Assembly (NCBI GenBank): GCA_032622095.1
Contig: CP136063.1
Location: forward strand, 146,313,379-146,377,378
Origin: Siphonodentalium dalli
Taxonomy: Eukaryota > Mollusca > Scaphopoda > Gadilida > Siphonodentaliidae
Direction: 5' to 3'
DNA: 64,000 nt
Shown here: piece by piece, positions 1 through 64,000 of the stretch
Layout: each line of letters starts with the position of its first letter
Position numbering within the stretch: position 1 is the first letter of the stretch
Position numbers and translations under genes: made by a program
Notes under the pieces: model-generated
What the model was told of the DNA's origin: nothing
Seen by the model: the letters and a program-made list of their open reading frames with translations, nothing else
The model's database searches: none

Positions 1-2
1 CT

Positions 3-1961
3 GTTGTACCTGCTGCCTCATCAGTCGACACCTTTGTTCGTCAATCAGCATTACATTCTCCCGTCGCAGCCTTGCATCCTCCTACTGCGCCTGGATTGGG
101 GATCACATCAGCTTGGCAGGTGCCGCCTCATCAACATCAACCTCAGTGTCCGGTATCCAATGTACACTTGCCTCATTACTTTCCGGCTCCCGTCTCAAGT
201 GTTCACTTTCCGGCTGGGACATGTTCATTTCCGACAGCTCCCACTTCCACGATGCTGTCATTGGGACATTCCAGTTCTTCGGGAGTTTCATGCACCTTCG
301 CACTTCCGTGCTCGGTGTCATCTGTCACCACCTCTCAGCCAGCTTATTTATCGCCAGGTACTGTTCCGCTCGGTCCTTCAGCTGCCTGCGTCTCATTGAC
401 TGACATTCAGCCCACATCAGCTTCATCCTTCGGCCATCCGGCCTCTTGAGACCTGCCTGCATCGATGTCGGTACCAGACTTTAGTCCTGCTTCAGCGCAC
501 TTCTCCGGTCATCCGGCCTCTTGGGACATTCCGGCTGCTGTTCCTGCACCCTCGGTGCCGTTACAATCGTTTCCGGTTCCAGGTGTTCAGCCTCCTCCTG
601 TTTTAGGACTTCCGGTCACGACCTCCCTTCAAGATGCTGCTTCATCTGGTATGCCTCAGATCGACTTCGTTTCACTAGCTACACCTTTGGACGCTCACGT
701 TCCTGCCAAAGTCCGGGCTCAAATATGGGCCAATGAGTTTATACCTCTGGCCTCATTATTGCCGGATCATGACCATAATGTTAATTTTTCAGCGCCAGTT
801 AACATGGGGATCAATATTGGTGCTCAGGCTTTTTTTGTACAATCTAAACCAACTAAGGTCATTACTGACATTAACCAATGGCTCGATGCTTTCATAATTT
901 TTATAATTATTTACTCTGCCAAATTCCCGTCGCACATGCCCAGTCTCATGAGCTATATGATGCGGATCCGCAAGATGGCTCGAGCTGGTTACAGTTGGTC
1001 ATATTATGATCGGCAGTTCCGACAATTGCGTCAGTTCAATACAAATTTGTCATGGAACCACATTCAGTGGGAGTTGTACATGCAGGCAGCTCCACGAGTG
1101 CCTGTGTTTACACCTTCTCAACCAGAACGTGGATACCATCCTAAAACACAGATACACCACCTTTCATATCCCAAAGGCAAATCTGTAAATGATCACATCC
1201 AAGCCGACTTTAAATCAGTATGTTATGCATCTGTCCAGGATGCAATCAACATCATTCAAAACCTTCCAGTCGGTTCTTACTGTACGAGAATCGACGTACT
1301 TTCTGCCTTTAGGGTCCTCGCTTGTCATCCAGATGATTATCATCTGTTAGGTATTAAATTTGATAATTTCTATTACTTCGATAAATGCATGCCAATGGGG
1401 GCTTCGTCAAGTTGTCACAATTTCGAGGCTTTCAGCACGGCACTCGAATGGATTGCAATAAATAAACTCGCTATCCTGAACTGTGTACACTATCTGGACG
1501 ATTTCTGTCTCATCGCTTCTTCGGAATCACTGTGTGACGCCTATTTGAAATCTTTTCTCCGTATGTGTGAACATTTACGCTTGCCGATTGCACACAACAA
1601 AACTATTTTGCCTTCAACATCGATTACTTTTTTGGGTATCCATTTGGATACAATCAGAATGTGTGCCTCGCTTCCTCAAGCAAAATTGTTAGAATGTGTT
1701 CAGCGCACTAATTCTCTTCTATTGAAAAACAAAGCCACTCTTCGCGAATTTTTATCTATAATCGGTTTGCTTAATTTTACTTGCTCCGTTATACAACCAG
1801 GTAGAGTGTTTCTCCGGCGACTTATAAATAAAACTATCGGAATTTCAAAATTACATCATCGTATCAGAATCACTCGCGAGGTGATCATTACAGTGGGTGA
1901 GTCTCGGACAATCAGTGGTGCTTCTTGTCCTCATCTCTTGGCGTTTTCGGACCCACTGTAA
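3..1961 (+). pseudogene. DIRS-like gag/reverse transcriptase ORF, 5' partial and broken
   Basis: Open in frame 3 from the window edge, stopped by TGA at 447-449, then open again to 1961. The same phrase recurs just downstream with TGG in place of TGA (GHPASW), so the stop looks like a single-base nonsense change. The first part is Pro/Ser-rich. Counting from ATG 465, residues ~80-205 match the gag-like region of DIRS-type elements (AKVRAQIWANEF, WDA-like helix segments, DRQFRQLRQ). Residues ~230-430 are the RT: SYPKGKSVND, RIDVLSAFRVL with the first catalytic Asp, FDKCMPMG, and the catalytic YLDD at 1491-1502 (residues 343-346), then FLGIHLDT. It stops just after the RT thumb (HHRIRITREV). 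RNase H and recombinase are missing. The family call is from recall of DIRS proteins. Confidence 0.75.
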
Positions 1962-2081
1962 TTATGTTATTTTTGGCTACCTATTTTTAGTAAACTTTAT
2001 GAGAACTATTTTTCAAAATATAGGTAGTCCTTATCGCAATACTTTGTTCCCTCATCTCTCCCTTGTTGCTGGGGATATAAA
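1939..2081 (+). repeat. Direct repeat copy 1 (B1-like)
   Basis: Matches 2618-2748 almost base for base from GGCGTTTTCGGAC to GGGGATATAA. The main difference is ~10 extra bases after the first 13. It overlaps the end of the RT frame, as expected for B1 in a split-direct-repeat retroelement. Confidence 0.75.
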
Positions 2082-2261
2082 TTACCATTGGGTCTACGAG
2101 ATCCAAGGGCTTTATATCGACAGCAACATCCCTGCTTTTACCGTTTTCAAATCTCGTGCGTCTTTCTAAGGCTCGCTTAAGTCTCACGAGAAGCGGCGAG
2201 ATTTTAAGCCGGTGCACTACCGTTTTGCGCTAAATGCGCGGTAAGAATTTCTCGCGTTGAT

Positions 2262-2325
2262 TTTAATTTAGATACCTTGCTCTTGTTCTCGGTTTTTCCA
2301 CAAGAGCTCAAGGTATTAAATTGGA
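2262..2325. other. Stem-loop between the direct repeats
   Basis: ATACCTTGCTCTTG at 2272-2285 pairs with CAAGAGCTCAAGGTAT at 2301-2316 around a 15-base loop, and weaker AATTTA/TAAATT pairing extends the stem. It lies in the A2-like segment of the retroelement. Its role is unknown; transcript termination or recombination geometry are possibilities. Confidence 0.5.
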
Positions 2326-2617
2326 ACTATATTTTTGATCGCGCACGAAGACAACAATAAATTGTGAGTACTTCATTCTCAGATTAATTTCCCTTGAGGT
2401 GCGTCGCACGATTCAATTTCTCTCGAAAGGTTTTATCCCGCCATCCTCCCGTCTCCTCCTCTCCTTGCTTGATCTGAGAATCTTTAATACTGTGATATCT
2501 GTTTTAAGATCTTCGCACGGTGTTAGTGCTCAGATTGTTTGTTTTAGATATATTTACATATGTTTTATATTTTTCTTACATTTTACATATTGTTATGGGT
2601 CCCTGCCTATTGTTGGA

Positions 2618-2748
2618 GGCGTTTTCGGACTATGTTATTTTTGGCTACCTATTTTTTGTAAACTTTATGAGAACTATTTTTCAAAATATAGGTAGTCCTT
2701 ATCGCAATACTTTGTTCCCTCATCTCTCCCTTGTTGCTGGGGATATAA
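2618..2748 (+). repeat. Direct repeat copy 2 (B2-like), element 3' end
   Basis: Second copy of the 1939-2081 segment. Copy identity ends at GGATATAAA, giving the likely right end of the retroelement. Confidence 0.7.
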
Positions 2749-3135
2749 AAAAAATATTTATTAAAAATAAAATATATAATAATTTTTTTTTTTTTGGTTA
2801 AATTGAGCAATAAGTTAAATCTAAAAAAATAATATTTCTTCAGATTTATGTCCATAGCCCCACCCACATTTGACCCAGTGACCTCATTTGAACAAATCTG
2901 AACCACAGTCACCCAAGGTACCCTCATACCAAATTAGAAACCCATTCGGCCCGACAACTTCAGAAAAGAAGTCGTTTTAAGAATTACTATGTGGAAAAAT
3001 AGTTATGGTCCTGACATCAAAACTATTTGACTTGGTGACCTCATTTGAACAAATCTGAATAAGAGTCACCTAGGGAACATCCACACCAAATATAAACCCA
3101 ATCGGTCTGATGGTTTCAGAGGAGAAGATGTTTAA

Positions 3136-3552
3136 CCCTTTGAGTGCCACGGGCTGATCTCATCGGCCCTAATTTACGTTCTGTAAAATCGGCCCTAAAA
3201 AAAAATAAAAAATAAAAAAAAACATTTTTTTAGTATGCTTAGCATGCTGCTATAGGGCATACTATAACTCAAAACAATCACCAAGTATTCATAGTAATAA
3301 TTTTGATGCCCATGAAAAACGTAAGATTCCCTGGCCCTAAACCTACAAAATAAGCCTGTTAAAGAATATAAGAAACAATTATTAAAATTGTAAAAAAAAT
3401 TGTAAAAAATTATAACAAATGATGAAAAATTGTTAGGCCAATGCATTCTCTTATATATGCGAGGCGACCTATGGTCGACTCGCATATATAAGAGAATGCA
3501 TTGGCACAGGGTATATGGGTCGATACAAAAACCGGACCTGGCACTCAAAGGG
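3136..3552. mobile_element. piggyBac-like MITE with TTAA duplications
   Basis: Flanked by TTAA at 3132-3135 and 3553-3556. Ends are CCCTTTGAGTGCCA and its reverse complement (14 bp perfect), the CCCTTT start being typical of piggyBac-type termini. It has no transposase. Next to the left end ATCGGCCCTAA occurs twice around TTTACGTTC. A near-perfect 69-nt palindrome sits at 3437-3505. The related R1 copy at 29940-29970 reads straight through the insertion point (GATGTTTAAAGAATTG), so this is a real insertion with TTAA target choice. Confidence 0.85.
3437..3505. repeat. 69-nt near-perfect palindrome inside the MITE
   Basis: Arms GCCAATGCATTCTCTTATAT... and its complement pair over 27 bp, and the centre CGACC-TAT-GGTCG continues the pairing with one mismatch. 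It would form one long hairpin in RNA or a cruciform in DNA. Confidence 0.9.
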
Positions 3553-3655
3553 TTAAAGAATTGTTGACGGACGGATGGTACGACAGATGGACGGACGGAC
3601 GAGGAGTGATGACTATAGCTCCACCGGAGACGTCATCTCAGGTGAGCTAAAAAGT

Positions 3656-4079
3656 TGACGGACGGACGACGGACGAGGAGTTGGCTAGTGTATTTGGTGA
3701 TGCTAGACTGCTGTGCAGGGTAGCATAACTAAATTTACCCTCTGGGGACCTCATTCTGCAAATGCCAGACACACTAAATTCAGGTTGAGAACAATAATTT
3801 GTTTTTATTTTATTTTAATAACACACACTGGCATGAGTGCTAGCTAAGCATTAGTTCACACCTGTCAGCCTGATAAACATCTCAATTGATGACTGTGTGT
3901 GTATTTATATTAACTCTCTCTCTGTCTGTAGCTAATACAATTGACTTAATCTGCTGGTGGGAAAGATCCTGTGAGTTAGGAAATGAGATAGGGTGGAATG
4001 CTGTTGGTTGATGGCAGGGTGGGGTTCTGGGTCATGTGGGGGGAGGGTGATAATTTTTTTTGTATGTTAAATTGATCAA
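3656..4079. other. No gene seen
   Basis: Non-coding sequence after an R1 tail, with TGTG- and CTCT-rich stretches near 3890-3930. I see no motif with support. Confidence 0.5.
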
Positions 4080-4905
4080 GGAGTTCCTGAATTTTTTATT
4101 TTTTTTGTTGGAATTATGGCCCTGGCTCCACCCCTATTTGACCCAGTGACCCCATTTGAACAAATCTGAACCCCATTCATTCAATGACCCCCCATACCAA
4201 ATATAAACTAAATCGGCATAATGGTTCTAGACAAGAAGTCGTTATAAGAATTACCAAGGAGGAATATAGTTATGGCCCTGGTTTCGCAACTATTTGACAC
4301 AGTGACCTCATTTGAACAAATCTGAATGACAGTCACCTAGGGAACATCCACACCAAATATGATCAAAATGCAAAAATGTAATTTTTTTGTTTTTAGAGTT
4401 ATGTCCCTATTTGACCCAGTGACCCAATTTGAACAAATCTGATTCCCAGTCACCCAAGGTCCCTCAGTACCAAATATAAGCTAAATCGGTCCAATATTTT
4501 TTTAGAAGAAGTCATTGTAAGAATTACTATGAGTTATGGCCCTGGTTTCTCAACTAATTGACCGGGTGACCTCATTTGAACAAATCTGAACACCAGTCAC
4601 CCAAGGACCCTTCATACCAAATATTAGCTAAATCGGCACAATGGTTATGGACAAGAATTTGTTGTAAGAATTACTATGGAGGAAGAGAGTTATGGCCCTG
4701 GTTTCGCAACTATTTGACCCAGTGACCTCATTTGAACAAATCTGAATGAGAGTCACCTAGGGAACATCCACACCCAATATGAACCAATTCGGTATGATGG
4801 TTTCAGAGGGGAAGATGTTTTTTTTTTAAGTTGACGGACGGACGGACGGACGAGGAGTGATGACAATAGCTCCACCGGAGACTTCGTCTCAGGTGAGCTA
4901 AAAAG
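4080..4905 (+). repeat. R1 interspersed repeat, three internal units and closing hairpin
   Basis: Three units each carry TTGACC(C)AGTGACC and GAACAAATCTGAA, at about 4136, 4305 and 4720, with further degenerate units between. A GACGGACGGACGG tail follows and then a stem-loop. The repeat stops at GAGCTAAAAAG and a retrotransposon fragment begins at once. Confidence 0.75.
4867..4900 (+). other. Terminal hairpin of R1
   Basis: TAGCTCCACCGGAGAC pairs with GTCTCAGGTGAGCTA around TTC with one bulged base. The same hairpin ends the R1 copies near 3615-3650 and 15524-15557, always followed by AAAA. It probably marks the 3' end of the mobile unit. Confidence 0.7.
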
Positions 4906-7002
4906 TAAGGAACAGTTAAATCCTATAGAATTATCTGAATTAGAAAATTATATGTCCTATCTATATTCAAAACATGAGGATAATCCTGCACATCTTTTGA
5001 ACTTAGAAGATGACTTAATTGATTCAAATCCCATTGACTTCCCTTTTAAATGTAAAGAATTAAAATCAGGCAAACAACCTGGCATAGACCTCATTCACAA
5101 TGAATTTTTAAAACATGGTTGCAATGTGCTTCTTCCGTCAATTGTTCAATCGTATACTATCAGAGAGTAGTTTTCCAGACTTATGGAACCTTGCTACTGT
5201 TTCACTTTTACACAAAAAGGGGGATATGAATGATTGTAACTACTATAGATGCTTGAGTCTAACTAGTAGTCTAGGTAAATTATTTTCTTCATTACTCCAA
5301 AAAAGACTATATGAACACTTAAATAATAATGGCTTGATGAATAGATTCCAGGCAGGATTTCGTCCTGATCACCGAACTTCAGACCATCTATTTACAATGA
5401 AAACACTTATAAATAAGTATGCATATAAAGATAAGAAACCACTATTTGCTTGTTTTGTAGATTTCTCAAAAGCTTTTGATTCTGTTTGGCGACCAGGCAT
5501 GTTTGAAAAATTATTACGATTAGGAATTGGTGGGAAATTTTACAAACTAATCAAGGAGATGTATAAAGAACCAAAGTATATGGTAAAAAAAGATAATTTC
5601 ATAACAGGACAACATACTTCATGGAGAGGAGTTAGACAGGGTGACAGTCTCAGTCCCATGCTATTCAATATTTACACAAATGATATCATTAATATCTTTG
5701 ACTCTAGTTAAGTAAGACGCACCCTGTGAATCTTGGTACTACAGAGACAAATTGTCTGCTATATGCTGATGATCTTATTTTATTATCGGAAGATGAATCA
5801 GGGCTTCATTCTTCAATCCTGTCTGGATTCTTTAGTTGACTATTGTAACCAATGGAAATTAAGGATCAATCTCGATAAAACAAAAGTCATGGTTTTTAGC
5901 CGAACCAGGAGGAATACCTCAAAGATGAATTTCCATTTAAACACTGATAACATTGAAATAGTAGACAGTTACACATATTTGGGATCACAATTGTTCTTCA
6001 ATGGGAACCTGAAACATGCTTCAAATTGTATGGCAAACAAGGCTACTAAAGCACTATACTCTTTGAGGATGAAAATGCTTGATTTCAATTTCACAAATCG
6101 CGAATTGGACATGAAATTATTTGATACTTTAATTTGACCTATATTATTATATGGATCAGAAATTTGGATTGCTGATTTTTCATTACAAGCATTTCTCAGC
6201 GACCAGTCACCCTTTGAAAAAGTTCACACAAGATACTGTAAATATGTGCTGGGTGTTCTCAGAAAGGCATCAAATTTAGGAAGCAGACATGAACTTGGGA
6301 GACAACCATTAGCAAATTTTATGTTAAAATTAGCCCTGTAGTACATGATTAGATTAGAAAAACTACCAGAAGACCATTTATTAAAAGAAGTATACACATT
6401 AGATAAAGAATTATCTAATCAGGGATATTCGTCCTGGTATTCGGCTATTAAATCTGCCATGATTAAATTTAATATTGAACTGAATTGTATGACGGAAGAC
6501 AATTTAGATGACCTGATCTCAAGTTCTTATGAAAAATCAATTGAATCTTGTTTATCTAGCTGAAAAAGTACCAGACAGCAAATTACATTTATATGGCGAG
6601 TTAAAAATCAATTTTAAGTGCCAAGATTACTTAAATTTTGGAATATCAAAATCAAATACAAGATATTTAACAGCACTTCGGATAAGTGCTCATTCTCTAG
6701 CAATTGAGAAGGATAGACAAAAACGACCCAAACCAGATATTAAAGATCGCATTTGTAAAGAATATAAGATAGTAGAAAACGAAGAACATTTCTTTTTATT
6801 TTGTAAGAAAAATGCTAAACACAGAACAAATCTCATAGATAAAATAGGTATAGAATTTGATTTTCAGGGCTTAGTCCCAAATACAGATACATCATTGCAA
6901 CGTTTGCAAAGTATTCTTTGTCCAGAATCACCTAGTGATACAAGACATACATGTAGTTTTATCGAACAATCACTGAACATCAGGTCATCTAATAATTCCT
7001 AA
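4906..7002 (+). pseudogene. Non-LTR reverse transcriptase with C-terminal Cys/His motif, multiply broken
   Basis: RT motifs appear in order: SGKQPGIDLIHNEFLK, SLLHKKGDMNDCNYYR, FQAGFRPDHRTSDHLF, ACFVDFSKAFDSVW (first catalytic Asp), GVRQGDSLSPMLFN, then YADD at 5762-5773 in another frame (LLYADDLILLSEDE) and WKLRINLDKTKVMVF. Downstream are TYLGSQL, PILLYGSEIW and a C-terminal C-x-H-C-like segment (RICKEYKIVENEEHFFLFC). The reading frame shifts near 5140, between 5700 and 5750 and near 5815, and there are stops at 6136-6138 and about 6340, so it is dead. The layout suggests the jockey/CR1/I group of elements, but the clade is not certain from sight. Confidence 0.8.
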
Positions 7003-7140
7003 ATTCAAATACTAATATTAGTTATTTAAACATGCATACTATTTGCCAGTATTTAAACATGTTTGTTATTGTCAGTATTATGTTACATGTCCTGACTAAC
7101 ATCACTGGATAGTGGTCAGTCAATAAAGAATTCATTCCAG
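4906..7140 (+). mobile_element. Non-LTR retrotransposon, 5' truncated
   Basis: Begins within the RT region directly after an R1 copy, so the endonuclease half is missing, as usual after incomplete target-primed reverse transcription. After the last reading frame (7002) there is ~140 bp of AT-rich 3' sequence with AATAAAG at about 7122. The exact 3' end and any target duplication are not clear. Confidence 0.65.
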
Positions 7141-7199
7141 TACTTTTTTCACTGATCATCATTGATGCCTGATTAGGAAGTTAAAATCATGATTCTTAC

Positions 7200-7380
7200 C
7201 ACATGGTTTGTTGTGTAAAATTTTTGAAAATTCAAATCTTGTACAACATTGTTCCACTGTTTCTTGGTTGTATCATCTCCGACAGGAATGTTGTGAATTT
7301 TATATAAGGAGCACAGGTATCTCATCACAGCATCTGGTGCTTCAAACAAATCCTTCAAGTAGCACCGGAATCCATATGCG
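7200..7380 (-). CDS. SMC5: SMC5 exon: hinge, second half
   Basis: 181 bp between acceptor ATTCCAG (the AG just above 7380) and donor GTAAGA (just below 7200). It starts by completing a Ser codon left open by the exon at 23212 and ends in phase 0. It encodes YGFRCYLKDLFEAPDAVM, then RYLCSLYKIHNIPVG, closely resembling the SMC5 hinge (YLRELFDAPDPVM, IHEVPVG in vertebrates, from recall). The hinge is where SMC5 binds SMC6, and it also contacts single-stranded DNA. The next exon is not in the window: the downstream intron runs past base 1 through retroelements. Splice signals and frame are intact, so the gene looks functional. Confidence 0.88.
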
Positions 7381-8684
7381 CTGGAATGTAGATATCATAC
7401 CTATCATAAATGATCAATGATAAAGATGGTGGAGTATAAATAATATTTTTTTAAGCAAAGAATAGTTAAGATCATAAATTTCATAAAAGACCAATTTATG
7501 CATGATTTATGTGCTTATAACACTGCTTCAATCTGATATTTTACTATTCAGCCACTACATCAGTTCAAAGAATGTAACAACATAGGATTGAAAAGGAATG
7601 TATCTACCCTGTCGCTTTATATTTTAGGCTGTTTTAATCGCCATCTTGCTCAGGTTATCAGTTGCAAATTTTAGACTGAAATTAGATTGATTGTTCTGTA
7701 TCATTAAGTGTGCAATAACCTTAAATTCACTGTTTTGATCAAAAGTCGGATATTTATATATTTTTGTAAAATTGTTTAAGTTTTTGAACTTTATATAGCC
7801 ATCAGTTGGAAAACTTACAACTATAGGGGGGTTAACATATTAAGTTACAACCATAGAGGGGGGGGTTAAAATATACCATTTGTAAATTCCCCAAACTGAG
7901 GGGCTTCAAAGGGGATTAGTTATTTCGGTCCAATTGACTCTCATGTTTCAAATAAAATTCTAAGCTGGCCCACAACCCCTCCTTTATGAAGGTTCTCTAG
8001 TCATATCTTTTCCAGTTAGACCAGCACATATTACTGTTACATGTAAACATAATTAAGAAAATTTACATTATTTTGACATAGACATTTAAGTTTGCATGAT
8101 GAGCAGCAAAGACGTTCGGTCCAAATCATTATGCAGTCTCCTTAATTGAGAGAGGGGTGATGTTGCTTTGTTGGTATTGATATGAGTATTTCAGTTTAGG
8201 TTAGACCGGAGTCACCCCTACAGGCAGCGAAAGAGGAAGGGGAATTAGTGCTAATCAAACATTATTCTTAGGGACACAAGTTCTCTTGATTTGGTGAAAA
8301 GATAACTATCATCCAAAACTAAATTTAGAAATAAGTCATTTTTTTATATACATTATTAAATAACGAGAGGACGATCACGATCAGCAGATGTTTAACCCAT
8401 ACCTTGGCGATACCGATTAGCTATTTTAATAAATCCTTACACCAACCTTTTCATGAGTGCAAAAGTTTCAACAATTCACACCTTACTATTAAGGTCACAA
8501 GTGGAATCAGACTTATTGGGCACCTTGCTCACATAAACACAATAGGAACACGGATGTGGCATTCGATTTCAACCTATTAGGTCACTCCAACACAGATATG
8601 TCTTATAGAGTGATAAAGCTAATTAAGCTCAATCCATAGTCCGAGAGAAGCACCATTGCAATTAAAGACAAAATAGTTAAGACA
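7381..8684. other. SMC5 intron, no feature seen
   Basis: First part of a 15.8-kb intron between the two hinge exons. AT-rich with a few G-runs near 7825-7870. No coding homology, tRNA or clear repeat boundary. Confidence 0.5.
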
Positions 8685-8688
8685 TTAA

Positions 8689-9875
8689 CTCTTTCAACCC
8701 GGCAGCCCTCTAAAGCGGGCACGACGTAATTTACGTTCACCCCGGCAGCCCGCTTTAGCGGGCAGAGCGCAATTGTCGGGAATAATACAATATTTCCAGA
8801 GATTACAAATGATTTTATTGGTTAGCGACTTGTATATCTTTTCGGTATCAATACTAATTTATTGGTGCGAACGAATACCTAACATGTACGTCATTAAGAG
8901 GATTTCCGGGCCTAAATATAGACAGCACCTGTATGACGTCACGATTACTATTTTGGGGCTTCCTAAAAATCGATGACGCAATACTGCCGACAGGTGTGGT
9001 GTTTTGAGTCACATTTCGATTTTGGTTTATTGTTTATCACAAAAACATACCGATAACATTATTAGTATTACGTTTATGAAATAAAGAAGATAATGTTGAC
9101 CTTTCTAACAATGTTTTATTTGTGGTATCCGTCTAATGTCTCTTATTTTCGACGCAACATCGACGGACAACGCACAACGACGCGACTTTAATAATAATAG
9201 CTGCACGTGCATATTATAAACACCACATTGATATTCATAATCATTTTGGGAATCCGATCAGGACATTTGGGAGTTGTTTTATTTGGAATGTTACTCATAA
9301 TTCTTCAACTGACTGACAAGTAACTCCCTGTGGGTCTAAAATTGCTAAATGTGGGAGTATATATGTCTGTTTCGGTCAAATTGTGTTTTGGGCATACTAG
9401 CTAGGTTAGTACTGGTCTGCTCTTGCCTTTGATAAAGCAATTATGTTCAATGAACCAAGTGGTAAACATTTGAAACCACGCAGAGGGTCATCACAACCAC
9501 GTTTATACACCACACTTGCAAAGAATGACACATATATATGTATGTATTTGTGGGGAAAACATTGATATGCGAAGTTGATATCCCAGATACAGGTGATACA
9601 TGCGACTATAGCATATATTGGGGTTCAATGTCCCTTCTCGGTTCACACCTGCATACACCTGATATATTATTTAGATGTGACGCCCCAACTGATTTATAAC
9701 ACAAAGTGAAGGTCACTTGTAAAATTAACAATCATAAAACACGCAGTTTGCCATACCCGACGTCACTCAAAAGGTAGTATTGCAGCAATACACCAGGGAC
9801 ACATAATTTTACTTAGGCAAGCTGATAATCCAGGGTTCTGGGACATCTATGTCTGTATATTCAGGGATGAAAGAG
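8689..9875. mobile_element. TTAA-flanked non-autonomous element, piggyBac-like
   Basis: TTAA at 8685-8688 and 9876-9879. Ends are CTCTTTCAACCC and, in reverse complement, CTCTTTCATCCC (11/12). Next to the left end CCCGGCAGCCC occurs twice around TAATTTACGTTC (8727-8738), and CCCGCTTTAGCGGG is palindromic. No transposase frame is visible in the 1,187 bp. The same TAATTTACGTTC sits at 3170-3181 in the other TTAA MITE at a similar distance from its end. Confidence 0.7.
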
Positions 9876-9879
9876 TTAA

Positions 9880-10800
9880 GTAGATAAACATCTTAGCAAT
9901 GTGAGACACAACATATGTTTTTTTTTATAATTGTTATTTTTTTTAGTATGTTTTGTGTTAGCTGCATATTAAAAATTCATGGGATCATTTAGATGGGAGA
10001 AAAGAGTTAATATTTCCCATTCAAAAACCAATCAATACCTGAACAACTATACTAATGAGAGATGTATAGACCTGGATATAAAATGATCGATAATGATTGG
10101 ATATAAAATGTTTTAATGCAGAATTTTCAGATAGCTAGAGGTAGGATATGAGATTGGTCAGATTGAAAATATTAGATTCATTACATTGGATAGCATACTG
10201 TATGACTATTGAATGGGTGGGTTAATTTGCTTCTAAGCTGATCATTGGAAAGATATAATGTATGTAAACAGCGTAAATATAATTAAAGTTATGGTTAATA
10301 TTATCAAAACCATTCAATCGATACCAAAATCTATACAGGTGAAGAATGTGTCATCATTAACATGGATGCAATTATTTATATAGTGATCATGTGAAAAATA
10401 TTTAGTTATCACATTGTGTCAACAGGATTGGTGGGGGATGTTAATATTTTTAAGCAAATAAACCAAATGACCCTCACTATGCAGGTTAGGGGTGTGTTAT
10501 CATAAACTATGCCAAGAACTATAATCATAATCAATAGAAATATTTGAGTTATAAAATCGGATAGAATGGGGTTAATCTTACCCAAACTAATGAACTGATA
10601 AACACAAAAAGTCTATAAAAAGCATGTCAATCTCTATTGTCATGAACCTGTTTCAACAAAGGGGTTAACTTAATATTGCACAGAAAACAACTGGATCAGA
10701 GAGTCATCAATCACAGTTTTGACAGATTTTATCAACAGACTCTGCTAGCCATGCTATCTATATCTATCTAGTGTCCAGCTAAACATAACTCAATGCCAAC
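9880..10800. other. AT-rich intron sequence with a degenerate interspersed repeat
   Basis: CGATACCAAAATCTATACAGG at about 10320, followed by GTGTCATCAT, matches the unit repeated at 17640-18000. No gene seen. Confidence 0.5.
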
Positions 10801-10869
10801 AAGCAGTCGCAGACGGCGGTATCCCCCGCCGAAATGTGCACTCGGGGAAGTGCATTCTCAATAATGTTT

Positions 10870-11395
10870 GTGTTCTCCGCCAAAATGTGCAGTTGGGGGA
10901 AGTGCATTCTCAACAAGAGGTGGGATTTTGTCAAAAAGCCTGGCTTGCGAACTCATTTTAGGACTGACATTTGTGGAAATTAGCCATGTGACGTTGTCCA
11001 TTTGCACTAAAAATAATCAACAAAGTCCAATAACTCTGCTGAAAATATCCGGCCGGACCTGGTTTGCGAACTCATTCTAGATACTGGTCATGTGAACTCA
11101 TATTCCAAAAATCTTTGAAATCCGTTGACATTTGTGGAAATGAGCCCTGTGTCGTCCATTTGCACACAAAAAAATAAACAAAGTCCAATATGTTGCCAAT
11201 AACTCTGCTGAAAATATCCGGCCGGACCTGGTTTGCGAACTCGTTCTAGATACTGGTCATGTGAACTCATATTCCAAAAATCTTTGAAATCCGTTGACAT
11301 TTGTGGAAATGAGCCCTGTGACGTCGTCTATTTGCTATTTGGTAAATTTGACAAAAAGAATAAACAAAATCCAATAACCCCGGTAAAAATAACGA
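10870..11395 (+). repeat. Tandem repeat, period ~169 bp, about 2.7 copies
   Basis: CCGGCCGGACCTGGTTTGCG occurs at 11049 and 11218 (169 bp apart), each followed by TACTGGTCATGTGAACTCAT and a TTTGTGGAAATGAGCC block. A truncated earlier unit starts near 10943. The short frames here are translations of the repeat. Confidence 0.75.
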
Positions 11396-11399
11396 GTGA

Positions 11400-11457
11400 T
11401 GTCGCGGAAGGATGGAACGAGAGGCGCTTGCGCCTCGAGTTCTATCTGTCCGCGACA
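11400..11457. other. 58-nt imperfect hairpin
   Basis: TGTCGCGGA (11400) pairs with TCCGCGACA (ending 11457), and GAGGCGC-TT-GCGCCTC forms the tip. Most of the middle also pairs. It is GC-rich against AT-rich surroundings. It could be a microRNA-like fold, a transposon end structure or chance. Confidence 0.6.
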
Positions 11458-11558
11458 GCACGAGTGCCATATCGACAAACCCATTTACACATCGTGTCGT
11501 TCTGTGTTTATTACACGCTTCGCGTCCTAGAATCCGTGCATTAAATATACATGATTAG

Positions 11559-11853
11559 AATGTTTATTTAGGCTCACACAGGGCGTGTTTGTCATGTGTG
11601 ATGATTCTTTTATTTAAATAGTTCCAGTTTCATGGTTGAGGCGAACGTCATGTACGTCATTTTATGTCAACGAGATGTGTATGGAACGTACATTCAATAC
11701 GGATTTGTGAATATGGAACAGCAATAACACTGTACTTCTAGGAACAAGCGTGTAATAAAATAATAGACTCTCAGTGTGATGTGAGAAGTTCTCTTTCTGA
11801 GCTTACAGTGCAGACATTAATTACATTATCAGTTACTTTAATTTTAAATGGCC
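11559..11853. other. No gene seen; ends in an R3-type repeat
   Basis: AT-rich. The last bases (AAATGGCCATAAC) look like the left part of an R3 repeat copy whose right part resumes at 17482 beyond the hAT-like element. Confidence 0.45.
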
Positions 11854-12240
11854 ATAACCAAGGCCTGATCTAGGTTTTATTTGGGGACACCTCCCGATGA
11901 CCGAAGGTCATCGCCGACTGCCGAAGGTAGGAGCCGAGGGGAGTATGAGAGGGGTGGCCCCTCTCATTGGGGCGGTCCGGGGAATTTTTAGAAATTTCAA
12001 TGCTCTGAGAGTGATCTTGGGCATATCTGAAGGATGATTTTCATTTTTTAAAGAGAATTTTATACTTTCAGTAGCTATTAATATGACCAGAGTCACTTAA
12101 GCCAGAAAACAAAATTCATTTAATACATGAACTCAATATAAACTGATTGTAACATTTTAAAAGTCAAAATCGTAAAATAGATCTGATCAGTTGTGGGCAT
12201 ATTATCACCAAAAACATTGAGTCATTGATTGAAGTGTGGT

Positions 12241-14368
12241 TTACTGACATTCAATCCTTCTGTTTTTCTCAGTAAGCCATATCTCCACCATTGGGTCAAT
12301 GTCTTGGTCACTGAAACTTGACGGACCATTCAAACAAAATCGCAGCATTCGGTCCAAGTTTGTTTGATTCAAACTGGACCTCAATGGGCTACACAACAGT
12401 TTCATTGCAGAAAAGGCCCTTTCAACATTCGATGTGGACGACGGAATTAGAAGCAACATTTCAAATAACCGCATAGTCAATATTGTCACGTCCGTTGCTT
12501 CGCATTTGTTTGAATACAATAGATCCATCAACAGGATGGTTGTCGATGTACGCTGCTACATCAGCCTGTTTCAGTTTGTTTTGACGTACCAGCACTGATG
12601 TCTCGTGTCGCAAATCCTGCTGACTCCTCTTGGTACTCTCGTTAAAATCACTAAGAAATGATTCTATATCCTGTGTGGCGGATGTTTTGTCGATGACTGA
12701 TGGTGATGTGATCGTCCCACTATCATCCGTGTCTATCTGGAGGTTGCCATAATATTGTGTTAAGGCTGTGATGGAAGTACCACGCTCTTCGTCGGACATC
12801 CCGTTTGCCGGAGAGAATGCATTGAAAAGTGGTGCCACGTCACTGTCAGCAGACATTGCCTCATCCAACTCCACAATCAGCGAATCCAAGAATGGAACTC
12901 CCGTCTCTTTGATAAACTTCCGGATCCCATCGGCCGGGTCATCGTTAAACTGTGTGCTTCCCCTCGTGTGTCTAGCTAGGTCCATCCTCATCTTAGCCGA
13001 CTCATAGAATTCCGTCGACATTGCGAAGTGTTTCCCAGAGAATATTATCCTTCAGATGAACGATGGAGTTTTTCAGCTTCTGGAAGCGGGCTGGGACGGC
13101 AGTGTAGTTTAGACATTTCTTCTGCAGAAACATTGAAAACGTGTTGATTGGCACAAGAACATCGGCTACCAATAGCAACAAAAGTGATAGCTTTAAAAGT
13201 TGATCGCGACATCCTTTGATTTCCAGGTCGCCCCTAGATTCAAACAACGAGTCGAGGGTATCGATGACGATATCCCAACGCGAAATCAATCTGGAACAAG
13301 CAGCGCCATGACTCAGCCATCTAGTAGTGGACGCTTTAAGGATTTTTAGTGGTTTTTGCCCTTCAATCTCCTGCGCATTCATCAGAAGCGATGACCTCAC
13401 AGATGAGAACTTGAATAGTTTCCATACAGTGAGAAGAACTTCATCGAGTTGTTTTAATTCTGGGTACTCCTTGATTAAATGAACAAACACTAGCGCTAGG
13501 CGATGGTTTTTGCAGCTGATGTAAATAGCATGTGGTGACAGATGATGAATTCGTTTCTGCAATCCAGTCTTATTGCCGCTCATCGTATTTGTCCCATCGA
13601 AACCTGTGAATAATATATTAGTAATGGGAATGGACTTCTTTCGTAGAGAGTCTACAATTTCTGAAAGAAGAGCCTCGGCACCTTTCTCTCCGACAACTTT
13701 TACAATGTCAACGTATTCTTCTTTGACATCATGTGTGAGTGTGTCCAGATAACGGACAAATATAATCAATTGGGCTCTCCCAGCCTCGTCGGTGCTCTCG
13801 TCTGCGAGGAGAGTGAATCCTGAACAACAGGTGATACCGTCAAGAGTGTCTTTCTCGATGCAATAGTTAATTACATCCAGGTAGCCTTCAACGGATGTAG
13901 AGGACAGATATGTCGCGTTGGATGGCATTGTTCTAACATGTCTCTCTAGGTCAGATTCACAAAGATCGTTTGCGATAAACTGAATGAGATCTTCAAAGTT
14001 AAACTTCACGGCCCATTTCTTACGCGTCATAAAGTAAGTTGTCTTGATTAGCTTCGCAATAACACGTTTTTTCCACTCGCCGTCCTCTTGCCTCCTTGTT
14101 GCATCGGACCTTTGTAGGTGTGTAACAATGGTACCTCGTTGTCGTATCGTGGCCTGCATCTCCGTTTGGTTGGCCGTTGATCGCTGGTGTTTGGTGCTGG
14201 CTAGATGGTGTCCAACACCCTGGTTGGGTGACCATCTTCTTTAACAGCCTTTTTGCGCCACCATTGATCCCCTCCTATGCTGAAAGCCTCGCAAGTTTTG
14301 CACATCCACCCACTCTGGACCGGATCAAAGTAGAGCCATTTATACAGCACCATCCAGTGGGCGTGGGT
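12241..14368 (-). pseudogene. hAT-like transposase, exon 3: Zn finger, RNase H-like core, dimerisation domain
   Basis: Starts after acceptor TTTCTTTCAG in phase 0. It opens with WLYFDPVQSGWMCKTC, then HP and later HLASTKHQ, a TTF/BED-like C-C-H-H finger. The core has TLLADESTDEA (first acidic residue), FTGFDGTNTMSG and ISCKNHRLAL. The end has SSTSNVERAFSAM, whose Glu belongs to the hAT catalytic set in the C-terminal dimerisation domain. The frame is broken near 14205 (TAG at 14201-14203), near 13010 and near 12530, so no active protein is made. The layout is like hAT-derived genes such as KIAA1586/ZNF862-type proteins (recall). Confidence 0.82.
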
Positions 14369-14949
14369 CTGAAAGAAACGATGGGAATGCTTTAAGCCTT
14401 ATCGAATTAAAAAAAACAAATTTACAACCATGGCAGATGCAATGCATTTAATAATACTATTAGTACTTAGTACATTCATTGTACAAATTATTATATAGAA
14501 AATTACATTTTTAACAAGAGCATAGGGCCATTATTGATACTTTTGGAAAATATTCTAATTCAAAAATGTAAAAAACAAGACAGTCAAAGACTGTGGGGTC
14601 GCTCACCAGACAGCAAAGACTGATAAGATTGGGACTCTGGAGACCATTACAGTCAGAACTTTTTATAATCACTTTAAAAGAAGTAGATCTAAACAGGATA
14701 TGTGGCTAGAGAGGCTTCATGTCGATCGGTGAATATCTACCTTTAAATTACCAATGGAACACTACTGATCACCCCCCCCCCCCCCTCCAGCCTAACATAT
14801 CCCCTCCTGACCGGGCTCCAGACTCCCAAGTCTTAGGTTGGAATTTCACAACCGACGTCTCAAACTTTCTCAATTGTTGGAAATTTCCGATCTCACAAGC
14901 ACCTTTTTATAAAACTATTTAGACATGTTTGAAGCCCAATTATCCATGG

Positions 14950-15562
14950 ACCCAAAACAAAAACCCAAAAAATTAAATAAAAGATCAAAATGCAAAAATG
15001 TAATTTTGTGTATTTAGAGTTATGTCCCTGGCTCTGCCCCTATTTGACCCAATGACCCAATTTGGAAAAAAATCTGAACTCCAATCACCCATTAGGTCCC
15101 TCCGTACCAAATATAGACTAATCCGGCCCAATCTTTCTTGAGAAGATGTCATTCTAAGAATTACTATGAGGAATAGAGTTATGGCCCTGATCTCTCAACT
15201 AAAAAACCTGGTGACCTCATTTGAACAAATCTGAACCCTAGTCATTGAAGAACCCTTCATACCAAATATAAGCTAAATCGGACCAATGGTTCTAGACAAG
15301 AAGTTGTTTTAAGAAATACTATGGAGGGAAAGAGTTATGGCCCTGGCTTCGCAACTATTTGACCCAGTGACCTCATTTGAACAAATCTGAATGGGAGTCA
15401 CCTAGGGAACATCCACACCAAATATGAACCCATTCCGTCCAATGGAATCAGAGGAGAAGATGTTCAAAGAATTGTTGACGGACGGATGGACGGACGGACG
15501 GATGGACGAGTAGTGATGATTCTATCTCCACCGGAGACTTCGTCTCAGGTGAGCTAAAAACC
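14950..15562 (+). repeat. R1 copy inside the hAT intron 2
   Basis: Carries GACCCAGTGACCTCATTTG, the GACGGACG tail and the GGAGACTTCGTCTC closing hairpin ending GGTGAGCTAAAA at ~15560. It lies between transposase exons 2 and 3, in the opposite orientation to the gene, so it was gained by this copy or rode inside the intron. Confidence 0.75.
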
Positions 15563-15716
15563 TGAGACAGGATATAAATTACTGTAACTCATTTGACCGA
15601 ACTCATATTCCAACTTGACCTCAGTCCTGTATTACATTATTGGTTCTTTTCAAGTTTATTTTTTTGGTAGTCAACATCATTTTATTTTTATTTTTTTAAA
15701 TAAAATATTGTCTTAC

Positions 15717-15839
15717 CTCCTTACCACGGCAACCATCAAGCTGAATGGGTACATATTCATTTGAACTTTCTGATTCGTCACCGCTGTCCTCCCTTGGGGG
15801 TGGGGATTCGCTTGATTGGTGTGTTGCATGCTGTGGTAT
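15717..15839 (-). CDS. hAT-like transposase gene, exon 2
   Basis: 123 bp (41 codons) with acceptor TTTGTAG and donor GAG|GTAAGACA, both in phase 0 with exons 1 and 3. It encodes an acidic, Ser-rich linker (ESPPPREDSGDESESSNEY). Earlier GTAAGG would put exon 3 out of frame, so the second donor is preferred. No domain. It belongs to a dead transposon. Confidence 0.65.
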
Positions 15840-16324
15840 CTACAAATATTATTAACATTATTATTTAATTATTCAGACTCCGAAAGAAACTTCAAAATCA
15901 AATTATTTATTCTCAATAGACATTATTTGAGAAACCAAAAAAAAACATTCAATAATAATTGGTTGGTTGTGAATATAGTTTGGAATTGAATAAAATTTAT
16001 TAATTTAATACACATGTGTAGCATTAATTGTATTGAATTTGTGAACACACATGAAAATAAATGTTATTGTGTTAGTCATGAAACTTGTCGGATGTTGAGA
16101 ATAAATTATTTTACCATGAGATTGACTTGTTGTAAGGTTTATATATATTTAAATCAACTATATAAATAAACTTCTAAATGTGTTGGCATTTCTAATAAAC
16201 TATATAATTATTATTATCGATTCATATGGATCATTGAGACATTTAAAAATGGGTGCTTTGTATTTTATTTATGTTTATATAATATTGTGATTTTGCTGAA
16301 TAAAATATCATCGCGTTGTCTTAC

Positions 16325-16744
16325 CTGCTCATCATGACGGCCACCAAGGGGTACATTTGTGTGAATTGAACTTTCATCACTGCTAGCAATGTCACTGACA
16401 GTGACATGGACACTTTGAGGTGTGGATTCACTACTGGCCGCAGTGGCAGTCGCACTAGCAAGACGACGCTTTTTCTCGGCTTGGGGTTGTATCTCATGTT
16501 CATCACCAGCAACGGAAGCAACTGCTTTATCACGATCACTTGTATCAGTGTGAATGTCACTAGTAGTACTACTACATGTACTAGGCTTGTTACTACTATC
16601 AGCAACAGAACCTCCAAAAAATGTTGTTATTTTTTTGTTTTGTGTTTCAGAAGTCTGAGGGTTAACTTTGGCATACTGTCTATCAGACTTATAAGTTGAG
16701 GATTTTTTATTGTGGCTCACACCTGTTGTTCTTGGACGTGGCAT
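16325..16744 (-). CDS. hAT-like transposase gene, exon 1
   Basis: 420 bp (140 codons) from ATG (MPRPRTTGVSHNKKS) to CAG|GTAAGA, phase 0. An in-frame ATG eight codons upstream (16768) is an alternative start. The product is low-complexity and Ser/Thr/Asp-rich with a basic KKRRL cluster that could be a nuclear signal. NKKITTFF resembles a PCNA-interacting (PIP) box with Asn in the usual Gln position. It lies ~740 bp inside the element's right end, leaving room for a promoter, which I cannot point to. Confidence 0.6.
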
Positions 16745-17481
16745 TGATACTATTATTACATTGTGCACATAATTGGGGAATAAACTTACTATTTTTCAAA
16801 AAATGGCGAGAATTCAACATTCCATTTTTATTTCCGGTATAAATCGACACGTGTAAAACTTTTTTACGGAAGAGAATCGATGCGAAAATATGTTTCTTGT
16901 CTTCAGTGCTTACGTCGCCAAAACCAATAGAGTTATTCCTCTTGATACAGTCTCCGTGAAATGCAAAGTTTACAAACCTTGTCGAGATTCGAGAATCATA
17001 GATTTATTGCAACATTATCTTATTTCGTTGAAATTAATGACAGACGCGCGACAATGCACTATCTAATAGTGTCATTAACTCTGACAAATGACATTTATAC
17101 GTCGGGAGAATAAACAGCGCATAACCGAAAATAAGTGTTCCTTATCCGATTCCATTTCCACTATTTTGTGTCGGAAATCGCGACAATCGTGACTTCTATT
17201 TTATACGGAATTACTTTCGTTTTAGCTTGTAATCGGAATTGCGTGATTTTCACGATTTAAGAACATTTCAACATCATCAGATCGTTATTAAAGTGGTATT
17301 TATCGTCAATTAAAAGTGAATTTTGTTGGTTTCCACTGATGAAAATATATAAGTAGAAAATGTATTTATTTATTATTTTTTTTTGCTTTTTTTTTTTTTG
17401 CTTTCAATTTGTTTGGGCGCCCAAACTCAATGTCCCCAAACCCGGTATACCGGAGTCGAAAATGGGCTGGGTCAGGCCCTG

Positions 17482-18165
17482 ATAACTCTGTTAAAATATA
17501 CTGGATCAAACTCAAATTCAAACCAGATCTGTATTTCAGGGTGAGGACCATATGTACCAAATTTAGTGCTGATCAGATGAAAAAATATTAAAGTCAACAC
17601 AGCTTGGATGAATTCTATTTAAAAACAAGAGCAGAAAGGGTTAACTAAACGATACCAAAAACCATACAGATGAAGAACGTGCTAAGAAAAACCTAGGTAA
17701 GAAATATGAGGCATATCAGAAGAAAATGGTTTGACTTAGATGCATCAGATAGCATTTGTGTGCAGGTTAATTATTTTCTAAACCGATCAACCAATCGATA
17801 CCAAAAACTATACAGGTGAGGTGTGTGTCATCATAAACCTACATATCAAATATGAACACATCGGACAAAAAATACTTTGGTTACAGCATCGGATACCTCA
17901 TGCCTGTGTGAGGATGCAAAGTGTTAATAATTTCTAAACTGTCAACCGATCGATACCAAAAACTATACAGGTGAGGAGTGTGTCATCATAAATATGCACA
18001 TAAAATTTGAACACGATCTGATAAAAAATATTCGAGTAATCGAATCGGATAGCAAGTGTCTACGGACAGACAGACGGACGGACGAACAACGGATGGTTGA
18101 TCCGGACGTCAGCATTATGTGTACCATACATGGTATGGATACACATAAAAATCCTATAAAGAGGG
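17482..18165 (+). repeat. R3 repeat remnant followed by ~150-bp tandem units
   Basis: Begins with ATAACTCTGTTAAAATA of family R3. GATACCAAAA plus CAGGTGA and GTGTGTCATCATAAA recurs near 17650, 17797 and 17951 (period ~150 bp). It ends with a GACAGACGGACGG tail near 18070. Confidence 0.65.
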
Positions 18166-18169
18166 AAAA

Positions 18170-18697
18170 AAGTCTTCTCGGTCCACCATAGCTTGGGATG
18201 ATGGTGTCCCATCACATTACTCTTCTATAATGGACTTTATGCCATGGGCGGGAATTATCTTACTTGTATGTCTTTGGATTAGGTCAAATGGAAGCCTTGC
18301 ATATATGAACATAGAAGGCAGCCTTTCCCAGGCATGATATATCAGAGATCCATCAAATGTCAAAGCAGAGAGATGTATAAGTAAACAAAGCCTTGTTTTC
18401 CAGAGGTTTGGCTTGTCACACTATCAGAAAATGCATGAAAACAATACATTAAATGATAGTATCATCACTATACCTTTTTCTATCATGGTAAATATTATAT
18501 AATTTTGAAGACAAATTAATCACGGACATGTCAGATGATTAATCACATTCAGGGGTTTACGTGAATGCCCGGGCTCTACATGTACATGTAGTATATCTTT
18601 GGAAATGAAAGTCCGTTATAGAAGAGCAACGGTCAGAACTTGGTCCAAAACATCATCATTCCAACCGATATCCCATGCTGCTGTGGACCGAGAAGAC
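18170..18697. mobile_element. MITE with ~30-bp terminal inverted repeats
   Basis: Left end AAGTCTTCTCGGTCCAC then AGCTTGGGAT; the right end is its near reverse complement (ATCCCATGC...GTGGACCGAGAAGACTT). A related, partly duplicated copy lies at 43544-44550 with the same right terminus. I could not define a target duplication, so the superfamily is open. No coding. Confidence 0.7.
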
Positions 18698-19306
18698 TTT
18701 GTATGGCACAATTGTTGTGTGAACAATACTGTTTACAGCTACATCACTCTGATCAAAGTCACAACTAGTCCAAAAAATAAGCAACACGTGATGTTGCGGC
18801 AACACCATTATGAAGTTCCCAATATTTAATGATATTTCCAATTCAAAATGCACTTTCAAGTTGATATTTTCCCTTAGATGTAATTATAAGTAATAATCTT
18901 GGTTTCTTAATGTAATTCCACAGTTTAGTCTCAAAAATCGTTTCGCAATTTATAAGTATGTGATTCAGTATGATGCCATTAAGCTGTGTAATTACATTAA
19001 GAAACCTCAATTAAATTGTGAATTTATAACCCCATAATAGTAGTTATAAGTTGTAAGAGATATGATATTGGTCATTTCAGGCTTGTTCAACATTAACTCA
19101 TCTGCTGAGAGAGGTAATCTTTGTTTATTTTGTTTCCATCTATCAAATATGGCAGCATTTTGTATTTTGAAAAAATGTTAAGGCCAAGAAAAAAAAGGCT
19201 CTCGGTCAATTTTTTTTTCAAATCAGTGAGGGAGGCAGGATTTTATTTTTATTTTTTACAATTATTTATGATGTGTTTCTGATGCAAAAGGAGATGATTT
19301 ATCTTA
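18698..19306. other. No gene seen
   Basis: AT-rich intron sequence. GTAATTACATTAAGAAACC and its approximate reverse occur near 18900-19000, suggesting a small degenerate inverted repeat. Confidence 0.4.
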
Positions 19307-19312
19307 CATTTA

Positions 19313-20336
19313 CAGACTTTCATTTTTGAGGCGCGCGATCGCTCTTGCGCACCATCGCACGCCTAAAATTTGAAAACCAGCGAGCGATCGATTGCGCACC
19401 TAGGCCAAATGCAGCGAGCGAACCTGATAACGCTATTTTCAGTGTCTACCCAGACTAAATGTCTATTGACACTGTGCTTCATCACGTAGTTCGACGATGT
19501 TGCATATTTTTGTGCCTCCTTAATTGCTTGGCCGCGGAATTTATTAGATTTGATGATTTCGTCAATGTGTCGCGCACAAGTTTTGCACCACACAGAAACA
19601 ACCATGTCATGACCCTTTGGGTCTTTTTCAGTCCTGTAGCTGATTAAAGAACCAACATTCTATTTTAAAAAGGTTTGGAGTTGGGTGTGGTGTCCCTTGC
19701 CCTTAACCGGTTCTCCGTCAACACTATCCGTTATTTAAAACGTGCGCACAAGTATAAAGTAAAATATCAAATGAATTCAGCAATTCTCCGAAACCAACAT
19801 TCTTTGTCGGCATACATCAAAAGGTGAGTCCCTCGTGCCACGATGATTGGCAGTTTAAGTTATTTGAGGTCACACGGTGTGACGTGTCGAATGCACTATC
19901 TGTCTGTGAATGATTCGAAGCTAAAAATACATTTCTATGTATGGCTTATGACGTCACATAAATTCCTGGAAAATCAAAGCGAGACCACGTGGCCGGGAGA
20001 TGTTGATATTTATTCTGTCTGTGTCAGCATGGAAAAATAGGAATCGGAGTATTAAATTGATTCCTTATTAATAATTATGAATTACAATAAATATAGGAGC
20101 ATGTACAATATAAAAACAGTGTGTAACATTCACTTGTGCTTATGGATAGTGGATTAAGCAGTGTTAAACCATCAAAGAGTTTCACTGGACATCGATCTTG
20201 AGTAAACTAATTCAATTTACGCAGCATTTATGAATGTATTTCCGCTGTTTATTTTATCTTGATAGAAACCGCGCGCCTGGCCAAAATCCAGCGAGCGAGA
20301 CTATGCGTGCCTACATTTTCTAAAAATGAAAGACTG
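19313..20336 (-). mobile_element. hAT-like deletion derivative with 6-bp target duplication
   Basis: Ends CAGACTTTCATTTTT and, inward from the right, CAGTCTTTCATTTTT (14/15). CATTTA lies immediately outside both ends (19307-19312 and 20337-20342). Subterminal GCGAGCGA and GCGCGC motifs occur on both sides. Only an N-terminal zinc-finger segment of a protein remains, so it is a non-autonomous derivative. Confidence 0.7.
19363..19639 (-). pseudogene. Zinc-finger exon fragment of a hAT-type transposase
   Basis: After an acceptor-like TTTAATCAG the frame reads YRTEKDPKGHDMVVSVWCKTCARHIDE in two parts and on to KYATSSNYVMKHSVNRHL. The C-x2-C followed by a spaced H-x3-4-H pattern is that of N-terminal fingers in hAT-derived proteins such as ZNF862-like genes (recall). 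The frame then runs into non-conserved sequence and stops at 19363. No catalytic core follows. Confidence 0.6.
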
Positions 20337-20344
20337 CATTTACC

Positions 20345-22132
20345 TTACTATATACCATGTAATATATCCTTTTTGGACTGAAGATTTTTATCAACAACTT
20401 TTATCAACAATTTTAATGCAAATACATGAGGGAATGCTCACAAAATAAAAAGAACAGTGGTTCATTGCATGTGTTGACACATAAATGTCACTTATATTAG
20501 TGTGGACTGTCTTGTATAAGAATTGAGCTGTCTATCTTGTGAAAAATGAAATATATGCAACATTTGTACAAGCCATATATATAAACATATGGCCTTATAT
20601 GAAAAGATTGGAATTTCTACAGCTTTAATATTTTTCCTTATTCTTACATAAGACCACCCATTCACTTTGTCTGTCAACACATGCATGCAGATAAAAGAAA
20701 TAGAGCGTCCCACTCATTTAACATGTTGAGGTATTCGGAAATACTCATTCAGTCAACTCAGTGTTTATTTACTGTTTCCTGGCACGCTTGCATGCTAATT
20801 TTGATTGCTTGGCTGCATTTATATTGCGTTTACGAGAGAAAACAGATTCAAATTTAGCTCGACAATCATACACTGTGGATAGCAGCCGTCAACCTCAACG
20901 ATATTGTCACTTCCACATCTGATGCAAATATTTGCAAATGTTTTGCTGCTATAATAAGGCAGCTCAATTTTATCACAACACCGCAGATTTTGTCTAACAA
21001 ATATATGATCTAGTACATTGTTTATTGTTTCCGGTTTTGCGGAATATTAATCTCACGGAATTGCAGAGTTCACAATACGGAACAAAATTCTTTTGGATTT
21101 GAATTATACCGCGATGAACAGACATCTGATGGCTCAGGATATACTTACGTAAAAATACTTACTTCTCTATTGGTTCACGTCAGACCACCCATGTTTTAAT
21201 GCTTTTTATATTTCCTATGACCCGCGACAATACGGTAATGATGTGAAGTTTCGTTCCGGTTTTAATTCCTAGTTTTGTATTAGTCTAGAAATTTCATCGT
21301 ACGCAGATTTCATTTCCAGGTTATTTTTTTTAATAAAATGCATCTACGCGGGGTCTTTTTGGCAATGCGCATTACTTTCATAATTGGAAATAGGGAGATT
21401 TAGTGAAAAATAGGGAGATTTTTTCAATGTCAGTAACATGGAAAACACTTCATATTTTTTAAATGCAACAGTCTATGACATTTACATAAACTGTTTGTTG
21501 CATTTGGTTTGCATCTGCCACACCTCAGTTACCTGTTTCTTGATTTTCTGCATTCAAAGGCACACCCATTCGGTAGTATTCACAGTTTAGTACATCTATG
21601 CACAATTGACGGCCTTGACACCGACTACCGAGTGTCTCTAATTTCTAAAATCACTGAATTATTGGGAATAAAATTACGATTTTTCGGTTATGGATCAGTA
21701 TGGATCACGCTTTATTTCCAACAAGCCAAAATACTACGATTAAAAATATATTTGCACACTATAAAATGGTGCGATCGGATAATTTTGTAGTCAAATATAT
21801 TCAGTAACATCGGTGAAATTAAAGAGATTATGCGTGGACAGAATTATTTGAGGTCCGTTCGATTCGCGTTCTGTTACTGCGTATATATAAAACACGGAAT
21901 ACCACAAAGACGGAACTAAATCAAACAAAGTTTAAATCGGGATTATATATTTTATATCTATATACTTTAGTATTTATCCATTTATAGTTACTATACATGC
22001 TAGCCATAAAAACTATTATACTAAACCAGCATAAACATTGCCAATACGCACCACATTTCTTTCCGGTTTGTGTTCTCGAAATTGGAAATCTCATAATTGT
22101 TTACCTCGCGGAAACGCATTTGACTTACAGTG
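20345..22132. other. SMC5 intron, no gene seen
   Basis: AT-rich. AATAGGGAGATTT occurs twice at about 21390-21420. No splice-bounded coding segment or transposon end found. Confidence 0.5.
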
Positions 22133-22134
22133 TA

Positions 22135-22748
22135 TTTGAGCAAAAAGCTGTAGCTGGCTGTAGCCGTGACCAGCTGTGGCTTATAAGACATGCGCAGTAG
22201 AAAGCTACAGCGGGCAGGGAAATAAATGGCGACAATCACTAAACATTGTACTCTGACTCTGATATGGGATTTTCCATCAGGGAATATTTTTTTAATACTG
22301 CTCCCTCCGTGGGGACACATAATTGTCATTCCCATTTTGTTAGCATCAAACTAGATATTTTATATCTATAATATATTTCTTGTTTGGTGAATAATTAAAC
22401 TTATTTCGTAAAAATATATATAATTATATCTTGTTTGCATATGCCGATTTAGAGAACGAGATATAATCGCATATCATGCTCTTTTAAATATCAGATTTAT
22501 GGAGGCATGGACCCGGTACGAGTGTTAATTGCTTCAAATGTGCTTGCATCAGCGAGCGAGACCATTGGTGAATTGATATAGCAACATAATGGCAACATTA
22601 TGCCGGTATAATAGTATCCATCAGCCACATTCCAAGTTCGGAGTAGCGGTACAATAGTTAGTGACCACCAGTTGTGGCCGGCTGTAGCTTTCTGTAGCTT
22701 TCTACTGCGCATGCCTAGCCGGCTACGGCTACAGCTTTTTTGCTCAAA
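22135..22748. mobile_element. TA-flanked MITE
   Basis: TA at 22133-22134 and 22749-22750. Ends are TTTGAGCAAAAAGCTGTAG and the reverse complement of CAGCTTTTTTGCTCAAA. A second inverted block, CATGCGCAGTAGAAAGCTAC, occurs further inside each arm (22190s and 22690s). TA duplication suggests a Tc1/mariner-type mobiliser. No transposase. Confidence 0.65.
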
Positions 22749-22750
22749 TA

Positions 22751-23211
22751 CGCTCTTAATAAACTTGGGGTTTGGGCAGCTTGTGGTGACAATATACCTG
22801 GTAGTTATCGTTGCCTAGTGTCTGTTTTTGAATACCAACACATACACCATTGTATGTCTATCATATTCGATGTTTGAAACATAACTAATTTCTCTTTTCT
22901 AGTTTCCTATTTTCGTGTTATCATTTGAAAATCGTAATAAAATGGTTCAACGCGAGCCTTTTTCCAGACGCGACATGCCCGAGAATCAAACACTTTTTGT
23001 TTTGGCCTTAGTAGCTTAGCTCTAGCTTTTCCTTAAGAGGCGAAAATTTGTCACAAATAGTTTGCGACTCTTCTGGGATGATAAACTTAACAGCTGAAAG
23101 GCAGGCCGCCAGATCATAAATCATAAACAGGTTACCTGGAGGCTGAGTATTAGCTACCATTGCCCTAATCCCTAGCAGAATGCCTGCTGATATTTTGTCT
23201 GGTATGCTTAC
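22751..23211. other. No gene seen
   Basis: Intron sequence next to the hinge exon; no motif beyond the splice donor at 23210-23211. Confidence 0.5.
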
Positions 23212-23417
23212 CTGCAGCTTTCTATTGGATACTTGGGTTGAAAACTTGATAGTGGATCTTCTGTTGCTACAGCAATATTAACCTTCAATTTTTGTTCGTT
23301 CATCATCTTTGAAAACAACTTCCAGTCATCCTTGTTCTCACAAACAAATGTCAAAAGATCATTGAAGCTCAAATTATTTTCGACATATTTAGCATCAGCA
23401 GAATTTTTCATATTTAT
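23212..23417 (-). CDS. SMC5: SMC5 exon: hinge, first half
   Basis: 206 bp, acceptor TTTTCATTTCAG, donor GTAAGC; phase 0 in, phase 2 out (TGC AG joins C of the next exon). It encodes INMKNSADAKYVENNLSFND, then LLTFVCENKDDWKLFSKMM, matching the SMC5 hinge start (INMKDNKNAKYIENH in vertebrates, recall) and the VNxAxA strand (LKVNIAVATED). The linker before the next exon is shorter than I recall in vertebrates. With the exon at 7200 it forms most of the hinge, though 15.8 kb separate the two. Confidence 0.88.
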
Positions 23418-24349
23418 CTGAAATGAAAACATTGAAATTTCAGTAAATAACAAACATTCAAGATAATTTTCACAATGAGACACTTCCAGTTGCTAGGTGA
23501 AAACAAAATTCCAATCCAGATAGGTACATTTTCTTAATTGCTATTGGTTTTGTTTTAGGAATGGACAAAATTAATTTGGTTCCAGTGATGTCACAACTCA
23601 AGAAATATTGAAGTTTCATTGAATACATTCACAAAATGTCAGTTGAATACATTCACAATCAATAGTCATAAAGTCACAAAGGTTTTTTATAAAAGAAAAT
23701 TGCAGCCTAGCAAAGCCTGTGGGGATCAGTCAAAATTACCTGTACAAGACGATGCACCAAACTCTATATTCTGATGAACAGTGGGTGCAAAATTTTCACC
23801 ATTGATAAATAATTTACGTCATGTATAAATATCCAATGGTAAAATATTTCCCCTTTTGAAGCCTCAAGCCATGTCAACAATGCCACATGGTTTGCTTTCC
23901 CGCCAAAACATTACAATGAAAAGCCTTGTCAGTAATGTCGCTGCATTTTGTGCCAGTTTAGAGTCAAGAATAAAGATCCGATGGTTGTAGGCCCTATCTT
24001 CACTCCTTTGCAGCTTCAACCTATATAGGTCAACAATGACACATGGTCATTTTCCCTGCCTTTCCGTGTAGTTTGGAACTTTTAGAAATAGTGTTGAATT
24101 TGCACCAGTTTAGTTTCAGGTACATGTATAAAGATTTGCGGTGGTTGTAACATTACCCTCTTTTTGGCCTCAATCCACATAAACGACACCACTTGTTCAG
24201 TTTTCCCACCAATTTTCTAGCTAATATCCACTAATATCGGGAAATTTCCTGGTACGACAAATTGTTATTTCCATGTCTATTTTGTCACACGATTTACCAT
24301 GCATGTAGAAACAATAAAAGGTGTCCCCTGAAAAGGTGTTTTTTTTGTA

Positions 24350-24600
24350 AGGATAGCTTTTTTAAAACTTTGTCAAAATTCATCGGACCATGACCAAATT
24401 CAAACTTGACCTTTGTCTTCTGAAATTGGAACCACATACTAAATATCAAGAGATTCAGTTGAATTTAAAAACACTCAGATAACTTATAGTAAAGTTATCA
24501 TCCGGAAACCAAAATAATTGGCAAATTCTAAGTCGACAAAGACTATAACTCCAGCAAAATTGCGTGAACCCATATTCGATCTTGACCTGTATTTGGAGCT
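24350..24600. repeat. R3-type repeat units
   Basis: CATCGGACCATGACCAAATTC, ATCCGGAAACCAAAATAATTG and TTGACCTGTATTTGG are hallmarks of the R3 family also seen at 17482, 33240 and 57820-58350. Confidence 0.6.
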
Positions 24601-26115
24601 GATGGTGATAACCTCACATGCCATGTTTTTCAGCCAAATGACCCCAAAATGACTTGTTTCCCATCTACATGTCATTGTTAACATCCATGGCAAATTTCAT
24701 GAAGTTCCGACCAAAGCTACGACCTGCAGCCCGTGCCAAAGGATTTAGTCATGCAAAGAGTAAAATCCAGGATGGCTGCTGGCGGCCATGTTTTTTGGCC
24801 AAACGACCCCTAAATCACTCGTTCCCATCTACATGTCAATATTAACATCTATGACATATTTCATGATGATCAGACGAAAAGTACGACCTGTAGCCTGCGC
24901 CAATGGATTGAATTTTGAAATCCAAGATGGCTGCCAGCGGCCATGTTTTTTGGCTGAACAACCCCAAAATGACTTGTTCCCATCTACATGTCATTGTTAA
25001 CATCCATGACAAATTTCATGAAGTTCCGACCAAAGCTACGACCTGTAGCCCGTGCCAAAGGATTTAGTCATGCAAAGAGTTAAATCCAAGATGGCTGCTG
25101 GCGGACATGTATTTTGGCCAAACGACCCCAAAATCACTCGTTCCCATCGACATGTCAATACTAACATCTATGACATATTTCATGATGATCAGACGAAAAG
25201 TACGACCTGTAGCCCGTACCATTGGATTGAATTTTGAAATCCAAGATGGCTGCCAGCGGCCATGTTTTTTGGCCGAACAACCCCAAAATGACTCGTTCCC
25301 ATCTACATGTCATTGTTAACATCCATGACAAATTTCATGACGTTCTGAACAAAGCTACGACCTGTAGCCCACGCCAAAGGATTTAGTCATGCAAAAGAGT
25401 AAAATCCAAGATGGCTGCTGGCGGCCATGTTTTTTGGCCGAACGACCCCAAAATCACTCGTTCCCATCTACATGTCAAAACTAACATCCGTGACAAATTT
25501 CATGATAATCAGACGAACAGTACGACCTGTAGCCCGCGCCAATGGATTGAATTTTGAAATCCAAGATGGCTGCCAGCAGCCATGTTTTTTTGCCGAACGA
25601 CCCCAAAATGACTCGTTCCCATTTACATGTCAATGGGAACATTCATGACAAACTTCATAAACATCGGACCAAAGGTACGACCTGTAGCCCGCGCCAAAGG
25701 ATTTAGTCATGCAAAGAGTAAAATCCAAGATGGCTGCTGGTGGCCATGTTTTTTGGCCAAACGACCCCAAAATGACTTGTTCCCATCTACATGTCATTGT
25801 TAACATCCATGACAAATTTCATGAAGTTCCGACCAAAGCTACGACCTGAGCCCGCGCCAAAGGATTTAGTCATGCAAAGAGTAAAATCCAAGATGGCTGC
25901 CAGCGGCCATGTTTTTTGGCCGAATGACACCAAAACGACTCGTTGCCATCTACATGTCAATGTCAACATTCATGACAAATCTCATAAAGATCAGATCAAA
26001 GGTATGACCTGTAGCCCGCGCCAAAGGAAATTGTTGACGGACACACGCACACACGGACGACGGACGCCAAACCATGGCAATAGCTCAAACTTACAAAGTA
26101 AGTTGAGCTAACAAA
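24600..26115 (+). repeat. R2 array with a dimeric higher-order unit (~320 bp)
   Basis: AAGATGGCTGC is met at about 24769, 24924, 25089, 25242, 25409, 25563, 25727 and 25890. Units alternate: type A has GCTGCTGG preceded by GGATTTAGTCATGCAAAGAG; type B has GCTGCCAG preceded by GGATTGAATTTTGAAATCC. Steps alternate at ~154 and ~165 bp up to the last pair, which has two similar steps. It ends with a GACGGACGCC tail and the hairpin AGCTCAAACTTAC-AAA-GTAAGTTGAGCT split at ~26085-26112. Open frames here are accidental. Confidence 0.8.
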
Positions 26116-27430
26116 AAGGAAGTAAAGACACCTTCATGAAAAAATATAGTCCACCTCGAAATCTTTTCAAATTTGTCAATGTGTGTAGCCATGAAAAGCA
26201 ATTTTATCCTGCAGAATGGTTCATTAGCGATCAGTGTCAGCAGGCAAATAAAACTATCTTTGTTTATCACTTACTGTTGGTGTTATTTAGTGGCAGATCG
26301 ACAGCTGATGTAGGCATTAATCTGCATATTGGGCAGGGGAATATGTTGAAGGGGGGTTTTTTGGTTAGAGGAAGAGGGCCATAAAAGGGACCCGCTGCTC
26401 CTATAACGGAAACCCTGTATTTTGCATCATGGATGACAGCACACCTGAATCAGGTCAACCTTGTCCTGGTGACCAAATTTTAGACATTATTAATCATTTT
26501 GCCAGAGAATACTAATACGGTCGTACTGTTTTAATACCCATATAATAGCACCAGATTTAACAAGACTTTATTGTGATTGTACTGGATGTGGCAGTCGAGC
26601 TCCAGATATTCACTAGCTGCAATCCATGTATTTCAGTAAATTTCCTTGCACATTTTTTACAAAAACCGTGCATATATATAGATTATTAAATGATTAAATA
26701 TAAAACATAGGTGTATTTAGATAACAAGTCAAATCGTTATATATATATAAGATTTTTGAGGCTGTGTATATATATATAGCACTTGACATTCAATGCTTTT
26801 CCACAGGGTTTTTATTTCTGGATTAATACAGGTTGTTAAGTAGAGGTATGTTAGCCGGGATTCATGGGGATTATTTTTGTGTATGTTATAATTAACATTT
26901 TATCAGAGTTTAAATTTGTTATTACAAAAATTGGTATGTCACGTGGAAACATCTCTTTCTTGAAGTGGTTTGCTTAAATTATTAAGTTGGTTAACTCTGA
27001 ATTGATCTGCGGCTTCTGGATTGTGTATGACTTTCCCGTTTCTCAGGCCAGTATGCATGGTACCGAAACCCAGCATTTGAATAGTCGGGGAAAGTTTTAA
27101 TCAGTACACAATAATTGTGGTACATTTTCGTACAAATGTGCGGTGGAATTGATATTATACAGACCCGTTTCCCAGTTCAGATATATGATTCATTGCTGTA
27201 ATTTGTAATTATGTTTAAAGATTTGTTAAACACATGATAGGTTGCGACTGCAAACTCAGTTAAAGGAATACGGTCCTGAAAAAAAACAATAATATTTTCT
27301 TTCAATATACCGATAATATATATATAAAATGTCCATTGGGCGCATATAATCTAATATTCGGCCGCCAATCGTTATTTTTATAATGATTAAAAAATATTCT
27401 GAAGTTAGTCGAAGATTTTGTTGTAGACGA
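26116..27430. other. SMC5 intron, no gene seen
   Basis: AT-rich with TATATA tracts at 26670-26780. No supported coding or repeat boundary. Confidence 0.45.
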
Positions 27431-27433
27431 AGT

Positions 27434-27500
27434 CACGTGATCGGCCTGATCACGTGATTGTCACATGTAAACATAAGCATAGCACGTGATCGATCACGTG
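27434..27500. promoter_or_regulatory. Two CACGTG palindromes
   Basis: CACGTGATC-GGCCT-GATCACGTG at 27434-27456 and the perfect 18-bp palindrome CACGTGATCGATCACGTG at 27483-27500. CACGTG is the bHLH E-box core. Whether this regulates anything is unknown; it may be part of a transposon end. Confidence 0.35.
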
Positions 27501-27650
27501 GTAACTCATTGACAACGCATAGATATGCATCGGCGGTATTTTAAGTTTGCATGTAGTCGAACGCAGCCTTTGAAGATTGTCGTGTTATTACACTGCGAAT
27601 GCAAAACTACACCGAAAACATCGCCGTACTCGTAATTAAATGTCTTTATC

Positions 27651-27690
27651 GTGTTATTATTATTATTATCATTATTATTATTATATGTAT
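27651..27690. repeat. ATT microsatellite
   Basis: Runs of ATT/TTA trinucleotides with one C interruption. It produces an Ile-rich accidental frame (27599-27913). Confidence 0.8.
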
Positions 27691-27919
27691 CGCGATGTGT
27701 TGTTGCTATAAAGCCATGCCTGTATATTATTCAGTTTTGCGCGCATTTATCTATATAAACGCTCGTGTTTATATATTGTTTTTCGTTGCCGGAATAGTCC
27801 AAGTTATATTATATATTATATATTCATATAAAGATTGCATATATATGCGAAGACTTGCACAGTTATTAGACAATTATCATCTCGTAAACATTCCATTTTC
27901 CATATGCCCTTAGTCGTGT

Positions 27920-28775
27920 GTCAATAAAGAGCGTTTAGTTTTAATTTAACGTAACGCGGTAAAACAAAACAAATTTGGTTTATTGCTGTCGGATTTAATC
28001 AATTATAATCAAGTCATTCATTACCAATATGATATGATAAGTTCATTTTTTCTTGGTTATGAATCATGTATATATTAGGGCAATATGGTGTTTATATATA
28101 TTTCGGAATATTGCTTCCCCCACCCCAAACAATCTTGCCGTCTGTCACTGATGGAAATTCACTGCATCTATGCATGTTTATTGGCCTATAAATATAAATT
28201 AGCACTCTAGCGATGCGGTCTATTGAATATTCAGGTCATAAATCGACCTCTATGTGTCAATTACGCATAACAATAGGATTATAACATATATAAACGTTCG
28301 CCGTGATTCGTTTAAACATCCAATCATATATAACACTTTTTGAAGGAGGGATAATAATCCGGTTTAATATGTAATCACATATACAAGCGCTCTTTATTCA
28401 AAATATATCGTAATAGTGAGCGCTCTTTATTGCGTCAAGGTAAAGGGACTCGACTTAGAACAGTTGTCATCGCGATTGTTTACTGATTACACCAATACAA
28501 TTCAATACATGTACACGAACTTCCGATAGACATGCTTTATATATCCTTCCAAGTCATAGCAATTTCCGCTTTATTAAACTCTTTTTATTCGTATCATATT
28601 AGGAAAACTCTTAACATGGAACGCTATTTATTGAGCCATGGTGAATGAAATGGGGACTCGACTTAGAATAATTGTCATCGTGAATTATTCATCAACATAC
28701 TCCCCACTTTAACTGAAATTGTATGTATTCGTAACCATGACTGACTCGTCAAATTAAACGCTCTTTATTAGGTGT
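27920..28775. repeat. Cluster of AATAAAGAGCG repeats
   Basis: AATAAAGAGCG(T/C)TT occurs on the + strand near 27922 and on the - strand near 28390, 28420 and 28760, with a variant AATAAATAGCG near 28630. GGGACTCGACTTAGAA plus TTGTCATCG repeats at 28447 and 28652 (~203 bp apart). The outermost copies face each other and could be ends of a small element. Confidence 0.5.
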
Positions 28776-28929
28776 ATGTAATCGGTTTCTGATTTTGCGC
28801 AACGGGTTTCCCACAGAAATCCCGCCAAATGTCACGTGAACGAACATTGTTTGGAAACGAATACAGCATTATACCTAACTGAGAGTCACTAGACCGGCCA
28901 CAGCCGAAAACACTGCATTTATATGGCAT
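28768..28929 (-). pseudogene. THAP-type zinc-finger fragment
   Basis: From an ATG it reads MPYKCSVFGCGRSSDSQLG, then MLYSFPNNVRSRDIWRDFCG. This fits the start of a THAP DNA-binding domain: MPxxC-x4-C, the FP pair and the conserved Trp. The C-x2-H and the C-terminal AVPTIF-like motif are missing and the frame ends 19 residues after the Trp region. THAP fingers start P-element-type transposases and some host regulators. Given the surrounding repeats a transposon relic is more likely; a splice site right after the fragment is not obvious. Confidence 0.5.
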
Positions 28930-28979
28930 TGTCACGAATGAATGATTGTAAATACGGGACACTCGGGGCATATATACGG

Positions 28980-29485
28980 AAAATTAAAACATCGTGAACA
29001 CGCACCCAAATAAAGGTCACATGACGGCTCGTGTTTTTATAAGCTTTATTTTTGACACGAAAGTGTTATCTACCCCGCTCAATCGGCCTTCTATAGTTTT
29101 TGTCAAAACAATAACTTTCCAAACAGCACTTAAGACAAATCACAAGTGAAGATAACTCACCGCGCGATGACAATTCACCATGTGTACACAATGCTATTGA
29201 TATGCCCCGCATTAATTCCATTACACTCACGCGCTGATGTCGATTCCGGATTTTCCATCGCCATATAGGTAGACATAATTAACTCCGACTCCGTTTCCCT
29301 GTTTTGAATTAGTTTACCTCGCTTGACGTCATGCGAGGTTTTGCGACGGAGATAGCCGACAACCGGTGGTGGTATTATTTATTTATTTCTCGGCTTATTT
29401 ATTACGCGATTTTTATGGGACTTGGATCATTGTCATCAGAATAGGGGTGGCTTTCCGATGGAGTTTTGCTGTTTAATGAGGATAG
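28980..29485. other. No gene seen
   Basis: Intronic, less AT-rich than the surroundings. No supported feature. Confidence 0.4.
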
Positions 29486-29489
29486 TAAT

Positions 29490-29990
29490 CCTTTAAGCAA
29501 GACCATTGCTAGGGCATGGCAAAATACGCACATGGCCCAACGATGGACAATTCAATTGGCAGGGAAACTCAAATTTGAATTTGACCTGTATTTTGAGCTA
29601 TTAATTCAAACACCAAATTTTATTCCATTCAGTTCAGACTTACTGAAGTTATCATCCGGTAATGAAAATTGAGTGCAAATTCCAACAATTAAAGTGTCAA
29701 TGACACTGTAGCTCAACTTGGAGCGGATAATTTCATCTGTTACAGTCAATGGACCAATTAGGAATGCGGAAAGATGAAATGTCTAAGTAATACATGTCAA
29801 CATGAAGAGATACATATAAAGTAAAATACAAGATGGTCGCAACTATTTGACCCAGTGACCTCATTTGAACAAATCTGAATGTGAGTCACCTAGGGAACAT
29901 CCACACCAAATATGAACCCATTCAGTTTTATGGTTCCGATGAAGAAGATGTTTAAAGAATTGTTGACGGACGGACGGACGAACATGACCT
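29490..29990 (+). repeat. R3 copy, R2 5' end and R1 3' end in succession
   Basis: GCATGGCAAAATACGC and ATCATCCGGTAATG (R3) are followed by GTGTCAATGACAC with TAGCTCAACTTGG (R2 5' end, ~29690) and then an R1 tail (GACCTCATTTGAACAAATC, GATGTTTAAAGAATTGTTG, GACGGACGG). The R1 part shows the empty state of the MITE site at 3136. Confidence 0.65.
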
Positions 29991-30482
29991 GTATCTTGTG
30001 CTAGTAAACACACATACCCAATTTCATTCCATCAGTTGAGACTATCTAAAGTTTAATATCATCTGGAAACCAAAAGCATACAGATGACCAACAACATAAT
30101 ACCTCCCATTTTTTTTTTAAATGGGCATATAAAAAGGGCAAAAGTAAAACTTGATTGAGCAATTTTTGACGAAATGAATGGAGTCTATATACTAACTTAT
30201 TACAAACATAATTTTGGGAATAAAGGCCACGGACATCTGTTTGGGAAATAACACTTATAACAACTGAAATTAGACATGGAGCTAGCTGATGCGAAGTTGG
30301 AATGCTTTTTGTGTGTAAAAGAAATAAATAATAAAATAAAAATATGTGTGTGTATGCTTTTATAAATTGGTTTATCTGAGAAACAGGAAATTGATTTGGT
30401 CTGGCCTCAGAAGTTGCTTATTATCTTCTTGATCTATCAAACATAATATTTGTTCTTTGAATAGTAATCAACATAAACGTAC

Positions 30483-30637
30483 CGCCATGAGAATAGGCAA
30501 GCTCACTGTATCCTGAAAAAGATGACGGTGTTGCTGGAGCCATAGAACAGCATTATACGCATGAGTATTCTTTGTTTTCAGAATCTGTAGTTTCTTTTTG
30601 TCAATATCCTGAATTATTCTTAATTCATTTTGAAAAT
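30483..30637 (-). CDS. SMC5: SMC5 exon: coiled coil entering the hinge
   Basis: 155 bp, acceptor TCTGTTGCAG, donor GTACGT; completes a codon opened by the upstream exon (phase 1) and ends in phase 0. The middle reads NTHAYNAVLWLQQHRHLF and the end LPILMA, matching DTYDAVLWLRNNRDKF...PIMLT before the SMC5 hinge (recall). The first ~25 residues are heptad-like coiled coil. Confidence 0.88.
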
Positions 30638-31945
30638 CTGCAACAGACATAATGAAAACTAAAAATATTACCAACTGAAAGTGATGTGAAACACGCACTG
30701 CGATGTTCGGAATATCAAATAATCAAGCAAAAATAAATTATTTTCAAGTTTTATTTTGACATTCAAATAGGCAGAAAGAGTGTCCTTGTTTGGTCAAATA
30801 AAATGGTTTTGGTTCTCAGGCTCCACCGCATTGAATAAAAAGAGGCCATGTTAAGCGATTTTATGTTATGTGCCTGATGTTATGACCAAAAAATATAAGA
30901 AAATAGTTTTTTTCATATATCTATTTACTAAAAATTATAGTTTATTATTCAAATTAGAAATATTACTATGTGCCTTCCCTACCCCACCGCTTAGAGTTTC
31001 CGATCTATTGCCATCCCTGTAAAACTACAAGCACCAATATATATTTTTGTTATACGTCAATGTAGTGTATGAATACGGATAGTAACTTTGTTGCTGTTTT
31101 GCCCTCCACCTTCATAGCAAATCTATTTTTTCACGTTTAGTTATATTGTATCTTTATACTAATAAACAGCCCATTGAATATGAACTAGTGTTTAGTTGTC
31201 AATGAATAATCCTTAGAATGCCTAATATATAGGGTTAATTAGATTCTGAAGAACAAATGTTTTGACCAACATGTCCACAGATAAGTATTGGACATTAGTG
31301 TGCAAAACATTGAGCTCTAACATATATGCGTAATGTGTCAAAAGTGACTTGTGGACAAAGAATATGAAGTAGATAACTGCATTAAGAAAATGATTAGCTG
31401 ATCCTCATGCTCTTGCTACAATTAGTAAATGTGTACGAAATTACTTATTTTATCTCCAGACAATTGAAAGGCACCAGATGAAATTCATAATCACATATTA
31501 GAATGGAGATCAGTTTATAGACAACAAGAGAAATAGTGAATAGTCAGGGGCATTATATAATGTTAGGTAATCTGTCATATACTGGTAGTACAAAGTCATT
31601 TTTATATAAGATTACTAGTAAATGAGTTTATATGCATAACAGTTCCCTCTACATTGTCTGGTTATTACAAGACAGAGGAAGGTGTATCATTGTCCATGCT
31701 TCAAACCTGACATCTCACATAAAGTTAAAGTTATGGCCAAACTGTTCTCCCTTAAAATAAAAAAATGTGGCCATTACAGTCCAACAGATTAACCGAAAGT
31801 AGAAAAATAGACTGTTGGTCTAAAAACAACAGATGTTCAACTGAAAAAGTGTTAGAAAACCAAACTATGAGAACAAATCTAACCTATTTTTGGTGTGCAA
31901 AATCAATTTACAACTAATTAAAATTTTTGATCAAAGAAAGGTGTA
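30638..31945. other. SMC5 intron, no gene seen
   Basis: AT-rich sequence without a supported feature. Confidence 0.45.
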
Positions 31946-31949
31946 AAAA

Positions 31950-32035
31950 ATACACCCCCCCCCCCCCCCATACACCCCCTCCCAATTTTTCCTTAAAATT
32001 TCCCTGACATTACCCCCCCCCCCCCCCCCACATCA
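31950..32035. repeat. Two poly-C tracts
   Basis: Runs of roughly 16 or more C at about 31956-31972 and 32012-32030. Such tracts are error-prone in sequencing; a similar tract lies at 14770-14786. Confidence 0.8.
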
Positions 32036-32149
32036 GATTAAACATCATTAGGAATCTATATATTAGTATACCAGTACCAAACTTGAATTCAACAGCATAG
32101 ATCGGATGGGTTGGAGAGAGTTAAATCTCTGCCCCTATTCTGTCCCTAT

Positions 32150-32705
32150 TTAATGGCTCCCATCTAGTGATGGTCACCCAAAAGATCCACATGAAGTTTG
32201 GTGATGATCAGATAAGGAATGTCATCTGTAGGGTATACCAAAAGTTCCAAAGGATTTAGTCGTGCAAAGAGTAAAATCAAAGCCATGTTTTTCATAAAAA
32301 ATTGTTAAATTTGTTTAGATCCAAAACATGCCTGTAAATTTTTAAAACAATTGTTCAATAAATGAGGACAGCAGGGTGATACAGTTTGGTAATGATCAGA
32401 TGAGGGATATGGTCTGTAGGGTGTGTCAAATGATAAAGTCATGCATGGAGTAAAATCCAAGATGGCTGCAGGTGGCCATGTTTTCATCAAAAATAATTCA
32501 AATTTGATAGCTCCTATGATATCTGGAGGTGATCCAACATGCCTGTAAATTTTCAAAACAATTCTGCAATAAATGCGAGCTGCAGGGTTCAAATTAGAAA
32601 TCCAAATTGGCTGCTGGCGGCCATGTTTTTTCAACAAATTTCGGAAAAAATGTCCCCATCTAGAGGTCATCCATATGAAGTTTGGTGACGATCAGATGAG
32701 ACCTG
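32150..32705 (+). repeat. Old R2 copy
   Basis: Degenerate units with AAAGGATTTAGTCGTGCAAAG, AAGATGGCTGCAGGTGGCC and GGTGATGATCAGAT, in the order of the R2 unit. No tail or hairpin. Confidence 0.6.
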
Positions 32706-32715
32706 TACATAGAAT

Positions 32716-32960
32716 GTATTTTTTGCGGAATTCAAAAAACTTATGAACAGTTTGCGGAAAGCTTTATCAGTAGGCTTAATTTTGCGGAAATTACATTGCT
32801 TCTTTCGGAAAAGATAAACTATGTTTGCGGAATTTTATCGGAGTAAATTCTTCGACGTTTCGGTATTTGAGTTTCCTCTCTCAGAATAGTTGCGGAATTA
32901 ACCGGAATAATTGCGGAATTCCACCCAAAGTTTTTTCAATTTGAATGCGCCTCTTTTGGA
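32716..32960. repeat. Cluster of TTGCGGAA motifs
   Basis: T(T)TGCGGAA recurs about seven times in 240 bp at irregular spacing (first near 32728). Spaced short motifs of this kind are typical of subterminal transposase-binding sites in large DNA transposons. Confidence 0.5.
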
Positions 32961-33099
32961 AAATTTGTGGAACATATATTCATGATTGTTAATGCCGGTA
33001 AATAGGGATGGTCACCACATATACATACCTGTGCTTATATTGGGTTTATTTTTATTAGGTTAATGTTGAACTTGATAAGACAACGCAGAAATAAAAAAT

Positions 33100-33420
33100 A
33101 ACAGAGCATCGTTAGGGCATGGCAAATACGCCCGTGGTAATTTCAACAAAGGGCCATGACGAGTAATCCGTAGGCCAAATCTTAAAACAAATAGATAACT
33201 AAACCTATAATCACCCAGAAACCAAAATAATCGTCAATTATAAGTCAACAAGGACCATAACTGTGGTTAAAATAGGTGGACGGAACCCAAATTTGAACAT
33301 TCTCGATTGTAGACCATGTACAAAATTCCAATAAATTGTGTTATTAAAGATATCATCCTGACAAAAAATGTTTCTGACAGATAGACAGACAACGGTCATT
33401 TCTACAGTCGGTGGAGGCAG
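33100..33420 (+). repeat. R3 copy
   Basis: GTTAGGGCATGGCAAATACGC near the start, then ATCACCCAGAAACCAAAATAATC and GGACCATAACTGTGG, ending in a CAGATAGACAGACA tail. Confidence 0.6.
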
Positions 33421-33461
33421 ATGTATTTTATACTATACTCAGGAGCTAATAAAATTCTGAC

Positions 33462-33579
33462 TTGAAATTTTTCTTTGAAGATCGGAAATTTCAATTCGAA
33501 TATTGTCCTCTTCTCTAGAAGCATGATTAGTTTCCACTCCTAGTTGCTTCAATTCTTCGTCGACCTTTGCCAGTTTCAT
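33462..33579 (-). CDS. SMC5: SMC5 exon: N-terminal coiled coil
   Basis: 118 bp, acceptor TTACTTTCAG, donor GTCAGA (weak but placed where the frame requires). Phase 0 in, phase 1 out. It encodes MKLAKVDEELKQLGVETNH, then a heptad-rich helix ending DLQRKIS. It joins the next exon to give ISN-FQNELR. Part of the antiparallel arm of SMC5. Confidence 0.8.
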
Positions 33580-35641
33580 CTGAAAGTAACATGGTTGGTA
33601 AATATGTGTTTTCATAGCAGTTGATAAAATATAACAGAACAACGATTCCATGTAATACGTCACTCCATGTAATACGTCACTCCATATAACTCTAATTTAT
33701 GTTGTATATAATCCTTTGATAACTAAACACTCATTGATGAGTAGTTCACTTGCATAATGTAGTATACGGAATGGAGACTGGCGTCGTTTGCTAGTTTGAA
33801 TTTTTGTCACTGAAAAGTAGCTAACAATTTATCAACAAATTATTAATTTTGCCATTTTTGCAAGCTTGTACTTCTTCGTTTCCTGGTCAACAAATTATCA
33901 AATAGCATCATGTAGGGTCTTGTGAATCAATCAGATTCAAAATTGTTTGACCTATTCGATTCAATTAAAAATCGGCTGTCCTGATTTGAATTTTATCATC
34001 AGGTGCAATCCCATGGTTTCTACATATCACAATGTTTTTTTTGTTTCTCTTTTGCGTGAAGAGACTCAGCAAGACCAACAAACAAACACACATACAGACA
34101 ACAGTGTCACAAATTATCTATAAATAGACTGTACAATATGTAATAAGAACAGCGGGATTCCAGGAATTGAGGGGTCACAGGGGAATTAAAAACAAAATTA
34201 TTCGACAAACCTCTCCATCCTCCTTTTATACATAGTCCAGTGCATTGATGAGAAAAAAACGCCAAACCCGGAACTAATTGCAACAGAATTTTTTTTGCTG
34301 GAATAAGTACATAAACCCTCAATAAACAACATACTAAAAACCAAAAAAAAGGGAAAAAGGGAAATTGCTGAACTCAACATCAGCATCGATAAATATAATG
34401 ACAAATATGCATGTTTTAATAAATTTATGATGGCAAACAGCTTTGCAAATATGCATTCCAATGCACTGAAATGGATAGATCCTCGATGTCTAAAAAATTA
34501 TTTAATAATCTTGTGCAGGATTTTTATTGTTCTATATATATAGTAGATGTGGACTAGGGGCCGCCGATTACAAAATACCCTAGTCGTTTTATCACTATCT
34601 GTGTCGTTCCAAATTTTAGGAGCTAATTTTTTTTCTGATAGAAAACTGCATAATCATTCTTTTTGTGAATTTTTTAGCTCATACAATATTTTAGCTCATT
34701 AATATGTGCTGGATACAACATTTAGCTTACAAACAACAAAGTGAGAATGGACAGATCAATAACATAATGCATCCAGTTTGGAGGGGGGGCGACATATCCA
34801 TCATATTCTCCACAGATGGGAAAAATGTCATAAGAGTTAAGCGTGTAGTTTGTCAAGCAGAATGTTCACTTTTATTGAGCAAGATTTGTGGAAATAGTGA
34901 CTGCTTGATTGCTTTCTCATTATATAGGTTTAGATGTGTGAATGTGAACTCCTCGACCCTTTACCTTATGTCAAAGTACGACAGTATATAATATGGAGAC
35001 TGACGAGATTTACCAAATGGGGCAATATTGCGCTCGGAAAACACATTCTAAGTCACAGAACTCTAAACCAAACAACTTCATTTTTTTATTCAAGTAGTTT
35101 GCAAATAAAAAGATGAAACATGGCTGTCATTGTGTATAGGCGATATTTTGGTGACGTCACAAGTCACGTGTCAAAACATCAACAAACAAGCTGGTAGGCA
35201 GAAAGATGGAATCGCAGTGCAATTCTCATAGAAGATATGATCGCGTGTTTGATAATCTACAAATAAAACCAAAGTAAAACGGTAAAAACAAATCAGGAAA
35301 TAGTTGTTGTGTTATTGGATGTTCCAATAGACTCGAACATGTTCAGAATAAGATATGATTGGATAGCAAATATATGATACGCTGAAATATTGCGAGCAAC
35401 AGATATGTGAAATTATAACCAAATAATAAAAGATCGACCTTAATTGTTTTGAAAGTTTAAATTTTATCGCAAAATTGTGTGATAATTACAAACTTTTCCG
35501 ACTTCGTTTGCATACCTTGCAATTATGGAAACTTCCATCATATCCACTGTACATGTAGCACCGCTGTAAATTCTTATATATAGAGCTGGCTTTGTTTTTT
35601 TATTATTTTATTTTCGTTTGTAAATTTTGTCGCTACTATAT
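33580..35641. other. SMC5 intron, no gene seen
   Basis: AT-rich. CACTCCATGTAATACGT is duplicated near 33650-33680. No supported coding. Confidence 0.45.
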
Positions 35642-35644
35642 TTA

Positions 35645-38251
35645 GGGAGCATGTCAAAACCTCTTTCGCATATGCGAAAGAAATGCGAAAAAAGTGCGAA
35701 AAATGTGGCGTCATTGACGTCGTTTTTTCTACATTATCGGAGTTTTTTCGTCATTATCGCACGCCGTAACGTTGTACGTTTTCGTCAATTTTTCGTCATT
35801 TTCGCTGTCTTGGTTCGATGTTTTCGCAATTATCGCAGTTTTGTTTCGCAGTTTTGCTCAAATGTTCGCTGTTCTGTTTCGACATATTTTCGCAGTGTTT
35901 GTTTTCGTCAAGATCGCAGCATTAAATCCGTCAATATTGCTGCTGTGTCGATATGATTGGCAGGACAGTTTGTGTTCAATAAATACTCCATGGTCGCAGT
36001 TTTATACTGATGTGTCGCGAACGGGAAGATGTCGATCTCCATGCTGAAATTTCTCAGATCGGAGTGACAGTTTGTGTTCAATAAATACTCCATAGTCGCA
36101 GTTTTATACTGATATGTCGCGAACGGGAAGATGTCGGTGTCCATGCTGAAATTTCTCAGATCGGAGTTTTTATCATAAGAATTCCATTGATTTAATCGGA
36201 GTATTCGCCGATATGAAAACATTTCCGATTTGATCGGAGTTTATAAATGTAGGCCTATTAGTAAATTTCTCCGATCTACTGAAATCTCCGATTTGGTTAA
36301 TATCGGACAATTCAAACTTCGTTTAATAATAAACTATTATTAATAGAAGATTATTTAAAGTCCCAAATAAATTATTCCCAGACCCAATTTATATAATAGG
36401 ATAGGCCAACACAATCAATTCCTACGTTTTTATATCACACGGTGCCCGCAAATCCGTGGGTTTATAGCAGTGATATTGCATCACTGGTTTACAGTACATA
36501 TTACAGTACAGGTTGAAGTCCCCCTAAATCTCGAGCAATAATTGCTACACCGTCGCATTAATACTGCAGAGTGGTACCGTAAACAATGCAAATTTTGATT
36601 TCGAAAATCGTTTTTTTGTGTGATTATGTAACTTGTCTTCACTTTGGGTAAACCGTCACCATTTAATTGTGCGAACTATTATGAATAAAAGAATACAGCC
36701 GTGGACGACAATAAATTATTCCACAACCCCGATTTATAGTATGCCACGTAGAGTTAATTTCTACAGTTTCAATCTGTCTTTCTAGACCAGACACATATTT
36801 TAATGTGGACGCAAATCAGGGTGTTTACGGCATCGTCGGACAGTCGTAAACAATGCTTTAATTTTCGCAATATACGTATGAAATCATTGTTAGATATCGG
36901 AAGCGCAGCGTCATCATGATTAATTCGTCGGCGACATTTATACTTTTATTTCAAATCTACACATTTTATTCAATATATATCAGCGATCAGATGCGACAAA
37001 GTTAAGTTAATACAAAACATATTATATAATAGTTTGGAATTTCCACGAATAGCACAATCATGTTATGTTGTGCTATTTTTAGCACTAATTTCCCAGGCCA
37101 GTCCTAGTTTCGTTTGTGGGTAGCATTGACTGACAGAGGAGTTGAGTGTTATGTTTTTCTCGATTCTTTATTGAATGAATAATAAAAATATGGATATCAT
37201 ACCATTATAAAACAATGAACTTAGAGGGTATGGCTCTATATATGTCTGGCGTTGATAGAATGTGATGAGGGCTTGTTCTATATCGGGCCTATTGCTTCAA
37301 ATGCTGGATCATGTGGATGGACCGTTGTCGCTCCCGTTGTGGGTGGGTGCAGCTGGTTTCAAATTTCTGTGTGATTTCATCTTTTTTCTGTTAGATGTGT
37401 GATACCTGGGGTTGTGAAAACCCTAACTTCTTCGTACTGTCGACCTGTGTAAACTGCTGGTCTAATATTTTCCCAACTGCGTATATGTCCGCTACCGATA
37501 GATCTATTCGATTTCATCACTGTTTCTAGCCATGATCGAACTGATATTATGACATCAAGTCGCTTCATTTTGGAATTTTATATATCAGATGTGTTGTTTT
37601 TGTCCAACGAGTTAAACCATTGTTCACTAATTGAGAAGACATCACGACAACAACAAAACTGTCGCACAGTTCACGCATAGTTGTGAAGGACCGGTATATA
37701 CGTCATTATATGTCAGTAGACCTATATGTTTGTATAGCCTTTTGCTAAATGTCACCCCTTCACACATTTGGAATGGGTTGACTATTGTTTAATTAGGCCT
37801 TGTGCGAACTCATAGCTATCAAAACAGTCGAACTGTCAAGTCATTGTACTTGTGTGTTAAACGCATAGAGTTGTTTGTATGGCCTTTGGCTGACAGCCAA
37901 TAAAAATTCAGCTGGCATCTGATTACGCAGAAGTCAAAAATAAATGCGCGGATTTATGAAGTGCGACAACATCGTATGGATGTTTTAACTTTTCATCGTT
38001 TGCGAATATCGATCAATGTTTCGACGTCGCGACTTTCGCGTTGTCGAAAGTTTCGACATTTTACGGAAATTTTGGTCTGTTGTGGTTTCGACGTTATCGC
38101 ACTTTTATGGCCAGTCGCTTTCGACGTTATCGCATTATTTTTCGTCATTTCCGACATTTCGTTTTTGCACATTTACGTCAATTACGTCAAAACTTTTTCG
38201 ACATTATCGACAATATTTTCGCATATGCGAAAGAGGTTTTGACATGCTCCC
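35645..38251. mobile_element. Element with perfect 35-bp terminal inverted repeats and TTA duplications
   Basis: 35645-35679 (GGGAGCATGTCAAAACC...CATATGCGAAA) is the exact reverse complement of 38217-38251. TTA flanks both ends (35642-35644, 38252-38254). A 3-bp TTA duplication and GGG ends fit PIF/Harbinger-type transposons. Subterminal regions (~35690-35940 and ~37960-38210) are crowded with TTTTCG/ATTATCGCA/TTTCGAC motifs. No clear transposase; minus-strand frames at 35908-36222 and 37377-37568 are unassigned. Identical ends suggest fairly recent activity. Confidence 0.75.
35964..36167 (-). repeat. 102-bp tandem duplication that keeps a reading frame open
   Basis: GACAGTTTGTGTTCAATAAA... 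at 35964 and 36066 (102 bp apart). On the minus strand both copies translate in one frame as SDLRNFSMDTDIFPFA-type repeats of 34 residues. The length divisible by three may be chance or may indicate a coding repeat. Confidence 0.65.
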
Positions 38252-38254
38252 TTA

Positions 38255-40680
38255 TTCGTCTACAAATCTTTGAGTTTCTACTACCGTTTCTCAAGAGCAA
38301 AGGGCGCCAAGACATTCAACCGAGGGCAAACGGATGCGGCAGTGCATGTTTCCTGCCCATGGCATAATTCAGATTCTGCAAAAGCTAACGACTAATCAGT
38401 CAAATAATATTTTAGTGACAATTATTTTGTTCATAGAGTTAAAATAGTCTATGAAATGAGAATTTGAGTTAATGTTTCCTTTATCCAACTTGCTGTTCAA
38501 TCAAATAAGTTACTAGAATATTCGAATAGTGTTATAAATTTCAACTTTAAACCAAATAAACAAATGTAATTGCCACAAAAAGACTTACTCGAGTAATTGT
38601 TTAAGTGTGGAAAAATACGGAGCGTTTATTGTTAGTATATTGCCGATATCGCTGGATATCGTATGAATATGAATATGAATCGTGTTTTTTAACTCTAGTG
38701 GAATATATGTGCCATCCAGCTCACTGTCACCTATCGTGACTTTAATTTCAACAGACTGTTTACATCTCAATTGGTTATTACTATAACATAATATATCTTA
38801 AAACCAGTAGTTTGTGATGGTAGGGAGCGTGCGGGTGTATTCCGGTCTCTCATGTGGCATGAATCCACTGGGGACCATAATGGAAATAAATGGTCTTAGG
38901 ACTGTTTTCTTCCGCTATCCCCGATGGTTTTTGGTCACCTGTTAGTGCCGGACAACTCCTTTACAGGCCCATACACTATATAAACGCCATACTCATGCTG
39001 GGCTTTGGTCAGCTATGACAGTGGAGATGTACCACATGGTACAACTCATCCTTCCGTAGATGACCAATGTCCAGTAATAAATCAAATAATTTGGTATTCT
39101 AATTTCTATATTTTTACAATCTGTGTTTATCTGTCGCATGTCACATGTATATTACACATACACCATGTATTCCTGTTTTTTATATATACATGTAGGTTGT
39201 CCTACACAAATATGTGCTTAAAGACCATTAAAACGTATCTTATCTTATCTTATTTGACTTTTTTGTGAAAACGAATTACAAAATTTCTGACTGCTATTTT
39301 GTCACCAAAGTATAAATATAAGGCTTACATAAAACAGTAGATTGGAAATTATTATTTTTTACCGACGTATCTTATATCTCCTTTGAAATTACATATACGT
39401 ACGCATACAGACTTTGGAAGTTCAAACGGAACTAGATGAATTAAACTAGGCCTCAATCGAAAAAAAATTGGGGTATTTGCCGCTCATGCATAATCCATGT
39501 CATTTATTTGGCTCATTTTCAATATCAATCAGTCATCTGCGTGTAACGGAACAATACACGCAGTGAAATCTATAGACACAATTATATTCGGCATTATGCG
39601 AATTAATGATACTTTAAATTAATGCATATAAATGGAGAATTCGACAGTGTGAATGGGCAAAATTACAACAAAGACAACTGAAAACATAAACTTGGTTCGT
39701 ATATATATTGGATTATCCGAGCGAAGTTACCTGGCAAATACAAAACAATAGCAACCGCAGTAATATTATTTCCACGTGTCAGACAATCCTCCAAATTGTC
39801 ACTATAAATCGGTATGATCGTATACACGTCAGTTTTTTTTACAAACAAATAATGTAATATGTTCTTGTGTCAATCAATGTAAGAAATTTACAATACATAG
39901 TTCACGTATAAGACGAAAGTATAGCATGTTTTGTGAGAAGGCATTGTGTGTTCATGTGCTAATCTACACACAGCTGGTCGTTGTTTATATCATTTGTGCC
40001 TACCAGCAATAATACCACGTGTTCGCGTGACGTCATTGTTTGTATACAAAGATATCGCCTATTGCCGAGTAAATACATACTGCATGCAGATATAGGTTAT
40101 AACTTCCTAACAAGACCATAATAAATCAATGCCAAATAGGTGGAGCACATGGTTGTGAATTGACATCTGAGTTTGTGCTAGTCCGACTGAATGAATTATA
40201 CACTTTATTACAGTTTGCCATTTGAAGCCTATAACGTAGGCCAGGTGATTCATTTCTGATTCTTTTCTGGAAATGTTCTGATGTATATTGTGTACGTTAC
40301 AAATAAGATGTTCATTACAGTTCAAGGAAATTATTTCACAATTTCCCCGAATACACTTTACATGCAATCGTTTTCTGACTAGGGCAAAATATATATTTGA
40401 AATATTAATAATAGTAGAACACCAGTTATAACACCTAGCAGTCATCTTTGAACTAATCAAATGATTTAAAACAAAATTTTACGAATCGAATATTGGGATC
40501 CAATTGTATAACGAATTGAACATCAAATATTCGCAGGATCCTATTGTAGGGTGTGAAGGAAATTGTTGACTGATGCATGCACAGACAGATGGACAGACAA
40601 CTAACGCAAATTCATGGCAATAGTCCAAAGTTGACTTTGGCAAGTTGGTCTAAAAACATGTATTCAGATTGTCGCACTAA
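38255..40680. other. SMC5 intron with a possible retroposon 3' end
   Basis: 38820-39255 resembles a retroposed sequence ending in ACGTATCTTATCTTATCTTA, a short tandem tail seen on CR1-like and SINE 3' ends. Near 40550-40660 is a decayed repeat tail (GACAGATGGACAGAC, CATGGCAATAG). Nothing else supported. Confidence 0.4.
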
Positions 40681-40687
40681 CATAAGA

Positions 40688-40805
40688 ACGGGGTCTCAGC
40701 TGCCCCGTGAGAACTGGTTCGCATTCAGTTTTGGACACGGTGCACATTCGTCAATGTCACGGTGGCGCTTGCAATTTCACAACAAATGGACCGGACATTG
40801 CAGTA
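40688..40805 (+). repeat. Exon-like segment, left copy of an inverted pair
   Basis: GGGTCTCAGCTGCCCCGTGA through TTTTGGACAC and CAATGTCACGG matches the reverse complement of ~42625-42712. One frame reads LSCPVRTGSHSVLDTVHIRQ then CHGGACNF and stops at a donor-like AATG|GTAAGC (~40807). Family unknown. Confidence 0.5.
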
Positions 40806-40809
40806 AATG

Positions 40810-42600
40810 GTAAGCATCTCTATCGTTATCAAGGATATACTAAATGTGTGAGCGTTCATAGATTTTGTTGCTATATATAACAATACTAACCATTCATTGG
40901 ATCAATGTTCGTCGGCCAAACTTCAAAATATCGAACCGATCAGTAAGATTTGGTAGTTATATTCCCAGTGTCTGTTTTTAAATGCTATTTTCGCTACAAA
41001 AGCACACTTTACCAGCTGATTTTTGCTAATATTTCATTGAGGCGATTTCTGCTTGTCCTAACACGATATGAAATGTCAAATATATCAAAGGTATTCGCAC
41101 CATATGCATCTTTTTGTTGCAAGTCAAGCATGCCCCAGGCCCAAGCATTTTAGGATGCTAAGATTCGCATTCTGCATACTTTGATAGGCCCCAGTGCGCA
41201 TTTTGAATAGCTCTAGCAGTCGAAATGGGGTAACATGCCTTGGAATCATGTGGAATGTTTCAAAATGAGCCATACCTGAGTAATATATATATATTCCAAT
41301 CAATTGTGGACACATTTGTTCCTAAGCGGATACTTTATGACACATTATGCCTTTATTGTTCGTATATATACTATAGCTAGTATATGCTGAGTTTATGTAT
41401 ATTTTTGGCACATGTATTGGTAGTGTGATCTCAAGCCTCTCTGTGTCCTTAATATAACCTCAATTATGGCACGTGTGGTTAGAACATTGTCCCAAAGATT
41501 CCCTCATCGGAGATATATAGACATGGATGTCATCACAGTGAAACCTGAGTGTATGTTAAAGACGTTTCACCCGAATACTTGTAGAAGTTTTCATGCATGG
41601 ACCAACATGAATACGAAGACCAGTAAGGGGTAACAACTTGGGTTTTCTTGATTTGTGTATTAAGCATATTTCGAGGTATGTAGTTTTACATTTTAGCTAT
41701 ATGCACATTCCTGAGGGTAATGTTAAAATATTTTTAACTTGTTAAAATGACACATACCTCTCATATACCAATTCCCTGAATTTTTCAGAGCAATTTCAGG
41801 CGCTCCTATTGCCAACACAAGAGCGAATATTCAGATGGGGCTTTGGATCTGCTCACCAAACCGACGAAATTGTTTTATTAATAAAGAAGGATAGCCCTGC
41901 CAAACGTTGGAAAGGTCAAATATAGAATGATTCGATTTGGCACTACACGAAGTGACATGACTCCAGCATTTGGGTGGCGCGTGAATTAGGACTCCATGAC
42001 GCTAGAAAAAAAATAAAATGCGGAACCAAGTCCCGAAGTTCATCACAAACTTATAAATTGAAATGAAATTTATCACAAGTAATCAGTGATGTGTGGAGTT
42101 ACTGGTACTGTACCACAACTAGCATTTGGAAATGTGTCGAAATGCCTGCAAAGAATGTGTTTACTGCTGCAAAAATCTGCAGTCAAACGGCAAGGCATCG
42201 GATCGAAACTGGGGCATTTGATCGGATGCGAACAAAAATGATAACATAAGATCAGAGGGGCACGTAGCATTTTTCGACTCATTTCAAAAGTCTTCTCTTG
42301 TGACTTAGACGTGAAATATGACCATGATCGGTGGTCTGTGAGTGAGGAGATATAGGAAACTGGCTGTACAATAAAAAAACACACATGCGGTTGGTGTGTA
42401 TTAAATGTAATTAGTCCGACAAGTTTCCATTGAAAATTCATTGAGTGATAGCTGTCTTGAACATATGACAACAAGCACACAGTTTTCAGCTAAAACAGCA
42501 AATAAACTATTGAATCGATAGCATTGAGTTATTTGAAAAATAACCGTAGCATCAAATGTAGATTAATCTCACCATCGCCTGTGCAAAATGCCACTTATCT
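40810..42600. other. Spacer between inverted copies; no assigned gene
   Basis: Contains a 135-codon minus-strand frame (42073-42480) with clustered Cys near its end (PCRLTADFCSSKHILC) that I cannot assign. The rest is AT-rich. Confidence 0.35.
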
Positions 42601-42624
42601 GAGATGACATATTTTCTCGATCTG

Positions 42625-42895
42625 AAACGAACCGTGACATTGGCGAATGCACACTGTGTCCAAAACTGAATGTGAACCAATTCTCACGGGGCAGCTGAGA
42701 CCCTGTGATAAGAGAAGTTGAAATAATGCCGATGTGCTGTGTGCATTTCGTAATAATACTGAATGGGTCCCAAATATGTGAAGTGGGAATACACAATTCA
42801 TCACTGCAACCATAAGATACATCGATAATAAGAGCAAAAAATCCCCACCGGAGCAGCTCCAGGGAGACAATGATAGCTTTATTCTCCCAGCACAT
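42625..42895 (-). other. Exon-like segment, right copy, with upstream hydrophobic ORF
   Basis: 42712 down to ~42625 matches the segment at 40688 in opposite orientation, just after acceptor-like TCTCTTATCACAG. Upstream (42895 down to 42713) a frame starting MCWENKAIIV continues SLELLRWGFFALIIDVSYGC, a signal-peptide-like stretch, then several Cys. Could be a fragment of a secreted-protein gene or a transposon gene. Confidence 0.3.
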
Positions 42896-43259
42896 TTACA
42901 TATATAGTGCCCCGCATGTAGCCACAATTCATGTCAAAAATTGAATGTTCCAAACACATAATTATATTTCATCAGACGTGCCCTAACTCAAACCGATCAA
43001 AGTCAGTTATTATCAGTCATCCTTATTTTCATTGTTTGACATTATATGATATACAGCAACTGTTATTACAATTAGCAAATGACCGCATCTCATGTTTGCT
43101 GGGCTTTGTGTTTTCTCATTGACCTATCTATGCTACTTTACAGTGAAAAACTACTCAAATTTTCAAACCACACGACAAACCATGGTCGCCCAGTTTGGGT
43201 TTTGTGTCTTCCAAACAACCTCAGTTATTTTTCCTAGCAGAAACCGTTTAATCCCTTAC

Positions 43260-43335
43260 CAGGTAGTCTTTGCTATCACTGACGTTCTCCAACTGTCGCT
43301 TTAAACTATCCAGCTGTTTTTGTAATTCATTTAAC
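43260..43335 (-). CDS. SMC5: SMC5 exon: N-terminal coiled coil
   Basis: 76 bp, acceptor AATTTATAG, donor GTAAGG. The first base completes AGG (Arg) from the exon at 45511; ends in phase 0 at CTG. It encodes LNELQKQLDSLKRQLENV and SDSKDYL, corresponding to the EDLQNELKTTEN region of vertebrate SMC5 (recall). Confidence 0.8.
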
Positions 43336-43379
43336 CTATAAATTTTAGAAGACATATCAATCACTAAATTATTTTTAAA

Positions 43380-43543
43380 CAAGAGCATCACTGGGCCATG
43401 GCTAATAATTTACTTGTAAATTGTGATTAAATCATGAGAATTAAGCTGAAACAGGACCATAGCTCATGTAAAAAAGATTGTACAAAACCCATATTTGAAC
43501 TTAGCCTGTATTTTGGCTACAAAACAGACATCCCAACTAAGAC
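43380..43543 (+). repeat. R3 copy
   Basis: ACAAGAGCATCACTGGGCCATGG, AGGACCATAGCTCATG and TAGCCTGTATTTTGGC follow the R3 order. Confidence 0.55.
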
Positions 43544-44181
43544 AATAACATCTATGTGTGATATCAGTTGGGATGATGCTGTTTTGGACAGAGTCCCCTC
43601 CCCCATTACTCTTCTATATCGGCCTTTATGCCCAGAATCATGGGCGAGAGTTATCTTGCTTATATGTCTTCGGACAAGGTCAATTCGATATGCTTTGCAT
43701 ATATAAACAAAGATGGCAACCTTTTACAAGCAACGATGATATCAAACATGCTTATATCAGAGGTCTGTTAAATGTCAAAGCAACAAGATCTATAAGTAAA
43801 CAAAGCCTTATTTTCCAAGGAATTTTGATTTGTCATGCTATCAGAAAATGCATGTAAACAATAATAACGTCTATGTGTGATATCAGTTGGGATGATGCTG
43901 TTTTGGACAGAGTCCCCTCCCCCATTACTCTTCTATATCGGCCTTTATGCCCAGAATCATGGGCGAGAGTTATCTTGCTTATATGTCTTCGGACAAGGTC
44001 AATTCGATATGCTTCGCATATATAAACAAAGATGGCAACCTTTTACAAGCAACGATGATATCAAACATGCTTATATCAGAGGTCTGTTAAATGTCAAAGC
44101 AACAAGATCTATAAGTAAACAAAGCCTTATTTTCCAAGGAATTTTGATTTGTCATGCTATCAGAAAATGCATGTAAACAAT
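43544..44181 (+). repeat. Recent 319-bp tandem duplication
   Basis: 43544-43862 and 43863-44181 are nearly identical; I saw only two differences (ACATCT/ACGTCT and CTTTGCAT/CTTCGCAT). The unit is the interior of the MITE family at 18170-18697. It makes two copies of a 99-codon frame that is not conserved in the older copy, so not a gene. Confidence 0.9.
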
Positions 44182-44560
44182 ACAATAAACGAATGTATCA
44201 TCACTTTACCTTTTTCTATCTAGGAAAATGATATATCATTTTGAAGAGAGATTAATTTTCGGACATGTCAGCTGATTAATCACGTTCAGGGGTTTACATG
44301 AATGCCGGGTTCAATATGTACATGTAGTACATCTTTTGAATGAAAGACCATTATAAATGAGCAACAGGGCAGGATTCGGTCGAAAAACAGCATCACCCAA
44401 CCGATATCCCAAGCTGTTGTGGACCGAGAAGACTTAGTCTAATCCAAACGTTGGTTGTGATAAAATAATCCAAACTAAGGTTATCGATTCGGTCCAAAAA
44501 CAGCATCATCCCAACCGATATCCCAAGCTGTTGTGGACCGAGAAGACTTAGTTATGCAAA
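44182..44560. repeat. Right end of the MITE, present twice
   Basis: Continues the 18170-type MITE to CTGTTGTGGACCGAGAAGACTT at ~44430, and the same terminus recurs at ~44550 after GGTCCAAAAACAGCATCATC. The matching left terminus is missing, so the copy is truncated and rearranged. Confidence 0.6.
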
Positions 44561-45268
44561 GAGTAAAATCCAAGACGGCTGCTGGTGGCCATGTTTTTCA
44601 TCGAAAATAGTTCAAATTTGATGGCTCCCATCTAGAGGTGATCCTAAACATGCCAGCAAATTTTCAAAACAATTCTCCAATAAATTCGGCTGAGAGCTGA
44701 GCCGGTGGATTCAAATCTGAAATCCAAGATGGCTGCTGGCGGCCATGTTTTATAATGAATTTCAGAAAAAAATTATGGCTCCCATCTAGAGGTAACCCCA
44801 AAGACCAATACGAAGTTTGGTGATGATAAGATAAGGGATGTGGTCTGTCGGGTGAGCCAAAGGATTTAGTAATGCAAAGAGTAAAATAAAAGATGGCTGC
44901 CGGTGGCCATGTTTTTCATCGAAAATCGCTAAAATTTAATAGCTCCCATCTAGAGATGATACTTAACATGCCTGTAAATTTTCAAAACATTTATCCGATA
45001 AATGCGAGCTGAAGGGTGTGTTGATGGATTAAAATTTTAAATTCAAAATAGTTGCCAGCCATGATTATTAACGAATTCGGAAAAAATTGATGGCTCCCAT
45101 CTACAGGTCACACCGAAGATCCATATGCTGCTGTTGCTGCTGGTGGCAATGTTTTTCATTGAAATTCAGAAAAATTTGATAGCTCTCATCTATAGGTCAC
45201 CCTGAAGCGAAAAATATGAAGTTTGATGATGATCGGATGAGGTACAAAGTAAAGTTGAGCTAAAAAGG
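44560..45268 (+). repeat. R2 copy
   Basis: Units with AAAGAGTAAAATCCAAGACGG, GGCTCCCATCTAGAGGT and GGTGATGATAAGATAAGG, closing with AAAGTAAAGTTGAGCTAAAAA. Confidence 0.65.
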
Positions 45269-45510
45269 TATTTCTTTGGGGATAATAAGAACCTGATCCA
45301 GGATGAAAACTTCAAGAAGTTAGTGTACATGTGAATATATAAAGTACAACTTTCGACACATCAGATCAGATTAGGGAATGCTGAGCCATCTGAAGTGAAT
45401 CGATATGCCCACGACAATGTGTTCAGCAGGCAAGGTTCAATAGTTGCATAGTATATGCATTCCCATGAAGCACTACTGAAGTTTACCACAGATTTTGAAA
45501 TATATCTAAC

Positions 45511-45572
45511 CTCTGCATTCGATCATCCTCAAGGTTTTTCTTCTCCTTAAGGTCATCATTTGCTTCTTCAAT
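45511..45572 (-). CDS. SMC5: SMC5 exon: N-terminal coiled coil
   Basis: 62 bp, acceptor TATTTTGTAG, donor GTTAGA. Phase 0 in, phase 2 out (CAG AG + G). It encodes IEEANDDLKEKKNLEDDRMQ. Found only from its splice signals, phase and the need to bridge the neighbouring coiled-coil exons; the joined protein from here to the hinge aligns with vertebrate SMC5 without an obvious gap (recall). Confidence 0.75.
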
Positions 45573-45585
45573 CTACAAAATATGA

Positions 45586-46685
45586 AAGTGTCAATGACAC
45601 TCTAGCTCAACTTGGGGAGGCATTAATAATTTTACGCTGAGCAGTCAATTGAATGATAAAGAAGGAATGTAAAAAAGTTTCAGTAAATGAATTGTATTGT
45701 GTAAGTGAAATTAATTTCATTCCAAACATTTCTCCACTAAGGGGGTGTTTATACATTAGCCGGCAAAGATACTATTCACTTTAGCCGGTTAGTGATAACA
45801 ATAGAGTGTTTATACTTCGCCGGATAAGAATTACAGATATCCGGATACGCAGCTATACGGTTTTCAACTTTTGGATAAAATGATTTAGTACAAGCATCTG
45901 ATTGTCGTATGGATTCTAATTCGGTCAAGTTTGATGTTTATCTGGGGTCATGCCGTCATGGATGATTTGCTTTCAACAATTAACTCGAACAATATTATTG
46001 TGTAAATACTAACTGATGATATACAAGTACTCTGCATGTGCATGGTACATTTGTTGCGCATTGAGGGAATTAAATGTGCGTGTTCATGTACATGTATGTT
46101 CATATATATATATGGAAGAAATGGGATGGCACGTTTCAATGTATTCAAACTTAATGGACAATTAGTTCAATAATCTAAATCTGAGTGCGCCGTGGACATA
46201 TATACACAGGGACGGGTCTAGAGGGCCTGATTTGGAAGTGTGGGACTGTTTGGAATTTCCAACTGCACCAAACCTTGAATCTTACCAAACTCACAAGTTC
46301 GCGAAATCCATGTACGCACAACGTTGGGCTTTAATCTAACTTCCCACTTACAGTAAACCTCTAGGCGGCCCCGTATTGAGGCATTTCCTTTAGATCTGAA
46401 CCTGTGTCTAAACCTGGAAATTGCCCAATTCCTAACATGTTTAGTGGCATGACATCAAGCAACTTGAACCCCGATTTGATTCAGCTAAATTAGATAGCTG
46501 TTTAACTGACAATGGGGGCGGGACCAAGACATAATATCATCGACCGATCATGGTTATGGCCAGGTGTGAGAACATTTTTAAATCTGAAGCCTGAAAAGTG
46601 CAAAATCCCAGCATCCAGACTTGCCTTAAGATTTCCAATTGTTGGACATTTTCCAAACTTGACACACCTCTAAGGGGTCATCTCA
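45586..46685. other. R2 5' end, then intron sequence
   Basis: GTGTCAATGACAC with TAGCTCAACTTGGGGAGGC at 45589 is an R2 5' end. GTGTTTATAC with GCCGG recurs at ~45748 and ~45807 and may be a transposon end. No gene. Confidence 0.45.
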
Positions 46686-46689
46686 AAAC

Positions 46690-46930
46690 TACTATCGGCA
46701 AATCAGCCTATTTCCCCAATAGATCCCGATAGCATATATATGCAGTTATCGGGAAATTATCGGCAAATGACGCAACGTTTTTTGGGAAATTATCGGAATA
46801 TTTACATAGTCTATCGGGATTCTATCGGAGTTTACTTTCATTTCGGAGTATCATATTCCAAAAACAACGCGCATGTTGTTTGGAAAGTTTCTGTATCGGG
46901 ATTACTCCGGACTTTTATCGGGATTTTATG
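46690..46930. repeat. Cluster of TATCGG motifs
   Basis: TATCGG(G/A/C) recurs about ten times in 240 bp (TTATCGGGAAATTATCGG and similar). Resembles subterminal motif clusters as at 32716 and inside 35645-38251. Confidence 0.5.
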
Positions 46931-46934
46931 TTTT

Positions 46935-47940
46935 ACAGGCCTATCTTTTATATTATTGATTTAATAGTTACCTAACATGAGAAATCGTTAGAATCATAAA
47001 GTTTTACAGTATCAGCTGGGGGACACGTGTCGTAGAACTATTATATGTTATACTGTGGTTATCAGTAGGTGCTACGTACATACAATATCGGTATTTTACC
47101 CGTACAATACGCCAACCCATCGGGAAATCTTCAAAATCAATTCGCGGGGAGCATACCCAAATATGTATGCAGTTGTATACTATCTCAAAGCTTGTGTTTG
47201 TAATATGTATAAATACATCCGACTTTTAAATGTGGAGGAAATAAAGATATAAATATATTATAGCAAATTTATATAAACGATTTGTATTTATTCGCGAATC
47301 GCCGACGACACAATTAATGCATGCACATGCAATCGAATGCAGTCTTGACATGAGATGTCGTATGTTCTATTTTTAGCCCGATTCCAGGAATTAGGGTCAT
47401 CGATATTTACGTTTCTGGGAACAACACACGTGGCATTGCAGTTCGAGTATGTCTTGAAGAAGACAAATCATTATCAGATTTCACACAGTGAACGGATTTT
47501 AAAATAAAACAATTTCAAACATGGGACTCCAGCTTAAAACAAATATCGGGCCTGTAGGCCTACGTATATTCCGAAAAATAGCCTAGGCGAAATTTATTGC
47601 AATGTGCGACAGCATTCGATGTGCTTTATAACGCAATTGCATTTTTTGCTTACCAGCACATGCATGGATCGAAAACAACAAAACTAGCCAGTAGACAGCA
47701 GTAGAAAGAAAAATATAACTCCACAGTGGGTTAAACTTTAAGCATGAAATTTTGCTGTTATGCCTACATTCTGCATGGTCATGCAGTTTCAAGGGGGGGG
47801 GGGAAGCTGGTACATCGATCATGCACGCCATGAATATCTACTCGGTTCTCTACCTTTTAGTCAAGAGTATATAGAGATCGCTCTTCGTGATATGACTGAC
47901 CCATCATCCAAAGATTATTCCTGAAGACTATCGATACAGG
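46935..47940. other. No gene seen
   Basis: Intronic AT-rich sequence with a G-run near 47790. Nothing supported. Confidence 0.4.
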
Positions 47941-47944
47941 TGAC

Positions 47945-49100
47945 ACTCTATTCCAGCCATGCCCACGACCTCTCAGGCGCCGGAAGGCACATTGAAAGAA
48001 GCAACCACATATAAAGCAGGAAGTCTTTTGAATACCTAGTCCGTTCCCATGTTGCCAGGTTTGCAGTCCGATGGCCTAACCACTCGGCTACACGACACTT
48101 GTCGGCAACAGAGAACCCTAAACAACTATCTGAGCTCCCTCGTGAGCGCATTTCTCTTCTTCATTTCTCTTTTGTATGGGTGACCCCAAAGGAATGTCCA
48201 AAGCCTTTTCACCTCGGGGATAGAGCTACAGCTCGTCCCGATCCCGATCTCCATCCGTCCGAACTGGCAATGGGTTGTTAGGTGGGGCAGGATCCGAAGC
48301 ATGCCTCCTACTCGAATGGCATCGTGGGAAAAAAAATTATTGTGCATTCGGATTCAAACCCGAAGGTACTGGCTGCTGTTAATCAAAAGGCGGCCAGTAA
48401 CTGGAATTCCAGGACCACGGACATGCAGTTGGCCAACAAGGAGGAAGCATGCTTGGGAATTTCGGTCCCAGCCCAAGCCCAGCAGGGACCGAAGGCATAT
48501 AGGATTATAATAGGGACAGGGTGTTCTCACCCCCAGCGGTGCTGACCCCGAGATGGTGACTGGTAGCGATGGACGGCGTGGTTCAAATGTTAGGTGAGAA
48601 GCACACGGCCGTACCTGGGCACGCCAACCCGCCAACGGCCAACCCGAGGGAGCAGATTGACGTCCCGTACGATAGTCCACAGATACCCACTACTTTTCTT
48701 CGTGGTTCTTCTTGGAGGGGCAGCTTGGCTGCGGTGCCCTCACGTTCCGAGTTGCTAAGCCACAGAGGGGATCACTATTCTCTAGTGTCCAGGTCTCCGA
48801 GACAGCGGTACCCTCGAAACGAGGAGAACAGCAGCTCTAGGGGAGCTACAGGGAGAGATCTTCTGGATCTGGTTCTTCTTACATCGTATCTGTATATATA
48901 ACAGTGCAGGAACCATCTGGTTGTAGACGCACTGGTGCAGACCTGTGCTACCATGGCCGAGTAATGTTATAACCCTGTGGTGATTCCAGTAGCTTTCTTA
49001 AACGCGCACACTCTGAGGCGTGTACACGGGTCAGCTATTAATGTCAGTGCCCAATCGGGCATCGTACTGCACCCCGACAACCTACCTGGACAAGTGTTGT
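47945..49100 (-). other. GC-richer unclassified repeat with a tRNA-like box
   Basis: More GC-rich than the surroundings, with several short overlapping frames and no domain I recognise. On the minus strand 48096-48041 reads GTCGTGTAGCCGAGTGGTTA followed by GGCCATCGGACTGC. TAGCCGAGTGG (48080-48090) fits a pol III A box and the next bases a Ser/Leu-like D-arm and anticodon stem, but no B box (GGTTCGANNCC) or acceptor closure follows. A tRNA-derived retroposon head is possible; a working tRNA is not supported. Confidence 0.4.
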
Positions 49101-49352
49101 AATGGGGGGAAGTCGGCATTTTGCATTCGGATCTTTATTCAGAGATCTTGAATGAGACCTTTCAGCCTGACAAGCTTGGTATCTGACCGAGTTCTGACAA
49201 TTGCTAACAATAAAAAACTACACCTGTTATTTTTATGTTGATATACACCTTGGCTGTGACAACGAACGGCAGTAAGCTAATCGATTGTTTTGCACGAAAT
49301 CAATATTGTAACACAATTTTGTTAAGTTGAAACAACAATGAAATAATAATTG

Positions 49353-49374
49353 ACAAGTGTCAATTGACACTTGT
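49353..49374. repeat. Perfect 22-bp palindrome
   Basis: ACAAGTGTCAA and its exact complement TTGACACTTGT abut without a spacer. It lies ~25 bp before the tandem repeat at 49397. Confidence 0.85.
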
Positions 49375-49396
49375 AGTATAACTAAACCTTGTAGCA

Positions 49397-49985
49397 ACGA
49401 AGCCGTCACAAGCCGAAACTAAGTCACCTAATTTCGTGATACCTTTATCGCACAGGCCAGAGCACGTGGCGCCTTCGCTTGGACCACGGAATACATTTCA
49501 CATGTATGCAATAGATACTTGCAATACAGATGAGCGTCTTTAATCATATCCAAATGTGCATATATCATTCTGTCGTTCGTCGACGAATATAATTATTATG
49601 CCATTTTGAATTTATTAAAATTTGGAAAACAAAATAACTTTAAAGCGAAAAGAGTTTCCACACCAATCCGGGATATATTGCATATCCTGACCATCCGTTT
49701 CACAAGATTTTAATACTGCTTCCGTCAGTTGTACACCTGACTACGACTGCGTTCTCTTATAAATAAAATTGTAGCTACAATTTTACCAAGCCGTCAGACG
49801 GCCGAAAGTAAGTCACCGAATTTCGTGATACTGTTACTATGCAACCGCCGCACGTGGTAATTTGCTTCGACCATAGAAAATCTCTCATGCGTGCAATCGA
49901 TTCTTGCTATAAAGATTCTGAGCGTCCTTAGTCATATCCAAATGTGCATCTATTATTCGTCTGTTCCGTGACAAATAATATAAAG
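49397..49985 (+). repeat. Two diverged direct repeats ~390 bp apart
   Basis: AAGTAAGTCACC(G/T)AATTTCGTGATAC with CATATCCAAATGTGCAT occurs in 49397-49590 and again in 49787-49985 with many substitutions. Non-coding. Confidence 0.65.
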
Positions 49986-50369
49986 AATATAAAAGATGCC
50001 TTCGACAAGTTTCGTTTCATGTGGACTTGTCTGTTTAAGATTGGACGACAAAATTACGTATAGCAACGCATAGTAAAGTGCACACAACAAATAATAATCA
50101 ACGGAGATAATGTTTTTTTGTATAACACAAAAACAAAACAAAATATCAAGGCTTATCTTCGTGTCCTTCCATTAACAAGGGAAAAGTGGAAGAGCGATCT
50201 GGCAACAGAGCTTATATGGACATTTGGAGATGACGTCATCAGAGGTTACAGGTCAGGAAACAGGATCAAATGTACCATAGAATTTTCGTACCGGGTTTAT
50301 TAACCCTTCCTTGTTAATATTTTGGGAATATACCATATAGTTCAGTGGGCAAGATGACTTTGACGGAGA

Positions 50370-50950
50370 TACCAAGATGTCCGCTGGCAGCCATGTTTTT
50401 TTAACGAATTTCGGAAGACATAGTTGGCTCCTATCTAGAGGACACCCCGAAGATCCTTATGAAGTTTGGTGATAATCAGATAGGGATGTGGCCAGTAGTT
50501 TGTGCCGAATGATTTAGTCACTAATTTTGGAAAAAATCAATGGCTCCCATCTAGAGGTAACTCTGAAGATGCATATAAAGTTTGTTGATGATCGGATGAG
50601 GGATGTTGTCTGTAGGGTGTGCCAAAGCATTTAGTCATGCAAAGAGTAAAATCCAAGATGGCTGCTGGCGGCCATGTTTTTTAACAAATTTCGGAAATAA
50701 TCAATGGCTCCCATCTAGAGATCACCCCGAAGATCCATTAGATGAGGAATATGGTCTGTAGGGTGTACCAAAGGATTTAGTCATGCAAAGAGAAAATTCA
50801 AGATGGCTGCTGGTGACCATGTTTTTCATTGAAAATCGCTAAAATTTGATAGCTCCCATCTAGAGGTGATCCTAAACATCTCTGTAACATTTCTCTATTA
50901 AATGTGGGAATAATTCCGATTTAAAAATACTTCTTCAGTCCTAGCTTTTC
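50370..50950 (+). repeat. R2 units
   Basis: Three to four units with GGCTCCCATCTAGAGGT, GTCTGTAGGGTGTGCC and AAGATGGCTGCTGGCGGCC. No array-end hairpin before the next element starts. Confidence 0.65.
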
Positions 50951-50954
50951 GAAT

Positions 50955-51690
50955 GAAAGTGTCAATGACACTGTAGCTCAACTTAGGGAGGCATTAACTA
51001 GAGGTGTGAATGTCCCAATGGGACTAAGGATACCCCCTAAGGATTTAGTCATGAAAAGAGTCAAATCCAAGATGACCGCTCGTGACCATGTTTTTCAATG
51101 AAATTCTGAAAAATTTGCTGGTTCCCATCTAGAGGTCACACTGAAGATCAGTATGAAGTTTAGTGACGATTGGTCGAGGGATGAAGTCTGTAGGGTGTGC
51201 CAAAGGATTAAGTCATGCAAAGAGTAAAGATAGCTCCAATCTAGAGTTAATTCTAAACATACCTGTAAATTTTCAAAACATTTCTTTGATAAATGTGGGC
51301 TGCGCCAATGGAATCAAATTTCTATCCGAGATGGTTCCTGGCGGCCATATTTTTAACGACTTGCGGAAATAATCAATGGCACCCATCTAGAGATCACCCC
51401 TGAAGATCCTTATGAAGTTTGGTGATGATTGGATGAGGGATGTGGCCTGAAGGGTGTGCCAAAGGATTTAGTCATATAAAGTGTAAATTCAAAGATGGCT
51501 GCTGATGCCATGTTTTTTAATGAATTTCAGAATAAATCGATGGCTCCCATCTAGAGGTCACCCGAAGATCCATATGAAGTTTGGTGATGATCGGATGAGG
51601 GATGTGGCCTGTTGAGGGTGCCAAAGGAAATTGTTGACGGATGCATGGATGGGCGGATGCCAACCCATGGCAATAGCTCAAACTGAGCTA
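50955..51690 (+). repeat. R2 element, apparently full length
   Basis: Starts with palindrome GTGTCAATGACAC (50959-50971) and TAGCTCAACTT, ends CATGGCAATAGCTC...GAGCTA. The start and end carry inverted copies of TAGCTCAAACT. The ~740-bp interior has R2 units and a GACGGATGCATGG tail. No coding. Confidence 0.65.
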
Positions 51691-52025
51691 AAAATCGCCC
51701 TTGCTGGTGGTGTGCTTTGGGCGAGCTAAACACCACTGCAAGAGCGTTCTTATATTTGGCTTTATTTTTGGATTAATAAAGTAGTAAGTTAAATTATGAG
51801 TTGTTCATTGAGAATAATTTATCAATTAATTATGGTTTTGTTACTAGCCCCAATCCTTAATTGTACAAGTTGAGAATGCAACATGCAGGAGGAACAGGAT
51901 TGGAAACAAAAGATGAAAGTGTCAATGACACTGAAGCTCAACTTGGAGAGGCTATTGTCAAATGTTACAGTTAATGGAGCAATAGGGAATGCACAAAATT
52001 GGTATGTTTATGTAATACTAAACAC

Positions 52026-53221
52026 TAGTGCTGAAACGAATATCCGGATAACCTGTTGATCAACTGGTTAACCGCTATGTAATACACACATGCAATGTCA
52101 CTGATAAAAACTAACGTGTTAAGGTCCTTCAGATCAAAAGTCTTCCATGAATGGCAGATTACATAGTCTGGCATTGGCGGCTAAACATCAAAGATGCATG
52201 ACGTCATCTTTGATGTTCCGATGTCCGGTAAAACACGTGCACTGACGCCACTGGGTCATCGGCAAAGATCAATACAATCATTATCACTGCAGTACGGCGT
52301 GGTCATTTGACATCTACTCTCCGACTCACTACTTGTAGACAGTATCATGGATACCCAAGAAATGAGTAAATCAGATGCCTGGGCACATTTCAACGAGAAA
52401 TTGGCAGAATGTAAACTCTGAGAACCAACCCTATTTACATACTAGTACGCTCGGTCTATACTTCTAACATTACTGAGTTTGAGTAATCTCAGTCGATGAA
52501 GTTCAAATGAACTTGAATCAAAGTGGTGTTCCCGTGCAGTCTGACTTATTTGCATCCTACAAAATTACTAGCGACTATAAATTTTCAGTATTTGATTGTC
52601 TTATAACAGAAAACACTGTTTCCAGCTGTTTTTTAAATTTTCATTTGTTAACTTCATAAAGTTCACAAACTTCATAATTGTGTTTATCGATGTCAGTCAT
52701 CCTATCAATCTCAAGTTGCCAAAGAACACCCAGCAGTTAGAATACCTGAGTCACATGACATAATAATCGGCCAGTCCCGCAATCGCTATAATGGCAATAA
52801 AACACTGCCGATATTTGCATGTACGAACATGTATATAGGTCACACAATATTCTTCCCAAGACGAAAACGATAACAAGTCAGGTAGCAGTCGCAAATGCAG
52901 TACAAACAGGTCAAGCATGACACGTCTATGTATAAAAACAGCGAGTTTTAGTTACTGTGTCATCTGCCAAGTTGTCAACACGTGGCTTTGTGACGTTCAT
53001 GTTTGGTGATTTACATTCGTTTAATAGAAGCTCTGTCTGTGTAAACATTACGCGAGTTTGCCATACAGTTAATAAATCAAATTATGCTGATATATTGGTA
53101 CATATTATGGTGTAAATAATAAGTGTAAAGTCATAGGTTGAAAATAGCGGATAACCGGTTATGATCCGGTTACACGTCGCGGTTAACCGGCTACAAAAAT
53201 AGGTCAACCGTTTCAGCACTA
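52026..53221. mobile_element. hAT-like non-autonomous element with 8-bp duplication
   Basis: Flanked by CTAAACAC at 52018-52025 and 53222-53229. Ends TAGTGCTGAAACG and its reverse complement CGTTTCAGCACTA are perfect over 13 bp, followed by TATCCGGATAACC / GGTTAACCGG motifs. An internal stem AACATCAAAGATG...CATCTTTGATGTT lies near 52187-52220. A BED-finger start survives at 52347. Confidence 0.85.
52347..52421 (+). pseudogene. BED zinc-finger start of a hAT transposase
   Basis: ATG then MDTQEMSKSDAWAHF..., AECKL and TGA. SDAW-HF followed by CKL(C) is the start of a BED finger, where the second Cys codon is replaced by TGA. Too short to be an independent gene; it identifies the parent element as a BED-type hAT. 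Confidence 0.55.
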
Positions 53222-53444
53222 CTAAACACCCAAGGATCTAGTTATACAAAGAGTAAAATACATGATGGCTGCTGGCAGTCAAAGTTTTTTTTAACAGAAT
53301 TCAGAAAAAAATTGTAAGCTCCCATCTAGAGGTGGCTCCGAAGATCCATATGAAGTTTGGTGATGACAATGAGAGATGTGACCTGTAGGGTGTGCTACCA
53401 ACCCATGGCAATAGCTCAAACTTTACAAAGTAAAAGTTGAGCTA

Positions 53445-54016
53445 AAAACGAAATCTGCATTGAATGTTATGAAACAAACAATAAATATATTTACGATTGT
53501 ATAGGACAAGATTGCTACAATAATCATGCACAATCGCACAAGTCAACTCCAAACTCGATCTGGAACAGTTTTGGTTGGAAATCAGGTCGCATGGATTTGT
53601 TGATATGGGATGAGGCTCCAACAAGGGGTAATGATGGTGCATCAAATCTTTACAGATAATGGCAAAATGGTACAAAATGGTAACCATGTGAAATTACAAA
53701 GTTTCCCAGTGGCAACTAATTTTGCTTGAATGACAGACTGTGCTCTGACTGACAGCATTACATGTTACCTCAAACGAGAGTTACGTCAGCATTATTCTGG
53801 CTAGGAATTATGTGCATGATACAAACAGAAATCGCATCATTGCTAAACTGTAACCGATTTTATAGTCAAAGAATGTTTGAACGAACATGATTACTGGTTG
53901 TCTCTGCAACATTTCCTAAAACAGTTAAATATACCCCTGCCTATACTTTGTTCATTTAGATCTTAGGTAACCGACAAAACCTTTTACTGGCATTTTGCTT
54001 TATAATGATACATTAC
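53445..54016. other. No gene seen
   Basis: SMC5 intron between an R2 copy and the next exon. No supported feature. Confidence 0.5.
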
Positions 54017-54088
54017 CTGATTTTTCAATTGTTCTATCAAATCATTTGTTGTTTTAGCTGAGTCTGCACTCTTCCTCAACTCAATATT
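54017..54088 (-). CDS. SMC5: SMC5 exon: N-terminal coiled coil
   Basis: 72 bp (24 codons), acceptor TTTGTTGCAG, donor GTAATG, phase 0 at both ends. It encodes NIELRKSADSAKTTNDLIEQ and LKNQ. Amphipathic helix; no catalytic residue. Small, and accepted because the splice signals, phase and length fit between the 60514 and 45511 exons. Confidence 0.75.
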
Positions 54089-54870
54089 CTGCAACAAATA
54101 AGTATTCTCATCAGCCTATTAATATATGTGTGATCAACTCAAATTTATTTTGGCATTTTATATGGATTAGATGAGTCGATCACAATGAGGAGGAACTACC
54201 AGTATCCTCCACTAAAGCCCTTTCAAACAATCAAGTCAGAATTATCTTATCATAATTGCTAAAATAATGACATACATGTACAGCATTTTATGACATATTA
54301 GAAAACAATATTATGAATTTTCCCAGAAAAATGACTTATATAGTTGGAAAATTGGCACATTCCCTAGTCCCTACACATCTCAGGTACTCAATCGGGTAAA
54401 TTAACAAATAAATAAACAGCACATACAACATTTTAGAAGCCCACTGACGATCAGAATTTATTTTTAATGACTTTATTAATAAAATATGTTGGTACATTGT
54501 AGTCTGAATCCCTGAATACAACTCTGGGGCAAATCCATGCCACTCTAACCAAAACAGGCATTTGTGGCATAAAATTAGTCATAAAACAAATAATGGCAAT
54601 GTTTTTTCTCGATATAATGATCATGATGAATTTATCATTATGAAATTCTGGTCATTGAAATGATATCAGGACCAACAAGAGTAAAGTCTGAGAATTGTTT
54701 TACACATCACAAAAGATTAAAATTTTACATTTCCATTTTTTATGTTTAGGCAATTGTCAATATTTGCAATTTTCATCTACTTTAAACTAAATAAAAGGTC
54801 AGCAGACCACAGTGTCCCCCTAAAAAGTGGCAAGTCGATGCCGCTTTGTTGAACAAATTAAAAAAAAATG
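54089..54870. other. No gene seen
   Basis: AT-rich intron sequence without a supported feature. Confidence 0.45.
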
Positions 54871-54875
54871 TTGAA

Positions 54876-56700
54876 ATTTTCTAAGTTGAAAAGGGTTAAT
54901 ACCTCCGTAAAAAATAAATTTTCCGTCATCTATATACATGTTGCACATCTCCAACATGTGGGTAACAATTAGGGACTGACGAAGCTTCGAGATTCGATTC
55001 GATTTTGAATCTTACGTTCCGATTCGATTCGATTCGAAACTTAATCGAAAGGGGTCGTGTGATTCGGGATATTTCGAATCGTTGTATACAAGTCCTTTAT
55101 CGCCGGGAATAGACTGCATTATATATACAAATTACAAAACATTAATTATATCCCCAATACTTAAATTGAGGCTCCTTCCGCGACCAACTGGGAACTTCGT
55201 GGTCCAATGTGTACAGGTAAGTTGTCCAATAGCCCACTGCTCATATATATATTGGCCTCCCAGTCCCAGAGAGGGTTACTCGTGGCAGGTCGGTGGGTTA
55301 CTCGTGCGACCTGCTGGTATGTCTGTGGTGGTTCGCGTGATCATCACGGTTGTACCATAATCGCAGCGCACACGGGTTTCCTCCACCACATAAAACCAGC
55401 AATGTGGCGATTTTGCCCGGCCACAACTGCAGAAGCGAGTGAATTTCTTGTGAGACATATTTGTATATCGGTATTTGATATTCTTATACCAGAAAAACCT
55501 ATATTGTGTTACTCAGCTCAATCAAATAATATATTTTTTTTTAATTTTAAAACTTAACACGATATAAATATATTAAATAAACATTCTGGGCTCCAACATG
55601 TCGTGTCTAAATTCGATCAACATCTTTATACAGAATATGTTATCCGGGAAATGGAATATGGATGACCATTTAACTTTCATGACAACTCAATTGATCCGAT
55701 GGACAGGCCCAAGTTGGGATACTACACATTACATAGTTCCTGTAATCCCGTTTGCCAAGTCACGATGCGCAATTTTGATATCGCGCGTGCCTGCTGTGCG
55801 CGACAGGGTGAAGCGTACATGCGCAGAAGAGTTTCCATTTGCAACGACTCGAATCAGACTCCATTGACTCCAAAGTTCCAACCTGCTTACTTCCACGAAC
55901 TTCACGCATAGTGGCAGTGTCAAAAATATGAAATGATGGCGTGCCATTCTCATATATTAAACTGTTTAAACCCTGATTAAATATTGTTCATATCATGTCA
56001 TAGAAATTAAGTTTAATGAACCTCCTTCGTAATCTGAGTTATCTCACTGACGTTATAAAATCATTGGACAATTGCCCCCATTTTTGCACATACCCCTCAC
56101 TGATCGGTACCGCCAATCTACTAAAGTGTTTGAAAAAGATTTGATTCGAGATTCGATTCCGAATCATTATTGTGATTCGATTCGAGATTTGATTCGATGT
56201 TGAAATTGCCGATGCGTCGGTCCCTAGTAACAATACTCTGAATTTTCAAATATCTATGATGAAAACTGTAGGAGGAGTTGATTACACCACGAAGGTACCC
56301 TCATACAGAAAATTATTAAAAATGTTGAAATTTTCTAAGTCAAAAAGGGTTAATAACTCCGTCAAAAAATAATTTTTCCGTCATCTATATACATATTGCA
56401 CATCTTCAATATATGGGCAACAATATTCTGAAGTTACAAATCTCTAGGATGAAAACTGTAGGAGGAGTTGATTACACCATGAAGGTACCCTCATACAGCA
56501 AATTATAAAAAAATGTTGAAATTTTTAAGTCGATAATGGTTAATAACTCCGTTAAAAAATAATTTTTCCATCATCTATATACATGTTACACATCTTCAAT
56601 ATATTGGCAACAATATTCTGAAGTTTCAAATCTCTGGGATGAAATCTGTAGGAGGAGATGATTACACCATGAAGGTACTCAAAAGTGTGATGGACGGACG
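54876..56700 (+). repeat. Tandem ~190-bp repeats, first unit split by a transposon
   Basis: TTGAAATTTTCTAAGT with GGGTTAATA and CCGTCATCTATATACAT begins units at ~54876, ~56323 and ~56515. The first unit is interrupted at 54970-56226. The array ends with GACGGACGGACGG near 56710. Confidence 0.7.
54970..56226. mobile_element. hAT-like element with 8-bp duplication
   Basis: GTAACAAT flanks both sides (54962-54969 and 56227-56234). Ends TAGGGACTGACG and, inward from the right, TAGGGACCGACG. Subterminal regions are rich in GATTCGATTCG repeats on both sides. The 1,257-bp body has no recognisable transposase; short frames on the minus strand (55276-55953) are unassigned. Confidence 0.8.
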
Positions 56701-56709
56701 AACCGACGG

Positions 56710-57800
56710 ACGGACGGACGGACCCCGTTTCTATAGTCCCCGAAAAATAAATTTTTCGGGGGACAACAAGTGCTCCACACAGAGTATCCCCTGCCAATGT
56801 GGCTTTCTGGCGGGATGTTTATTAATGTTATGTGGCTTAAGTCGAAAGATGTCTTAATCTGGCCTGTAATAACTAAATAAAACATGCATAAAATACCAAA
56901 GAATTTTGAAATCGGTTCATATTTGTTTGAGTTATTAAGCCGGACAAACGAAAATTGCAAAAAATTGACCAACTAAGGTCGATTATCGAGACAAATTGAA
57001 AAAAAAAAAAATACCATTTGACATTCCTTTAAATGGATTCACTATAGCAAACCTCCATACCAAATTTCATTCAGATCTGACAGCCCATAGCTGGGATATC
57101 TGCATGAACAGACATAAAGAATTGATTTCCAGATAAGTAAAGAAGGGTAAAATGGAAAAACATTGTAAGCAGTCATGATGATGAACCTTCATACTAAATT
57201 TAATTTAGACCCTATAACCATTGCATGCAACAATGATTGTTACCATTGAAACTATTAGCTATACCTTTCTGGGAAATACTATGAGATTGCTAATTGATTT
57301 TCGGCAAAATTCTAGTTTCAACACTATTAAATTGAATACGAAAATAATGCCAAGACTACCTCAGCCTGAATATGTTATGATTATCTCTCTGATGTGTATT
57401 TACTGCCACCCCCAGACACATTTTAAGCTATTGCCTATGGACCTGCTTCAGCACACTAACAGCTGGCCATTATCCATAACTGGAAACCAGAGATTGGTGC
57501 ATCGGAACAATTGTATCACGCAAGTTTTAAACAGTGTATGATGTTCCACGATTGTAAATGATAATAGCCTTTCAACAAAGTCAGTTTTTAAGGTTTTTGT
57601 GATATTCCAGTTATATTCTTCTACTTGAAAAAAGGCAGCTCGGCCAGTGTCCCCCGAACCGGTAGCTTCATTTGGAGTGGAGGCTTTGTAGAAGTATACT
57701 ATATGGATACTTCACTTGTGCATTGTCTCATTATTGACATGCATACAAATAACCAAATCTTAAAAAAAACTCTTAAAGTCAAAATATAACCTCAAATTGG
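56710..57800. other. No gene seen
   Basis: Starts with a GACGGACGG tail and TTTCGGGGGACAA, a phrase also at 60420. The remainder is AT-rich. Confidence 0.4.
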
Positions 57801-58350
57801 CAAAAAATGAAGAAAATTACAAGAAAAATTGAATTTTCTAAGTCGAAAAGCCCATAACTCTGAGAAAAATCATCGGATCAAACGCAAATTAGAACTTGAC
57901 CTGTATTTTGAAATCAATGACTCACAAAAAAATGGAATTTTCACTTGAACAGTCCAAACTTGAGTTATCATCCGGAAACCAAAGAAAAAAAAAGAAGTAA
58001 AATTGAATTTTCTAAGTCGAAAAAAAGTCCATAACTCTAGGAAAAATCATCGGATCAAACTCAAATTAGAATTCAACCTGTAACTTGATATGACTGATCC
58101 ACATAAAAACGGAATTTGCAATTAAAGGATCCAAACTTGAGATAACATCCGGAAACCGAAAAAATGAGAAATTTTCTAAGTAAAACAAGTAGAAAAAGGG
58201 CCAAAACTCTCGCAAAAATGGGCGGAGCAAACCCATATTCGAACTTGACCTGTACATAGGGCTGATAAACTTACATACCAAATTTGGTTCAGATATGATC
58301 ACACAAACTGAAGTTATCACCCGGAAACCAGAAAATTACAAGATTATAAG
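57800..58350 (+). repeat. R3 tandem units, period ~150-190 bp
   Basis: CCATAACTCT...AAAAATCATCGGATCAAAC, TTGACCTGTA and ATCATCCGGAAACCAAAG recur about three times. This copy supplies the uninterrupted CATAACTCT context used to check the hAT-like insertion at 11859. Confidence 0.65.
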
Positions 58351-58354
58351 TAAA

Positions 58355-60040
58355 TGAAAGTGTCAATGACACTGTAGCTCAACTTTGTAAATAAAGTAAT
58401 TTTTTTGTGATGAGCAATGAATAGAGAGATTAAAAAGGAGTGCAAAAATGAGCAGTAAAGAATTTAGTCACACACAGAGTAAAATCCAAGATGGCTGCTG
58501 GCGGCCATGTTTTTTAGTCGAATGACCCCAAAATGACTCGTTCCCATCTAAATGTTATTGTTAACATCCATGACAAATTTCATGATGATCAGACTAAAGG
58601 TACGACCTGTAGCCCGTGCTAAAGGATTTAGTCATACAAAGAGTAAAATCCAAGATGGCTGCTGGCGCCATGTTTTTTGGCCGAATGACCCCCAAAATGA
58701 CTCGTTCCCATCTACATGTCAATATTAACATCCATGACAAATTTTATGATGATCAGACTAAAGGTACGACCTGTAGCCCGTGCTAAAGGATTTAGTCATA
58801 CAAAGAGTAAAATCCAAGGTGGCTGCTGGCGGCCATGTTTTTTTGGCTGAATGACCCCAAAATGACTCGTTCCCATCTACATGTCATTGTTAACATCCAT
58901 GACAAATTTTATGATGATCAGACTAAAGGTACGACCTGTAGCCCGTGCTAAAGGATTTAGTCATACAAAGAGTAAAATCCAAGACGACTGCTGGCGGCCA
59001 TGTTTTTTGGCCGAATGACCCCAAAATGACTTGTTCCCATCTACATTCCAATTTCAACAGCCATGACAAATTTCATGATGATCAGACTAAAGGTACGACC
59101 TGTAGCCCATGCTAAAGGATTTAGTACTATTTAGTCATACAAAGAGTAAAATCCAAGATGGCTGCTGGCGGCCATGTTTTTTGCCTTAATGACCCAAAAA
59201 TGACTCGTTCCCATCTACATGTCATTGGTAACATCCATGACAAATTTTATGATGATCTGACCGAAGGTACGACCTGTAGCCCGTGCTAAAGGATTTAGTC
59301 ATGCAAAGAGTAAAATCCAAGACGGCTGCTGGCGCCCATGTTTTTTGCCCGAATAACCCAAAAATGACTCATTCCCATCTACATGTCATTGTTAACATCC
59401 ATGACAAATTTTATGATGATCAGACTAAAGGTACGACCTGTAGCCCGTGCTAAAGGATTTAGTCATACAAAGAGTAAAATCCAAGATGGCTGCTGGCGGT
59501 CATTTTTTGGGGCGAATGACCCCAAAATGACTCGTTCCCATCTACATGTCAATATTAACATCCATGACAAATTTCATGATGATCAGACGAACAATGCGAC
59601 CTGTGGCCCGTGCTAATGGATTGAATTTTGAAAACAAAGATGGCCACTGGCAGCCATGTTTTTTGTCCGAATGACCCCAAATTGACTCGTTCCCATCTAC
59701 ATTCCAATTTCAACAGCCATGACAAATTTCATGATTATCAGACTAAAGGTATGACCTGTAGCCCGTGCTAAAGGATTTAGTCATACAAAGAGTAAAATCG
59801 AAGATGGCTGCTGGCGGCCATGTTTTTGGCCCGAATAACCCAAAAATGACTCATTCCCATCTACATGTCATTGTTAACATCCATGACAAATTTTATGATG
59901 ATCTGACTAAAGGTACGACCTGTAGCCCGTGCTAAAGGATTTAGTCATGCAAAGAGTAAAATCGAAGATGGCTGCTGGCGGCCATGTTTTTTGGCCGAAT
60001 GACCCCAAAATTACTCGTTCCCATCTACATGTCAACATCA
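58355..60040 (+). repeat. R2 array, about ten units of ~165 bp
   Basis: Begins with GTGTCAATGACAC and TAGCTCAACTTTG. AAG(A/G)(T/C)GGCTGCTGG-type starts occur near 58489, 58651, 58818, 58980, 59155, 59321, 59484, 59637, 59800 and 59966. Nearly all are the A type (GTGCTAAAGGATTTAGTCAT); only the 59637 unit is B type. It ends mid-unit without the closing hairpin. Confidence 0.8.
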
Positions 60041-60510
60041 TTGAAACCCAAAAACCTGTAAACAGCAACTAGGACAGTTGAATAGGAGAAACTGACATGT
60101 CCGTGATTGGGTAGCTAGCCACATAACTAACTGTCCGAACACCTCCTAATGGCTCCTATAGACAGATCATGGAGGTCCAAATCTATGGACTTTTTGTTTC
60201 CAACTATTAAGTGGCCAAAAAACTAAATATGCTGATATGGCCAAATAGATAATTTTAAAGGGTTGATCTCAACTCCATTAGGTGGCTAGCCACGTACCGG
60301 AAATCAGCCACCCAACTATCCATTTTTATTAAAATTGGCCACATAAACGTCAGATGTAAGCACGGACGCACGGACAGCACGACGGACACCGGCTATTTTA
60401 ATAGACCCAGATTTTTTTTTTTCGGGGGACAAAAATGGCCACAACATCAAAAGGCCTGTGACACGATGTCATTTAGCAGTGAAGATGTTAAGACATATGT
60501 TATCTTGTCT
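60041..60510. other. No gene seen; repeat tail
   Basis: GTGGCTAGCCACGTA-like words recur; GACGCACGGACAGCACGACGG then a T-run and TTCGGGGGAC near 60420 are a repeat tail shared with 56750. Confidence 0.4.
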
Positions 60511-60513
60511 TAC

Positions 60514-60675
60514 CATATTTCTAATTTTTATTTCATAATTATTGATAGATCTTTCCACGTCAGCAAGCTTCTTCTGTAGCGGCTGTTCATTTTTGAGGGC
60601 CTCTTTTAACTCTTTCTCCTTCTGATCTTTTTCCTGTTTAGCTGTCTGATATTCATTGTGGTGCTCCTTCAAAAT
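60514..60675 (-). CDS. SMC5: SMC5 exon: N-terminal coiled coil, most 5' exon in view
   Basis: 162 bp (54 codons), acceptor TTTGATAG...AAAACAG side (AG just above 60675) and donor GTAAGA, phase 0-0. It encodes ILKEHHNEYQTAKQEKDQKE then KELKEALKNEQPLQKKL and a helix ending EIKIRNM. This resembles [20 protein letters not shown] and the following segment of vertebrate SMC5 (recall). Lys/Glu-rich heptads indicate coiled coil. Upstream exons with Walker A lie past 64000. Confidence 0.78.
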
Positions 60676-60789
60676 CTGTTTTGATAGAAAGCATGACAAA
60701 CAAAATAGTCAAACTGTTGATAAAGAAGCCTGATTGAAAAAATTGGTCTGTTAAGACCACACTGATTAATACCATTTTATGTGACAAAC

Positions 60790-61220
60790 AACACTCCAAC
60801 AAGAGCATCGCTAGGGCATGGCAAAATACGCCTATGGCAATTTCAACAATGGGCCATTTACTTGAGTGAAAATCGGCTGGCTGAACCCAAATTTGAAATT
60901 TACCTGTATTTTTGGCTAGTAAGCTCACATACCAAATTTCATGCCATTCAGTTCAGACATACTAAAGTTATCATCTGGAAACGAAAATTAAGTGCCAATG
61001 CCAACAAAAAGGGCCGACACTCTGGTGAAATTTGGAGGGCAGAACCTAAGTTCGAACTTGATCTGTATTTTGGGCTTGTAAACCCATATACCAAATTACA
61101 GACCATTCAGTTCCGACATACAAAAGTTATCCGGAAACGAAAAAAGCAAACGAACAGATGGACAAACAGACCAATAACATAATACATCCAGTTTTTTCCA
61201 AAACGGGCGTATAAAAACAA
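60790..61220 (+). repeat. R3 copy with both ends
   Basis: ACAAGAGCATCGCTAGGGCA, GGCAAAATACGC, two ATCATCTGGAAACGAAA-type units, and an end ATAACATAATACATCCAG with ACGGGCGTATAAAAACAAG. The most complete R3 copy in the window. Confidence 0.65.
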
Positions 61221-61258
61221 GTAGTTCCACATTCTGCCTGCGCACACAAGGTCATCCT

Positions 61259-61340
61259 TTAACCCTTTAGCGTTCAGAGAGCCCCAGAGCCGGGCCACGT
61301 AGCGTCCAGAAAGCCCCAGAGCGCCCGGAGTTTTTGGATT
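61259..61340 (+). mobile_element. Left end of a third TTAA element
   Basis: TTAA at 61259-61262 then CCCTTTAGCG, the start style of the MITE at 3136. CAGA(G/A)AGCCCCAGAGC occurs twice around CCACGTAGCGTC. No matching right end is visible before 64000, so either the end is truncated or the element, possibly including the CXC-domain gene, runs past the window. Confidence 0.45.
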
Positions 61341-61344
61341 TTTT

Positions 61345-62215
61345 TCGGTCATAGTTTACAACAAAAATATTGCATTATAACACAACAAATTGATCTTGTT
61401 TTTAATGTAAACAATAAAATGGATGTTACATTATTAATATTTATGTTTTTGTTGGGTTTTGTGGTAGATTTTGTACAATTAAATTGACATTTCATAATAA
61501 AATCTAATATTGTTTTATTCTACAGATTTTTATTTACAAACTTTATTTTTATTTCTAATAAAATATTTATTTGACTTGTTTATGTTTTTGAGCTATTAAT
61601 AATATGCACCTGTAGGGATGTGCTCACGCCAGGCGGCGCAGGGCGGGGGCGCCCACCACTCAAAACGATAGCCCGGGAGTCACTACGTTTTCAAACAGGT
61701 GCGCCCGGCACATTTTTACGATCACAACTGTTAGTGCGGTATGTAATGTAAGGAAAACAGCTCCCGTAGGATTTTTGTGCTAAAATTGATTTTTTTGCAG
61801 TTCTGGCTTCAATAGGGTTCAGGCTAACAGAAAATGATGGGGTCCAAATTTTCAGACCCCTCTCCCCTTCGTGGGGGGTCATTTCCGTTTTGAGACCCCC
61901 GCAACTGGCCATTCACCTATCTCCGGAAGTTATTGACCGATTTTCATACTTGAAGTGTCAATTTGTAGGTTTTCAGGTAAGCTGAGTTGATTTGTAGCAC
62001 TTACAAAGTAACCGGAAGTTTCCTTCTTGCACTTCCGGTCAGTATATAGGGTCTCGCTCCGTATCCTCACCATGTATGATCAGATTTTCTCAAATTGTGA
62101 GACTTTTGTGAAGAACTCTGAGCTGATTCATTGCAAAGTTCCTCTGGGAGAGTTATTGAAGTATTTGCTGGCAAAACTGTCAAATCCGACATCGAAATTC
62201 CGAAGAATCAGTACG
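61345..62215. other. No gene seen; 3' flank of the CXC-domain gene
   Basis: AT-rich to ~61600, then GC-richer. ACCGGAAGT at ~62011 and ACTTCCGGT at ~62032 form a small inverted repeat. Confidence 0.4.
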
Positions 62216-63992
62216 CTATTCATCGATGTCCATATCTGGAGTATCCTCCCGAATAGTATTTGCACAGTCACCACCATAGCATTTACAGAGTGGAGTGCAG
62301 GGCAGGCCATTCTTCAAGCAGCTACACCTAATTCCTTTGCACCCTGCTTTGCAGCCACATTTGACGAGTTCAACTACAGCCCGTGGGGCAGGCAAGGCAA
62401 GACATTTCACTGGAACATACACCTCTTTCTGCAATTTCCATCCATTTTCTTCAATTGGTGGAAGGGCCGGACAATTATTTGGGTATGATTTGTCCCGAAT
62501 TGTGATGTAGTTTGCACGGATGATATGTGGAAGCAATGCAGCACGAGTTGGTGGAAGCATCTCGCCTTCCAAGTTCTTTGACCGGAACAACTCCCACCTG
62601 AGTGATGGTAGGGTTGTTGGACCTTTTGAACTGTAGACGCGACACACGAAAGTCTCCAATGCCATCACCTGTGTGGGAAGCTTGCCATCGTTCATCTCAT
62701 CAGGAATGGAAATACATCCTAATGTCTTGAAGCAGTCAATGGCAGGGTCATCTTCATCAAGCTTCAGGTATGCATTAACCCATGACTTCTTCGAGATTCC
62801 AATGAATTTGCCTCCCCAGTCAGCACCAGAGAAGTTGTGGAGTCCAAGGAGACCTTGACATTTGCGACGGCCAATAACCTGAACTCTCTCAAAGATGTCT
62901 ATTTCACGTTTCTTCATTCCTTTTCCAGTATGAAACTTCAAGGATGTGGGAAATGTTATTTGTCTGCTGGCGACCAGATCAACTAGGAGCAGGAGTACGT
63001 CAGTACTCGAAACCACGTCCCTTGATATGAGTATCATACACGACAACCAGCACGAATGAACCTTTGCTTGCAAAATAGTCCAGCAGTCCCTGGCCAAACA
63101 GGCATGTGAGTTTCCTCTTTGTTGTTGATGCTGACAGTAGGTCCTTGATGGACATAGTGAGCTTCATTTCGGGATGAACTTCGTACTCAATGGATGTAGT
63201 CGATTGCTTCTGTCGGGTCTTGTTCTTCAACGACTGATCCATGTATCGATCGAACACAACTCGACCCTCATCATAACTGACCATCATCATTTCTATGCGC
63301 TTGTTGAATGCATCCTGAAGGTGTGAAAGCTTCAGCATCTTTGGCGTCTTTGTCATACTCTGAAGTACACCCATCGCATCAATGATCAGAACTTTGACTG
63401 GGGGATCTTCCTGCACTATGCCAGGCACTGGCAGAACATCAAGGGACTCGACCGTGGCATCTTCAACTGCGTGCATCAGACTGGCTTTGTCAGCTGGGAT
63501 GTACAGGGATCCATCAACAGCGCAGAGAGAGCGGGGCACCGTTGACATCTCATACTCGCCAATAGTCTCCTCAAGTTTTGGTCTGCCCAGTAATTCACGC
63601 TCCTCGCGCAACTTGATGACCTTATCTCCAATGCGTACTTTCATTATGTCCATCCAATTTGAGAAGGCCTTCAACTTGAGCTTCTTCATCTTGTCCCAAA
63701 CCGAGAGAGTTGGTGTGGAGGTCAAACGTTCATAAACGAACTCTTCGAAGCGCTTCTGACCCTTCTCTGCATAGTGTAGAATATCATGCTTTGCCTCCTC
63801 GGACACTAAAGCTGATGAAACTAAACTCTTCAACGGCGTTTTCACTCTGAAGGGATTTTCTGCACAGTGCAACTCAATTGAGTGACGAATCATCATTGCA
63901 TTTGCTCTTGATCTCAATGCAATCTGTCCATGGAGCTGGTAATGTTCTGTACGTTCGGAAGATCTGGAAGCTTTTGGGAAGCTCTCAAGATA
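62216..63992 (-). pseudogene. Protein with C-terminal Tesmin/TSO1-type CXC domain, frameshifted
   Basis: Frame A (63992 to 63003) reads YLESFPKASRSSERTEHY, QIALRSRANAMMIRHS, then VLIIDAMGVLQSM and VVVYDTHIKGRGFEY before TGA at 63000-63002. The text resumes in the next frame as TDVLLLLVDLVASR, GLLGLHNFSGADWGGKF and ends with CGCKAGCKGIRCSCLKNG and CKCYGGDC, a CXC (TCR) domain, stop at 62216. Joining FEY to TDVLLL needs one base skipped, so one indel breaks it. Upstream a TAG (63993-63995) directly precedes the frame; CTAG could be a splice acceptor. Similar predicted proteins are common in marine invertebrates and look transposon-derived (recall). The spaced Asp residues recall PIN/FEN-like nucleases, which is only a guess. 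Confidence 0.7.
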
Positions 63993-64000
63993 CTAGTCAA

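Follow-up and report, generated by a model that had tools for sequence, protein, structure and literature searches.

A dead hAT-like transposon with a predicted three-exon, spliced gene and a 5-bp ATAAC duplication in the scaphopod Siphonodentalium dalli

Transposons of the hAT superfamily usually make 8-bp target site duplications (TSDs), according to passages of PMC12730594, which name the families with 5-bp and 6-bp duplications hAT5 and hAT6 and the 7-bp type hAT7. What kind of element, then, carries a hAT-like gene between two copies of a 5-bp repeat in the genome of Siphonodentalium dalli? We analysed a stretch of 64,000 nucleotides around this locus (the window) and consider the most probable answer, at about 0.82, to be a DNA transposon of the hAT superfamily, once autonomous but now dead, whose 5-bp TSD makes it hAT5-like in type. 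The whole transposon, to which no strand is assigned, extends over 5,623 bp (11859-17481), as delimited by its terminal inverted repeats (TIRs), its TSD and an empty-site alignment. The left TIR (11859-11873, plus strand) reads CAAGGCCTGATCTAG and the right TIR (17467-17481, minus strand), read inward, CAGGGCCTGACCCAG; the two are imperfect, with 12 of 15 positions identical. Farther in than the TIRs, both ends of the element also have the 10-mer TTTGGGGACA in common, so that the short TIRs expected of the hAT superfamily are present. A perfect ATAAC stands on either side, at 11854-11858 and 17482-17486 (5 bp each, strandless). Thus the TIRs and the 5-bp duplication by which a first-pass annotation had defined the element are indeed there. 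The 8-bp TSD of canonical hATs (Ac, Buster, Tip) is replaced by one of 5 bp only, and ATAAC, seen in this one copy of the element, corresponds to the 5-bp TSD in a hAT element that characterizes hAT5.

How much weight such ends can bear was gauged against shuffled sequence. When the entire window was scanned for pairs of CA..TG ends with TIRs matching at 12 or more of 15 positions and a 5-bp repeat, 2 pairs came out, as compared to 9 in total over 10 Markov shuffles. Ends and TSD alone are therefore not significant, being at chance level across the window. Another TIR/TSD pair, at 34342 and 39267, has A-rich ends; we rejected it, since it looks like chance. A second scan was confined to the stretches bordering the gene (9240-12240, 16745-20000), with TIRs matching at 9 or more of 10 positions and 60 shuffles as control. 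It yielded 35 TIR pairs, of which a single one had a 5-bp TSD, the same one that had the shared 10-mer, while the shuffles gave means of 30.4 TIR pairs, 0.03 with a 5-bp TSD and 0 with a 10-mer; the 10-mer criterion was added post hoc, once the 10-mer had been seen. The ends of the element are thus convincing because they bracket the gene.

The first-pass annotation had also reconstructed an empty insertion site within a repeat, a proposal that is borne out on one side of the junction more fully than on the other. When the flanks were joined with one ATAAC, the resulting sequence gave alignments that span the junction with three repeat units, located near 57846, 58023 and 58195. To the right of the junction the BLAST matches cover 50, 32 and 114 nt, respectively, but to the left they cover only 13 nt per unit, 5 of which are the TSD itself (AAATGGCCATAAC as compared to AAAAGCCCATAAC, AAAAGTCCATAAC and AAAGGGCCAAAAC in the three units). 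At the junction position the units have a single ATAAC or, in one unit, AAAAC. All other matches of the joined flanks sit entirely on one side of the junction. For the motif GGCCATAACTCTG, at up to two mismatches, the window yields 15 occurrences where 1.1 are expected. Together, these alignments support insertion into such a local repeat, with a left-hand match that is short.

The empty site bears directly on the alternative that survives best, namely that this is a hAT of the ordinary kind, with an 8-bp TSD, and that its real ends or its duplication have been misread. The chance level of ends and TSD across the window would allow such a misreading, and 8 bp is the usual length among hATs in the passages of PMC12730594 and PMC3942097 that deal with it. 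However, if the ends are taken as CA..TG, the octamers that flank the element, GCCATAAC in front and ATAACTCT behind, do not repeat each other; ATAAC alone is repeated, and it is a single ATAAC (AAAAC in one unit) that the three repeat units have at the place of insertion. We consider a misread 8-bp element improbable.

The gene enclosed by these ends lies on the minus strand, where three exons are separated by two GT/AG introns, both of phase 0. Exon 1 (16325-16744) supplies 140 codons of a Ser/Thr-rich N-terminal part and exon 2 (15717-15839) a further 41 codons. Between them lies intron 1 (15840-16324; 485 bp, GT..AG), while intron 2 (14369-15716; 1,348 bp, GT..AG) leads to exon 3, which starts at 14368 and continues in four frame pieces down to 12241. 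Exons 1 and 2 consist of whole codons, and this phase is kept at the start of exon 3. The two donors, CAG/GTAAGA and GAG/GTAAGA, are the sole NAGGTAAGA (NAG/GTAAGA) sites on either strand of the element, and two of the 3 such sites on both strands of the whole window; the acceptors end in TTTGTAG and TTTCTTTCAG. With near-consensus donors, AG acceptors and two phase-0 junctions, the earlier description of two introns with GT/AG signals and matching phases was accurate, and the DNA predicts splicing of the transposase gene.

Might the putative introns instead be insertions, or decayed sequence, in a reading frame that was once continuous? The splice sites are predictions from the DNA sequence, and intron 2 does contain a separate repeat. 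In addition, exon 2 was open in 284 of 2000 shuffles, whereas exon 1 was open in none of 2000; because so many shuffles are open too, the openness of exon 2 is weak evidence by itself. Against this, the two near-consensus donors and the AG acceptors join the exons exactly in phase 0. Base composition and stop codons also argue for real introns: the three frames of intron 1 contain 11, 17 and 14 stops, and its G+C content is 23%, as compared to 43% in exon 1 and 50% in exon 2. Insertion into, or decay of, a continuous frame is therefore very improbable.

The repeat in intron 2 (14970-15572, plus strand) is about 0.6 kb long, and a portion of it aligns to 4355-4904 with 83% identity over 587 columns. 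Its relatives in the window lie at 2800-3135, 3552-3666, 4101-4904 and 29837-29983, along with a weak one at 56671-56720. This family (2800-4904, 14970-15572 and 29837-29983) is built of units of about 157 bp and features GGACGGAC runs, plus CTCAGGTGAGCTAAAAA near one end. On the minus strand of several of the units stands a GGCCATAACTCT-like motif, which is that of the repeat hit by the transposon.

Exon 3 is where the transposase itself can be recognized, in pieces that are all on the minus strand. The first (14201-14368; 55 aa) holds the C-x2-C half of a zinc finger that we take to resemble the TTF type, and the second (13005-14240; 412 aa) opens with the H-x5-H half and continues into a DUF4371-like core with the motifs LADESTD, FDGTNTMSG, CKNH and TTRW. 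The third (12464-13051) encodes 196 aa. The last (12241-12555) carries the C-terminal hAT dimerization domain, with the motif NVERAFS, and a stop codon. LADESTD, FDGTNTMSG, CKNH and NVERAFS presumably mark the catalytic D, D and E of hAT transposases. Dimer_Tnp_hAT (PF05699) matched the last piece at E 4.4e-5, its 23.6 bits exceeding the Pfam cut-off of 21.4, so that the C-terminal dimerization domain of the hAT superfamily is present. The finger plus hAT core that had been proposed for this gene is supported within limits: PF05699 passes its cut-off, but a frame change cuts the finger in two, and the match of the 412-aa piece to DUF4371 (E 2.1e-5, 25 bits) falls below the cut-off of 32.1.

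Other searches added little. For exons 1 and 2, the 196-aa piece and the 55-aa piece with the finger, Pfam gave no family above cut-off, and no Pfam model matched the first half of the finger. An NCBIfam scan of five pieces returned matches below cut-off only, and Rfam gave no match at gathering score. A PDB sequence search found no match for the 412-aa piece and two for the C-terminal piece, both with E above 1 and not useful. Single-sequence fold prediction of the 412-aa core piece reached a mean pLDDT of 36.8, which is too poor to use. Foldseek with this predicted core listed 806 matches at E up to 10, none of them at E 0.001 or below; the best 50 included no hAT entry, and a P element transposase ranked 22nd with E 0.41. 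We disregarded this list because of the low pLDDT of the fold.

The four pieces of exon 3 overlap at their ends and require at least three frame changes. Because exon 3 is spread over them in this way, this copy of the transposon is dead. The same frame changes, together with the TIRs and TSD that enclose the gene, make it scarcely credible that we are looking at a host gene that descends from a hAT transposase, even though its multi-exon structure and the catalytic-like motifs retained in its pieces would suit one. The reading of the first-pass annotation, a hAT-like transposon whose gene is spliced and whose TSD measures 5 bp, is supported by PF05699, by the splice signals and by the ends with their duplication. 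While live, such an element would have expressed, from its spliced gene, a transposase with an N-terminal tail, a zinc finger, an RNase H-like D-D-E core and a C-terminal dimerization region. By a putative cut-and-paste mechanism, this enzyme would have bound the ends, excised the element by catalysis at its core and joined it to the GGCCATAACTCTG motif of the local repeat with a 5-bp stagger, and repair of the resulting gaps would have produced the ATAAC duplication.

BLAST found no second copy of the element in the window; besides itself, only the repeats of the intron-2 type were matched. The TIR pattern, at up to two mismatches, has 9 occurrences in the window where 6.9 are expected, and therefore marks no further copy. 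Relatives of the proteins were sought in prokaryotic genome contigs and in viral contigs. In the former, 43 stretches matched the pattern of the 412-aa piece and 73 that of the C-terminal piece, and in the latter 6 matched that of the 412-aa piece and 3 that of the 196-aa piece; none of these was confirmed, and a degenerate motif had 0 matches in viral contigs. Since the collections searched were prokaryotic and viral, this absence of relatives says little.

The window also holds other features. A 1,024-bp element (19313-20336), which lies 1.8 kb beyond the right end of the transposon, has TIRs (CAGACTTTCATTTTT and CAGTCTTTCATTTTT) identical at 14 of 15 positions and an exact 6-bp duplication, CATTTA. 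The quality of these TIRs matters, because 3 of 10 shuffles also gave a 6-bp-TSD pair with TIRs matching at 12 or more of 15 positions. On its minus strand, 19366-19659 contains a WCKTC motif weakly like the finger of the transposon (BLASTP E 0.006 in a single comparison), and Pfam gave only Tox-PL-2, another family, at E 0.0035 and below cut-off. It is possibly a hAT6-like deletion derivative. Elsewhere, plus-strand matches to reverse transcriptase (PF00078) lie above cut-off at 450-1958 and 5112-5708 and below it at 5730-6134, and 450-1958 and 5112-6134 look like retrotransposon remnants. Two tandem open frames on the plus strand (43549-43854 and 43868-44173), 319 bp apart from start to start, are identical in 100 of 102 residues.

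Among known systems, a 5-bp TSD is also made by Transib transposons. The element is like them in this respect, but it has a hAT dimerization domain, and the pieces scanned gave no Pfam match to a Transib/RAG1-like transposase at E up to 1. Kapitonov and Jurka reportedly dealt with a hAT5 group of hAT transposons in 2007. With hAT5 the element shares both a hAT transposase domain and a 5-bp TSD; judged by TSD length alone, it may belong to the hAT5 lineage. Passages of PMC9004415 place hAT5 in some invertebrates and fish and call it unusual for its 5-bp TSDs. In the main text of PMC6004678, neither hAT5 nor 5-bp occurs. It had been noted for this locus that 5-bp duplications are less usual than those of 8 bp, which is correct as far as the passages of PMC9004415 and PMC12730594 go; the type is known there under the name of hAT5. 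BuT2, a hAT of the Tip group described in part of PMC3942097, is similar in having a spliced gene, short TIRs and a transposase with PF05699 and DUF4371 (below cut-off in our element). It differs in its 8-bp TSDs, its length of 2,775 bp and its five exons, as compared to 5 bp, 5,623 bp and three exons here. Therefore, hATs with 5-bp TSDs and hATs with spliced genes were both known already.

The origin of exon 2 is a separate matter. At the DNA level, the end of exon 1 and the adjoining first part of intron 1, taken together, aligned to exon 2 and the adjoining first part of intron 2 at a score of 86, with 102 identities in the 129 ungapped columns of a 163-column alignment. None of 500 shuffles reached this score (maximum 53), nor did any of 1000 window segments outside the element (maximum 56) or any of 1182 segments inside it (maximum 59), the latter control leaving out segments that overlap 15640-16760. 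The exons by themselves gave a narrow excess, the end of exon 1 scoring 49 against exon 2 where the control maximum was 48 in 1000. A local alignment of the two exons as protein lacked significance, its score being attained in 229 of 1000 shuffles, and the case for a duplication therefore rests on the DNA comparison. On this evidence, exon 2 and the start of intron 2 probably arose as a copy, since diverged, of the exon 1 end and the start of intron 1. We lean towards the view that an exon was gained within the transposon, in a 5-bp-TSD hAT lineage, when the exon 1 end, donor and intron start were duplicated to give an in-phase exon 2. The literature matches listed, from queries that addressed exon duplication itself only narrowly, included no hAT gene with a duplicated exon.

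As a well-bounded, spliced hAT with a 5-bp TSD, the element adds to a known kind; it is mostly ordinary and alone changes no picture. If intact relatives turned up, they would aid in placing the changes of target stagger (8, 7, 6 and 5 bp) on the hAT tree. The gene offers a likely case of exon birth via local duplication in a transposase gene and, if this is true, a transposon evolving its own splicing architecture.
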